Of a DNA stretch of 64,000 bases, positions 1-64,000 are shown one piece after another; the first letter of the stretch is position 1; each line of letters opens with the position of its first letter. Below the pieces are notes generated by a model. That model saw only the letters and a program-made list of their open reading frames with translations, ran no database searches and was not told the origin of the DNA. The position numbers and the translations under genes are program-made. This DNA is from Oidiodendron maius Zn (taxonomy: Eukaryota; Ascomycota; Leotiomycetes; Myxotrichaceae): positions 5,270,001 to 5,334,000 of the forward strand of contig KN832870.1 of the NCBI GenBank assembly GCA_000827325.1, in the 5' to 3' direction.

Positions 1-1971
1 ACCTTCAGGAGATTTGTCTTCCGTATCGGCCTTCCTTACAACTCTTTTAGCCTCGGCAATGAGGTCATCATCAGTGGGCGTCACGCCCTTCACCACTCGT
101 TCATTAATATAGTCAACGAGCCACAACTTGACAAAATCCTCTAACGACTTCCCTAGCTGCACATCATGCTGGGTTGCTGTGTATGGGTTGGGGCTATTTC
201 GCTCATCGTGAATCAAATCTGCGCGAATTAGTATCTGAAAGTTCAGTAGTACGAAGAGGAGAAACTTACAAGGTGGCATCCCGTTCTCGACAATTCCTAG
301 CACTTGCTCTTCGAAACCCCAGTCACCCTTCCAGTCAGCCATTGATTTACCGCCCTTGAAGTGCTCGGCCAGATGCTCGACCCTGATGCTCCAAGAGTCC
401 ATGATGATGCCGCAGAAACCACAGCGGGACCGGATCTCTGGCGTAGCAACCTTCCACGAGTCCATGGACCAGCTCTGGAACTTGGTGTCATGAACAAGGT
501 TCAGGTGCTGCCGCAGGTGGTCCTTCCGGTAGAACGTACGCTCCTCCAGCGACCTCTCCGCGCAGCTGGAGTGGTTGTGTTCTTCGGCATGTTCGGGGGT
601 GGGGTTGGCAAGGCCGCAGTAAACGCATGCGAGACGGTTATGCTCTGGGTGGAACTTGGTCGGCCCATCCGGAGTGCAAATCCAGCGCTCGAGGGACAGA
701 TGTAATGACTTCTCATGTCTCTGCCAGTCGTGCTTGGTCTTGAATGTTTCGGTACAGAAAGTGCACTGGTAAGTACGTATAGCGGGGCGCATGGTTGTGG
801 GGCTGACTGCCCTCGCAGCCTGACGGCGGCGACGACGACGTCCTCGATTCCCGAAGGAATTGAAAGAACCAAAAGAGCCACGTGACTTATGGGAGTATGC
901 AGAGGCGAATGAACCGTTACTAGAAGCTGACGTCCCCACACTACTAGTGGAAGAGACATGGCTTATAGAGCGCGCAGAGCCGTCGTCGGTATGGCCATTG
1001 CTTGTCAGCGGACTGTCTCTGCCGGACGAGAAGGTCGAGGAGGATACGGCCTTGGCAATGGCAGTGACGGAAGCAGGTTCATGTTCAGGGGGGGAGTGCG
1101 CCCATCGCTCCATAGGGTTCATTTCCTTCATAGCGGGAGTGCCTCTGCGAGGAATATCCATTCCGTTGGCATACTGATGAGGACTTGGAGAGGTGGATCG
1201 GGGCGCCCTAACCTTTCCTCTACGACGAGCATTCGCCAACCAGTTAGTGATCTGCGTCTTGTTCAAGCCAGTCTGTCTCGCGAGATTCTCCTTCTCCTCG
1301 TCAGTTGGGTAGGGGTGGCGATGGTTGGCGGTCAGCCATGACCTCAGGACACGCAGAGCCTCTCGTGAGAACCTTGCACCAACCTTGGGGTTGTTACTCT
1401 CAACCGCCTCGACAAGGTTCTCACTTGATGATCGAAGCGCCGTCAGGTCTGAGGCAGAGCCGCCATGGGAGTGCGGATCCAGGTCTCGTGATGACTCCTG
1501 GTGCTCCCTTTCTGCTGTGAATGCAACGGGGAACCGATCAATCTGGGCAATGGGGGATCTGAGGTCGGCGGTCAAGCTGCACGTCTTTGCCAAGGCGACA
1601 CAGGACGTGCAAGAGCCTTTGCGGGTACCTTCTCGGATCACCTTGCAATGAATGCGTCGTTGAGAGCAGTACTCGCATGGCTTAGTCGGCACGTCCATGC
1701 CATCGATCCAGCGAGGGAAGTCGGTAAAGTCATCAGGGCCCATCATGGCGGTGTCTTGAGTAAAACCCGGAAACTCATCAAAGTTCATCTGGTCCTGGGG
1801 TAGGGCATCGACGTAACTGTTGACTTGGGCAAAGGCGTCCTCGGACTGGGCCAACTGGGCCAGCGCCAGGTCGATATCATATGGCGCAGGGGCGGGGTGC
1901 TCCAAGTGGTCCACAGGATGGGCGGCATCCTCGAAGTTGAAGAATTCGTCCATCTCGTGAATAGTGGTCAT
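1..1971 (-). CDS. Homeodomain / C2H2 zinc-finger transcription factor (C-terminus cut by window edge)
   Basis: A nuclear DNA-binding regulator; targets cannot be read from sequence. Exon 1 runs 1971 to 270 and exon 2 from 218 off the left edge, with an intron at 219-269 (GTAAGT donor, CTAAT branch site, GCAG acceptor). About 640 residues are visible. In order: an acidic N-terminus; a Zn2Cys6-like cluster at C99, C102, C109, C121, C124, C131; a TALE-type homeodomain at about 195-255 with the three-residue HPYP loop extension and a third helix ending WLANARRR; a Ser-rich linker with an Arg run near 378-383; and C2H2 fingers from C403/C406/H419/H424 onward. The first ATG after upstream stops, with the acidic start MTTIHEMDEF, is taken as the start. 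Fungal homeobox-plus-C2H2 proteins are a known Aspergillus family. The cluster with an 11-residue middle loop is unusual and may be a degenerate Zn2Cys6 domain. Confidence 0.88.
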   Translation of the reverse strand, partial: MTTIHEMDEFFNFEDAAHPVDHLEHPAPAPYDIDLALAQLAQSEDAFAQVNSYVDALPQDQMNFDEFPGFTQDTAMMGPDDFTDFPRWIDGMDVPTKPCEYCSQRRIHCKVIREGTRKGSCTSCVALAKTCSLTADLRSPIAQIDRFPVAFTAEREHQESSRDLDPHSHGGSASDLTALRSSSENLVEAVESNNPKVGARFSREALRVLRSWLTANHRHPYPTDEEKENLARQTGLNKTQITNWLANARRRGKVRAPRSTSPSPHQYANGMDIPRRGTPAMKEMNPMERWAHSPPEHEPASVTAIAKAVSSSTFSSGRDSPLTSNGHTDDGSARSISHVSSTSSVGTSASSNGSFASAYSHKSRGSFGSFNSFGNRGRRRRRRQAARAVSPTTMRPAIRTYQCTFCTETFKTKHDWQRHEKSLHLSLERWICTPDGPTKFHPEHNRLACVYCGLANPTPEHAEEHNHSSCAERSLEERTFYRKDHLRQHLNLVHDTKFQSWSMDSWKVATPEIRSRCGFCGIIMDSWSIRVEHLAEHFKGGKSMADWKGDWGFEEQVLGIVENGMPPCKFLLFVLLNFQILIRADLIHDERNSPNPYTATQHDVQLGKSLEDFVKLWLVDYINERVVKGVTPTDDDLIAEAKRVVRKADTEDKSPEG

Positions 1972-3160
1972 TAAAAGGGCGCAACGTTGCCGCCCCCACG
2001 AGGATCGTGTGGAGTGTTGGTAAGGTTAAAGGGTATTAAATGGGATGGTCTCTAAGAGGCCGAGGCCCTTAAGACCCAGACAGCCTTGATACTAAGAACG
2101 GGCAAAGACCAGACCAGGCGGATGACAACACAATAAAGGGAGATCCGATTTGAGAACTTGAGAGGAATTGATGAAAGAGGAAAAAGGTGTCAAAAGACAA
2201 AGGGCGTAGAGGAGGAGATGGAGGAAGGAAGAACGTGGAAAGTGAGAGCACAAGACATAAGAAAGGCGGGATGGTCAAGCCGGTCAACGGACCTGGTAGA
2301 GGGCAGGCAAACCGTCATCAGCTCTTGGACCGACACTACTTGTCAACAGCCTTGTCAAATTTTTGACGAGCGCGCCCTTCAACATCCGCTTACGTTAAGG
2401 CTTGGATTGTGGATGATTGTCCCACTTTTGGACGGATGATTAAGATCTGATGTAAAAATGATGGTAGTGTGCATGCGCGGCCGAAGGCGGCATTTTCATT
2501 GGCTGGGTTTTTGCTCACGTGACGCGGGACAAATACGGCAATCGGACAAGGCGGGATAGGGATAAGGAAGGACAGCCAGATATGGTAGATGTATCTCGGC
2601 GTCACCGTCTGCATGTTACGAAGTTAGCCATGAAAAGTGGCCGCTATTTTTAAACTATGCAATTGTTGCGACTCCGGAGTCTGGGGGTTATGCATATTTG
2701 GTAATCCTCACTCCCAAATTAATTGCTAATACTGTGTATTGGATATCATACACAGGCCTTCCCTCCCCCCTACCGTCTCTTCACGCTTAAACAAGCACAT
2801 CTCGTATGCCATAATCCTTCAGTCATTGGCTTTCATAACCACATCTAACCCAGAATTCTAATCCAGATTACCCCAACGCCTCCAGGCCACAAGCCAAAGC
2901 GAGGGGGATATCGCAAAGCGCGCAAATCAATCATTTCATACATCCGTTCCAGGTCCTTCTCTTGTAGCAGGGACCGCATTGTCCTTCCTCGTAGTCCATT
3001 GACCCATGGCTCCCCGACCGCCTTTTCCGACGCCACGACTATCCTATATGGAGCATATGCCATATTGAATTTCCGTCCTGCACGTCCCTAGAGCATCATG
3101 TGAAGTGAACCCCCCTCCCGAGTCGGGTCATCCCAGCCCCGCCTATCTGCGGACATCGGC
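1972..3160. other. Intergenic: promoter of the homeobox gene and 3' flank of the next gene
   Basis: About 1.2 kb that holds the upstream region of the homeobox regulator and, at its right, the 3' side of the minus-strand membrane-protein gene. Purine-rich runs lie near 2200-2240. A 72-codon minus-strand ORF at 2845-3063 falls where the neighbour's 3' UTR should be and resembles no family. I see no gene. Confidence 0.5.
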
Positions 3161-3923
3161 TTACCGACGACTGCTCCTACGATCACTACGGCCTCCCACG
3201 GTCCCTCCATATGCCAGCGGGTCCACGGTTCGGTATCCGCTCTCCCTACGGTACTCCCGACTGCTCCGACTGTCCCGCTTTGATCTCGGCCTCCTGGGCG
3301 GGCTGTGCTCCTCGATCACCACTACCTCATCGCTCGAGGCATTACTGCCTGTATCCCGGCGCGTCTCGCGATGCTCTTCAACGACAATCCGCTCTGTCGT
3401 CGCGGGCCGGGCCTCTTCTCGCACGATCCGGACTGGCGTGCGTGAACGGTCTCGACGGACTTCAACCGTCTCAACTACTCTTCTACTTCTCTGGCTTCTA
3501 TATCAAAGGGAGGAGTTAGATAACGGTTTCAATTTCTAATTCGGATTGGACAGAAATTTGAGCTTACCTCGGTTGGCTCCTCCTTCGCTCCTGAACTACC
3601 ACGCTCTCTGAATAGTCGCTGCGATCTGGCGTGCTCAAGTCCAGGAATGTGTAGAGGAGATACAGGAGTAAGAGGAAGCCACCGACGGATCCGAGTACGA
3701 TGCCGACTATGGTCCCGGACGAGAGGGTACCGGGATGGCTATAGGTGGTTGGGATGATAGATGGAGTATTCTGCCTGCGCGTGAGGGAGAGAAGGCGTCT
3801 GGCGATGGTTCGGGTCGGTGGGAGGATGGGTGCGGGAGATCGGGAAGAGAGGCGGGAGGCCAGGCTGCTGAGGGTATCGCGCACAGATGATATCGGTGAC
3901 TCGAGCGCAGGAATTGGAGCCAT
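3161..3923 (-). CDS. Small single-pass membrane protein with Arg-rich tail, uncharacterised
   Basis: Two exons, 3923-3568 and 3497-3161, give 230 residues. The intron has a GTAAGC donor, CTAAC branch site and TATAG acceptor. Residues 1-60 are Ser/Pro/Arg-rich. One strong hydrophobic segment with a glycine pattern (GTIVGIVLGSVGG) followed by a leucine run sits at about 70-95. The rest is a charged cytosolic-type tail with alternating Arg and Glu clusters and no recognisable domain. The layout of short extracellular Ser-rich part, one helix and charged tail is common in fungal cell-surface or sensor-like proteins, but I recognise no family and assign no function. It is transcribed away from the CYSTM gene, so the two share a roughly 970-base upstream region. 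Confidence 0.72.
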
Positions 3924-4896
3924 CTTGCGGCGATGGTCACCTTGTAGGCGTTATTGAGACCTTTGGTAATGTTCCGGGCGGGGTCGAGTTGTCAAACACC
4001 TCGAAGCCCAAGCCCAAGTCGGCGTCTGGATGGGGATGCGACAGTGGCGCCGACGATATCTGTATCTTTGTCGCAATGGTAATTGAGGAGATAGGATGTC
4101 GTAGATGACGCGTAGCAGGGCGGAAAACTCAAGCGCAGATCAAGGAAGAATCGGCTTAGGTGACAGGGCGAATGGGAACGATTGACACTTTGCAGCGACT
4201 TCTCGCTGAACTGTCAGCCAGTCCCTCGTAATCGCTTGAGGGGCGGAGACCTACCAGAGATATATCGCAGAACAAGAAGTGAGAGGTTGTATGAACGAGT
4301 GGTGCAATTCGCATGGAAGTATGGAGCTCCTCTTAGGGACGGGAAAAGATAATTCCCATGATATTCAGGGTCGCACAGGGAAAATGACGATGGCGGGTAC
4401 GAATGTTTATCGGGAGGCTGGTAATCAGGTCCCGGCCGGGCACCAGGGGCGATGACGATGCTTAGGTAAGAATCACGTGGAGATAAAGATTATATAAGCA
4501 GTGACCCACTGGGCCAGGCGCTGGCTTTCTAGCTTTCGCTGGCTTGTGGTCCAGGTTTCGCCGGCTTCTCTCACTCATCATTATCCACACTAGAAGTGTT
4601 GACGACGACCGCCGCCCCTCCACCACCATTACTACCGTATAACATCTGCTGTGTCCAACAAACCTCTCCCATCGGTCGGAATCACACCAACATCTCATCC
4701 GCCTTCGCTCAGCACTCCTCCAGGCACTGCACAGAAGGTATCGCGGCCAAGACACCGCCGAGGCACCTCACACACTTGCCCAGATTTTCAAACGCTCTGT
4801 CCCACAGAGGCCAATCCGACCTCCTGAACATATCTCTTCACCCATCGCAACTCCCATCAACCACCACATTCCGCATCTCACACTCCCCAAACCGCA
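3924..4896. other. Divergent intergenic region between the membrane-protein and CYSTM genes
   Basis: This holds both promoters. Towards the right it becomes CT-rich (4590-4890), the usual composition of a strongly transcribed fungal 5' UTR. A CACGTG box and TATA-like element are listed separately. Confidence 0.5.
4474..4498 (+). promoter_or_regulatory. CACGTG box and TATA-like element upstream of the CYSTM gene
   Basis: CACGTG at 4474-4479 is followed at 4491-4498 by TATATAAG. The pair lies about 400 bases before the CYSTM start codon and just before a CT-rich leader, a plausible core promoter. CACGTG is the general bHLH or bZIP target. No specific factor can be named. Confidence 0.4.
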
Positions 4897-5274
4897 ATGT
4901 CAAGCCAGAAGTACACCGGCAACCCCCCACCCCCTGCCTATGGCACCCACCCAGGCAATGTCTCCTCTCCGCAACCCGCACACGTCCAGGGCGGGGCTGC
5001 CGGAGACTACTACAACTCTTCGCCGTACCAGCAGGGCGGTTACCCTTCTCAGGCCTATCCACAGCAAGAGCAGCAAGGCGGATACTACCAGAATCAAGGC
5101 ATGCAGTACAATCAAGGAGGCTATCCGCAGGGTGGATATCCGCCACAACAGGGCCCGTACGGAGGATATAACCAGGGCTATCAGCAGCAGCAGCGAGGGG
5201 GCGGAGGATTCTTCGAGGCCATGTGCGCAAGCATGGCGCTGTGCTGCTGCTTGGAAGCGTGCTGCTTGTTCTAA
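4897..5274 (+). CDS. CYSTM-type cysteine-rich membrane-associated protein
   Basis: A single exon of 125 residues. The first 100 residues are low-complexity Gly/Gln/Tyr/Pro with repeated QGGYP and GGYxQ units. The last 25 form a short hydrophobic Cys-rich segment (ASMALCCCLEACCLF), the hallmark of the CYSTM domain, in which cysteines line a C-terminal membrane helix. Known CYSTM proteins are small tail-anchored proteins linked to stress tolerance and metal or redox responses. That role is inferred here from the family only. The start is the first ATG after a CT-rich leader, and the coding region ends right at the Cys-rich segment as in other members. The Gln/Gly-rich part is the kind of sequence that may self-associate. 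Confidence 0.88.
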   Translation: MSSQKYTGNPPPPAYGTHPGNVSSPQPAHVQGGAAGDYYNSSPYQQGGYPSQAYPQQEQQGGYYQNQGMQYNQGGYPQGGYPPQQGPYGGYNQGYQQQQRGGGGFFEAMCASMALCCCLEACCLF

Positions 5275-6554
5275 GCTTCTTTGACAGATAGAAATTGCGC
5301 GCGAGAATGAGCGGATTGGGGGAGGTGAACAAAGGAAAGGGGAGTAATGAGTCCATTGAAGTGGGCATAAGCTGAACTGCAAAATATGCGTCAGTTCATA
5401 ACATGAATAAGGAGGATGAGGATGCTTTTGTCTGTATCATACGAATCCGGCGGGCATATAATGGCCAGAGGACGGTGGATCTGTCTCTATAATTTGCATG
5501 AGGGTGTGAGGTGATTCGCGGGAAGGGCGCTCGTTGCATGGAATTTCGTTTGTTCTACCGGTTTTCTGTTTAGGTAAGTTAATGCGAATCGAATTATGTC
5601 TTATATTCACATCTTCATTGCGCGTGATAATCCATTTTCTATTGTCATTGACTACCATTCCCTGCCGCACTGACCAAGCACAGCACGTCAGCACGTGAGG
5701 TCCCTTCAACCCCTTTTCACCCCATTCCTCTCCTTGCCCAGAACCCAAATCATGATTTACTTTCTCCCATCCCCATTCATCACTCCTTCGCTTTCCCAGA
5801 TTCCATATCTTCGCACTCTGGGCACGGAGGATGGGGGCGTTTGGTTTGGACAGCTGCGTCAGCTCCGGCCCCTCGGTCCTGGGGGGGCGGAGTGGCGCAG
5901 CGCGTGCGTATTCACTGCAGCAGTGTATTGACTGGCCGAAACCCTGCTGGTGAGCAGCTTTCCTGACTAGGCCGCCAGGCTGTGTACGTTTAAGCGCTGC
6001 TGCGTTTCAGGGTATAAGTTACTGCATTCGTGATTCATCGGGGTTTGCATTTTCGCTAAATTTGTAAGGGGGATGTCATTGTGATGTCTGCCTTGCGACG
6101 GGCCAGATTGTGTAGCTTGAGCTTGTATGAGTGTAACATCCATGTAGAATAAATTAGCCCCCTATTGCTAATTCTTTAATTTCGTTTCAGTCGCAAGTAT
6201 TCGTTAGGCTATAACTGCTTCATGACCTACACGCAATATTCTCTGTGAACATCCTCTTCGCCTCACGTCAGCTCGCACAACCCCTCTCATAGTTCAGCAG
6301 AAATGAGTAGAAATATTTCATTTCAATTTTTCGATAACTCTGGAGATAAAATGTGTGATAATAGGGACGACCGTGTTCTTTCATCTTGCAATGAGCTTTC
6401 TGGAACACGATATAAAACCAATCAGCGTCACACAGTACTTCTAGAACAAAAGTCAAATTGAGGCTTATGGGTAATTTACCTATTCTAATATGTAAATATA
6501 TATATAATCTCTCACACGTCGAGTTCTGATTAAATTTTGTGCTTTTTATACTTA
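5275..6554. other. Intergenic, convergent 3' ends
   Basis: About 1.3 kb between the 3' ends of the CYSTM gene (plus) and the thiolase gene (minus), AT-rich at its right end (6480-6550). The open frames here are short and resemble no family. I see nothing else. Confidence 0.45.
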
Positions 6555-7955
<1,401 letters not shown>

Positions 7956-8424
7956 CTTCAATCCTGACAGCTGTCTAACATATAACAACCCAATTTCAGG
8001 ACTGGAAGGGAAGAAACCGAGGATGATCGGGATTAAAGACGAGGAATACACGGTTATGGTCGGTTAGATCCGGAGACGCGGGGCAGGTATTATGTAAGAG
8101 ATAAATAATCAGCTAAATGTCACTGACGGTTCAGCAATACTACCGCAGGGAGGGATCACGTCGTCCATGTAATAAATAGATGACAAACTGGTATGGCACA
8201 TGAATTTTGTCGAATTTTTCATCTTGTATGTTGCGAAAGTAAATGAACCGGCCCGTATTCAGCGTCCCGAAAAGCTTCCACAAATATCTCACGTTACTTC
8301 AAAGGCCGAGTTGAAGGCGTTATTTTTGGCCCGGGGAGCTTAAGAGCCTCGGAGAATCGGCACGCTCATTTTACAAAACGTAGAGATCTTATGCTCTATT
8401 AATATACTTATTTTACAGCTCTAA
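7956..8424. other. Intergenic: thiolase promoter and 3' flank of the regulator gene
   Basis: Tandem minus-strand spacing of about 470 bases. It was searched for the TCGG-N5-CCGA motif of the adjoining module and none was seen. No other element could be recognised. Confidence 0.45.
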
Positions 8425-10533
8425 TTACAAATCATAGTTCGCATTTTCTTGCAAACTCCATCCATATTCTGGAAATGCATTCATGGCATTGAAAATACCT
8501 TCCTGCGTCCAGCGAAAGCTATGATCCCTCTCATCAAGGACCGTCTCAAACAGATCCCAAACATCACTAGCCGCCTCTCCTTCGCCGTAAGATATATGTC
8601 TACTCTCGGGGTTGGCTAGTGGGGGCAGCCCATTATCAGAAGAGCGGCTCATAGGCAGCATATTCAGGGAGGACTTCCTAATCTCGTTTGGTCGGGGAGC
8701 TGAACTGCCTTCAATTGTTGCTGAAACCAAGCTCTCAAATGCGTTCTTAACTTTGCGGGTGGCCGGCCAGCGTTCGGCGATCACATATAGGACGGTGCTG
8801 CACGCGCGGATGTCGCTGCTGAATTTGCCGTCGAAGATGGATCGATCCACGGAAAAGCAGTAGACCATGACGAGGCCAGCCACGAAACTGGCATGCAGTG
8901 CCAGGAGAGAGTATGATATGTATTGTTGTTTGTCGTGTAGTAATTTATATAACTGGCAGACTTGACCTGCTGCAAATGCACACAGGCGAAAGTCAGGGTC
9001 CATGGATGTGAGGGATGGAAGAAACGGCAGCAGAAGAAGGAGAGTGCCTTTGTAGTACTGAATCATATGGTACTCTGACATGTTGTAAGGGATCACTTCA
9101 TCTTCCGATGCTGGGGGAATGACGTCCCATATATGGTCTTTCCAGTTTTCTAATTCAGCCCGTAGTCGTGTAACCTTATGGGGCTGGATAGCTGAGATGG
9201 GTTTGTCAACTCTATATAATGTTCGGTGTATCTTGGACTCGATTCGTTGAACTCGAACGATATGAATAGCAGGAGAGAGAGCTGTGATTTGGTATGGGAA
9301 CTGCGAGGCTCGCTCAATCGCGGCGACGAGCTCTTCCTCGTGCTCAATTTCATCCGATACGTTGGCCGGAAGCTCAACATCGATTTCTCGGTCAGTGACA
9401 CAGCATGGGCGCCCTAAAGTTCTTGCAACCGACCGTTCAAGCATATACACCGTCCAGAATAGACGCTTGCGCTGCTGGTCCAATAATACTGGGAGATTAG
9501 ACTTTCGATGAAGTCCACTATCAAGACAGTGACGCATAACAACACCAATCATAGACCATAATCCAGGACCGCTTGGGGATCGAAGCTGATATAATGCAAG
9601 CAGAAGCATGCATTGCAAATTCGTAATACTCTGGACATCGAAAACTAGATCAATGTCGAGAATCGCCGAGGCATAGTGAGCCTCGGGCGAGACGTAGTCG
9701 CTATCTCTAGACAGTTGAAGATATCTTGCTCCAATGGCATATACCATGTGAAGCATGAACCAGTCGAGTCTGTTTTCCGGTGGCAATTGTTGTTTGCGCA
9801 GATCTTCAGATGCTCGTAACTGCAGGCGACGCTCATTGAGCTGCCGTAACCTTGCTCTAGAGAGAAAGGGGTGCTTTGAATGTACTTTATGAATGTATGC
9901 CATGATCAGCTTATCCGCCACCGGTTGTCGAGGCATGGTTGCTTTCACAAATACGGCTCCATCGTCCCCCGTCTTTCGAACTCCGTCAACAGTAGCCGCA
10001 CTTTCTCCAATATCATCTCCATGGCTGCGCTGCAAGGCAGATTTATTTATGGCAGATTGAATAATCTTAGCTAACGGTGCGCCGCTCGATGCACCCAGGT
10101 ATGCATTGGGCGACAGAGCTACGATCCCCGTTCCCGCTTCAAGTAGTTTTGCGGCGTCCCCATTCCCAATATAGTCTGGGGTCCTAGAGATTTCCACTGT
10201 ATTTGGACTCAGGTTCACAGATGGACTGGAATAGCTCTGCTGCCTCGTCGCTCTTCGCTCTGTTTGGCCGTCTGATTCGTGCGCCTCTAGCCTCTGCTCC
10301 AGGCGTACGATCTGTGACTCCAGAGATGCAACGTACTCCGGCGGGTATATGACGTTGTTGACGCCGTATATGCAGTTGGCTCCCTCCCCCGCCCCAGTAC
10401 AATTGCCGCATGAGGGGAATCCATTGTCACAACGTTGCTTACGCTGCTTGCATCTCTGGCAGGCAATAGCACTTCTGGCTCGCTTAGGAGGCGGAGCATC
10501 GTCGGCAGTGCCGCAATGTTGTGGTGTCCGCAT
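8425..10533 (-). CDS. Zn2Cys6 fungal-specific transcription factor, probable regulator of the adjoining PrpD/MFS module
   Basis: A single exon of 702 residues, normal for the family. The binuclear cluster is C25, C28, C35, C42, C45, C54 (CX2CX6CX6CX2CX8C), preceded by a basic stretch (KRAR). A short leucine-patterned coiled coil at about 62-88 implies dimer binding to inverted CGG half-sites. The fungal-trans middle homology region spans about 210-400, including a LWSMIGVVMRHCLDSGLHR-type helix and the RLFWTVYMLER motif. Its own promoter carries two TCGG-N5-CCGA palindromes 129-159 bases before the ATG. The same motif occurs twice in the divergent promoter of the PrpD-like enzyme and MFS gene next door. 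I infer an autoregulated pathway-specific activator. The inducer is unknown. Confidence 0.9.
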   Translation of the reverse strand: MRTPQHCGTADDAPPPKRARSAIACQRCKQRKQRCDNGFPSCGNCTGAGEGANCIYGVNNVIYPPEYVASLESQIVRLEQRLEAHESDGQTERRATRQQSYSSPSVNLSPNTVEISRTPDYIGNGDAAKLLEAGTGIVALSPNAYLGASSGAPLAKIIQSAINKSALQRSHGDDIGESAATVDGVRKTGDDGAVFVKATMPRQPVADKLIMAYIHKVHSKHPFLSRARLRQLNERRLQLRASEDLRKQQLPPENRLDWFMLHMVYAIGARYLQLSRDSDYVSPEAHYASAILDIDLVFDVQSITNLQCMLLLALYQLRSPSGPGLWSMIGVVMRHCLDSGLHRKSNLPVLLDQQRKRLFWTVYMLERSVARTLGRPCCVTDREIDVELPANVSDEIEHEEELVAAIERASQFPYQITALSPAIHIVRVQRIESKIHRTLYRVDKPISAIQPHKVTRLRAELENWKDHIWDVIPPASEDEVIPYNMSEYHMIQYYKGTLLLLLPFLPSLTSMDPDFRLCAFAAGQVCQLYKLLHDKQQYISYSLLALHASFVAGLVMVYCFSVDRSIFDGKFSSDIRACSTVLYVIAERWPATRKVKNAFESLVSATIEGSSAPRPNEIRKSSLNMLPMSRSSDNGLPPLANPESRHISYGEGEAASDVWDLFETVLDERDHSFRWTQEGIFNAMNAFPEYGWSLQENANYDL

Positions 10534-10964
10534 CGTGTATTGATGGGAGAAGTATTTATTGATTAATTTGTACAGATGCAGAAGGTGACGAGTTTCGAGA
10601 TTTACCAGTCAATCATAACGCTGCTGTGCTGGAGATGGATGGAGGTTCGGCGAGGGGGATTTCGGCTGACCCGAAGAGTTCGGGTCAGCCGAGTACGTGG
10701 GGCGGATTTACTTCCCTAAAAGCTAGGATACTGGCACGTACTACTAGAATTTACCGTGAGACTGGATTTGAAGATCAGCACGCAGGAAATTTGAAGAGAT
10801 TCTTGATGCACAAAGTGACCATCTTCATTGTGAACGCTGATATGAAAATTAAGAGACTAAGACTATGTATATCTGGTGAGAATCTATTGTGATGCATGCA
10901 AGCTCTCCCAACCATGCCAACTCTATATTCTAAAATGCCAATGCCTCTTATACATCGTATGCCG
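10534..10964. other. Intergenic: promoter of the Zn2Cys6 gene and 3' flank of the PrpD-like gene
   Basis: About 430 bases between two minus-strand genes. It contains the perfect inverted repeat at 10662-10692, listed separately. Nothing else was recognised. Confidence 0.5.
10662..10692. promoter_or_regulatory. Inverted pair of TCGG-N5-CCGA sites in the regulator's own promoter
   Basis: Left site 10662-10674 (TCGGCTGACCCGA) and right site 10680-10692 (TCGGGTCAGCCGA) are exact reverse complements of each other. Each is itself a CGG-N5-CCG inverted half-site pair, the usual target form of a dimeric Zn2Cys6 factor. The pair lies 129-159 bases before the start codon at 10533. The right site matches 12905-12917 at 12 of 13 bases. 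Binding by the neighbouring regulator is inferred. Confidence 0.65.
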
Positions 10965-12417
10965 TCAAATTGCTTTCGTTACTTCCCTTACATCTGTAGA
11001 TTGCTCAATATTCCACAATGCCGTGCTCACGTCGTCAAGTTTATCCTCAAGGATGGATACGCACTGATCCCGGAATTTCTCCTCCAGCATCTTATTCGTA
11101 AGTGGTACTTCCGTACTGCCTACCGCGTGTAATACATGCTTCTCTAGCATGGTTCCATCATTCATAGTCAGAACAATCTTGGTCTCATCGGCTCCCAGAG
11201 TCAGATCTGCCGTGGCATTGACCTTGTCTCTGACAGTAATGACATGTGTGCTTTGCACAACTGCATCTTCATACTGGCTAGGAGTTCCCTTTCCATAGAT
11301 AAGCCCAATCGCAGCGCCGTGGTAACAACTGAATTTCCCTTCCAAGCCATCTTTTGGTGTACGCTTTCCGGTCAGCTCCAACACCAACGGGTGGACACTC
11401 AACTCGACAGACTTGATGTCCTTAACATGTAAGGAGTTAGAGGCCATATCGTGGTGAAGCTGCACGCAGCCGTCGATAATCGGATGTATAACGATCCCAC
11501 AAGGGAACGGTTTGAAGCTATTCCTTAATATCTCCCATCTCCCGGCTCGCTGTGCAGTGGGTAAACCAAGATTTTGACACTGAGACGTCGGCTCGAATCC
11601 TAGCCACTTCTCCAAGCTTTTATCCAGACCCTGTTTCATGACACCGACGACATTTGCCCATCCTCTTTTTGCCTCTAATGCTTGCTCGCTGCTAGTGTAT
11701 CCACCTTGGGCTAACACAGCAGCCATAAGTCCATTCTGAGCGGCACGACCAGGATGGAATGATTTCGTGTGCGAACCGAACATCTCTCTGAGCCCGACGA
11801 CCTGAGTTGCCGCAAGCCCTATGGCATGTGCAGTCTGTGTCGAGGACAGGGAAAGGAGTTTTGAAACCGCAACAGCTGCACCGATTGAGCCTGTTGTGGA
11901 GGTAATATGCCATCCTACATCATAATGCTCAGGCCACACGGCCAGACCGACTTTGCACTCGGCTTCAATGCCAGCCGTGAGTGCAAGCAGGAAGTCCTTC
12001 CCGGAAAATCCTCCTTTCCATTCGGCGACAGCCAAGAGCGCACTTGCAACTGGGCCGGTGGGATGGATAATAGTGTCTAAATGCGTGTCGTCATAGTCAT
12101 GGACATGCGATGCGATGCCATTGAGAAGAGCAGCGTGTTGAGCATCAATGCACACTGTACCCTTATGGCCAAGGAGAGAAGCTACTGGAGAGCCAAAAAA
12201 GGGCTTTAGAGCATCGTGCTGGTATTTCTGTAAGTAGACTGCTTCGGTACGGAATCACTCAATATCTCACGGCTATTGTCGTTGCGGGATGATTGCTGCC
12301 GCCGATAGCACATCCGGCCCAGTTGTAGAAGCTGCGGACGGCTGCCGCAATGACTTCTTGAGGGAGATCAGAGTACTTCAGCGTGTTAACCCAGGAAGCT
12401 AGATAATGAGTGGCCAT
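10965..12417 (-). CDS. MmgE/PrpD-family protein (2-methylcitrate dehydratase-like fold), substrate unknown
   Basis: Exons 12417-12271 and 12227-10965 (43-base intron, phase 0) give 469 residues, the family's usual size. MmgE/PrpD proteins include 2-methylcitrate dehydratase, cis-aconitate decarboxylase and many fungal members of unknown substrate; all act on small polycarboxylates or similar acids where tested. Visible landmarks: HVHDYDDTHL at 90-99 with D93 and T97, then H104; GWH before TTGSIG; and K in SHTKSFHPGRAAQNG, which line up with active-site positions of cis-aconitate decarboxylase. In the second half FKPFPCGIVIHP has Cys-Gly where that enzyme has its catalytic His. I therefore do not call it a decarboxylase. 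No targeting peptide is obvious. It is divergent from the MFS gene and follows the Zn2Cys6 gene, suggesting one catabolic module. Confidence 0.85.
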
Positions 12418-12685
12418 ATCTAATATCGATCGCGGAAAGGAAAGAAGACAACAGACAATTAAGGGAAAGAATGAAGTGAAGGAGAAGTAAGAGGAGAGCA
12501 GAGGAATAAATTCACGGTACGCGATGAAGTCGATCAAAGCAGATCCGGACAAGATCATATCCGATACCCTTGGAAGTGGATATTACTGCATCATATCTTC
12601 CATAGGATGTCCCGATTCCATCTCCATAAAATTTCTTCACAAGGCGTATAAGAGAAAGTTGTTAGGGGAAAAGAAGTCGAGGCCA

Positions 12686-12698
12686 TCGGGTTTTCCGA
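12686..12698. promoter_or_regulatory. TCGG-N5-CCGA site, PrpD-proximal
   Basis: TCGGGTTTTCCGA, a CGG-N5-CCG pair 269 bases before the PrpD-like start codon and about 355 before the MFS start. It shares the eight fixed bases, and the first spacer G, with the right-hand site in the regulator promoter. Regulator binding is inferred. Confidence 0.5.
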
Positions 12699-12904
12699 CG
12701 GCCCCGGGAATATCGGTGGCGAGATGACAGTGAGATCCTTTGACTTTAGAAAGCTAACTCCCCGGGAGGAACGTTTGTAAGTTTTCTCCACTGCAGATCG
12801 GTAATCTGCCAGAATGACAACCCTCCTCTTCGTGTACGGAGTACGAGAGAATGGGGGACCTGGGGTTTGTGGGGTCTCCATCATGATGACCGCTGAGGGG
12901 GCTT

Positions 12905-12917
12905 TCGGGTCTGCCGA
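12905..12917. promoter_or_regulatory. TCGG-N5-CCGA site, MFS-proximal
   Basis: TCGGGTCTGCCGA, 137 bases before the MFS start codon. It differs at one spacer base from 10680-10692 in the Zn2Cys6 promoter. The conserved spacer suggests recognition by the same protein. Confidence 0.6.
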
Positions 12918-13053
12918 TGTCTGTCGTCAGCATGAATGCTCAACATATAAATTACTTTCACCACCGCCGCAGCATATGCATGTATAGAGAGCTATCTTCC
13001 GTCCTGAGAAGTGTTGAAATTGACAAGTTAGTTTCTTGAGATACTGCAGCGTA

Positions 13054-14763
13054 ATGGCTCCATTTTTCGGGCTGCGCGGAAATGCGCTGAGTGCAGCGAT
13101 GATTTGGGCAGTTATTATGCCCGCCTACATTCTGTAAGTTGACATACTGGAGTATCTTTACTGAACACAAAACTAAGTTGAACATAGCTTTGGGTACAAC
13201 AACTCGGTCGGGGGTGGTCTGCTGAGCTTGCCAGCTTGGATCGAGACATTTCCACGTATCAACACGTCGACCACCACTGGAGCGCAGAAGACGAATAATT
13301 CAAGAGTCCAAGTATGTATCTTATAAAGTACTTCACGCCGTTAATCTAACGATCGTAGGGGACGGTTATAGCAATGTATACGCTTGGCTGCTTCTTTGGA
13401 GCTATGAACTGCATATGGATTGGTGACAAACTTGGACGAAAACGCACAATTATGTTGGGTGCATTCATAAACATCATCGGAGCAATTATTCAATCCACGT
13501 CCTTTTCACTGGCTCAGCTTATAATCGGCCGGCTCGTGTCAGGCCTCGGATTTGGTGCGCTTACTGCCACGGCTCCAAACTGGCAATCAGAATGTTCAAG
13601 AGCCAGTCACCGAGGATCTGTAGTGCTTTTGGAGGGCTTGTTTATTAGTTTGGGTCTAGCCATAGCGGCTTGGATCAACTTCGGCATGTCGCATGCTCAC
13701 GGAAGCGTCACGTTCAGATTTCCTATGGCGTTGTCGGCATTGTGGTCCATCATAGTGATCGCGATGGTGCCCAACATGCCCGAGTCACCACGTTGGCTAA
13801 TCAAACACGACCGAGTTGGCGAAGCTAGAGAGGTCCTTTCGGCCCTCGCTGATCTACCTGGGAACTCTCCTCAAATCGACGCAGATATATCGGAGATTGA
13901 AGAGTCCCTCCTGATCACCGGAAAGGGCAAGTTCAGCGATATTTTCAAGCCTAGCGAGCAGAGGCTCTTTCACCGAGCCTGTCTTGCCGCAGCTGGACAG
14001 ATGTTCCAACAGATGAGCGGAATAAATGCCTTGGCCTTCTATCAAAATACCATCTTCGAACAAGATCTAGGCTTGTCTTCAGAGATTGCAAGGATTCTGG
14101 GCGCATGTGTTTTTACATTCCAGACGCTGTGCTCTCCAATTGGTGTCTTAACTGTGGACAAACTTGGAAGGAGGAAACTGATGATGTTCGCTGCATTCGG
14201 CATGGGATCGTGCATGGCAATTATTGCTGGGACTTCGTCGCAGAGTCATAACACGTCGTGTGTAATTGCAGCTGCCGTTTTCATCTTCATGTTCTCGTTC
14301 TTCTTTCCCACTGGCTTCCTTGGCTTGACATTCCTCTACGCGTCGGAAATTTCGCCTCTAAGCGTACGAGTTCCAATTACATCCATCTCGACAGGGAGCG
14401 CCTGGCTTTTCAACTTTCTGGTAGCTGAGATCACACCCGTTGGATTTGCAACCTTGGGATACAAGTATTATATCATATATGCCTGTATCAATTTCTTCTT
14501 AATATTGCCAGGTAAGTCAAAGCATAGAGGAAAGAGGACAATACTTATTATGCACAGGTGTATATTTCCTCTTCCCTGAGACCAGTGGCCGTCACTTGGA
14601 GGAAGTGGACCAGATATTTCTTGATAGCAAAAACGTCTTCCAAGTCGTTGCGACAGCTCGGAAGATGCCAAAGAGGGGAGCTTCTCGTGAAGCTGTCTTG
14701 GGAGAAAAAGTGTTGTCCAATCATCTTGAGAGTGGTAGTCCTAAGCCCACGACTCACCAGTAG
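13054..14763 (+). CDS. MFS sugar-porter-family transporter
   Basis: Plasma-membrane transporter of the sugar porter family; substrate not predictable from sequence. Exons 13054-13133, 13188-13311, 13359-14511 and 14558-14763 give 520 residues with twelve hydrophobic helices. Family signatures are complete: GDKLGRKR after helix 2, PESPRWL before the central loop, QQMSGINALAFY in helix 7, DKLGRRK between helices 8 and 9, and PETSGRHLEEVD after helix 12. The first exon supplies an N-terminus typical of fungal members (FGYNNSVGGGLL in helix 1, then TTGAQ in the first outer loop). It is divergent from the PrpD-like gene with two putative regulator sites between them, so it probably imports or exports the compound that enzyme handles. 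Confidence 0.92.
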
Positions 14764-15349
14764 GGAAGGGTATCTATCTGTGTTGAAAGTATTCAGGCGC
14801 CGCTATATTAGGTACATTGGATGGTTTGTAACTCGAACGTTAGTTATAAGAGACGTTAATGAAATGTGGGTAAACAAACTATGAACACGTCCAAATTCCT
14901 GATTGATGCTTACCCGTGCCCGTGATGCCTCCTGTGCCCCTATTTATATGCTGACTCATCCCCGGCTACAACCCGAATTCGGAAGAACGCAATCTCCACG
15001 TGACCATCTCAGATACAAGGCTTTCGGCAATTTTGGCTGCGAGGTCGCGCTCTCCGTCCTTATTATATTCGATCTACAGATACTCAACAAAGGCCGCTCT
15101 TTGACTGCGCGACCCCTTCCTGCCTGACACAGACAGTGAGAGACAAGTCTCTGTCAACACGATTTCTCTGACTACCTCTCACACTTTCTCTCGCGGGATC
15201 CTGCAGAACCCAAATCAGCCCCGCAACTGCCATCGGCACGCACTGGCGATCTCCCACATCAACCCTTTGAACACCCACGCCCCGCACTTGTGTGACACAG
15301 CTCGATCTAAGCTAAACATCCCTCCATCGGCCTGAAATCACTTAATCAA
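14764..15349. other. Intergenic: MFS 3' flank and E2 gene promoter
   Basis: 586 bases in tandem plus orientation. The last 150 are CT- and CA-rich, consistent with the E2 gene's 5' UTR. No motif was recognised. Confidence 0.45.
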
Positions 15350-15993
15350 ATGTCTACAGCTGCTCGACGCCGCCTGATGCGCGATTTCAAGGTCGGTGGC
15401 AACTGCCCACTCTAGAACACGCGATGATGGAAAGATGACTGACAAGCTTTCCAGCGCATGCAGACAGACCCCCCAGCTGGCGTGTCCGCGTCCCCGGTCG
15501 CAGACAATGTGATGACCTGGTGAGATGGCCCTAGAGGAGTTCCTAGAGTTGCGCTTGGAGCCCACTCGCTGACCTTAGAGTTCGCCAGGAATGCCGTTAT
15601 TATCGGCCCTGCTGACACAGCGTTTGAGGACGGGACCTTTCGACTGGTGATGCACTTCGAGGAGCAGTACCCGAACAAGCCGCCTGCGGTCAAGTTTATC
15701 AGCACCATGTTCCACCCCAACGTCTACGCGACTGGCGAGCTCTGCCTAGACATTCTGCAGAACAGGTGGAGCCCGACATATGATGTGGCAGCGGTCTTGA
15801 CCAGCATCCAGAGGTAGGGAAGGATAAGAATGGTTACTGTTATAACTACGGGATACTGACATAATGCAGCCTTCTGAATGACCCGAACACTAGCTCCCCT
15901 GCCAATGTCGAAGCATCTAACCTGTATAAGGATAATCGGAAGGAGTACTCGAAGCGTGTCCGGGAGACAGTGGAGAAGAGCTGGGAGGACTAG
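15350..15993 (+). CDS. rad6: Rad6-type E2 ubiquitin-conjugating enzyme
   Basis: Takes ubiquitin from E1 and, with Rad18- or Bre1-type E3 ligases, modifies PCNA in DNA-damage tolerance and histone H2B in chromatin. Exons 15350-15391, 15455-15519, 15589-15813 and 15870-15993 give 151 residues, the length of Aspergillus UvsJ. The N-terminus [17 protein letters not shown] is diagnostic of Rad6 rather than other E2s. The catalytic Cys is C88 in [12 protein letters not shown], preceded by the HPN motif (FHPNVYATG). The fold ends at a short C-terminus without the acidic tail of yeast Rad6, as in other filamentous fungi. The first intron uses an atypical GTCGGT donor but has a good CTGAC branch site. 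Confidence 0.96.
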
Positions 15994-16507
15994 ACTGCGC
16001 GTCAGATACCCGAAACAGATCTCCCCAGAGCAGGCGGATCTGCACCTACATGGCAATCTCATGATAATGGCGGGGTTCTGGCGTTCATGCGGTTCCTGAA
16101 TTTCCTCATTCTGGCTTGCCCAGCGGTCCAGGAGTAAATGTTGGCAAACGGTCCATCCCGCATAGCAAGCGTTATCGTTGTATTTCCGTAGATCCCATTC
16201 GACTCAGGTAGCAATCCAATGTATTCTCTTCAACATTACGCATGCCACTGCGTAATATGACACGTATATCTCCATCCCTTGATATAGAAAGGGATATATA
16301 TCTGATAATCAGGGATATGGGCTATGGGTAACGTGACTTAGCACGCGAGACCTGCACTGAAACTTGATACTTACGCGACCCCCGACTGTCAACAACTTCT
16401 GCGCCCTTATCGGTTTTGAAACTTGCGTCTCCTCACCCACACCACAACTGCAGTAGCGGCTCATCTGCGAACATATGATCGACCCAGGATAACGCCGTCG
16501 TGCCATC
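15994..16507. other. Intergenic: E2 3' flank and kinesin promoter
   Basis: 514 bases. A small GATATA-rich patch lies near 16275-16315. No other element was recognised. Confidence 0.45.
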
Positions 16508-19460
16508 ATGTCGAACAGCATCAAGGTGGTGGCGCGGTTCCGGCCGCAAAACCGCACGGAGATTGAGCTTGGTGGCCAGCCTATCGTTGCCTTTGAGTCG
16601 CAAGACACATGTGTGCTCGACGTATGTTGCGCACACGCCAGTGTGCAAGTCAGGGAAGTGTGATCGCTGCTAACTGTCTGCTAGTCGAAAGAGGCTGCTG
16701 GGGCCTTCACATTTGACCGAGTGTTTGATATGAACTCTCGCCAAAAAGATGTGTTTGACTTCTCGATCCGGTCGACAGTGGATGACATCCTCAACGGTTA
16801 TAACGGAACAGTCTTCGCATACGGACAGACGGGTGCGGGGAAGTCGTATACTATGATGGGAACAGATATTGCAGATGATGATGGAAAGGGAGTCATTCCT
16901 CGAATTGTGCAACAAATATTTCACAGCATCTTGTCCAGCCCCTCTACAATAGAATATACGGTGCGGGTCAGCTATATGGAAATCTATATGGAGCGTATCC
17001 GAGATCTCTTGGCTCCCCAGAATGACAATCTCCCTGTTCACGAAGAGAAAAACAGGGGTGTCTATGTCAAAGGCTTACTCGAAGTCTATGTGTCGAGCGT
17101 GGAAGAGGTCTACGAAGTCATGAAACGGGGAGGCAGCGCAAGGGCTGTGGCGGCAACAAATATGAACCAGGAATCCTCTCGGTCACACTCCATATTTGTC
17201 ATTACAATTACACAGAAGAACGTTGAGACGGGATCAGCAAAGAGTGGCCAGCTGTTCTTGGTCGACTTGGCAGGTAGCGAGAAGGTCGGCAAGACCGGTG
17301 CTAGCGGACAGACTCTCGAAGAAGCCAAGAAGATTAACAAGAGTTTGAGCGCACTGGGCATGGTCATCAATAATTTGACAGATGGCAAATCGCAACACAT
17401 CCCATACAGAGACTCGAAACTGACTCGAATATTACAAGAGAGTTTGGGGGGTAACAGTCGGACCACACTCATTATAAACTGCTCGCCAAGCAGTTACAAC
17501 GATGCCGAAACCCTCAGCACCCTTCGATTCGGTATGAGAGCAAAAGCTATCAAGAACAAAGCCAAGATCAACCAGGAAATCAGCCCCGCAGAGCTCAAGG
17601 CGATGCTCAAGAAGGCCCAATCCCAAGTTACAAGCTTCGAGCAATATATACAGACCTTGGATGCAGAAGTTCAGCAGTGGCGGTCTGGCGAATCTGTTCC
17701 GAAAGACAAATGGACGCCAGCATTGGCAGGATTGGCCAAAGTAGATTCTAAAGCTCCAAGGCCCTCAACTCCTTCGCGCTTAATGGACAGCCGAGCGGAT
17801 ACACCAGCGATCTCAGAACGTTCTGCTACACCTAGCTTGCCCATGGATAAAGATGAACGGGAGGAATTCTTGCGACGTGAGAATGAATTACAAGACCAGA
17901 TTGCGGAGAAGGAGTCGCAGATTGCGGCTACCGAGAAGCTTCTTCGAGAAACGAGGGAGGAGCTCGTGTACATGAAAGAGCGTGATACCAAGACCAACAG
18001 AGATAACGAGAGGCTCCAGAGCGAGACGAATGAGTTCAAGATGCAACTCGAGCGGCTATCGTTTGAAAGCAAGGAGGCTCAAATTACTATGGACGGCCTT
18101 AAGGAGGCTAATGCGGAGCTCACTGCAGAACTTGATGACGTTAAACAACAGCTTCTGGACGTTAAGATGAGCACGAAGGAGAGTAGTGCCGCTCTTGATG
18201 AGAAGGAGAAGAAGAAGGCTGAAAAGATGGCGCAGATGATGGCAGGATTTGACCTTGGCAGCGACGTGTTCAGCGACAATGAGCGAAGTATCAAAGAACT
18301 TATCGATCAGGTCGATGATCTGCACCGACAAAGCGCAGCTGGTGAGGCCATTGCGCCCGATTCGCTGGAAACTCTCCGAGCACGCTTAGTCGAGACGCAG
18401 GGTATCGTCCGCCAGGCCGAACTCTCTCTCTATAGCACCTCATCGAATGATGCTAGCGTCAAACGAAGAGAGGAGCTCGAGCAACGCTTGGAAGCTGTGG
18501 AACGGGATTATGAAGATCTCCTGGAGCGCAACCTCGGCGAACAAGATGTCGCAGAAATCAAAGCCCGCCTGGAACAAGCATACTCGAACAAGCAAACTGT
18601 GCAGTCCGAGCTGGTCGAAGACTTGAAGGCTGACCTAGCAGAGAAGTCTGCTGAGATCCAGAAATTCAAGGTCGTGAATGAAGATCTGCAGCAGAAGGTC
18701 AAGAATGGCGTGCCAAATGGCTCTGCAGGTGCAATGACTAATGGCAAGACCGTCCAACAACAAATTGCCGAGTTCGACGTCATGAAGAAAAGTCTTATGC
18801 GCGACCTTCAGAATCGGTGTGAAAGGGTTGTGGAGCTGGAGATTTCGCTGGATGAGACCAGAGAACAGTACAACAACGTGCTGCGGTCGTCGAATAACCG
18901 CGCACAGCAGAAGAAGATGGCATTCCTGGAGCGTAATCTGGAGCAGCTGACACATGTCCAGCGACAATTGGTCGAACAGAATGGTAGCTTGAAGAAGGAG
19001 GTTGCTATCGCAGAGCGCAAGTTGATTGCCAGAAACGAGAGGATACAAAGTCTGGAGTCATTGTTGCAAGACTCGCAGGAGAAATTGACAGCCGCGAATC
19101 ATAGGTGTGTATATTCGAAGATGTCGAGGATGCCAAGATTCCTTGGTCACTTTATGCATCGACATCTGCCCCTATTGTACACTCGCTAATCACACTTCTA
19201 AATTTAGATTCGAAGCCCAACTCACAGCCGTCAAAGAACGTCTTGAAGCCGCCAAAGTAGGCTCGACCCGAGGTCTCGGCTCGCCCACAGGCGGATTCGC
19301 ATTCAGCGGCTCCCGTATCGCGAAGCCCCTGAGGGGCGGCGGTGCCGGCCCTGAAGGCCCAGCAATCGCTGCCCCTATCCCAATCATCCAGGGCCTACAA
19401 AACGAGGCATCTGGGAACGGTGGGAAGCGAGGCAGTTGGTTCTTTTCTGGCCAGAAATGA
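16508..19460 (+). CDS. kinA: Kinesin-1 heavy chain
   Basis: Plus-end-directed microtubule motor that carries cargo such as vesicles and dynein in hyphae. Exons 16508-16621, 16685-19104 and 19208-19460 give 928 residues, close to Aspergillus KinA. The motor domain covers about 1-330 with P-loop GQTGAGKS at 85-92, switch I NQESSRSHSIF, switch II LVDLAGSEK and the neck-proximal LRFGMRAKAIKNKA. A long, mostly charged coiled coil follows from about 340 to 870, with a Pro/Ser-rich break near 400-440. The tail contains Gly-rich sequence and ends WFFSGQK. No light-chain-binding repeat is needed in fungal kinesin-1. The gene looks intact. Confidence 0.96.
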
Positions 19461-19929
19461 GGCGATTCGCCTACCAGGCATTTGAACATCCTGAGCATTA
19501 GACTGAGCATAGAGAAGGAAACATGAAGAGGCAGTGTGAGAGAACGCGATAGAATTCGAATTGAATCGAGCGTGCTATAAATGAGTCATGTATACCCACG
19601 TCTTTTTAGTTTTCACCTCTTTGGATGGAACGGGGGGTATGGGTCGGTTGGACTGCTGTTGCTGTTTGCGAAGAACCGGCCCATGGAGGAGGGCGATAGA
19701 TTGAGGTCCTTTCTTCTGTCAACTTCTTTGTTCATTCATAACTCATGATAGACGACTATACGTTGGTAGGTCGGTGTATGGGCATGGATGGAGTGAGGGA
19801 ATTTGCAGATTATAGAAGAGAAATAAGATGGTCACATTAAATATTTGATATGTGTAATGAGGACGACGAATATGTTGAATTTTCATCCCGCCTAAAAAGT
19901 ACAATAAGCATCCAAGCCGTTGACTAGTG
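19461..19929. other. Intergenic, convergent 3' ends
   Basis: 469 bases between the 3' ends of kinA and the C2H2 gene. Nothing was recognised. Confidence 0.45.
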
Positions 19930-22900
19930 CTATTGGCCCAGACCCGACCATTCATAATTGTCAGGATCATGTAATGGGTCGTAGAAACCCTGATCCACAG
20001 GAGGAATATAACCGGTGCTGTCCAATCCTTCAATCGACGGCGAGGAATACTCGAGGTCTGCCTCTTTATCAAATAGATCGTAGAGCTCGGAATCCACACG
20101 GGAAAAATAGCCGGAGCCGCCCAACCCGTCCATCAGTGGCGAGGAATGCTCGTCCTCGGCGCATTGTTTATCAAGGACTGGAGGGTTTGGCCATGGATTA
20201 GCAGGCAGAGGTTGCTCTGGCGTAGGTTCAGAAGGCGGAGCCGGAGGATTCAAAGGGAATAGAGACGAACTTCTATTTATCCTGGGAGATACAGGCGGAG
20301 GGGGATCTGACCAACTTGTGTAGCCTGAATCAGATGTATGGTTAGCTGCAGCGGGCTTCAATACAGTATCACAAATTTTCTGAGATCCAAGATCGTTCTG
20401 AGGCGGAGGCGGCTGTAGGAATGGGAGGACAGAGTCGTTAGTTGCTGTTGATTCAGAGGCCTTCGCATCACTTGACGGGGCTTTAGGCGGAGCTGCGGTT
20501 GACGATATTGTAGCTGAGGACACAGAGCCGGTACGAGTCCTTACGGGCGAACCACCAGCCGGACCAAGTGATTCTCTATAACTTGAAAATACTCTGTCTT
20601 GACAATCTCGGATTATAGACACGAGTTGATTCCTTAGGATCTCTTCTATAGGCGATGATCGGCTACGAATGAGCTCCTCAAGAGCATGCCGTACACTACG
20701 TGGCAATTCTTGTCGGCAGAACACCTCATAGTTCTCGAGCTCCCTGGAATCTGGTGATTGAGAGAGGTTCTCTTGTACGGCTTCGAAGTCTATTAGATCT
20801 AGTCAGGCATGTGCGCGACATAAAGTTCAGCAGAGATGTGGAGGAGGATTTACATGGATCTGGGACCAAATCTTGGGGGAAAAGTAACTTGTATATCTCC
20901 CTCCATCTTTCGCTCTCTGTTTGATTTTTGTCAGACTTCTTCCTACTTTTCAATTTCTCGACAATGTCACTCGTGAGGCCGTCACCCAGCTCAGTCTCCG
21001 TAAGTAAACAAGGCTCGGGTTCCTTTTGATGTTCGTTTACGTCTTCTTGGCTCTTAAATAGCGTTTTGCATCTTTGGCATGGGAAGATGCGATGGTGTCG
21101 ATATAAATGGGCTCTACAGGTCATCAGTTAGGGATAAGAAGTGAGTGCAAGGCCTCTCGTACTTCACTCTTGCCACGGTATCCAATGGAGTGAGTGCGCA
21201 CGGCCGCCACTCTCGAACACTATACTTTACCGGATTATTTTTTCTGTAGGGACAGGCAAACTTTAAGTGAGCCTCTGCATCCGCTGGCATATATGAGAGT
21301 GCTCTGGGTAGCTTTGGATGTCTCTCGTCGTCATTTTCATCACCTTCGTCTTTCTCCTTCCCCCGTTTCCGTTTGAGAGCTGAGGCCGATGTTAGTGTTG
21401 AGATCGGAGTTGCAAACTCTGTTTTTGAGATCGGTTGCTCTGCATTTGAGCCACACTGTCCTTCTTCAGAATCGACTAACTCCTGTGTTTGATCTTGATG
21501 AGTGTCATCAATCGGAAATGTTAATTCCTTGCTATTACAAATTTAGAAATTCACCCAATAATTAAGATTTAAATCAACCTTACGGAAAGGAGTCAATTTC
21601 CTGTTTGAAAATAACCCCAAATTCTGTCATCATCTGATCCAATAGTGTTTGCTGCATTGGGGTGAGAACCTTCCTTATTACTTCTCCTCGAGCATTTTCT
21701 GGGCTTTCGTGCCATGTTTGGGATACCTTAGAAAAGTCAATATCAGGAGAATCATCTCTTGTGTCCTCGTCTTCCAAATCGGTCTCATATTCTGAGAATG
21801 AGGAGTCTGTCTCAAGCCGGGCGGCAGGATCTATGACGGCGCTCTGTATCTCTTCCTCACAAATTTTGCTCGGCGAAGAACAGTCTAAAGCTGGATCATG
21901 TAGAAGAGAATCCTTCGATATCTGATTTGACTGGATGATGGAACGATATGAATCTACTTCTCTAGTAATGGGAGAATTATCGAAAAGGTTAAGCGCATCT
22001 TCCATTGAGCCAACGCCTTGCATATACGACTTTGGCTCAGTGGAATATGATTCAGATTGGAAATAAGCTAGATCCCGAATGACTGCAACATCACCGTAGG
22101 GTGGTATGGTATCGTTTCGCGGTACTGATACCGAATCATCATTACCACCGGTCAAACCGAAACAGAGATGTTTATGGCAGGTAGCATAATGTTGCTAAAA
22201 GACATCAGATATTGCAACAATTATTAGCAGCACGAACTTACCTTTCGAACGTCTTCAGTTTTAAGTTCTCCGCAATAGATACAGGTTGGGTTTGCATGTT
22301 CCTTGCGGTGTCGAGATAGCTGACTAGAACTTGAGAAATGAATAGAGCATAACTCGCATAGGTATGCTCTTCTAGATAGGTTATCGCGGTCCTCAGACAA
22401 CATACATATTGCAGAATCCCTTGAGCCGGATGAAATAGTCGAGCTTCGAGAGTTTGTTGAGATGGTGGACTTTGCCGAGCGTTTAGGAGTCTCTGAATTT
22501 ATTGGTGTCGCCGGATACAAGCCCTGGCGTCTTGGATGCGATGTCCCTGCCGAACTTTCCACTCCTGCAAGCTCTGTGAGGCTTCCGGGCGTAGGAGGAC
22601 GCGAGAAAACTATATAATCGAGCTTTCGATCCTCATCCGTGGGAAGTGGCGTGACATTTAACATATCTCCAAAAACCATGTCGGCATTTGGATATTTGAA
22701 GGACTCAGCAATCCAAGGACGGCTACGAGCAATAAGGTTGCTCGCCTGAAGAGGTGCATTATCTAACTTCCAAAGCTCTTCTGCCTCTTTCTGCGGCGAT
22801 TGAATCTCTCCTGGGCGTCGGGGAAAATCTCCTAAGAACTTTGCATGTAGAGAGTTGGCTCTTCGAGGTAGATCAGGTCTGGGCATCTTGGCTTCGTCAA

Positions 22901-22949
22901 GCTCGTCTTCCTCAGGTGTAGGGCAATTCCTATGAGCATTGGACACCAT
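19930..22949 (-). CDS. Large C2H2 zinc-finger protein of a fungal-specific family
   Basis: Exons 22949-22242, 22194-21584, 21531-21163, 21113-20854 and 20789-19930 give 935 residues. All four introns have GT-AG ends and keep frame. Residues about 200-255 carry a C2H2 finger (CELCSIHFSS...RHRKEH) and a partial CX2C...C/H unit. Residues about 490-560 hold the block typical of this family: FACPYRK, then WRPCALTPLDTVARVKAHLYRHHR, then a Cys-rich finger PCQRCKTLF ending EPC. An acidic helix-forming stretch and ELPRSVRHALEE follow. The last 300 residues are Pro/Ser-rich and end in two 32-residue tandem repeats. The family is found widely in Aspergillus and Penicillium, often without known role. Nuclear regulation is a guess. 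Confidence 0.82.
19963..20154 (-). repeat. Two diverged 32-codon tandem repeats in the C2H2 protein tail
   Basis: Codons 20154-20059 (DEHSSPLMDGLGGSGYFS and on) and 20058-19963 (DLEYSSPSIEGLDSTGYIP and on) are adjacent copies, each with an acidic-SSP-x-(M/I)-x-GL-x-x-x-GY core and a VD-x-x-x-YD core. They look like repeated short linear motifs in a disordered tail. Confidence 0.6.
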
Positions 22950-23760
22950 TATAAAAGATGAATGTAAGAAAGTGTGAGTAAGTGAGAAATAAATCTACTA
23001 TCAGAAACTAAGATTAGTTTTACTCTCGGAGGAAAGGAAATACCACTCACTTCGCAATAGTGACACACACACACAGAGTTACGCTGGTTCAACTCGTGGC
23101 ACTTTGATCTACTGGTAAAAAGAACCCCACGCCAATTTGCTGCGACCGACAGCCTTGCCAGTTACCCAAAGATGGTCGTCTGCGAGTATTGTCGATGTGT
23201 ATGGAAACCAAACTGGGCGTGGGATATGAGAGCCTTTGAGATGCTGGAGACCGGTTCTCTTATTAAAAATACTAACCAAGAACGAGAAGAGTAAAGAGGA
23301 AGACGGCAAGTTTTAAGTTGTGGGCGCTGGAGGGACGAGGCTCTACCAGCGTCACATGATGTCGATGCTCTGTCTCTCAGGGGTTTACACACGACTGCGC
23401 GAAACTCACTCTGCGATCGAGTCCTGATGAATTCACGTGATGTTATATTTTGCCCCACAGCGCATAACTCCACGACTGCAATTCAGCTCTTTCCATTATG
23501 TTCCAAGTGAGATTTCACTAGGCTGCGCGATTACACGGTGGTCTGTTATACTAACAGGGCGGAACTATCCACTGTGCGCGAGACTGCTCAAATGGTCTAT
23601 AAAAGAGGTAGCTCTTCCCTCCCTCTCACCTTCTTGTTTCCTTACTGCATTGATTGACATAGCTTGAAAAGTCTCCTCATTCTCTCTTGAGATCTACAGC
23701 CAAGTTCAATTAAACATTTCAAGACTGATAATATACATTTTGTCTCAATACAAAATCACA
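22950..23760. other. Divergent intergenic region, C2H2 gene and 71-residue gene
   Basis: 811 bases with both promoters. A CA repeat lies at about 23064-23074 and a TATAAAAG box at 23598-23605. The open frames on the minus strand (23109-23473) show no family features. Confidence 0.5.
23598..23605 (+). promoter_or_regulatory. TATA box of the 71-residue gene
   Basis: TATAAAAG lies 156 bases before the ATG at 23761, followed by a CT-rich and then AT-rich leader with CACA just before the start codon. It is a well-placed fungal core promoter and supports this small gene being real. Confidence 0.5.
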
Positions 23761-24043
23761 ATGCCAACCAGCAGTCTATCCACCGGTTCCACGAACGGGA
23801 GCGAACGGTATTTTATCCCTCTTTGCGGAAAGCTCTACGCAAGTCAGATAATAACAATTTCCTCTTAATTTTAGCGCGAGAGATAAATCTATGTCATCCG
23901 GCACACTCAATGCTTACCTCTATGCAACAGGAAACATACCGGAGCGTGTCCATAGGGGCAACAGAATGTCGAGAAAAGAATATATCTCTCGGGCAGGAGC
24001 AAATATTACAACTTTTGAAAAGAGGTTTGGCAAAGCATACTAG
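23761..24043 (+). CDS. Intron-split 71-residue protein, uncharacterised
   Basis: Exon 1 23761-23807 and exon 2 23875-24043, with an intron carrying a GTATTT donor, TAAC branch site and TTTTAG acceptor, join in frame to 71 residues. The N-terminal 17 residues are Ser/Thr-rich. The rest is basic and patterned: SSGTLNAYLYATGNIPER, then RGNRMSRKEYISRAGANI, then TTFEKRFGKAY at the stop. The second part looks like a compact conserved domain rather than random translation, and TATA box, start context and splice signals are all in place. No signal peptide or membrane helix is seen. I do not recognise a function. It was missed by simple ORF scanning because the intron breaks the frame. Confidence 0.62.
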
Positions 24044-24501
24044 GAGTAGTTGAAGGTATAAAAATCTTAACGTGTATAATATCCTCTCTAAAGGCCGGAG
24101 ATGAATGGTGGCTGATCAGATTCCTAGGAATCCAGACATCGACAAAGATATGAAAGCACGAGACGTTTGCTTATAAATATGCCTGCATTATTGCAGGAAA
24201 TGGGCTGTATTATTTACTGGGGCCATGGAGTAGATTCGCTCTGTATATGAATAAAAGTATTTACCTCTTGATCGAGCACCAAGGCGTGTTGAACCCCTGA
24301 ACCCCTGGGCCCCTTTTTGACACTCGCTTCGGCTCGCTAGTGCACTGTTTACATGTGATGCGGGAAGTGACATCATAAGTCGCACCCAAGACAGGGGAAT
24401 TCCAACGTTACTGCAATCTTCGTACAAAAATATATATACAGTGTCAAGCATATGGGAACTTCCCTTGATACAATTAAACACTTTCAATCCCAATTGTTGC
24501 C
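24044..24501. other. Intergenic: 71-residue gene 3' flank and SigF-like gene promoter
   Basis: 458 bases. A short duplication AACCCCTGAACCCCTG lies near 24294-24309, and a TATATATA stretch near 24430 lies about 70 bases before the next ATG, a possible TATA element. Confidence 0.45.
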
Positions 24502-25326
24502 ATGGATCATCCAAGTAAGTCGTGAGTTGTCACTTCAAGATTGTAGCTCAGGGGAACGTTCCACTCCACTCATAACGTCATTGAATCTCTCTCAATGCCA
24601 TTATTACCTGTTCTCACTAGAAAACATATGGCTGACGATGTCGTGCTATGCATGCAGAAAAGCAAATCTCACACGTAATTCACCTCTTAACTGAAGGCTC
24701 GCCTGCCCACCAGAAGCGTGCCTTGGACACCTATTTCCTGCCCGACGCAAGCTTTCTCCACCCACTTTGCCGTGTGCCTAGCTTCTCCCGCTACTCAGTC
24801 CCACTGTTGGGAGATATCGATTCACGATGGGTTATATGGATGATATATCGCTGGTATAAGATTTTATCACCACGCATCCTGTTGGATGTCGAATGCAGCG
24901 GTTTGTGACCCTTTGCATATCCCATTACAAAAACTGCGCAGTGCAAAGGCTCCTGTGCAATGTTGATGCGTAAGAGCTGACACAAGGATGGTAGAATATA
25001 ATCAATCATTACATATCCTCTTCGTCGAGATTCGGCAGATCTTCTCCATCTTCTTCGTCCCATTTTATAAATCCGATGTCCATCTCACAACTAAATTATA
25101 CCTGTCACAAGATCCGACTAATGGCAAGTTCTATATCAAGAGTCAAGAGGATTTATATCAGTCCAATGAAGTAGTGAAGTTCTTCTGGCCTGGAGGCGCA
25201 ACAGTGGTGTGGTTGTGGCAGATGTTTGCTACTTTGGTATGTATCCTAGGTGCGTTGTTATTCGCTCCCATCACGTGGATGGAACAGAGGCAGTCCCTGA
25301 AAACAAACGGAGTAAAGGGTAGTTGA
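24502..25326 (+). CDS. SigF-like NTF2-like domain protein with C-terminal membrane helix
   Basis: Exons 24502-24514 (13 bases), 24658-24904 and 24987-25326 give 199 residues. The tiny first exon encodes MDHP and joins to KKQISHVIHLLTEGSP, matching the usual MEHP start of this family. Introns have CTGAC branch sites. Landmarks are YFLPDASFLHPLCRVPSF, then SRWVIWMIYRWYKILSP, then IFSIFFVPFYKSDVHLTT, then DLYQSNEVVKFFWPGG, and a hydrophobic helix at about 162-185 (WLWQMFATLVCILGALLF) followed by PITWMEQ. Fungal members are predicted NTF2-fold proteins anchored by that helix, and their activity is unknown. The second intron's donor GTGACC is weak, but it is the choice that keeps both frame and family pattern. 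Confidence 0.78.
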
Positions 25327-25750
25327 GAGAAACTCTTATAAAAAAATTTCTTCTCTATTTCAGCTGACTTGGGGTTGCTGGGCGTTACGTGAAGTTGACG
25401 GGATCTTTCCTCCAAATATAGCGCCTTCATGGCTGAAAATAATATCCAAATAGAGTATTGAATATAAAGTACAAGTATTTGTCGCGACATTCATACAGGA
25501 AATCTGTTGTAAAAATGATGGGCATTCTAGTTCGCAGATAGTTGTTGGAGTATAAAATGAAAACAAATGGAGCCAGGGAAAACATCTACCCGATGATAGT
25601 GAATCTGTAAACAACGAGGGTGCTATACTGAGGGATGCGCGACCAGTATGTTTACATGTAGCGAGACTCTCGCCTTCTCTAGGTCCAACCTTTCTGCCAT
25701 CTAGTGAATCCAATTTGGAAACTTTAAATCCAAATACAAAGTCCTATACC
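25327..25750. other. Intergenic: SigF-like gene 3' flank and C2H2 gene promoter
   Basis: 424 bases in tandem plus orientation, AT-rich. A minus-strand open frame (25360-25713) begins at a non-ATG codon and resembles nothing. Confidence 0.45.
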
Positions 25751-26875
25751 ATGGCGCACCAAACACCACAATATCCCAGTGGACGAGACATAGATCATCT
25801 GAGCGACATCGTCATGATTGAGTTGCCTTTCTGTGGCCTATTCTCAGGCAGAACGAAGAGAAATGATGCCAGTACCAACGATGTCATGGATGCCATCACA
25901 TTCCGTTCTACAACTGCAGGCCCTCGAAAGAATCGAGCCCGCGGGGCAATGCGAGATATTATCGACAACCTCTACGATGTCCTTGACAGCATATCTCTGG
26001 TGGAAAAGTTTAGGGAAGAGATTGAGAACATGCGAGATCACCCACCAGATATTGAGATGAATGATGAGGAGCGCGAAAATCTGAAACTCCAGGACGCCGT
26101 TAAACTAGCAGGGCGGATCATTACATACTGGGAGGAAGAATGGATGGCTGATACTCCTCAAGCTGAGCAAGACCGACCAGCGATGGAGACAGCAGCACAA
26201 CTGATGAGCGATATGACGGAAGGAATTCATGACCAGGTTTCTGAGTCATTCGACAGAGTGAGCAAGGTCAGCTTGCAACGAGTACGGATTTGGCTGCAGA
26301 TGGGCGGGTTTGATAAGAATGCACCGTATAGAGAATGCTACGAGACAGAAGTTGCAAACGAGGATGGAGCGGATGATAAGGGGAGATCAGGAGGTCAAGG
26401 AGATCAGCACCCGAGATTTTCATGCAATCAGTGCTCCGAAGTGTTCGAACAAGCCGTCCAACTGGATGAGCATCTTCGCCAGAATCATGGTGGACATCGC
26501 GTCAGCAATTGGCTGACCAGTACTCTGAAGCAGAGAGTCATTGGGGGTCTGGCCCGGCGGATAGGAATGAAAGGAAAGGTGGAAAACAATCACATGGAGG
26601 AGGGAACTGACACAAGAGCAGAGGTCAATAAAGCAGAACCAACTCCCACTCTGCCTCACCTCAGAGAAAGCTGGCTGGATATTGCACGTTTATCGGATCC
26701 GATTGTGCAGCCTGTTCAATGTCCTCGCTGCCCCAAGACGTACACTTCTTTGACTGCACTCCGCAACCATCGCCAAACAGAGCACAATGAAGTACCGGAA
26801 GCAAAGGTGATAGCTGGCCCTGAGGCACTCAACTTAGGAGTAAATGATGGAACAGACTCGGGAACAGATGCGTGA
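25751..26875 (+). CDS. Two-finger C2H2 zinc-finger protein
   Basis: A single exon of 374 residues starting at ATG 25751 in CACCATGG-like context (ACCATGG). An N-terminal half without fingers contains helical, acidic segments (for example around 80-150). The first classical finger is CNQCSEVFEQAVQLDEHLRQNH at about 228-250. The second, CPRCPKTYTSLTALRNHRQTEH, lies at about 330-352. The wide spacing suggests the fingers are independent and could contact protein or RNA as well as DNA. It is likely nuclear, with no known target. It is the second C2H2 gene within 6 kb and is unrelated in layout to the larger one. Confidence 0.8.
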   Translation: MAHQTPQYPSGRDIDHLSDIVMIELPFCGLFSGRTKRNDASTNDVMDAITFRSTTAGPRKNRARGAMRDIIDNLYDVLDSISLVEKFREEIENMRDHPPDIEMNDEERENLKLQDAVKLAGRIITYWEEEWMADTPQAEQDRPAMETAAQLMSDMTEGIHDQVSESFDRVSKVSLQRVRIWLQMGGFDKNAPYRECYETEVANEDGADDKGRSGGQGDQHPRFSCNQCSEVFEQAVQLDEHLRQNHGGHRVSNWLTSTLKQRVIGGLARRIGMKGKVENNHMEEGTDTRAEVNKAEPTPTLPHLRESWLDIARLSDPIVQPVQCPRCPKTYTSLTALRNHRQTEHNEVPEAKVIAGPEALNLGVNDGTDSGTDA

Positions 26876-27142
26876 AAAATGAGCCCTAGGCGAAGTTTAG
26901 CATGGCCCAAAAGAAGGGATGTAGAGAGATACCCCTCTATTGGAAGCTGATAGTTTGCGTCTCATCAGGTTTGTCTATGTATCATTAGCAGGGTTATCAT
27001 ACGAAAATAAAATGAAACCCGCTTTGTGTATGCCATTGGTACAAGAATCCACTGGTTGCAAAGAAAATGTAGCAATGGATCGTTTATTATAACCTTTCCT
27101 CATAATGTCGAAGGCATCGACCTCAACACCGACGCCAAACGC

Positions 27143-27847
27143 CTACAAAATCTCCGTACCTTTCTTCTCCCAAGTGGGTTCCCAAGTTAGAGCGTGGATC
27201 GTGACATATTCTTCTTCGCCTTCAACTTGGGCCACCCATGTGCCAATCTCCCTGAATCCCAAGGTCTCATAGACCATTTTCCCCATTGGACTCGCGAACA
27301 TCGGGACTGCCACACCCACCTTCCTAGCCTCCTCCTTGCCCCATTTACACAGCATCGTAGCGGCGCCTCGTCTCCAATACTGCGGCAGCGTCGCCATCTG
27401 CCGCAGCGATAATTGCCTCTCCCCGTATCTCGACACGAACAGCTCTCTCCTGGCCTTCGCCGAGTTCTTGCTATACGCCTCCATGTGAGCGGCACTGGCA
27501 TCCCTCCTCTCCGGATGATTAGCTGGGGGTTTTCCACCAGGCAGATTTGGGTCCGGTGGGGCACTTCCATAGTTATCCCAGATAGACACGGAGATCACTT
27601 TCAGCACGCTTGGGTCCTCGTCGCTGGGCATCTCGGCAAGCATGATGGTATTGTGCCCGGCAAAGGTCATCTCCAGGTAATCGGCGTAGTAGATCCGCGT
27701 GAACTTGCGATGGTCCTCGGGATACTGTAACCGGTATGGATACCGGTACCGCCATTGTGGGTCGTAATCGAAGGCCTGGATGACGATGTCTACGATAGCG
27801 TCCAGGTCGGCATCTCCGCGCTGCACAGGACGTATGGAGATGCTCAT
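27143..27847 (-). CDS. GNAT-family N-acetyltransferase
   Basis: Acetyl-CoA-dependent acyltransferase; acceptor unknown. From ATG 27847 it encodes 234 residues beginning MSISIRPVQRGD, the normal first beta strand of a GNAT fold. The acetyl-CoA-binding motif A is LSLRQMATLPQYWRRGAATML, with R-R-G-A in place of the common Q/R-x-x-G-x-G/A loop, followed by a helix and then the motif B segment YETLGFREIG. Fungal relatives of this size are common and mostly uncharacterised. The reading frame stays open upstream to ATG 28051, which would add 68 residues with a strong hydrophobic helix (RLWAFLLIFFSLAIATVS) and a Ser/Pro linker. This would make a membrane-anchored form of 302 residues. The short start fits the family and the long one is a real alternative. 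Confidence 0.85.
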   Translation of the reverse strand: MSISIRPVQRGDADLDAIVDIVIQAFDYDPQWRYRYPYRLQYPEDHRKFTRIYYADYLEMTFAGHNTIMLAEMPSDEDPSVLKVISVSIWDNYGSAPPDPNLPGGKPPANHPERRDASAAHMEAYSKNSAKARRELFVSRYGERQLSLRQMATLPQYWRRGAATMLCKWGKEEARKVGVAVPMFASPMGKMVYETLGFREIGTWVAQVEGEEEYVTIHALTWEPTWEKKGTEIL

Positions 27848-29000
27848 GTTTGGGGCTATGTCGTGCTCCAAGACGCTCTCCGAACCAGGCTCAGATCCAG
27901 GGGAACTGAGCAACGAGAGCGAATGGAAGGGTGGAAAGAAGCGCAAGGCAGAATTGAGAGTAAAGACGAGGCTGACGGTGGCAATTGCCAGGGAGAAGAA
28001 TATAAGTAGGAAAGCCCATAACCGGGGCCCGAACCGTGATCGGAAGGTCATGGTTGGAATCTCCACTCCGGCGCGTGTGAATGTTTTGTTTACAGCGATA
28101 GCAGCGTTTAGAGTGTTGGCCCATGTGATCCGGTTCACCTTTCACGTCGACCTTCTCACCCTTTTGAGGGGCACAATCGCTCATCTTGAAGCACTGAGTG
28201 CCGTATTTTAATTTATCTGTATCTCATTGGCCTGCACACGTCAAGATCAGGCTGCGATCTCTACAACTGCGAACCGGTGTGTGCCTTCGACTGCTGATTC
28301 TGTGGAAAGTGGCTCGTGACGACCGGTGTGAGATGGTCCAGTCGGGTGAAGCCATTCACAGCCCCTGCAACCTCACAGCTCCACGAAGCCGCCAAGAAAT
28401 AAAAAAAATCATAATTCCTTCTGTACACCGGTGTTAGAGCACACCGGAAACTCTGCAGTACTTTTGCTACGTCAGCACCGAATCCCTCGGGTTCTACGTC
28501 TCGGGGAAATTAGTCTTTGTTGCCGGGCGATGCCACGCGGGTTAGGTTTGAGGTATAGAGACGAGACTTGGGGTGAAATGCAGTGATCCAGCGCCGTATG
28601 ACGCACTGTATTGAATATGAAGTAAATGTGTCTATCCGCTATTGAGATACGATGTCCTCACCGCTCTTTACTGCGAGGTTGATATTTCCTGTATGAGTGA
28701 TCAGGAGCGACGATATCTTTTCCTATTGAGGGGATAATACATGCGCTATAATGGGGAAGTAAGGTGCAAATTGGTTCGTATGAGGTACATTGTTCATAGA
28801 AGATGGTTTAAAGCACTTCAAGCCACTGATGTATGAGATCTATTGATTGCTTTCATTACCCTAGATGTTCCCCCTATATCAACACAAGTTAATCAATCCG
28901 TCCTTGTTCCTAATCTTCATACTCCTGTCCCGTCTGCCCTGTACAAGAAGCCCCAAATTCAGGCCAACGAAATCTGCTCTACAGTCCCTTTCAATCCTTA
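27848..29000. other. Region upstream of the GNAT gene (possible N-terminal extension) and 3' flank of the next gene
   Basis: Bases 27848-28051 are in frame with the GNAT gene and may be coding. Beyond lie several ACCGGTG/CACCGGT elements: 28273-28279, 28322-28328 and the 10-base palindrome ACACCGGTGT at 28425-28434. No other gene was recognised. Confidence 0.45.
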
Positions 29001-29652
29001 TTATGCCTTTACTTGAACATTAAATTGTCCTCCCAGGCCTAGCAAGTAATGCTCTGCTTCGATCTTCCACTGTGCTCGGCTTCCCACCGAGCCCAATTCC
29101 ATCTCTCCATGCCACGTCCCATATGCTGGTGGCAGGTTTGCTGCCCGTTGAGACTTGGAGACACGTTGCTTCATGGACCAGTGTCCCTTATTGTTATCGG
29201 AGTAGAAATGAGGGAAGTTTCCTTTAGAAATCAGTTCTTGTCTCAAGAGGATTTACCACAGAGCATAGAAAGGAGAATGAGAAGATTGAACACAAAAGGA
29301 AGGACATAAAATTGCACATAAAGGAGATGGCAGCCGTACCATTACACGAAATGAGTGCAATGTATCGATCCATGGTCAATGGAGCTCGGGGCTTTCCAAT
29401 CTTCTTTACCTTTTGTGAGACCGACATCGTGCCGTTCGTCTGCCGGGGGATGTCCTTCTCTGCTGAGGGCTTTTTACCTGTCGACAAGGCAGATGATGCG
29501 GCAGGTGAGCTCCTAGCTCGGGGATGTACCAGGAGCAGAGGCCGTGCAGAAGTCGTTGATGGAATGGCGATTTGCTGCTTACTTTCCTCTTGCGATGTTT
29601 TGAATATATATATCGGCCCTGGGGAGCCGCATCCTGCATCAACTTCCATCAT
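29001..29652 (-). CDS. Possible two-exon hypothetical protein, 5' end uncertain
   Basis: Tentative. Exons 29652-29340 and 29221-29001 join across a GTACGG donor, CTGAT branch site and AAAG acceptor to give 177 residues. The join reads TMDRYIALISCNGNFPHFYS, and the second exon (FYSDNNKGHWSMKQRVSKSQ, then LPPAYGTWHGEMELGSVG) has a composition typical of real protein. The first exon is Ser/Pro/Lys-rich and low in complexity. Other starts are possible: the internal ATG of MSVSQKVKK, or an upstream exon from the well-placed ATG near 29808 with a GTAACA donor. No family is recognised and no function is proposed. The longer plus-strand frame over the same stretch looks like a shadow. Confidence 0.38.
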
Positions 29653-30352
29653 GAATTTCGGAGGCTGCCGACCAAGGACTATTCGAAGGACTCAACGTAC
29701 TCAAGGACCATTCGTACGTGGGAAGAGCTTGCGGGAAGCAGCGTATCCACTGGCCCAAATATACATTGAGCTTGTTACACGCCGGTCAAGACTGCATTGG
29801 TCGTCCATTGTTGATTCGAGCTATCAGGAGCGCCGACGGAGATATAAGCGATTTATTAGCACCTCTTGGCTAGCTTTTTTTCTTCTTCTTGAATTTAGGG
29901 CTTCTCACGAAATTGGTTAAAAATGCAAGAGCGAGACTGATGCGTCGGTGTAAGGTATCTTAACGATCGGGGTCCAGCTCCCCGGTCCAGAAGCGATGCT
30001 GACGAACCGGTGTGTGCTTGAGCTTACGAGCTGACAGTTTACGGTTAGGTAATTCCCTCAACTCTATTACCATGTAGGTACTGTGCACATATTCGGGCTG
30101 AATTTGCTTATACCAGTGGCGAGAGAAGCTGGGAGCTTTTGAAAAGTCTAGATTTTCAAAGAAAGATACTTTTCATTCTCTTACATCGCTCATATTTACT
30201 GCTAGACGCAGTCTTAAGTGGTAACTGCGAAGTTCCCTGGGTATAGTGTCCTACGTACTCCATTTCTAGTCCATGAAAGTCAAAGTCTTAAAGCATCCCA
30301 CCTCGCTCCTGAGTGCCCCCCATTCCATATTTACTCCGTCGCGAAATAAACC
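29653..30352. other. Intergenic, with an ACCGGTG element
   Basis: About 700 bases. The 15-base string CGAACCGGTGTGTGC at 30003-30017 occurs exactly also at 28270-28284. No gene was confidently seen; an upstream exon of the preceding gene could lie here. Confidence 0.4.
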
Positions 30353-32996
30353 CTAAACTGTGTGCACTGGCGTCCAATTATATTCATACAACTGGCTTAA
30401 GAAGTAATAATCATCTTCAAATTTCTTCATCTCCTTTATCTCTTTAAACCAATGAGCTACAGAGTGTTATCGAGTGAGGAATCTATGAAGGAGTGGGAGT
30501 GCTTACCTCGGCGCTTGACTTCGTCTGTAGCTTCTTGCATATACGACTTCTCCTCCCGTCCCAGTTCAGCAAATGCGATACTGCTGTTGTCGGCCGTTCT
30601 CCAGTCCAATGCAAAAGGATGACTGCCTTTGTTACAATAGTGGAAGTGTGCGAGTAGAATGTTGGCTCCAGTATGCAGCTCCTCAACAAGTCCTGGGTTA
30701 TAGTACCGTGCCTAAACCATTAACGAGGTGAATTACAGTTATGGTGGGTGTTACAACCACTTACCTGCGGATGAAGATCAGAAATGCGTGGCTCTCTTCT
30801 CGCTCGCAAATTCTCGGCCTGGGTAAGCAGAGCGCAGCTATGCATGAGAAGAAACATGCATAGATAGATGGTGAACCAAGATTTAGTCTGGTTTGCTTTC
30901 ATGAGCTTTTGTAGTCCCTTAAGTACTTCTCGTTTCATGGGTAGTAGGACACAGGCCGTCGTCAAAAGTTCTATCTGTGCTTGTAGAACTGGAGGTATTA
31001 GATAGGCCCCGTAATTATCGCCCTCGAGATCCCAATTCTGGGGCTCCATGCCCAGAACTTCGGAACTACAGATACGCTCTCGTCTAGATTCCATCCGAGA
31101 GCCAACCCAGAGTTTAAGGGCGTTGCGAAGTAGGTCTCTTTCTTCTTTCCTCTGCAGAGAGTTAGACTAGTTGTTCCTTGAATTTGACGGGTTAATCTTA
31201 CTGGAACCGATTGAGAATACTTGTAAGCCATATAGTACGTGTTCCACATCAACTTATCATTTTTGTTGATGTAGAACTTGATGAAAGTCCCAATATGCTT
31301 GTCTGCAAATGCCATAAATTGAAGCCCAGTCTGAGCCATGTTTGCAATGGCATAAGGAGTACAGGCATGCTTCTTTTCTATACCATTGGTCTTCCACCCT
31401 CGGAATAACGAGTCGCCTTCCACTGGAACAAATTCTCGGACTTGTAGTTCATAAGTTGCGTTCCCAATACCTCCAACATCTTGGGTCACCACGATGGACT
31501 TGATTTCTGAGCTTCTCCACTCTTCTATCTCAACTATTTTCATGCTGTCCCATCGTCTGCTCCAGATGTACTTCGGATGCGTGTCCTTGTCGACCAACTG
31601 GGCATCATTGATCTTATACCGCAGACATGGTAGTCTCGTCATCGTCTGGCCATACACTTTGCGGCAGGTGAGGCAGCATCCGTCCGGATCTAGAGGGTCA
31701 CGCTCGCACTAAAGAAGTCAGGATGTATTCTTAGTCTACCGCACAGTCTTTTACCTTGATGGCTTGCCACTGACATCGAATACAAGCGCCCTGCCTTCGG
31801 GTCAGACTTGTCTCCAGCCTCTGTTCTTCCGTCAAAGGGCCTCTACGTCCTGGCCGTCGACCATCCCCGCTGCTATGGTTCCTTCGCTGTCGTGGGCGTT
31901 TCAATGCAAAGGTTTGACTATTATTCTCAGTGACTCGAGCGTGATTTGAGGGTCGCATATCTTGATTTCCAAAAGTTGTACCCAAGATATCGCCCTTCTG
32001 ATCCATTTTCATCATTGCGGGGTTTATCTCGGACATCCTTGCTTCCGGGCGAGGTCTTGCGCTGTAGGGAAATGGCCCAAACATTTGCACATTGGGGTGT
32101 GAAATTTGCACACCTATTGGGCCAGGATGCTGCAGAGAGTCTGTTGGAATACTTTGAGACTGAATTGGGCCATGGTAGCCATTATGCAGGCCTTGTGGAG
32201 CAGAACCCCAGGCGGGCTGGCCACCAGCACCAGACTCAGAAGTATGAATTACTTCTTCAAATCGCGGATGACTCCAATCATTTAGCTGATTGATGGGATC
32301 TTGGCGGGTTGAGGGGTTGTTTTGTTGCGATACTGTGATCGGGGCTTCGAAGTCGTCGAATACCATACCCCCGTTCAGACTCCACCACTCTAGATGGTTT
32401 TTAGAATTGATATTCAGGTCACCTCGGAACGTGTGGGGCTCCTGATACCCCACATTGCCACTGCCGTTAAATGCCGCCTGGGATTGAAAAGTAGGCGCCG
32501 ATGTTGGGGCCGGCTGCTGCCGATGCGGGGCCTGCTGGGGTGGTTCCACCGAAATATCAAATCCATCTGTTTGTTCCGGTCCCGTCGACGGGGCTTCGAG
32601 AGAATCATATGTGATGGAAGAGCCCTCCGAACGCGCATGTGCTCCAGATTGCGCTGCTAAGAGACTCGAAACGGGGACATCGAGGATACCGGCGGCAAGC
32701 TTGATTATTCCCAGCTCGGTTTCTGACAGACTCTTGTGCCTCTTTGAGTTTGACGGCTCCTGCGGGGTAGAATCGAAATTCGGATGCTTGCGTTTCGAGG
32801 GCTGCAAACGGTTCACATCAACCTGAGCTCTGCTGAAGAAATGCTTCTGCCGGCGGTCAAGAACTGGTGCGGGACATACCGTTCTCTGCATGCTCGGACC
32901 TGCTTCTTCTTGTTGGAATACTCTTGAAGCAGAGCTAGGAGCCTGTTCCGCTGTCGTCCATGGCTCAAGGTCCAGGTCTAGGAAGCAGGGAGGCAT
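30353..32996 (-). CDS. Fungal Zn-cluster domain protein of the long-C-terminus type
   Basis: Exons 32996-31755, 31708-31202, 31151-30765, 30711-30507 and 30456-30353 give 814 residues. The first 400 residues are disordered, rich in Ser, Pro and Gln, with a basic patch (SKRKHPN, SKRHKS). A basic Arg run (RRPGRRGP) precedes the cluster, which is split by intron 1: ACIRCQWQAIKCERDP at about 404-419, then PDGCCLTCRK. The cysteines follow the fungal Zn2Cys6 pattern. The C-terminal 390 residues form a conserved helical region seen in this family, ending with FEDDYYFLSQLYEYNWTP. This type differs from classical GAL4-like regulators in having the cluster in the middle of the chain. It is likely nuclear, with unknown targets. 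Confidence 0.82.
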
Positions 32997-34358
32997 CGCC
33001 TTCAGCCAACTCAGCTGCGAGACACAGTGGAGCTCGACGAAGACGAGTGCGACGAGAAACGAGAAGGTGAATTACGTAGACCCGGCGTGGAAAAGATAAC
33101 ATTTACAAACATTGTCGCACTTGATGTTCGGGTAGTCGGGCTGGACCTGTGTAGACGCCCATCACCGGTGTACGGGCAGGGGGGCTGGAGGGGTCGTGAT
33201 CTGAGACCGAGGGATTTCCGAGTTTCCTCTCACCGGTTGTCGCTCCCAGCGTCCCGCTTCACTCACGCCCCTTCACCGGTTGCCCAGCTCAGCCCAGCAA
33301 CCAATGAGGACGAGTTGAGCGATTTGATGAGCGCCTTATTAATTCGTTGACGCTGGCTCTGCTTTACTGAAGAGGTTGAGATGCTGTGCTGTTTGGCCAG
33401 CTGGCATGTCCGCTAGTTATTTAGCAAGTCGCCTCCCCTCATGGACACAAAATATCTGTTGTTCCCTACTTCTAACCTTTTGGTTGTCTTATCTGATCAG
33501 GACTGCAAAGACCCGGAAGACCCGATAGTCATTCACCTATGAGGGTTCAGGCTCATTGGACCAATTGCCTGCCATATGGCTTTGTGTTTGCCACTAATCC
33601 ATTCATGCCAAGAGCTGGACTTGAGGAGCATTTCTTCGTTCTCATTTACCTTCTACCTTCCGCTATACGCCGAAGCATCAAGCGACCCCTCTATCATTGT
33701 TCATCTGTCTGGAGGGTCAAGCGACCGTCTTTTTCCCATCCTGCCCCTATGTGTGGCCGACAGTGAGGCAACCATGGCGCACCATCCTTGTCTATACATT
33801 GCTTTTTATCTCCGCCCCAAACTGTGCTCAAGAAAGTTGTCTTAGCGATCCGAGTGTTATCAGTTTACTTTTTTATGGGGGTTCCTTTTGTTTTCACGTT
33901 TTCATTTCTTCGTGCAAGGCATTGCACAGTGTGAACAGTTCGACACCTCCCCGTCCCTCAGCCTTATCATTGTACATTTACACGCCTTTGCACCTTCTCA
34001 TATTGTTGCAACCGAGTATATGCATGGTATCCAAAATGGAGGTCGAGTTACCCCGCTTCTTAATTAACCACCGTCGAAAGCACCAATAGAAAGGAAAACG
34101 AGGCGGTCTTGCCTTCCAGCCGCCAATGGATGTGCCACACGTTATCGCATCATCCATCCGTCCATGGAGTGCACATAGCGATGCGGCTCTGTTTGACAGA
34201 AGGAAGGTTCATTCATGATCCCCCCTTTTGGTGTGCATCTTCATCTGGTAGACTACCTCGCATTCTACAGCAAGATACTGGTTCCGATTCAAAGCTGAAA
34301 GTCAGAAACGGGAATTTTTATTGAAAAAAAAAAGACTTCGGCCTCTCCCTTAAGAAAG
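32997..34358. other. Divergent intergenic region between the Zn-cluster gene and the TauD-type gene
   Basis: About 1.36 kb. The left part carries CACCGGT elements at 33163-33170 (CACCGGTG), 33231-33237 and 33274-33280. The right part is CT-rich with two or three short overlapping frames (33539-34089) that show no family features. A run of ten A lies just before the TauD-type leader. Confidence 0.45.
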
Positions 34359-35740
34359 ATGGCACCCTCGGCCCTGGCTGCTACGAACGACTCATTCGCG
34401 CAACCTCATATTCAAAAACACCATTTCGAGCAAGAGGGGGGTTACGCAGATATCGTCAGACTATGGCCAGCCAACTTGGACTCTCCTCTTGCCTGGGAGG
34501 GAGCAGACTTCAAGTCTGAGGCTGAGTATACGTATTTCCTGAGCTCCAAGGAGAAGCTTGAGATAAACATAGCTCTTGACTACTTCAAATGTTTGCTCTC
34601 GTGGTTACTTTACCCATCTTGGGCTAACAACTGACATATGTCAGCTCTTGAACTGGATGGAAGTGAGATTAGCATGGTCAACTTTCCTCTGCCGAATTTG
34701 GGGGTGAAGCTCCTCCAGTTTACCTGGCAGCTTCATGAAACAATCGGGTTTTTTGTCCTCCGCGGACTCAATCCCGAGGAGCACTCCCAAGAAGATAACA
34801 TTCTCATCTTCCTGGGAATCTCAAGCTATGTCGGGGAGAAGCGAGGCAAGCAGGACGAGGCTGGTAGCATGTTGAGTTAGTCAACAGTCCATCACTCTTA
34901 TGTCTGCATATCAACTAACTCTTCTCTAGTGCACATCCGCGAAGCTAAGAAGATGACTGTTGAGCAAGAATTGCGTCCAGCTCGAGACTCCAACGCGTCT
35001 CTTGTACGTTTGCCTCATCATATATTGCTGAAGTGGCCAAACTGACCCGCCCCCAAAGAAATTCCATTCGGATCTTTTCTGCGATATTCTAGCCCTTCAA
35101 ACTCGAGGCTGCGCTGCAGTTGGCGGAAATCACATCATCACCTCCACGTACAAGGTATACAACGAGCTTGCTGCCACGAGGCCCGACTTGCTGGAGGTTT
35201 TAGCAAGACCCGATTGGAACTTTGACCCGTAAGTATTCCTAACGCTCCGTCTGCAGTCAAGTCTAAAATGTCCACTCTAGACGTAGTCTCCATGCTAAGC
35301 CGGAGCAACGGCCACTCTTGTTTTATCACGGCGGACATGCCATTCTCAACTTTGGCCGTAACCGGATTCTCGGACATGATGATCCTTCAGACAGGAAGCT
35401 TAATGGTATCCCCACTGTCTCCCCACTACAAATGGAGGCCCTTGAGCTCGTTCAAGAGCTCGGGGAGAAGTACCAGTTAGAATTGCCAATGCAACCAGGT
35501 GACTTGACATTCATCAACAATTTTGGCATCTTGCACTCTCGTGATGCCTTCCAGGACTCTGAGACCGACATTCGCTATCTTGTGCGTATGTGGATCAAGA
35601 ATGAAGTTCTGTCCTGGGCCTTACCGCCTCTCCTCGAGGTTGGCAACCAGAAGACCTATGACGAAGAAGCTGAGGAAATCTGGAACATCTTACCCGCCCC
35701 GAGAGTGAAATTCGATGTTCGAGACCGGTTCAGCCCATAA
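34359..35740 (+). CDS. TauD/TfdA-type Fe(II)/2-oxoglutarate dioxygenase
   Basis: Non-haem iron oxygenase using 2-oxoglutarate; substrate unknown. Exons 34359-34590, 34645-34863, 34930-35003, 35059-35228 and 35281-35740 give 384 residues. The iron ligands are visible as H178 and D180 in KFHSDLFCD and the distal H317 in FGILHSRDAF. R334 in YLVRMWIK is the expected 2-oxoglutarate contact. The region GFFVLRGLNPEEHS near 110-125 and RNRILGHDD are typical of the fungal clavaminate-synthase-like branch. The second intron is awkward: the only canonical in-frame donor is GTAGCA, which removes codons (SML) that relatives usually keep. An atypical donor a few bases downstream is possible. All key residues are present. 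Confidence 0.87.
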
Positions 35741-36357
35741 GGTTTATAAATTACCTATAGGACTGGTATCTGTTTCATTCAGCGGAATTCTCTAGTGTAT
35801 TAATCTGATTTATGAAGCAAGGGGTCGTCCTACAAGTTTGGTGGCAATGGACGGTACCAATCCCCGCACCCCGTTGAGCGCACATTGACATCAGATTGTA
35901 AAGTCCATTACATAGCGTAGTCTCTATATTTTGACACTTTGGATACGTGATACGATTTCATACTATTTTAACTACTAGTTTGGACTACGATACCTTAAAT
36001 AATGACGATTAAATGATTATCTATTATGTGGCATTCGCGTCCTCGAAACACACTTGCGCAGTTTGACTCCCCATTAATATGCTCCTTACTGCAAGGCGTT
36101 CCCTTATAAGTCTCCGATTGGACAACGTAGTACTGTTATTCTCACGTGCTAATTAAAGTGCATAGGAATGCAGCCACTCGGATTGTCTTAAGTGTCGATG
36201 TTTCCAGTCCAGCAAGTGGATGTTTGCCTCACTTCCTACGAACCGGTCTGGCCTTTCATCAGGGTTTAGAAGGCTATATTGCGATGCGATAAAGGTAATA
36301 CCGAGTGATTTTGGTTTAAATTATTAATATTGCTCGTTTATTGGAACCTCTGGAGAA
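35741..36357. other. Intergenic: TauD-type gene 3' flank and kinase-like gene promoter
   Basis: 617 AT-rich bases in tandem plus orientation. No element was recognised. Confidence 0.45.
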
Positions 36358-38124
36358 ATGGACCCGACGACGAACAACTTAGGGATATTCTTATTTCCAA
36401 CAGCAATATGCACCCGCAATCCTCCGCCGGAAGAACAACCGAGCCCTGAGAGCATATGGTCAGACTCGTATCTAAATCCAAAAAATCGAATAAATAGCCT
36501 TTCCAAGTTCAAGAAGCAAAGATGGACAATTGATGGCAGTTCGCCTATCGGCACCCGGCTCTACGCGTTTCCGGATTTTGCTCGAGGAGGGCCGCCGCTG
36601 TGCATAGATACTTACATTCCCAATATTAATCAAGAGCCTGGTTATTTGAGAGAAGTTTTACGTCCAAATTCTTCAATTTTTTTGGAGAATGGTCAAGTTG
36701 AATGTTCAAGTATTGCGCAACATATTCTCCAAGCTTTAGAAGCATGGTCAGAGCATTGGGGATGGGAGGAATTCGAAGAAGCCTACTTGAACATGCCGTT
36801 CGGGTCGAGGATATTAATTAAGAATATTCACATTGATCCTCGGAAAATGACAATTGATCTCGTCCCGTATTACGCAGTGGAACAGCAGATGTTGTCCGTC
36901 GACGCTCTACAAGCACTTTGGGAACTCGCACAAGGAGCTTGGCCGGAAGTTCTTGATATCAAAGAATTACATTTCGTGAAAAAACTCCACGAAACCATAT
37001 CATTAGTTCAGATATCAGGAGAGGACTCACAAATCTACGTCTTCAAGTCATTAACAGATGATCTGAAACCATTCTATCACGAGCTCAAAACACTTCTCAC
37101 GCTGTCCTATCACCCAAACATCATTTCGCGACCGTCTCATATCATCACGAAGAAATGTGGGTTTGGAGGAAAAACAGGAGTCTGTGGCTTTGTACTGGAA
37201 TACCATGCTCATGGTACACTACGCACCGTCCTAAATGAGCGTTCCATCCACCATGCTCTTACATTCCAAGATCAGCTCCGCTGGGCCATCCAAATCACTT
37301 CAGCCATCCTCCATATCCACGAAACAACCTCTGGTGACATATTCTATACCACAATGAAACCAGAGAACGTTGTTATGGCTATAACTCCTTCTAATCCCAC
37401 AATACTAGATGCAGTTATTATAGATTTTGAACAGCGTCTCGGTCCGCCGTGCTGGAATCCGCCCGAGATAAACTACATCGATTACATTACAACATTGGCC
37501 AAGAAGGCCTCTCTGGTATCAATGAAACAGAAATACGTCTCTCTGCTAGAGTCCGCAAACCTCTTGTGGCCCGAGAACGAGAGCAAGACCTCTACTACGA
37601 CGAAGTACAAGAATCCAAGATATGGATATAGTCATCCCTGGCCCACGCTTCCCGTCAAGCAGAGAGAAGCCGCCCAAGTTTTTGGTCTGGGAAAACTTCT
37701 CTGGTGTATATTTGAGAATGGGACGTTGCTAAATACGGCGATTGGTATTCACACATTCCGTGAAGGGGTTTCTGATCTGGAGTTCCCAGAATTCCGAAGG
37801 TCGCCGGAGCGGCTCAGGGAGTTGATTAGGAAGTGCACGATGGGAGATGGAGAATGGAGGGAGAGGGGATTGCCACTTGTCAGAAGAGGGGTGAAGATTG
37901 GAGTGAGAGGGGGAGAGGGGGATGAGACGGAAGAAGATGTGAGAGTTGCGTGTAGGAAGTGGTGGAGGGAGGAGGTTGCGGACGCCGAGAAATTTGTTGC
38001 CGCGAGGGCAATGAGGAATATGGAAGACGCTGATGTTTGGAATTGGACATTTGAAAGGCCAGCTTTGAGAGAGGTTTTGGATGAGCTAGAGAGCTTGATC
38101 GGAACACAAGGCTATGATGGTTAG
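36358..38124 (+). CDS. Kinase-like protein lacking the catalytic Asp (probable pseudokinase)
   Basis: A single exon of 588 residues. The N-terminal 200 residues match no domain I know. A protein-kinase-like fold runs from about 205 to 480: the ATP-site Lys is K230 in YVFKSL, the hinge is near VLEYHAHGTL, the catalytic-loop region reads YTTMKPENVV (330-339) where active kinases have HRDxKxxN, and the metal-binding motif is IDFEQR with D356. The catalytic Asp is replaced by T332 and the HRD His by Tyr, while K334, N337 and D356 remain. It may bind ATP but probably does not phosphorylate. The C-terminal 100 residues are charged (Glu/Arg-rich, GEGDETEEDVR). A related set of fungal kinase-like proteins often shows DFE in place of DFG. 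A regulatory role is inferred. Confidence 0.75.
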   Translation: MDPTTNNLGIFLFPTAICTRNPPPEEQPSPESIWSDSYLNPKNRINSLSKFKKQRWTIDGSSPIGTRLYAFPDFARGGPPLCIDTYIPNINQEPGYLREVLRPNSSIFLENGQVECSSIAQHILQALEAWSEHWGWEEFEEAYLNMPFGSRILIKNIHIDPRKMTIDLVPYYAVEQQMLSVDALQALWELAQGAWPEVLDIKELHFVKKLHETISLVQISGEDSQIYVFKSLTDDLKPFYHELKTLLTLSYHPNIISRPSHIITKKCGFGGKTGVCGFVLEYHAHGTLRTVLNERSIHHALTFQDQLRWAIQITSAILHIHETTSGDIFYTTMKPENVVMAITPSNPTILDAVIIDFEQRLGPPCWNPPEINYIDYITTLAKKASLVSMKQKYVSLLESANLLWPENESKTSTTTKYKNPRYGYSHPWPTLPVKQREAAQVFGLGKLLWCIFENGTLLNTAIGIHTFREGVSDLEFPEFRRSPERLRELIRKCTMGDGEWRERGLPLVRRGVKIGVRGGEGDETEEDVRVACRKWWREEVADAEKFVAARAMRNMEDADVWNWTFERPALREVLDELESLIGTQGYDG

Positions 38125-38422
38125 ATGTAGTGGAGCTGGGGGAGGGTTGATGTTGCACAATAAGATTGTAGGAGGGTGTTACATTGCTGTTCTTATTATG
38201 TTTTCTTCTATGAAATTCCTACCTTCGTATCTAATTTGTACCATGACTTTATGAGGATACGGATGCTCTGCCTTGCTCGGATCGCAATTCGCAAGCTCTG
38301 AGTGTCCAGATAAGATATACATTCGAGAGATGAAAATTCTACCCATTCGCCTAATAGTTATCTAAAGGGAGTACTCTGTAGTACAGTACATATAATCATA
38401 AAGGGGTATCTATCAAATCATC

Positions 38423-39385
38423 TTACAACTCAGCTCGTACAACAGGGTCATGTTTCGCCAAGCTATGGCAAGACACTTCACCCAAGTAGCATACACTAGA
38501 AAACCTCTCAAGTTCATCATCATCGTCTTTAGCAGCGATCATTCTATCCAATTCCTCGGCGTGAAGAAATTTTCCTTGATACCCAAGCACCACTGACAAG
38601 TCCCGCATACAGTCCAGAGTCTTCGGGTGGTCCAGCCCACGAAGTCTCCTGTAGATGTCCAGCGTCTGGCGCAAGATATCTTCGGCTTCGGCGTACTTCT
38701 CGTCGGCGCTCAAGCTTTTAGCTAATTTCATCATGCTGGTCAATGACTTAGAGTGTTCTTTCCCGAGCGACTCGGAGTACCTCCCTAGCCGATTGAGGAC
38801 CAACGCAAGATCGTTCGCAGTTGCCAGCGTGCTTGGATGCTGATCCCCGAGGAACATCTTTCTACTCTTCAGCGTCTGCCGCAAGACAGTTTCGGCCTGG
38901 ACAAATTCCCCCCGGCAGCACAGTAAGGACGCAAGGCTGTTCATGGCACTCAGGGCGGAGGGGTGACCCTCGCCTAGCATATTCTTATACCCATCTACTA
39001 CTTCAACAAGCAAGACCTCGGCCATGCGATACTCGCCGCTGCCCCAGAGCGCGAAAGCCACCTTGCTCCTGGCCGCCAGGGCCTCAGAGCCGGCAGGCGC
39101 TGGCGGGATGCGAGGGCCAGGCTCCATGGTTCGGAGGGAGCAGAGGTCATAATCCGAGGAGGAGGACCACAGGGACTTGGGAGTCATAGATACTTCGTAT
39201 AAAGAGCCGGGAGTGAAATGGCCGGAGATTCCTCCTGGAAACAGAAGACGGGCAGGAGGCGAGGAATGGGAATAAATCCCCAAGGAGCCACAAGAGCCGC
39301 ATCGGGGACAAAGAGGACTGGTCGGAGTTGGGAGGTGGGAGAGAGTGGTAGATGAATAAGATGTTATGTCACGTATCTCCTGCAT
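38423..39385 (-). CDS. Kinesin-light-chain-type TPR repeat protein with one shortened repeat
   Basis: A single exon of 320 residues. The first 90 are Ser/Pro-rich with a Cys cluster (CPRCGSCGS). From about 118 there are TPR units with the 42-residue period of the kinesin-light-chain type: GEYRMAEVLL..., GEFVQAETVL..., then a unit starting GRYSESLGKEH, then EKYAEAEDIL.... Three units are 42 residues long and the third is only 28, lacking exactly 14 residues of its first helix. Such arrays in fungi are commonly found in NLR-like or scaffold proteins, but here no NB-ARC or other effector domain is attached in this frame. A protein-interaction role is inferred. A premature end of an originally longer repeat protein is possible. 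Confidence 0.75.
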   Translation of the reverse strand: MQEIRDITSYSSTTLSHLPTPTSPLCPRCGSCGSLGIYSHSSPPARLLFPGGISGHFTPGSLYEVSMTPKSLWSSSSDYDLCSLRTMEPGPRIPPAPAGSEALAARSKVAFALWGSGEYRMAEVLLVEVVDGYKNMLGEGHPSALSAMNSLASLLCCRGEFVQAETVLRQTLKSRKMFLGDQHPSTLATANDLALVLNRLGRYSESLGKEHSKSLTSMMKLAKSLSADEKYAEAEDILRQTLDIYRRLRGLDHPKTLDCMRDLSVVLGYQGKFLHAEELDRMIAAKDDDDELERFSSVCYLGEVSCHSLAKHDPVVRAEL

Positions 39386-39657
39386 CTTACTGGACGCCTA
39401 AACCAACAATCTGGATCCAACGTTGTAGCAGGATGGAAGCGCCTGGGTCTTACGGCACCCTGACTGCGCCTCCGTCTGCCTATTTGGCGAACCATCCATA
39501 ATACTGCTCGTGTTGCCTCTCGTCCTCCTTCTTCCTTTCCCTTTTGTCTCTTCTAGTGTTGCTTTTTCTTCATCTCGTCACCCTCATTAACATCCGTTTC
39601 TTCAGCTCTCATTCCAGCCAGTCTTCTAAGGGAGGCACTCTGTGGCAGCCATTGATC

Positions 39658-40841
39658 ATGGACATTTCCGGGCATATCCTGCGCCGTGGCGTGAGCACCT
39701 ACCTCGGTCAGCCCCGCGATGACAACAATCCACCGGAGGGTATCGTGTACCAAATTCCCACCTGGGTGATGGTGATGGTAGCAACGACGGTGTTTGGCTT
39801 CTTGTTCGTCATGACGATGGTGGGTGGCACGCTCCTGCCTGCAATGGTTCTCCAACTGACTGAATTTCACAGATTGACTACACATTCGGACGCCTGGTTC
39901 CCACTCTCGTTATGATCGAATCTCCCGATGCCCTCTTCGAACCCCTTCCTACCATCGACCCCGATTCTGATGAGGCCATCAATCCCAATGCCGCGCTCGA
40001 GGCCCAACCCGTTGCTGTCAAGCAGGCTGCGATCACCTCGTCCTTTCGCAAGACCTTGAAACACCTGCAGGCCAAGGGGGGCATTCCATCTCGTTTCCGG
40101 GGTTTCAGCGTCTTCCTTGTGAACTCCATACTGTTCAGCATAATCTCCAGCTCGCTGTCTGCCATTCCCTTTGTCCCTTCAACCGTCGCTGCTGTCCTGG
40201 CCTCCGTTCTGCTGGCCAATTTCTCCATGGCTTGGACTCACATCGTGATTTCGGACCCGAATCCGAAGCCCTGGTTCCGCCGTCTCCCGAGCATGCGCCT
40301 GTACAAGAAGATTGTTACTCCGGCTGCTATTCTTGCTGTCGCTGAGCAGCTGTCCGTCCTCCTGCCAGCTACCCTGGCTAAGGTCTACGACTTTGGCAAG
40401 CTCAAGGAAACCGCGCCAACCATGTCCGGAGGCAGGACTGTCGTAGTAGGCCTTGAGGGCTTCTCTATCTTTATCTTCGGTCTCGTCCTGGCATTCTTCT
40501 TCGTCCTCCCAGCGAACGTCGTCCTGACCCGTGTGCAAGCCTCTCTTCTTGACGACGCCGAGGAGAGCATCGTGCCCTTCGATCGCAGCTTCGGCGGCAA
40601 GGTGGTGCCTGAGATTGTTGGCGGTACAGGAATTATCGGTATGGTCGACGCCTGGAAGACCTTCGACTGGGCTTCCCGCATCCGCCTCTTGAAGTCCTAC
40701 GCCAAAGTTCTCTTAATGCAGATTGGCGTCATCATCCTCTTCGTCATTGTCGTCGTAATTGAGGTTTTTGCTATCGCCCACCTTGATCTCAAGAAGATCC
40801 TGCCAGGCGATGGTAACAATGGCGGCGATAGCGAGATCTAA
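39658..40841 (+). CDS. Multi-pass membrane protein, uncharacterised fungal family
   Basis: Exons 39658-39819 and 39873-40841 (donor GTGGGT, CTGAC branch site, CACAG acceptor) give 376 residues. Hydrophobic segments lie at about 37-55 (WVMVMVATTVFGFLFV), 133-180 (FLVNSILFSIISSSLS and following), 215-240, 270-300 and 345-365 (IGVIILFVIVVVIEVF). The loops contain RRLPSMRLYKK and DRSFGGKVVPE, and the C-terminus is DLKKILPGDG then acidic. Upstream sequence is CT-rich, suggesting fair expression. It resembles a widely conserved fungal membrane protein but I cannot name a function. The gene is divergent from the TPR gene with only 272 bases between start codons. Confidence 0.78.
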
Positions 40842-41578
40842 GATATAGAGCTTAATCCTGACAATGGCACGTCCTGATGCCCGTGCCACAACCGAAACCA
40901 GAGCTGTACCATTACGATGATACGATGCGAGAGAAGAAATGTTTCATATGTAAGCCAGGTGGGCGTTGGGAAGGAACTACTAGCGTATAATGGATATGGT
41001 TATAGTATGTGCAGTTGATAGATATGATAAGCAATGCAATTCAACTTCCGTCTACTCTCTATACTGCGGTCTTCTGACTCTCTTGTGATTTCGTACATAA
41101 TCGTATGGCAGCACTCAGCTGCCTGCAACTCAAAGCTGTCATCACGCGATAGGGGACTAAATAGATCATCCCACCCTAGATCAACACCTGAAATTGCCCA
41201 AGACGAATAGCCCATGACCAAGATCAACCACTAAAGAGCCCCACAGAACCCTATCTCACTGAGCCGGAAGATTCCATCGCGTATCAGCTCGTTCGTGCAC
41301 AAACTGGCGACGCCTAACTGTACTCAGTTACTGTTGGCGCGCGTTTTTGCGCCGGGCATATCACTACTGAACAGGCATGAATTTCGCCATCGTGAGGAAC
41401 CAAAGTGGTCAATGCTGGATAACAAAATTCAGCCCGGAAACCCACACAGCTCCTTATTACGTCGCCCTCATTTTCCAGACCCGAGATTGAATGTCGCCAA
41501 TATGCGGTTATAATGTATGCGCCGAAAATTTTGAAATAGAGACAGGAGTATAATCACTAGAATCTTACCTGTATCACT
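40842..41578. other. Intergenic: membrane-protein 3' flank and permease promoter
   Basis: 737 bases. A small GC-rich inverted repeat (GGCGC...GCGCC around 41336-41353) lies about 230 bases before the permease ATG. Nothing else was recognised. Confidence 0.45.
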
Positions 41579-43392
41579 ATGTTCAACAAGACCGACGGGA
41601 CGATCGTCGTCACCGACCAGAATAATGCTGATCTCGAGAACACGCCGGTCATTCCTCACGATGCCTCCGTTCGCCGCATCGTCGAGGAGCGGGAGGACAA
41701 GGACCTCGCGCGGGCATTGAAACAGCGACATATTCAGATGATCGCTTTAGCTGGCGCAATTGTGAGCTCTGCATCCTCTTCGGATCATCCCCTCCCCACT
41801 CACTAACATCTTCACCAGGGCACAGGTCTCTTCCTCTCTCTCGGCGGAGCTCTGCAGACCGGCGGTCCTCTCGGTGCGCTCCTGGCCTACATGCTCGTCG
41901 GCCTGGTCGTCTGCTCTGTTCAATTTGCCCTAGGAGAAGTCTCGGCCCTCTTTCCCGTAACCGGTTCTTTCGTACGGCACGCAGAATTCCTCGTCGACCC
42001 GGCGCTGGGCTTCGCCGTCGGCTGGAACGTTGTGTATGGCAGCTATCTGAGCGTGCCGAGCGAGATCTCGGCCGCGCTGGTGCTGATCCAGTACTGGACG
42101 GACAAGTACGCTGCGCTGTGGATCACGCTGTTTATCCTGGTCTCTTTCTGCGTGAGCATTGTCTTTGTGGGCGTTTATGGAGAGGTGGAGTTCTTCTTTG
42201 CGATGCTGAAGATCCTCTTGGTCGTTGGCATTGTGATTATGGGCCTGGTGATTGATCTCGGAGGTGTGCCGGGGCAACCACGTATAGGATTTGCGTATTG
42301 GAAAAATCCGGGCCCATTTGTAGAGTACATCACTACAGGGTCATGGGGGAAGTTTCTGGGCTTCTGGGCCGTCATGAACAACGCAGTTTACTCCTTTGCC
42401 GGCGTCGAAAGTGTCTCCGTCGCTGCTGCAGAGACACAGAACCCGAGACAAAACATTCCCAAAGCGTGCAAACGCGTCTTCGCCCGAGTGACACTCTTCT
42501 ATATCCTCGCAGTCCTCATCGTCGGTATGCTCGTCCCCAGCGATGATTCTGATTTGGGCAACCCAGATACCGAGGGAACCGCGGGCCAAAGCCCCTTCGT
42601 GATCGCAGCGACAAGAGCTGGCATCAGAGCTATCCCGTCCATCGTCAATGCCGTCGTTCTTACTTCAGCTTTCTCTGCCTCGAACCAGGCCATGCTCGCT
42701 GGGACTCGCATCCTCTACGGCTTAGCGCTCAAGAAGCAAGCCCCCAAGATATTTCTCCGGACAACGAAGTATGGTATTCCATACGTTTGCGTCATCCTAC
42801 AGACAGCAGTGGCGACATTGGCGTATATGAGTCTCTCCAGCGGCGCCTTAACTGTCTTCTACTGGTTCTTGGATCTGACTGCAGCCGGCGTGCTCGTGAC
42901 TTGGGGAGTGATTGCTCTCAATCATATCCGGCTGCATCAAGCACTTGCACGCCAGGGAATTGCTCGAGAAGAGCTACCCTGGCATCACTGGTGGACTCGT
43001 AAGTCATCTGTGAACACATCTTGATAACCGCTTATGATATTAATTATATTCAGCATACTCCTCCTGGTTCGCCCTAATCAGCTGCACCCTCTTCCTCCTC
43101 ACCGGCGGCTTCACCGTCTTTACGCACGGAAACTGGGATACGGCCACCTTCATCTCTTCATACCTGTAAGTCCATAAAATTCAAATTCTTACATTCATTC
43201 TAAGAGAATGCCTTCAGAGACATCCCGATCGTCATTACAGCCTATCTTGGCTGGAAGCTATACAAGAGAACTCATATCCTCGCTCTCAGTGAGATTCCTA
43301 TTAGAGATGCACTAGACGAGATCGAGCGTACACCAGAGGAGAAGATACCGCCCACCAAGGGCTGGAGACGCATTAATATCTTATGGGGATAG
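41579..43392 (+). CDS. Amino-acid permease, yeast amino-acid transporter family
   Basis: Proton-coupled amino-acid uptake at the plasma membrane; individual substrate not predictable. Exons 41579-41761, 41819-42998, 43054-43165 and 43218-43392 give 549 residues with about twelve hydrophobic helices. The signature RHIQMIALAGAIGTGLFLSL, spanning the first intron, and the ALGEVSALFPVTGSF loop are diagnostic of the YAT family. ESVSVAAAETQNPRQNIPKA follows helix 6. The cytosolic N-terminus (about 48 residues) contains lysines suited to ubiquitin-directed turnover, known for the family. The gene appears intact. Confidence 0.94.
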
Positions 43393-43831
43393 ATGGATTC
43401 GTACTCCATAATTAATAAGCAATATATATATGTATACGAAGATCTAAAAAGATACTGAATTCGCACATGAGAGTCTTCCCCTTCACCAATGTATCTTCCA
43501 GCTATGCACATACCACACGTATCGACTGTGCAAATAAATGAACATTTATGATGCGATAAAAAGGAATTCATTGTGCTATGCTCGCAATGCCTCGGTGAAA
43601 CAAATAGGTATTGTGGCAATGCTTGATGCAGCCCTGAACACTGAGAAGCGCCAATTTCATTATGACCCGTCTCATGACCCTCCCATATCATAAATATCTT
43701 CATATCATAATGACCTATCCGACCAAAGAACTCCCATTCGTGTATCACCGGTCATGCATGTCACCATGCAATATGCGCCATCAACCCCGCACTCCTGCAG
43801 TGCAATGCAGTGAAATGAAATTCCCAACGGG
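43393..43831. other. Intergenic, convergent 3' ends
   Basis: 439 bases between the permease and the F-box gene. A short TA-rich run lies near 43423-43435. Nothing else was recognised. Confidence 0.45.
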
Positions 43832-46800
43832 TTAGAGACGACCGATCAGCGCGTCCGTCTCGAAAATCCTCACCCCAGGAACATCGGAAAATTCGACTCC
43901 TGTTATTGTTTCCACTATGAGTCCATTTTTCCCGCCAATGCGCAGGTCTTCATCGTCGCTATCGTCCAAAGCAAGCATCATGTTGGGAGAGATCCCCATG
44001 TTCAAGAGAGATAGCGTGGCCTGTGTAGGAAGGCCACCTAGCGGCTGTGCTGAGGATACCAGACCCGCCAGGTTCTTCCCTTTCCCAATACCTTGTTTTG
44101 CCTTCCCTTTACCCTTCTTGTCGACCTTATTTGGGATCTCGCGAACAAGCCGTACGACAGTTTCGCCAAGTGCCAACCACTCAAGCTTCATGTGGGGATT
44201 GTGGGAGATGATGTCCACTGCAAACTTGCGGAACTCCCTCATCACCCACATACAAGTATCGTCATGGCGGAATATCAGAGTATGGAGCGCACGAAGTTTA
44301 GTCAAACCGGGCATAAACTGGAGCAGAGTATGCTGCATTTATATCAGTTTGCTGTAATTACGAATAGAAGTTATGCGGGTCAATGACATACCATCGTGCG
44401 AATCCCAAAACTAACTGCCAGCTCTTCCAACTCCTTGCCGCGCCGGCATATCAATACCGCAGTCTCCGTGTTCATATCCCAGTCGGGAGTATCGTCGTTC
44501 TGTATCATCAGGACCTTCAGTGTACCGAGATGCTTTTTCAAGACTGTTCGTCGGATTTGGTCGATTGTCACCGTCGTCTTTGGCGTTATACTCTCTAACA
44601 GGACATTTTGCTTCCTCTCCACCATGAGGAGCTCCTCAACACATTCTAGCTGGTGGACAAGGGCGAGAAAGTGCAAAGTAATGTTGTCGCTATAAATCTT
44701 TCTTAGTGGAAGCGGAGATATCTTATTCTCCTTTGCCAATGATGCCCAGAATAAGTTCTGATGACCAACTCTGAGGAGAGTGACGCTTGTCAGGACGCGG
44801 ACATTTATAGCTCGCATGAGGACAACTGATTTGATCGGGATTAGGTGGATTGCGAGGGCATCGAGGGTTAGCCCGCGAGTCTTCCGCACATATTCACTCA
44901 TCTTCTCGACAGTATCATCGGAAGTAGAGGGAGTCTTGCCACCACCCAGCTTCTCTTTGAAACTCAAATCAAGCCGAGCCATTTCGTGTAGGAACGAATC
45001 TATAGCAGTCCGCAGGTTTTCTAGTTTCTGCCAATCTTCAACCTCCATGCCTTTGATAGTGTCTCGCTTGTTGATGAGGTCCTCGATGAGATCTTGCAGT
45101 CGTTTCCTTTCCGCAAGATAATACGTATAGTCTTGGGACTCCGTAGGTATCTGCCCGCTTGATGACTTATCACTCTGAGTTTTAGAATCAGATGCTTTGC
45201 TGTGCGTCAAGGATTTCGATTCGCTCTCATTGGCTGCTTCATCTGCATCTTGTAGGCCTTCCGATTCGACGGTCTCGAGCTCGGATGTTGACTCTGGCAG
45301 TTCTGGCGCCTCGACGTCAATGTCATCAGGATTCGCAACGTCAGAGTCCGAATCAGTCTTCTGTCTCTCTTTTGCCTCTGGCTCATCGAACAGCCCGCGC
45401 TCAGTCGATTCATTCTCAGAAGCTTTATCCTCCACAGCTTCAGTCGGGGGATCCGGTACCGTTTTCAAAGTAGCGTCGGGCTCGCCTCCTGTCTCTGGCT
45501 CTGAGCTAGAGCCCTTCTTTTCACCCCTCTCTAGAATAAGTTTTGAGGTTTCTAGAATGAGTTTTGAGGCCTTTGCAATATTCTCAAGGGCATCATTTCC
45601 TAAATCGCGTCCATTTTCACCATCCTTAATGATTTTGAGCAAGACCTTACCAAGAGGAGCCATGTCCTTCAATAAAAGCTTCTTAGAATCCTCTGATAGC
45701 ATTTCTTCTGGGACTGGAGGAGAAGGCGGCTCCGGTATTGCGGGATCTATACCTAAAAGCTGCGCAAGCACAGCTTCCTGTTTCTTCCTCTCTTCCATCG
45801 CCTTGAGTGCTTTTGTAGGTGCATCATTAGAGCTAGACAGTGGTGCAGCAGGAGGAGGCGGTCCCGTAGGTGGTGGTACGCCTGGAGGTACTGGAACTAG
45901 TTGTGTGAAGTCGTCATCCTGGTCTGACTCATCGTCTGAATGGATTTCAGGAGCGGGCTTTCGAGATTTGTTAGAGAGCGTCTCAGAAAATGATAAACGA
46001 AGAGTCTTCAGAGTAGTCCAGGAATGCACAATGCATTGGTTGATCTCCGAAGTGTAGTCTAGCGTATCCATATCAAGCACGGCAAGACTGGTCAGGTTCC
46101 TGAAACCCGACAGCGTCGGTCGCGGCTTCACAGATGCGAGGAGACCAGCTTTAGATTGCTTATACTTAGTTTTAATACCCGCCACAAATTGAGAGCTGGA
46201 GGGACCGGAGTTACCATCCATTATAGGATGGGGTTGGACGATTGGCAACGGATTGAGAGGGGGAAAAGTGAAGCTTGGTGGCGCTGGGTGGAGAAACGGG
46301 GAGAACGAATTATTGGCGGTAGTTGGCACTATCGGGATTGAAGGAGAAGTATTGTATATAGAGTTCCCAGCGTGTAATCGGATTTGGAGGTGCTGCAGTG
46401 CCTTGAGGTCATGCAGTGCCTTGAAGGTCTGGCGGCTGAGCTCGACGCGGATATCCCATCTGCAAAGTATTAATGCACGAAAAATCAGTGTCTATATGCC
46501 AAACTCACTTGAACGACTCCAAAGCCTTAGTTTTCCGAAGTGTCAAGACTAGCAGCGTGTTCAGAAACTTGCCGCAGCTGGTATCTGTTAAGTATTCTCG
46601 GTAGGCGTTATGGCCATGATCTCGGCCAGAGGATGGCTCAAGTACGATCTCCCGAACGTATTGTCCGTAATCGTACTCGCTAGTTACAAATGTCTCCAGG
46701 CCTGAAGCTAAGGCATCTGTAGGAGAGTCGCTATCGGAGTCATCGTATGCGGGGAAAACAATGTGGAAACTCCGATAAAGGTGTTCCGCGGCGATATCTC

Positions 46801-47168
46801 GAAAGTGTTTCGATACAAGCGCGAGTGAGAGGAGGTCAGGGGGTGAACACTAGTTGGGATCTGATTAGCTACATGTGTATCGATATGCAGTTACGGAGGG
46901 AATAGCTCACATGTTCGAAGATAGCCTTCTGGGTCTCGTTGGGGAGATCCAGTATTGTCGTCTTCCTCAACTGCGTAACTGCGTCCGACGGTGCAGGCAC
47001 CGGCGCATCTATGGCTATCGATGCTTCTTGTCCCATGATCGCAACTGGCTGTTTCTTCGAGTGCAGCGGCTGCAATCCCATCCCCTCCATGGCGCGGACC
47101 CAGAAATTCTCATTGCGCGGATTCACGATTGGCGTCAGCCTCTTCCGTCTCTGGTGTCTGGCTTGCAT
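43832..47168 (-). CDS. F-box protein with a long disordered middle region
   Basis: Probable substrate receptor of an SCF ubiquitin ligase. Exons 47168-46911, 46849-46509, 46459-44392 and 44332-43832 give 1055 residues. The F-box spans about 71-110: ILDLPNETQKAIFEH, then CSPPDLLSLALVSKHFRDIA, joined across the first intron. Leucine-rich segments follow (about 120-330), interrupted by Pro/Ser-rich sequence. A disordered acidic Ser/Glu block lies at about 390-620, with proline runs. Leucine-rich, repeat-like sequence resumes at about 660-930 (for example LDALAIHLIPIKSVVLMRAI). A KGKGKAKQGIGKGK basic patch lies in the last exon. The last intron has two possible acceptors; only the one giving HTLLQFMPGL keeps the frame. 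The target is unknown. Confidence 0.8.
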
Positions 47169-48132
47169 TGCAAAGGGGACAAAGGGAAGGACCAGCGAAG
47201 GAGGCGCGCACCAACAGCAACAGCTAGCAAAGACAGCGAGAGATCGGTTATCGTGTCAGCTTGCTCGTTTGCGGGGATGGGTTCAAAGAGTTGCAAGGAT
47301 GAGGCGCATTGCCTGTTGGCGGGCGTATATCATCAAGAAAGCGAGCTCAACATGAAGGCACGAGAGAAGCTGCAAGAGCGGGAACAGGAGGGAGAAAATA
47401 TAGGCCTTCTCGGTGAGGAAACAAAAGGGGGAACCCGATAACGCCAGCTAGAATGCTCTGGCCTGGAGTTTCAGCTCGAGTTGTCCAGGTCACAGCACAT
47501 GGCAAGGCAGTAGCGAGGCTGAGACTGGCCGAGCGACAATAAGGTCAAGATTCGGGCCAAGAGACAAGTGCGGGCTTAAAGCAACATAGCAAAGCAAGGC
47601 TCTACTGTGCTGGATCTAGAGACAATACTCGCTAGCCTTGTGCTCAACAGTGAAGGTATTCCCAAGAGACGGGATACCTACTGTAACTTAGTGAGCCACC
47701 AGAGCTATATCGGCGACTTATGTAATTAATGCCTTGTATATAGGGCACAAACATGAGGAGAGGCAATGAGATATTCACGTGATATCACCCCCGGACCGAT
47801 ATAGATTCGGCACGATGGAAACATTGCCTCCTTGCCAAGATCACATTTGCTTTAGACGAAGGTCTTCATTGCTCTACCCTCGTGTGATAATCGCTCCTCT
47901 ACGAAGCCCATCACATTGATGTAGTAGACAACCAGTGTCGAATTTCTGTCCGAATGCTCGAATCTTCTCTGGACCTCTTTCTCTCCTCTCATTAATCTTG
48001 ACACGCTGCTGGCAGAAATACATATATATACACACACAGGGAAATGTCCGTCTTTCCGTCCCATATCTACTGCGCAAACGCCTCCATTTACCCAGGGCCG
48101 AAGATTTGGCAGGGCTTCCCAATCCCTCCTAA
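47169..48132. other. Intergenic: F-box gene promoter and nma111 3' flank
   Basis: 964 bases. A run of TA and CA repeats (about 48021-48039) is the only low-complexity feature. No gene was recognised. Confidence 0.45.
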
Positions 48133-51100
48133 TTAAACAACGCCCATACCATCATCCTCGAAATTATCGCCTGAAATGAGATTGATACCGTCGTGTCCCT
48201 CTCCTTGGACCGCTTTGCCCTTCTCGTATGTGACCCTCCTCCAACCATCAGGAGCAGAGTCATCTTTGATCCACTCTGTGGTGGGGAAGTAGTGGTCGTT
48301 CTTCTTCATTGTCACAACCCACGGCACGTCGTCGAAGGTCATGGCCTTTAGTCTGAAATCTAGAATATGGTCAGTAAATGGTATTATATCTCAGCGGGTG
48401 TGGGAGAACGGACAAGTGTTATCAGGAATGCCGACCACGGCTGTCAAGAAGCTTGACAGGTCCGGCGTGGGCTTTCCATTTACATGGGTGATGAAATTCG
48501 TAGGTGCCAGTCCATATTGATATGCAGGGCTACCCCTCGTCCTCGCCGAGACGTAGACTTCACTGTGTAGCTTGCTTATCTGCTGTCGCACAGCATGGTG
48601 GGGACGATGTAGTATAGCACCGCAGAAGGAGATCGCCCGATCAGTCTCTAGATTCTCCGCCGAAACTGTAGGTAGTTTAATGCTCATCTCAACGCAATCT
48701 CGGACGATAACCGCATCGAGAACTTCATGGTCGTACATTACGTCCAACTCGGAGACTCGCGTAATAATTTTGCCGTTAAATGTCAGGATCACATCGCCTT
48801 CTAGGAGTGCTCCAGTTTCGTCGCCGCGCTCAAACGTCCGTTTTCGAATCATGAACAACTGGTGTCGTGCAGGATTGTCTTCAGCCACTCTTTTAATCCA
48901 CTCTTCGGATACTCCCATGATGCGGGCTTGGCTCATTTGAATTGCATTGAACTCAACGCCAAGCATGCGAAGGTTGGGCTTCTCACCTCGCTGGATCGTT
49001 TTGATAACGGGTAGAAGAGTTGGAGTCGCAAGGCCTAGATGATAATCCGTATCTTTCTGTGTAGCTGATGATCGCTCGCCAAGATATGTCAGCCAGAGAG
49101 CTTGAACGGTTCCATCCTCTCCGACGAGTACACCACTCCCGCACTGTCCACTGAGACTTGTGTCCACAGTAATGGCGTCGACATTTACCGCTCTATATCT
49201 TGGGGCTCCAGAATTCGCGGGAATGGCCACAGCGGTAATATCGGTGATGGTTGTCTGGGCTATGACTATCCGCATATTCTGGTTGAAGCCGACGAAGTAT
49301 GTTGAAGCTCCCTGGGTTACGTGCTCCGTGCTCAACTTCGCACTCTGGACTGGAGCATCCACCAATGACGGGTCATACTTGATGATGGCATAGTTCTGCA
49401 GGGGGTGCAGGAAGACAACTTTTCCTTCGACAATGATGGAGTCCGCTATAGTAATGGAGATATCGCACAGGTCATAGGGCACAATCGCTCGCGATATGAC
49501 CACAAGGCCCTTCTCAGCATCAATCACAACGCCCATACCCCATTTCCTGTTGCGAGGGAATCCATCTAGTTTCACTGGCATGTGACACAAGACGCGAACG
49601 AAACTGCGGACAATATCGGCTGCTGCTGGGTGCTGAGTGTTTTCGAGTTGGATAAAGCTTGCCGAGCGGCGGACAGGTGGTATTGGAGGAATAGCTTCGG
49701 CAAGATCTGTAAAGTCCCAGAGACCGGTTTCGTCATTTCGAACTGCAAGCCGCATCTTGCTCGCCCAGTGGCGATCGATATACAGGATGCTAGTGTTGAG
49801 GGTATGCAAATCTCGTAGGTGTTTGTAGGTGACCACTACCCTTGATCTGTCCGGAATAGTCTTCATGATCTCTATGAAAGTGTCTAAGTCGGGCGTTTTC
49901 TTGTGGTCCACTGTTTGGATGATCCACCCATTATCAGTACTCTCGAACCTGAACGAACCACTTGCTTCACAAACGAACACACCCTTGCACGCAACCGCAT
50001 ATAGCCGTGCTTGCTGGTACGAAAGGTCGTGGAAACTAGCACCCGACACAGAGACGAAGCGATTAGGAGTTATCTTATGTAAGTCTCCAACCTCAACCTC
50101 GACTTCGATATCGTCTCCGCCGCGTTGCAGAGTTAGTTGAACTTTGCCACCAACACTTGAGTCCAGAATGTCATCTAATCGAATGAACTGAGTCAGCAGC
50201 TCCCCATTGACCTTTATTAAGACATCGCCTTCCTCAATCTTTGTATCCGATGGGCCCTCCGGCAGCACAATTTCAGCCACTAGCATGCCGGTCTCCTTGG
50301 GGAAGTTCTGCCGTATGGCGCTCTCCCATTGAGGAGTCAAACCGAGCCTCCGGCACTCATCAAAAGGCTTTATCATCCACTGACATTGTATCGTGCCTCT
50401 TGTGACTGGTTTTCCTTCTTGGATGCAGCGAAGTGCGCGTAGAGGTCGATCCAAAGGCAGGAAATAGTCTGTAGCTGCTCCATCACTTCTCCCACCAGCT
50501 TGTAAGGCAACTGCATATCCATCAATATTGACCACCGGACTGCCAGAACTTCCACCGCTGGCTGCGGCCGCGGCTTGTATATAGTTGGTATTGAAATCGC
50601 AGTATCCATCTCCGTACTCCGGTGCATTTCTGTCCAGTCGACTGATTACGCCGGAAAGAATACTGAGCTTTTCTCCTGCATCGTTACCCACGACCCTAAT
50701 CTCCGCGCCGACCTTTGCCAGATCTGGTCGTAAGGCCAATGCAGAAACAGGCATGTATTTGATGGCTTTCGGGTCAAATCGAAGGATTCCGAAATCGTGA
50801 ACGGGGTCGCGGTAGACTGGGTAGGCATCGACTTCTTCATGGTTGTCGAATATGCAGTATCCCCAGAACGGCCCTGAGCCAACTACGTGTCGGTTGGTCA
50901 TGATATAACTATATATTTGTTAGCAAATTCGCCTTTCAGAGAAATCCACAACCTACCCCCTCTCTGCATCAACTACAAAACCGGTAGCCTCGCTGGTCAG
51001 GGCGGGATCTGTATCGAATGCACACGTCTGGCAGAATCGGATGGAAACAACATTGCGGACGACTTTCTCGATCGCAGCCTGCCATTCTGCTGTATCTGCT

Positions 51101-51297
51101 AGACCGGGAACCACTCGAGTCTCATCCATATCCAGATCCAGCTCCATCTCTTCTTCCCGTATCGAACTCGTATCAGGGGTGTTATCCTCAAGAGACTCCT
51201 TCCCATTTATAGCCCGATGTTGCTTGGGCGGCCGATCTGCCTCATCTTCCGGATATTGTTTGCGCTTCCCGCGCGCTGCGGTGGCTGTCCCGTTCAT
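48133..51297 (-). CDS. nma111: HtrA-like pro-apoptotic serine protease
   Basis: Nuclear HtrA-family serine protease, the fungal relative of HtrA2/Omi, linked to heat tolerance and programmed death. Exons 51297-50957, 50908-48414 and 48359-48133 give 1020 residues, the usual length. Order: basic-acidic N-terminus with a nuclear-import-like KRKQ, first protease domain with triad H121 (TNRHVV), D152 ([10 protein letters not shown]) and S235 (GGSSGSPVV), PDZ domain about 290-380, a second protease-like domain whose Ser region is SGQCGSGVL, and a second PDZ region. The last intron's acceptor is the earlier of two AGs (CTAG then ATTTCAG), giving the conserved [12 protein letters not shown]. The frame remains open upstream to ATG 51504, adding 69 residues that look like a mitochondrial presequence. 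See findings. Confidence 0.95.
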
Positions 51298-52087
51298 GAT
51301 TGAAGTGGCGGAGAAGGCTCGGATGTGGGTGAAAGGTTTTGCAGGAGCCAAAGAGATCGAATTGAGATCTAAAATCCACGCCGCCTGAGGATGAAATGCA
51401 AATATTGCAGGAGCTGCAATGCTGGGAGAGGACTTGAATGCGACAGTCCTGGAGAAGCACGTCAACGAGTGGTGTCTCAGTCTGGCAGAGAAGGCTGCAT
51501 TCATCCAGCTGTAAAGGCGAATAGCGCGTCAATGATTCTGCTGATGGTCCAAAGAAATGGAAAACTAGATAAACAGCACGGTATACACGAGATACAGCTG
51601 TCTGTGTTGCACGTCGGGAGAAAAGAGGAGAGAGGGCAGCAGGTGAGGTTGTACCCAGATCTCTTGGATGCACGAGACAGGCGCAAATACGCTTTTGGAC
51701 ATCCACCCGTAAATTTTGCACTATACTAAAAACGCCATGTCTCGGATAAACTACGTCGGTACCTTCGGGTGCACTTTCTTCCGCATCACGTAGAGATCAT
51801 CACGTGCAATACACCTTCAAGCTATGTGGGCCGGAGTTGTCCCCAGCTGTGTCCCAGGAGCTTGTTTTCATTGATGTTGAGAGACCTAAAGATCCCGAGA
51901 TAATAGAGAGCAGTGGGCATGCTCTCAGACTTAATACTCATCCCTAATGTAAGCCAATTGGATCGTTTTCATTTGCTTTATCCTAACCTAGGCAAAGGGC
52001 AAAAGAGGGAAAGATCCATCCAAAATCTTCTTTTAACTTTCTACTCTATGTTTACAGGTTATAAATAATCCGACAGGATATTTAGCA
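51298..52087. other. nma111 upstream region and cofactor D 3' flank
   Basis: Bases 51298-51504 are open in frame with nma111 and may encode an N-terminal extension. A TTTACAG just before ATG 51504 resembles a splice acceptor. The remaining 580 bases show nothing recognisable. Confidence 0.45.
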
Positions 52088-55000
52088 TCAACCAGCCACA
52101 AGCACGGGTATATCTAATCCAGCACGTAACTTTTCCAAATCCTCTTTCTTTGCTCTTGACCAATCGACTCCTTTTCCAGCACCGTTCACCATAAATAATG
52201 TATCAGCAACCTTATTCCTCAGAGTGGGAATAGGATGCAAGAGCATCTTCGTCAATTTATCAAGAGCTTCGGGGTACACCTCCGCAAGACCACCGTAAAC
52301 CCTCGCGGACGCTTCTAGTTTTCTAATATTTCCCGTCTTGTAGTGAGCATTTTGCACCAGTAGGTAGAGAGATCGCCAGCTGTTCGAAGTTAGTTATGGT
52401 AAACTGAGATTGGTGTCAGAGGGAAGAGTACTTGGTGGAGCTTCTCTGCATCACTTGAACATCGAAGAGAAAAGCAACGACTTCCAGCGTTGGTACGAGA
52501 ACGCGATCATTCTTCAGATTCCGTTTTGCCACGAGTAGCAAGGTAGAACAGACTTTCTGTAAGTTGTCACTCCCACTCTCGCAGAATTCAGTAAGTGCTG
52601 CACGACTGGCGCGTATAAGGTCTTCTGAACCTGCATCAGCCGAGGTTACGAAGCCTTCTAAAATATCGCGAAACCATTTGACATCATATTGGCCAATTCT
52701 GAGACTTCCGTATATCGGCAAATTTAGAAGAGAGTAGAGGTATTCTCGTGACGAAGCCTGAAGCTCTTGTATAGGTTTGAAGCTGGAAGGGTTAGAATAT
52801 GACCATGGAATCCTTAATCTTTCACTAACCTCGAATTACTTGGACTGATTAAATACCCAATGGATCTTTGGGCCTCGGCCCGGACCCTATCCAGCTTCTC
52901 AGTACTCAGCCTTAGAACCTTGCCAAATAGCGCGTTAAAAATAGCTGTTTCCGAATCTCCCCAGTCATTTACCCTGTCCTTCCAGATGGCTCCCGCGACC
53001 TTGACAGCTTCAATGCGCACAAGGGAGCCAACATCACCACGAGCATTTGTTGTGTAATCGTCCAGGCCCTCTGAGATAATGTCCACGAAGTCTATGCGAG
53101 AGGCAAATATACTCTTCATCAAGCTTTGGAGGACGACAACACGACTTTCAATGCCATTACCTCTTTGCCAATATCCGCGAACAGAATTAATAATCAAAGG
53201 CTGGTGAGAGTCCGTAACTGGGTATGCCGCAAGAAGAACAATCAAGATACCCTTGTCCTGGCCCCGATTGCTATCCGCAGCAAGAGAAAGCAACTCAGAT
53301 ATGATGCTATGTCGTTCATCTTCGCTCAGCAATAGGAGGAAGTTGACTGTAGCCGCAGAAGAAGCTTCAATTACTTCAGGTTCCTCTCTGCGAAGCCATT
53401 GGCAGACAAGGATTCGGGCCAAGCGGAAAATCTCGGGGGTTTGAGGGACAGTTTTGTTTAGAGCAGACAGAGCTGCAGAAATATCTGATCCGATAAGAGA
53501 GTTCGAAATTTCTACAATAGTATTAGGGTACTGTGGCTTGCTCACTCCAGATCTCATGATATGACACCACGCATTTATGATTTGGCTAGAGGCCTCCGCT
53601 ATGAGGTCAGGGCGCCGATTTATAGTTGTCTCGATATCTTGCAAAATTGCAACAACCACACTACCGATTTCGGAAATAACCTGATGGGAGGCACTATTGT
53701 CCAGGCCATGAAATTTCATGCGATCGATAATGCTTGCCAGGCAAAGAAGCAGGCCATGTCGTTCATCAACTTCCCGGACCTTCAACTTCTGTAAGCAGTG
53801 CTTCAAGTCATTTATTACTTTAACCAGACGAGTCCAAGGATTGTCAAGGTCATCTTGAGATGACCAAAACACATTGCCAAAAGAAGCTGCCGAGAGTCTT
53901 CTATTAGAAGCATCCGGATCTCCCACTCCCCGCCAGGAGAGTAGTCCATGCGAAATACCAAGCCAATATGATTTTGATAGTCTGGCTGCTCTTAGGGCAA
54001 CGTGTAACGTAGCATTGGATCGAAGTGGGACAGAATGATAATCAACTGTTTGTACCAGAGTTATACCCTCTGCGATGATATCTGGATGTCGCCCGATGAG
54101 TTCTTGAAGTGCTGCTGAGCAGCCTCGTCGGATATTCCTCTCTGGATCCAAGGAAGCAGTTATGACGAGTTCTGTTGCTATGGATTGTATGGTAGAAAAT
54201 TGGGCCTGGTCATGGGAGAGGTTTGGCGAGCTAATGGTGACAGCCTGCAATTCTTTCGTAGTATATCGGCGGGCAAGAGCCCATATTCCGAAACAGGCAG
54301 CATCTCGGACATTAGACCCAATAGACGTGCCAGACGGTGATCTCTTCTCAAAAGATAGGCCTAGCAAAAGGCCTGATATTATGCTGGAAAGCATGCTGAC
54401 AGGCGGCGAACGGCGATATATGAGATGTGAAAGCGCGAGGATAAGACCATGCCACTCGGATGGGTTTACATTTGACAAATCATAACGTTCTGTTTGCGCC
54501 CCACTGCTGATCTTGAGCAGGTCATTCACCACAACGTTTTTCCTCAGTGTGGCAAGGACCTCCTCAATGATCTCTGCAGCCATGCTGGAAGGCATTTTGG
54601 ACGCAAGCACACTCAAAGCCTTGCTAGCAGCAAGGCGAACTGGTGTTGAAGGATCACCCAGTGTGTCAAGGAAAAAGCCTATGACACCGTCTAGAATCAT
54701 ATCGGAGTCTCGAACATCTGGGTTACGTATTACAAGAGCACAAACACTTCTTTGAACTTTAATAGATATCTTCCTAGCAACAGAAGTTGCCATAAGCTTC
54801 GTGGCAGACCGACTCTGGAAAATCTCGTATATATCCCACAAGTACTGGTCCATGTCCGTGGTATCTTCTGAAGCGCGGAGAATGCCAGCAAGGAAGGAGA
54901 GTATGCCAAGAAAGTAATGATCTGATTTTATCTCCTCAGTAGTATCCGCAGGAGATCGAAGAGATGAGATAGCCCATTGTATCAGAGCACGGGACACCCC

Positions 55001-55823
55001 ACTTGTTTGCATATCTTTGCGCATCGCAACACGAACCAGAAGTCTCTTTGCCGCATCGCTGGTCTTACTCGGCGATACCAGGTAGCAGATCGCGACTGAA
55101 ATGGACCGTACGGGGATTCCAGAGATATCTTGCGGTAGGACGAGCCCGAAGGGAATATTTTGGGAGTCAGTTATGCCATCCGACGAGATTGAGTCGAGGT
55201 CAAAGGGGTTTAGTATGAGGAGTGACAGCCAGAGCAGCGTAATATATTGTTCCTCCCAGTTCCAGGAATCTTGGTTTTCCTGAGAAACTGAAGTTGAAGT
55301 AGCATCTTGTGTGGTTGTATCGGTGTTGCCTGACTCCTTCTCCAGCGCGGACAGTAGCAATTCGATATGGGCCGTGTCTGTGCTGAGGAACTGAATAATA
55401 ACCTTCTCTCCTCGGATCTTACAGAACGTATAAAGCAACCGGCAGATTGCCCTCGAAAGCGGTATCAACAGCTTAGTCTCAGGCGGCGCAGTTCTCCTAG
55501 GTTTGGCCCTGAGAAAGGTGATAAAAGCGTCTCGGAGCCTAGGAATGAAATCGCTGAGATAGGGGTCGAGCAGCTGGGGGTTGTCTTGGTGCGGTTCGAG
55601 CTATACCACGTCAATCTTCTCCTCGCGCATGGTGTGGAAATTGCAACTCTACCAATCCCACGAGTCTATCCGTGTCCTTGACCCGCACTCTTCGTCTGAT
55701 CTGGACCTGGCCTGATCTGGACGCTGTCCACAAAAGCGAACCAAGGGACGTCTTAAAATCGAGCAGGAGCTCGGGCGAAGCACGGTACAGCTTCTCATCC
55801 CGTTCGAGCTCGCCTAAGTCCAT
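52088..55823 (-). CDS. cin1: Tubulin-specific chaperone D (tubulin-folding cofactor D)
   Basis: Cofactor D binds beta-tubulin and, with cofactors C and E, assembles the alpha-beta dimer in the cytosol. Exons 55823-55653, 55600-52830, 52782-52432 and 52379-52088 give 1194 residues, normal for the family. The N-terminus (MDLGELERDEKLYRASPEL) runs into the diagnostic LLDPYLSDFIPRL after intron 1. The body is a series of HEAT-like helical repeats with few charged breaks. Recognisable blocks are DPSTPVRLAASKALS, SEWHGLILALSHLI, and RNIRRGCSAALQELIGRHP. The C-terminal block ends VYPEALDKLTKMLLHPIPTLRNKVADTLF. All introns are GT-AG and keep frame. The gene appears intact. Confidence 0.94.
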
Positions 55824-56199
55824 CTTGGTGGACAGCGTGGGAAATTGTTGCTCTTTTGGATGTCTCTTCCCTGCCTGATTTGAAGTCGCGGGGTCGAGTT
55901 CACACAAAGACGATGACTAATCTCTTAATACAGGTTCACCACCTGAAAGGGTCCGGATACATTCACGCCCCCTTAGAGAACGTGCCGATATGGGCATGAA
56001 AAGAGTTGTACTATAGGTATATTTACACAATCGTAAAACTAGTGCTGCGGACCTATATAGGGGCTCTACGGGGCAGCGGCAATACAACAATTCATGATTG
56101 TCTCAATACACGTATACAGCAACAATTAACAATCGAATTTATGCTCTTTTCAATCGATTACATCCCTCTCAATTAATATAAGACCTTAAACAGTTCAAA
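55824..56199. other. Intergenic: cofactor D promoter side, start of AT-rich relic region
   Basis: 376 bases upstream of the cofactor D start. Composition becomes AT-rich from about 56000. I see no gene; the right part may belong to the adjacent retroelement relic. Confidence 0.4.
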
Positions 56200-57190
56200 C
56201 AGTTACAATGGCATTAGCAACTACAAAATCAGACTCCGTACGATTTGACCCGCCCTAGGACCAGATTAAATGAAGTCGTGAGTTCCAACTCTAAGCTAGA
56301 AACCTTGGCCTATAGGCCTGTATCGACCTGGACAATAAGACCCCCTGGCTAGTAAAGCCAATTCGTCCTGAGATTACCGACTACCCGAAGCAGCTTGTAC
56401 AACCTGTTATACCACGAGAATGTTTGCTCTTCTCAGAGTTTACAGGTCAGGTGGACGTCCACCCGACCTGCCACCCTCACACATACATGCGCACAAATAT
56501 CACTATGTGTTATGTCGATCATTTTATATAGCCCTTACGTCAAGCCAGCGTGCGCCCTTTTTAATCGTACCCCAAGTGGAAGTGTCTAGTCTATGTAGAA
56601 TCTACCACATTTTATTATCTATCGTCAAAACTAGACATACACACAGACATCCTTGTTCCTACCATGGCTTCGCCTATACCGCCTGATGGGCTATGGTCAT
56701 CACCTTCTTTCCCTCGATATACAATCCGTCCTATACCAATTCCCGTTCTCAAAGCACTTGAAGCTGAAAACCTCGATCGGGGTTCCTTCCTTTCTCCGGT
56801 GTCCCTTCCTCAATTGACACCCTTCCTCATTTCTGCATCAAATAGAGGTATCTGGAGCCGTCGGCTAGATCTGGCTACTGCGGATTCATCGAAAATACCA
56901 TAGCTTACGAGACTCATCGTCTATGCGCCTGAGTCGGTGCTTGAGATTCAAGATCGAGGAATACAAGCAACGAGAGAGAGCTCGTCAATCATTGTGGGCA
57001 GAATAGGCTATCACCGCAGAGACCACGGGCCAAAATAGCAGACGCCTCGTCTCGTACGAGCTGCAAGGCATGTCTATTGCAGGGCCACGGGCTAAAAGAT
57101 TGGTTTTACGCATTTGAAGAGAAGCCTCCAGAGGATTGGAAGCCAAGAGGCCTATCAATAAAAATGGCTGTAGAAAAGTGAAGAGGTATG
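56200..57190 (+). mobile_element. Fossil of a Ty1/copia-like LTR retrotransposon, Gag-like portion only
   Basis: The right end (about 57059-57180, plus strand) translates to a zinc-knuckle-like CKACLLQGHG followed by WFYAFEEKPPEDWKP, a pattern I recognise from Gag-like proteins of fungal copia-type elements. A Gag-N-terminus-like start lies near 56208. Between them are no long frames. No integrase, reverse transcriptase or intact terminal repeat was found within the window. The element is clearly broken, with several breaks and probably large losses, and is old judging by AT-rich decay. The limits are approximate and the family assignment rests on one motif block. Confidence 0.38.
56443..56470. 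repeat. 28-base near-perfect palindrome
   Basis: Arms CAGGTCAGGTGGAC and GTCCACCCGACCTG pair at 13 of 14 positions with no spacer. It lies inside the retroelement relic. Such palindromes occur at or near LTR ends in some fungal elements, but I could not match a partner copy. Confidence 0.7.
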
Positions 57191-57465
57191 GATCAGGCTA
57201 TACAAGCATACATATTTTCAAGAAATTGGTAGTTTAGTGGTCTAGCTATTTATTCTGATAGAGCACCAACTATCTGTTGGTGAGTATACAAAACCGCTGT
57301 ACAGGTCGACTGGTAAGTGTGCTAGCCAAGGTAGTCTCCTAAATAATTGGACAATATTTGAATTAGCTTGAGAAACAGAGAGAAATCTCCATGCTCTACC
57401 TCACTGAAAGTAAGAGAAACCTTCCTCTCTTCGCAGTGTAGAAATACGACGTACATGTAGTGAGG

Positions 57466-58455
57466 TCATACATATGGGGCGCTGACAAAGACACTCAAAG
57501 GAAGACTACATGCCACACCATAGTGAGGCATATCCACAGCCTCAGCGATCTTCAAGTCCGCTGCCACACTAGCAAGCATATAACTTTCTTCCCTTGTCAA
57601 CCCCTTCTCTCCCACCAACCAGGCTATCAACCCTCTCAGCGCCTTCCTACTGGCCTCCCTCAAGTCGGCATCTATTCCCAGGGCCGCATAATACCCCTTG
57701 CTTCCTCTGCCAATACTCTCTGCCTGAACCTTCTCATCCTTTGACGTGACATAATGCGGGCTCACCACCCATTCCTTTTCTTTCTCCACCGTAAGTCGTA
57801 CAGTAGCCTTCATAGGCGTCTCAATAGCCGTTCCACACACCTCCCCGTCTCCTTGTGCCGCATGTCCATCTCCACAGCTGAATAAAGCACCCGGCACCTT
57901 AACTGGGAGATACAACGAGCTGCCTTCTGTGATGTGCTTGCAGTCTATATTCCCGCCAGTCTCGTATGGCGGAATCGTACTGAACTGTCCTGCCTGTTCA
58001 GGAGCGATGCCCACAACTCCCAGGAATGGTCTCAGTGGGACATGAATACCATCCTTGAACACGGCATACCCATCTTTCGCATGCGTCTTCAAGTCCCAGA
58101 TCTTAAGCCCGTGATCTGTAAACTCATCACATAGCAGACCGAAATTCAGGGATCCAGGGAATATCGCTGTCCAGCCATATTCAGCAGTTTCAAGACGCAG
58201 GAAGTCCACGCGCAAGACGTCGCCTGGTGCGGCCCCCTCGACGTACACAGGCCCGATGGCAGGGTCGCCGAGGGCGAGGTCAAATTTTGGCACGTCAGCA
58301 GCTGTGGAGGTCGCTGTGAATTGATTATGGCCGCCGTCGAGCAGATCGAAGGTGATCTCTTCCCCGGACTTGACTGTGTGTACGGGAGGCAAGGAGTTAT
58401 CCCATTTCAGGTGGATGTGCTTGTGGAACTTGTGGGAGAGTTGAGCAGCCGCCAT
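57466..58455 (-). CDS. Acetamidase/formamidase family protein (FmdA/AmdA)
   Basis: Hydrolyses short-chain amides (formamide or acetamide) to acid and ammonia in characterised members. A single exon of 329 residues, starting at ATG 58455, spans the whole family domain. Landmarks: HIHLKWDNSLPPVHTVKSGE near the start, DLALGDPAIGPVYVEGAAPG, GGNIDCKHITEGSSLYLPV and the metal-site region SCGDGHAAQGDGEVCG near 190-206, then the C-terminal LREASRKALRGLIAWL and the ASVAADLKIAEAVD segment. All the conserved acidic and His residues I know of are present, so it looks functional. It may serve nitrogen scavenging. It stands between a retroelement relic and a decayed gene. Confidence 0.92.
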   Translation of the reverse strand: MAAAQLSHKFHKHIHLKWDNSLPPVHTVKSGEEITFDLLDGGHNQFTATSTAADVPKFDLALGDPAIGPVYVEGAAPGDVLRVDFLRLETAEYGWTAIFPGSLNFGLLCDEFTDHGLKIWDLKTHAKDGYAVFKDGIHVPLRPFLGVVGIAPEQAGQFSTIPPYETGGNIDCKHITEGSSLYLPVKVPGALFSCGDGHAAQGDGEVCGTAIETPMKATVRLTVEKEKEWVVSPHYVTSKDEKVQAESIGRGSKGYYAALGIDADLREASRKALRGLIAWLVGEKGLTREESYMLASVAADLKIAEAVDMPHYGVACSLPLSVFVSAPYV

Positions 58456-58988
58456 CGAATGATTTGTCCGCGTGACTTTTTATGAGTCTCCGTATTGAGG
58501 GTCTCTTTGTAAAATCTTACTAAAAAAGGGCCCTTTACTGATTTTCTTCCAATTTGTTGTTAGGGGTTAATCTCATATCAGCTTACAGATTTTAACAAGT
58601 GGGGTAAGTATCGCACCAACTCGGATAAACTTAAAAAGTGAACATGATATTCAGATGGAATTCTTCCATCCCACAATGCAACCTTGACAAGGTGAAAAAC
58701 ACAATGATATTATTAGTGAGGACTGAATATCTCATGCTTTGAATAAAATATCTTCATCAAGGGCAGGATGCAATGACGTACTAAAATCAGAAAAAACACA
58801 TATATCTGCCACTTTTATGCCTAATAACCAATGTGAGATGAATACTCAGGGATCATATTATCTACTAAGAAGGTTGAATTACCTATATAAATTCGTGACT
58901 AGTATATACAAATTCTTTTTACAGTACCCCTCCAGCCATCTCATCTCACTAATCCTGATACCACTGAATCTCTTATTAGAACACAAAT
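58456..58988. other. AT-rich intergenic stretch upstream of the amidase gene
   Basis: About 530 bases, AT-rich, containing the amidase promoter. No GATA-factor arrangement stands out. No gene was seen. Confidence 0.45.
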
Positions 58989-59377
58989 AAAATCCACTAG
59001 CACTGCCATTCTCCGAATCGTCCGATCTAGTAGAAGAGGGTCAGCTATAAGCTTGGCGATGTAGTCAGGGTGGTCATGATTGGTATCCGTGAGGCATTGG
59101 CGGCTTCTGCATCCTCGAATTCCAGTATGGGGATGACGTTCCACGGGAAGTCGTCCTGGCAGCCGAAGAGCAACTCGGCCTCGGTGTTATCATCTTCGCC
59201 GCGCTTCATATAGATGCGGGTATGCTTTACGGGGAAGGCGGTCTCCTTTATGGGCGGCATGTACTTCTCGAAAGTCCCCTAGAAGTCGGTGAACTTGGTG
59301 CCGGAATTGCGCCTGATGACAACGAGAATGGCGTAAGATACTTTGAGCAGTTTTATTGATGCTCTGAGTGGGGCCAT
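58989..59377 (-). pseudogene. Decayed EthD / dimeric alpha-beta-barrel gene
   Basis: From ATG 59377 the frame reads MAPLRASIKLLKVSYAILVV, then IRRNSGTKFTDF, and stops at a TAG at 59281-59279. The same frame continues as GTFEKYMPPIKETAFPVKHT, RIYMKRGED, and GCQDDFPWNVIPILEFEDAE. This matches the EthD-domain pattern (first strand, H-T-R region, QDDFPWD, ELxFED). The usual C-terminal block (YIAKLIADPLLLDR, then RMAVLVDF) follows in a different frame at about 59065-58989. One in-frame stop and one frameshift therefore separate three family blocks. A splice acceptor reading of TTCTAG cannot be excluded for the first break, but no donor fits. EthD proteins are small fungal or bacterial catabolic-cluster proteins of mostly unknown activity. 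Confidence 0.6.
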
Positions 59378-60309
59378 TAAGAATATGTAGCGAGCTCAGA
59401 GTCCGAATTTGTATGCTCCCGGACGACTGATTACTCTGCCTAGAGGATTACTATCTAGTAATTGCTTACAGTGGTACAGGTATAATTTAAGAGAAAAAGT
59501 GCAAAATTTTAAACTTCATATATTGGTAGTTATATTTCTAGTTAATTCCTCGGTGCATATAGGCGTATCAGAGCGTTGACAAAAGTGCGAGGAACAACTC
59601 CGATTCAAATGAAAAGGATTTAAGTACATTGCAACTTCAAGACCCACGATACACGTAAGGTCTTGTAAACTCAGGTAGACCCTGATGCAAAACAACCCGC
59701 TGATTTCGAACTGGTCAGCTCGTGCTTTTATGGAGAGGTAAGCCAGAGCGGGGCGTTCGAATATCCAAACTGCAACTGATAGGGAGGGTTCTTAAAATCT
59801 AACATGAGCATTAGATTTTAATATCGGAGTTTCTCCCGTGGACTTAACCATCCTTGCGCTTGCTTAGGTACTGGAGTTTTATCCCTGACGCAGATAAGCG
59901 GGTGCGGATGTTGATTGTCAACTACTAATGTCAACTATATATATATATATTGAGGGCCTCAATCTTCCGAAATCAGTGTCTGTACTAGCAGGGAATTTCT
60001 TGGATCGAGTATTCTTATTTTGCCTTAAATCAGAGACACGTATCTACAAGTCATCGAACTCTATGTTTAACAACCAAGGTTTACCGAAAGCCAAGTTACA
60101 GCATCTTTATTAATGCTCAGTCTATAACACCAGTAGACGAATTGGGCCAATTGGTGCTGAGCGGGAGAATATACCATTTTAGAGGCATTGACAGGTATGG
60201 CCATCTTTTGACTCTATTGCTCACCTTATTTAAGTCATTAGTTTATATCTGAAAGCAGCTGGCCTGGTGCATTCCTCTCCACGATGGAACTACCTGTATC
60301 GGAATTATC
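59378..60309. other. AT-rich intergenic stretch without a gene
   Basis: About 930 bases. A TA dinucleotide run lies at about 59937-59951. There are no long frames and no recognised element. It may be decayed sequence. Confidence 0.45.
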
Positions 60310-60669
60310 ATGAATCAGGAGACTACAAGCAGCAGGAAGGTACCTATCATATCCACCCAAGAATATTTGACATCTCTTTCAAATTCCCCCCAGAATAAAT
60401 CACTAATCTTCTCGGCGCAGATACTTAAGCCTCCGAAGTTCGAGACGAAACTGACCTCTTCTACCTTGCCAAAGAAAGTGCGTCTCCATCCACTCGCGTC
60501 GTGGGGGATACAAGCGGCTCCGTTGATCCATTATATTCTTCCGGCGTATATCTTGCGATTACCAGTGGCTTATCAGCAGCCGCATCAATTCGTTGCGGAT
60601 ATTCGCGGGGATTGTGATGACATCGCGGCTGCGGAGTGGGTCTCAGGGATTAGTTCAGTTCAAATATAG
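60310..60669 (+). CDS. Weak 119-codon ORF, possible fragment
   Basis: An ATG-started frame of 119 residues in otherwise gene-poor AT-rich sequence. It contains a moderately hydrophobic stretch (WGIQAAPLIHYILPAYILRL). No domain, signal peptide or intron signal supports it, and no family is recognised. It may be chance or the remnant of a larger gene. Confidence 0.2.
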   Translation: MNQETTSSRKVPIISTQEYLTSLSNSPQNKSLIFSAQILKPPKFETKLTSSTLPKKVRLHPLASWGIQAAPLIHYILPAYILRLPVAYQQPHQFVADIRGDCDDIAAAEWVSGISSVQI

Positions 60670-61830
60670 CGTAATATAGCGTTATCATTTCTTCCATAGA
60701 AAGGGGAAAATATTCTCTATAGATGCCTGTTCCGTCCTCAACGCAATTACTCATACCCGGCTGCCGTACCTCCTAAACGGGAAAGGGTAAAAAGGGAAAG
60801 ATAAGGTTCGTGGGGTATGAGGGATATAAGTAACACGTGACTACAAACACATGACGAATTCCTCATTTCCCCCCAAGTTCTCTCCTCTATTCCCCTCTTC
60901 TACCGTCTCTCACTTTCTCCGAACCCATTGGGCATTATCCTCGACCTCCCAGCACCTCCCTCAACCCCCCGTGCCCTCCAGTCGTCCCCGCCCTACATTC
61001 CCCTTAGGTCCCGCAATACTTGCGCATGTCCAGCCTCCCTTCCCGTGTTGCTATGGCCTCCGCTCAGAACCTGGAAACCAAGCCGGTCGCGCTCCAGAAC
61101 AGGCAACTCACATCCGCCTCCCACTGGACAGCGGGTAACGTGATCGCCAGTGGTGCCCCACAAGAGATATCGAGTGGAGAGGAGAGTGGAGGAAAGGGTG
61201 AAAGGGAGAACCAACGAGCCGGGGAGAAAAGGGCAGTGCTGACAGCCCTGTCTTGGGCTGATGTACCGCATCATACATTCCATGGCGGTGGGGTACTCTC
61301 GGGCTTTCCCAGATACAGCCATCCACTCTCCGCCCACAGCGCCGCCGTACAGTAAGGGAGGCCAGTGAGCGTCAGGGCAGGGCCGAGGATTGACAGGTGC
61401 TGAGATAGATAACCCGACCGTCATTCCTCACTAACTGCTGATCTTTTTCCAGTCCGTCCCATTTCTCCTATTCTCCTTCGATCGAGGCCGAGAGAGCGCA
61501 CGACGAAGCGACCGCTCATATCAACCTGCCAGGTCGGATCTGCTCTTGCGCCATAGCCCATATCCCCAGGCGCCTGTTCTCGCGCCCAAACCCCCTGGCG
61601 AAGTGGACCCGGGCGGCGTTTTCCCCCTTCTCCGCCTTATCCTACAATTCCGGACACCTGCACGCGACCAGGCAATGCTGCCTATGCCCAAGAACCGTCG
61701 CAGTCGTCTGGATGCTCAAGAACACTGGTATGCCCTCAATTGACACAGGGAGAACTCGCCCCTTCCAGCGCATCGTGCGACCAGCCGTCCTGCGCGCCTC
61801 CCAGGCGCTGTGGTAGCCGGCCTGGTCTCC
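60670..61830. other. CT-rich upstream region of the seven-helix gene
   Basis: About 1.16 kb. From 60850 to 61010 it is strongly CT-rich on the plus strand, like a long fungal 5' UTR or promoter. Short overlapping frames in both directions (60851-61743) lack family features. An unseen 5' exon of the next gene cannot be excluded. Confidence 0.45.
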
Positions 61831-63400
61831 ATGGCCCTCTATTCGTCCCCTCCGCCCGCCCGCACCCCTCAGGACGATAAGCCGACACTGCTCGTCTGCT
61901 GGTGGTGTTCTCTCTTCGCTGCTGTTATCATCCTCTTTCGTGTGACAGGCAGGTTTATTCGCTCGGAGAGGCTATTCAAGGAGGATTGGTTGGCCTTTGC
62001 CACGGTCATCCCTCTCGCGATTCGCATGGCCCTCGTGCATGTCATCCTTATATACGGGACGAACAATGTTATCACGACTGGCTTGACCCCCGATGAGATA
62101 AATAAACGGGAGATTGGGAGCAAGTTGGTGCTGGCGTCGAGGATCTTCTACGCTGCGACGTGAGTCGTCGTCTGATGTTTTATAGTGCTCAAGTAGCTAA
62201 CGAGCCAAACCTAGGCTATGGATGCTCAAGCTCACCATCACCGAATTCTTCAAGCGCCTGACCGTCACAATCTGGCGACGATCATACGAGTACATCCTCC
62301 AGTTCATTAGGTGGTTTCTACTTATCACTTTTATCGCCATCGTTATTTCCGACCTCGTCGAATGCCACCCCACAGTCCACTATTGGCAGGTGGTTCCCGA
62401 TCCCGGCGGGCAGTGCAGGCAAGGTTATGCGCAGCTTCTCACCATGGGGACGGTTAACGTTATTACCGATATCCTTTTGGTGATTTTTCCAATTCCTATT
62501 ATCATCCGGTCATCGATGGGCTTCAAGCGAAAAGCACAGCTTGTTGCTCTTTTTAGCGCATCTCTTCTCCCTGTCGGAACTACCCTATACCGACTGCCCA
62601 ATGTCATCAACCGACATGGAAGTCAGCAATACCGCTCACTTCTGGCTTCCGTCGAGATATTATTTGCAGCTGCAGTCGCCAACGCTCTGATCCTCGGCTC
62701 CTTTGTGCGCGATAAGGGCGTCAAGAAGCACCGCTGGAAGTTGGGTTCCCAGAGCGATAGTGTAGAGCGCACCACGAGTCGGAGAGGCACCGCTACCAAT
62801 CATTGGGGAAGTGATGAAGACCTGGTACGCGATTTGGGCATTGGCCTGGATCCGAAACTTCGAGGCTCGGTTGCGTGGAACGTTCCTCGGCCGGCACCCA
62901 TGGCAGTGGCTGGAAATATTCCGGTCAAGAAGGGCCAGCCAGACTGGGCATTCCCACCGCAGAGGAGGGATTCCGATGACGATCTGGACTTCATTGATAG
63001 ACCGGATGGTGCTGGAGACATCCCTGGGGCCCCGAGGAAAGTCTCGTTCTTCGACGTTGGGGGCCTATTAGAAGAGGATATGCCACCGAGGGCCAGTACA
63101 GGGAGAACTGACACGGACGGCGAGGGTTCTACCACGCCTGGGCGCGCTGATCGGTCTTGGTACCATGACGATGCAGGACTTTCACCCCCTCCAGCACCCA
63201 AACGAGGCGGCTCTGCTGCTCTCCTCCAGGATCTCGGGGGCTTACTTGGGTCTAAGCCCAAGGATATCACGCCTCCGCGCAGCTACGAACTTCAGACCAT
63301 GGTTCATGCAAATCCCCCCTACGATGCAATAGCGCCTCATGAGCTATCGCGCCAGAAGACGGAGATCTCGTTACAAGATGTCGGGGGCCTTCTCAATTGA
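61831..63400 (+). CDS. Fungal multi-helix membrane protein with DVGGLL-motif tail
   Basis: Exons 61831-62159 and 62215-63400 (donor GTGAGT, CTAAC branch site, CTAG acceptor) give 504 residues. The first 300 hold about seven hydrophobic helices: TLLVCWWCSLFAAVIILF (helix 1), LAFATVIPLAIRMALVHVIL, LVLASRIFYAATLWMLK (across the intron), FIRWFLLITFIAIVISDL, a Cys pair in VECHPTVHYW and PGGQCRQGY, then VNVITDILLVIFPIPIII and two more. This matches the fungal rhodopsin-like (Pth11-related) membrane family, thought to sense or scaffold at the plasma membrane. The 200-residue tail is hydrophilic and carries three copies of a D-(V/L)-G-G-L-L motif at residues 390, 449 and 498, the last ending the protein. 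The function is unknown. Confidence 0.82.
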
Positions 63401-64000
63401 AGCTCTTTTGAACATCGCGTGTGTACACTTATCCTTTTCTTGTTGATTATACTTTGAGCACACGAGATATGAAAAGGAGGCACTGGCGTCATGGGGTTTT
63501 GTTTTGTTGAAGACTGAAATGTTACTATACCAAGTTGTGTTTTGAAGCATTGCGGGAGGAAGTAACTTTAGATGTTATATACCACACCGGGTTCTACGGA
63601 GAAACGTTTCCCCATAGGACAAATCCATGAATAGACTTTAGTGTCAAATGTCGTCCCTGTACGCAATATTCAAGATCACTACCGATTTAATCTCGATTCA
63701 CTGGCAGTGCAAGAGTTCTCCACATCCCACATACGTATATATTTGCACAGCCACCACCAGCCTTGCTGTGGCTTACATAACTTCCAGATCCTCCAAGCGT
63801 AACATTCATCCTTTCTCGACCAACTTCCTATCACTTACCGCAAATATCTCCCTAAGCATCATCATTCATTTCTCATTCAGCATGGATTAATACATTCACT
63901 TCAGCAGCTTTAAATTTAGCCATCCTTTACTCATCCTTACGTCCTCTTCGGCCTACTTCTGCTTTATACTCCCATCCTTGAACGATTCTTCGACGCATTC
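63401..64000. other. 3' flank to window edge
   Basis: 600 bases downstream of the membrane-protein gene. AT- and CT-rich sequence to the edge could be a leader of a gene beyond the window, but no coding start is supported. Confidence 0.4.

Follow-up and report, generated by a model that had tools for sequence, protein, structure and literature searches.

A candidate zinc-cluster regulon in Oidiodendron maius with TCGG-N5-CCGA sites before the regulator, a MmgE/PrpD-family enzyme gene and an MFS transporter gene

We examined a 64-kb window (the whole stretch of DNA that was analysed) of the Oidiodendron maius Zn genome, which comprises 45.9 Mb on 58 contigs and by its gene content points to a filamentous fungus. 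The results suggest that a pathway-specific zinc-cluster regulator acts on its own gene as well as on those of a MmgE/PrpD-family enzyme and a sugar-porter-type MFS protein, through inverted CGG triplets separated by five bases (N5). We give this reading, which was drawn from the sequence, a probability of about 0.7. The sites with their positions, spacing and clustering, as well as the families of the encoded proteins, were observed directly. Exactly four copies of TCGG-N5-CCGA occur in the window, each outside the gene models of the regulator (8425-10533), the PrpD-family enzyme (10965-12417) and the MFS transporter (13054-14763), and the window search together with these models confirmed both the coordinates and the intergenic location given in the first-pass annotation. 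The features, in window positions, are the following:

8425..10533, minus strand: Zn2Cys6 regulator gene, 702 amino acids, one exon; Zn_clus at residues 24-56, Fungal_trans at 212-466
10662..10674, minus strand: site 1, TCGG-N5-CCGA reading TCGGGTCAGCCGA on the minus strand, 129 bp upstream of the regulator ATG; left arm of the inverted repeat
10662..10692, no strand assigned: perfect inverted repeat, 14-nt arms and 3-nt middle, with sites 1 and 2 in facing orientation
10680..10692, plus strand: site 2, TCGG-N5-CCGA reading TCGGGTCAGCCGA; right arm of the inverted repeat
10965..12417, minus strand: MmgE/PrpD-family enzyme gene, 469 amino acids, exons 12417-12271 and 12227-10965, intron inferred from sequence
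12686..12698, plus strand: site 3, TCGG-N5-CCGA reading TCGGGTTTTCCGA, 269 bp upstream of the PrpD ATG; weakest spacer match
12905..12917, plus strand: site 4, TCGG-N5-CCGA reading TCGGGTCTGCCGA, 137 bp upstream of the MFS ATG
13054..14763, plus strand: MFS transporter gene, sugar porter family, 520 amino acids, four exons, introns inferred from sequence

Geometry of the sites

Sites 1 and 2 lie 129-159 bp before the regulator ATG, and sites 3 and 4 are found in the divergent promoter, a 636-bp gap between the PrpD start codon (12417, minus) and the MFS start codon (13054, plus). The likeness of the spacers, already noticed in the first-pass annotation, is real: TCGGGTCAGCCGA occurs twice, the 13-mer of site 4 is identical to it except for one base at a distance of 2.2 kb, and the spacer of site 3 has only GT in common with the others. 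The form common to all four sites is TCGGGT-N3-CCGA, while the stricter form TCGGGTCNGCCGA fits three of them. No TCGG-N5-CCGA was found upstream of the thiolase gene (open frame 6682-7788), nor anywhere else in the window beyond the four. When spacings of 0 to 20 were scanned with TCGG/CCGA half-sites, the two promoters gave five matches, four of them N5, and every other spacing had at most two matches in the whole window.

Sites 1 and 2 are one 13-mer in opposite orientation and form the arms of a perfect 14+3+14 inverted repeat, so that they are not independent and the four copies amount to about three independent events. The number and places of the copies in the first-pass annotation therefore stand, but their independence does not. 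Folded as a single DNA strand, the segment 10652-10702 forms a very stable hairpin (-18.2 kcal/mol, z -8.4, with none of 200 shuffles as stable), which, if transcribed, could also act in the leader RNA. The inverted repeat could thus be a hairpin in its own right, either a cruciform or an RNA hairpin in the regulator leader, with an incidental likeness to the sites of the divergent promoter. Such an explanation leaves the near-identical 13-mer 2.2 kb away unaccounted for, a search of the region of sites 3 and 4 having found no inverted repeat of at least 10 nt, and we hold it to be very improbable.

Clustering and chance

Shuffling of the window gave a mean of 0.98 TCGG-N5-CCGA, with four or more in 3 of 100 shuffles, and the genome-wide count (484 in 45.9 Mb, against 690 for the reversed control) predicts 0.67 per 64 kb. 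The motif being common and not enriched genome-wide, the evidence resides in its clustering. The first-pass annotation had proposed a genome-wide count, with many evenly spread hits speaking against a link; matches proved to be many, whereas the TCGGGT-N3-CCGA form clusters nowhere else. Its 46 strand-wise matches fall at 45 places, four of the matches being in the window (reversed control, 71), and no other two places in the genome are within 2.3 kb of each other. As for TCGGGTCNGCCGA, three of its eight genome-wide matches are in the window (reversed control, 7); manual reading placed four of the other five within open frames of 120 codons or more, and the fifth outside.

Under a Poisson model, 0.001 clusters of four sites in 2.2 kb are expected per genome, or 0.14 clusters of three sites when the inverted repeat is counted once, and 0.002 pairs of TCGGGTCNGCCGA are expected within the observed distance, the last value being post hoc. 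In first-order Markov simulations of the two promoters, three or more sites arose in 0 of 20,000 runs and two sites in 2 of 20,000. These statistics are somewhat flattering, as the motif was picked after the pattern had been seen. This post hoc choice, the absence of genome-wide enrichment and the three-site expectation are what can be said for chance, that is, for GC-rich half-sites brought to N5 by luck with a second copy arising through local inverted duplication. We nevertheless regard chance as highly improbable given the likeness of the spacers, the rarity of TCGGGTCNGCCGA pairs and of simulated three-site promoters, and the fact that every site falls in one of the two promoters through which a local regulator should act.

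The regulator

The assignment of the gene at 8425-10533 to the Zn2Cys6 class was upheld by Zn_clus (PF00172, 32 bits against a cut-off of 21) and Fungal_trans (PF04082, 108.7 bits against 23), along with six cysteines spaced by gaps of 2, 6, 6, 2 and 8. The Fungal_trans middle domain is common, although not universal, in Zn2Cys6 regulators. For the first 105 residues the nearest PDB match is Ppr1 (E 3e-05), closely followed by Hap1 (4.4e-05), and the alignment to Ppr1, a sequence comparison, extends across the region expected to hold a linker and a dimer-forming coiled coil. The stretch between the sixth cysteine and the YV at the start of the coil counts 12 residues in the regulator as opposed to 14 in Ppr1, and the regulator's last zinc loop is two residues longer. 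In its own genome, the best other match to the regulator is just 27% identical (residues 64-619), and the genome thus offers no further copy whose sites could be compared.

At least 150 Zn_clus matches were found in the genome (150 scored of 614 first-look candidates), and the total of such proteins is probably several hundred. Among 50 listed of the 484 TCGG-N5-CCGA sites, one lies within 4.1 kb of a Zn_clus match (contig C1), which is a rough baseline, both lists being partial; the regulator of contig C5, for example, is missing from the 150 Zn_clus matches.

The neighbouring genes

Pfam domain searches were made with the main exon of each neighbouring gene. That of the PrpD gene carries the N- and C-terminal domains of the MmgE/PrpD superfamily (PF03972, 189.1 bits; PF19305, 112.7 bits; cut-offs 32.1). 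Identity as 2-methylcitrate dehydratase proper was rejected, the NCBIfam equivalog scores being 26.9 against 575, 23.8 against 458 and 21.2 against 950 bits, and similarity to IRG1/cis-aconitate decarboxylase is about as strong as to iminodisuccinate epimerase. The MFS protein exceeds the sugar porter cut-off of TIGR00879 (277.9 against 237.8 bits).

The PrpD protein is nearer to bacterial proteins than to its paralogues in the same genome, the best-scoring of which is 31% identical, with shorter matches up to 36%. The highest bacterial value, 53%, was obtained with a protein from an Acidocella MAG (locus L052), in which the PrpD relative sits beside a second PrpD-like gene (below the family cut-off) and an MFS gene, a pairing of PrpD and MFS genes that speaks for the regulon proposed here. 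In both of the bacterial loci examined out of 15, L052 (Acidocella) and L059 (Pseudomonas), an adjoining open frame matches a PrpD model below its cut-off. Horizontal transfer of the gene at 10965-12417 is possible on these comparisons. A separate group of PrpD genes, with three PrpD-like matches within 7 kb, is present on contig C17 (193263-200253); no TCGG-N5-CCGA was found there in the stretches examined. More generally, TCGG-N5-CCGA was absent from all six stretches examined, each 3.5-4.3 kb long and spread over four contigs, that surround other PrpD-like matches.

These counts bear on a further explanation, in which the sites are real operators read by a zinc-cluster protein encoded elsewhere, such as a broad carbon regulator, the local gene being merely a target. 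The abundance of Zn_clus proteins in the genome would allow it, as would the TCGG half-sites that many zinc-cluster proteins have in common. Under a broad regulator one would expect more clusters, but TCGGGT-N3-CCGA clusters only at the local regulator gene and the six stretches around other PrpD-like matches hold no site, which makes this explanation rather unlikely.

Paired N5 sites elsewhere

Two N5 sites at most 30 bp apart occur at four places in three loci genome-wide (reversed control, 0), each having a Zn2Cys6 gene no more than about 4.5 kb away: in the window, on contig C5 (L018) and on contig C13 (L019). The paired spacers face each other in 5, 5, 4 and 4 of 5 positions, and the C13 pair also agrees as a direct repeat in 3 of 5 positions. 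For the other spacings, pairs were found at 0 places for N6 (reversed control, 0), 1 for N4 (1) and 2 for N7 (1), one N7 pair also facing in 5 of 7 positions; N5 pairs with a gap of 31-61 were found at no place in the genome or in the reversed control. With just 1.5 kb searched on each side, a Zn2Cys6 motif was seen at none of three N4/N7 places and at one of three N5 places outside the window, a comparison too short to be decisive.

Paired N5 sites were dropped as a genome-wide mark of local zinc-cluster regulons, C5 and C13 being better explained by other spacings. On C5 the repeated unit is TCGGCCGA (N0), with four copies in one promoter and two in the other, and on C13 the second member of the pair also reads TCGGTCCGA (N1), so that N5 is probably incidental at both. 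The C5 locus (about 1456656-1461955; L017:7656-7824, L018:2922-2955) comprises a second Zn2Cys6 gene flanked by two MFS genes, and the TCGGCCGA palindromes in both of its promoters likely represent a local operator of N0 type. On C13 (L019:4681-9743, L025:6380), another Zn2Cys6 gene, accompanied by MFS and M20-peptidase genes, is surrounded by five TCGG-N5-CCGA in a span of 10 kb; next to one of these matches, visual inspection showed a tandem array with a unit length of about 21 bp (L019, about 9530-9710).

CreA-like SYGGRG sequences number two in the regulator promoter (0.43 kb) and five in the divergent promoter (0.64 kb, about 8 per kb), against a background of 4.1 per kb, and were dropped as a lead, the motif being too short to build on.

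Discussion

The proposed system belongs to a known kind of circuit, ordinary in its arrangement and unusual in its spacing; the facing double site in the regulator promoter is its second unusual point. Ppr1 binds inverted CGG triplets, and both Ppr1 of yeast and UaY of Aspergillus recognise CGG-N6-CCG. Ppr1, the best solved match of the regulator's DNA-binding part, thus resembles the present case in its inverted CGG and short spacer but differs, like UaY, in having a spacer of 6 instead of 5; TCGG-N6-CCGA has one match in the window and none in the two promoters.

Two other systems share the TCGG/CCGA half-sites. As described in PMC5469009, the Zn2Cys6 regulators PDR-1/RhaR of Neurospora and Aspergillus have the inverted motif TCGG-X11-CCGA and act in the rhamnose/pectin pathway, and in Neurospora predicted sites lie both in the promoter of pdr-1 itself and at catabolic genes whose locus numbers are consecutive. 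That layout is akin to ours, whereas the spacer of 11 and the pathway set it apart, and TCGG-N11-CCGA has no match in the window. GliZ, a local Zn2Cys6 regulator, has predicted TCGGN3CCGA sites in the promoters of its neighbours in the gliotoxin cluster, according to PMC4006717 and PMC7022936; as of 2014 the site was unproven by experiment and the promoter of gliZ itself was without a predicted one (PMC4006717). The spacer of 3, the bare own promoter and the secondary metabolism distinguish it from the present system, and TCGG-N3-CCGA is not found in the window. General statements on zinc-cluster dimers and CGG pairs appear in PMC5559640, and CGG-N5-CCG is one of three motifs in the cdr1B promoter in PMC5215518. 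The spellings TCGGN5CCGA and CGGN5CCG were not found in the literature search, and a query combining PrpD, Zn2Cys6, MFS transporter and Aspergillus gave nothing related, judged by title.

The gene family, the inverted CGG triplets, the constant spacing and the agreement of both promoters support the reading of the first-pass annotation that the regulator acts on itself and both neighbours; from them we infer binding, the dimer, the direction of control, an inducer and a pathway. The Zn2Cys6 protein of 8425-10533, most likely a homodimer, would bind inverted CGG triplets five bases apart (TCGGGT-N3-CCGA). Feedback control would be exerted through the facing pair in its own promoter, and joint control of the PrpD-type enzyme and the sugar-porter-type transporter through sites 3 and 4 of the divergent promoter. 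When a small carbon compound is present, its uptake and breakdown would probably be switched on, and the uptake and metabolism of one compound would be coupled to the regulator's own level.

A more speculative proposal, which we consider doubtful, is that zinc-cluster operators with N5 make up a separate spacing class, in which the spacing is determined by the segment joining zinc cluster and coil, some two residues shorter here than in Ppr1, and that the facing double operator, where the centres of two bound dimers would be about 18 bp apart, gives cooperative autoregulation. The 12-residue stretch, two shorter than Ppr1's, fits N5 beside the N6 of Ppr1 but proves nothing.

By proposing an operator and two genes as targets, together with a likely pathway of carbon uptake, the analysis makes a hitherto uncharacterised regulator testable. 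If the proposed regulon is true, an N5 case would join the known spacings N3, N6 and N11 of zinc-cluster operators and would bear on how the linker sets the spacing.
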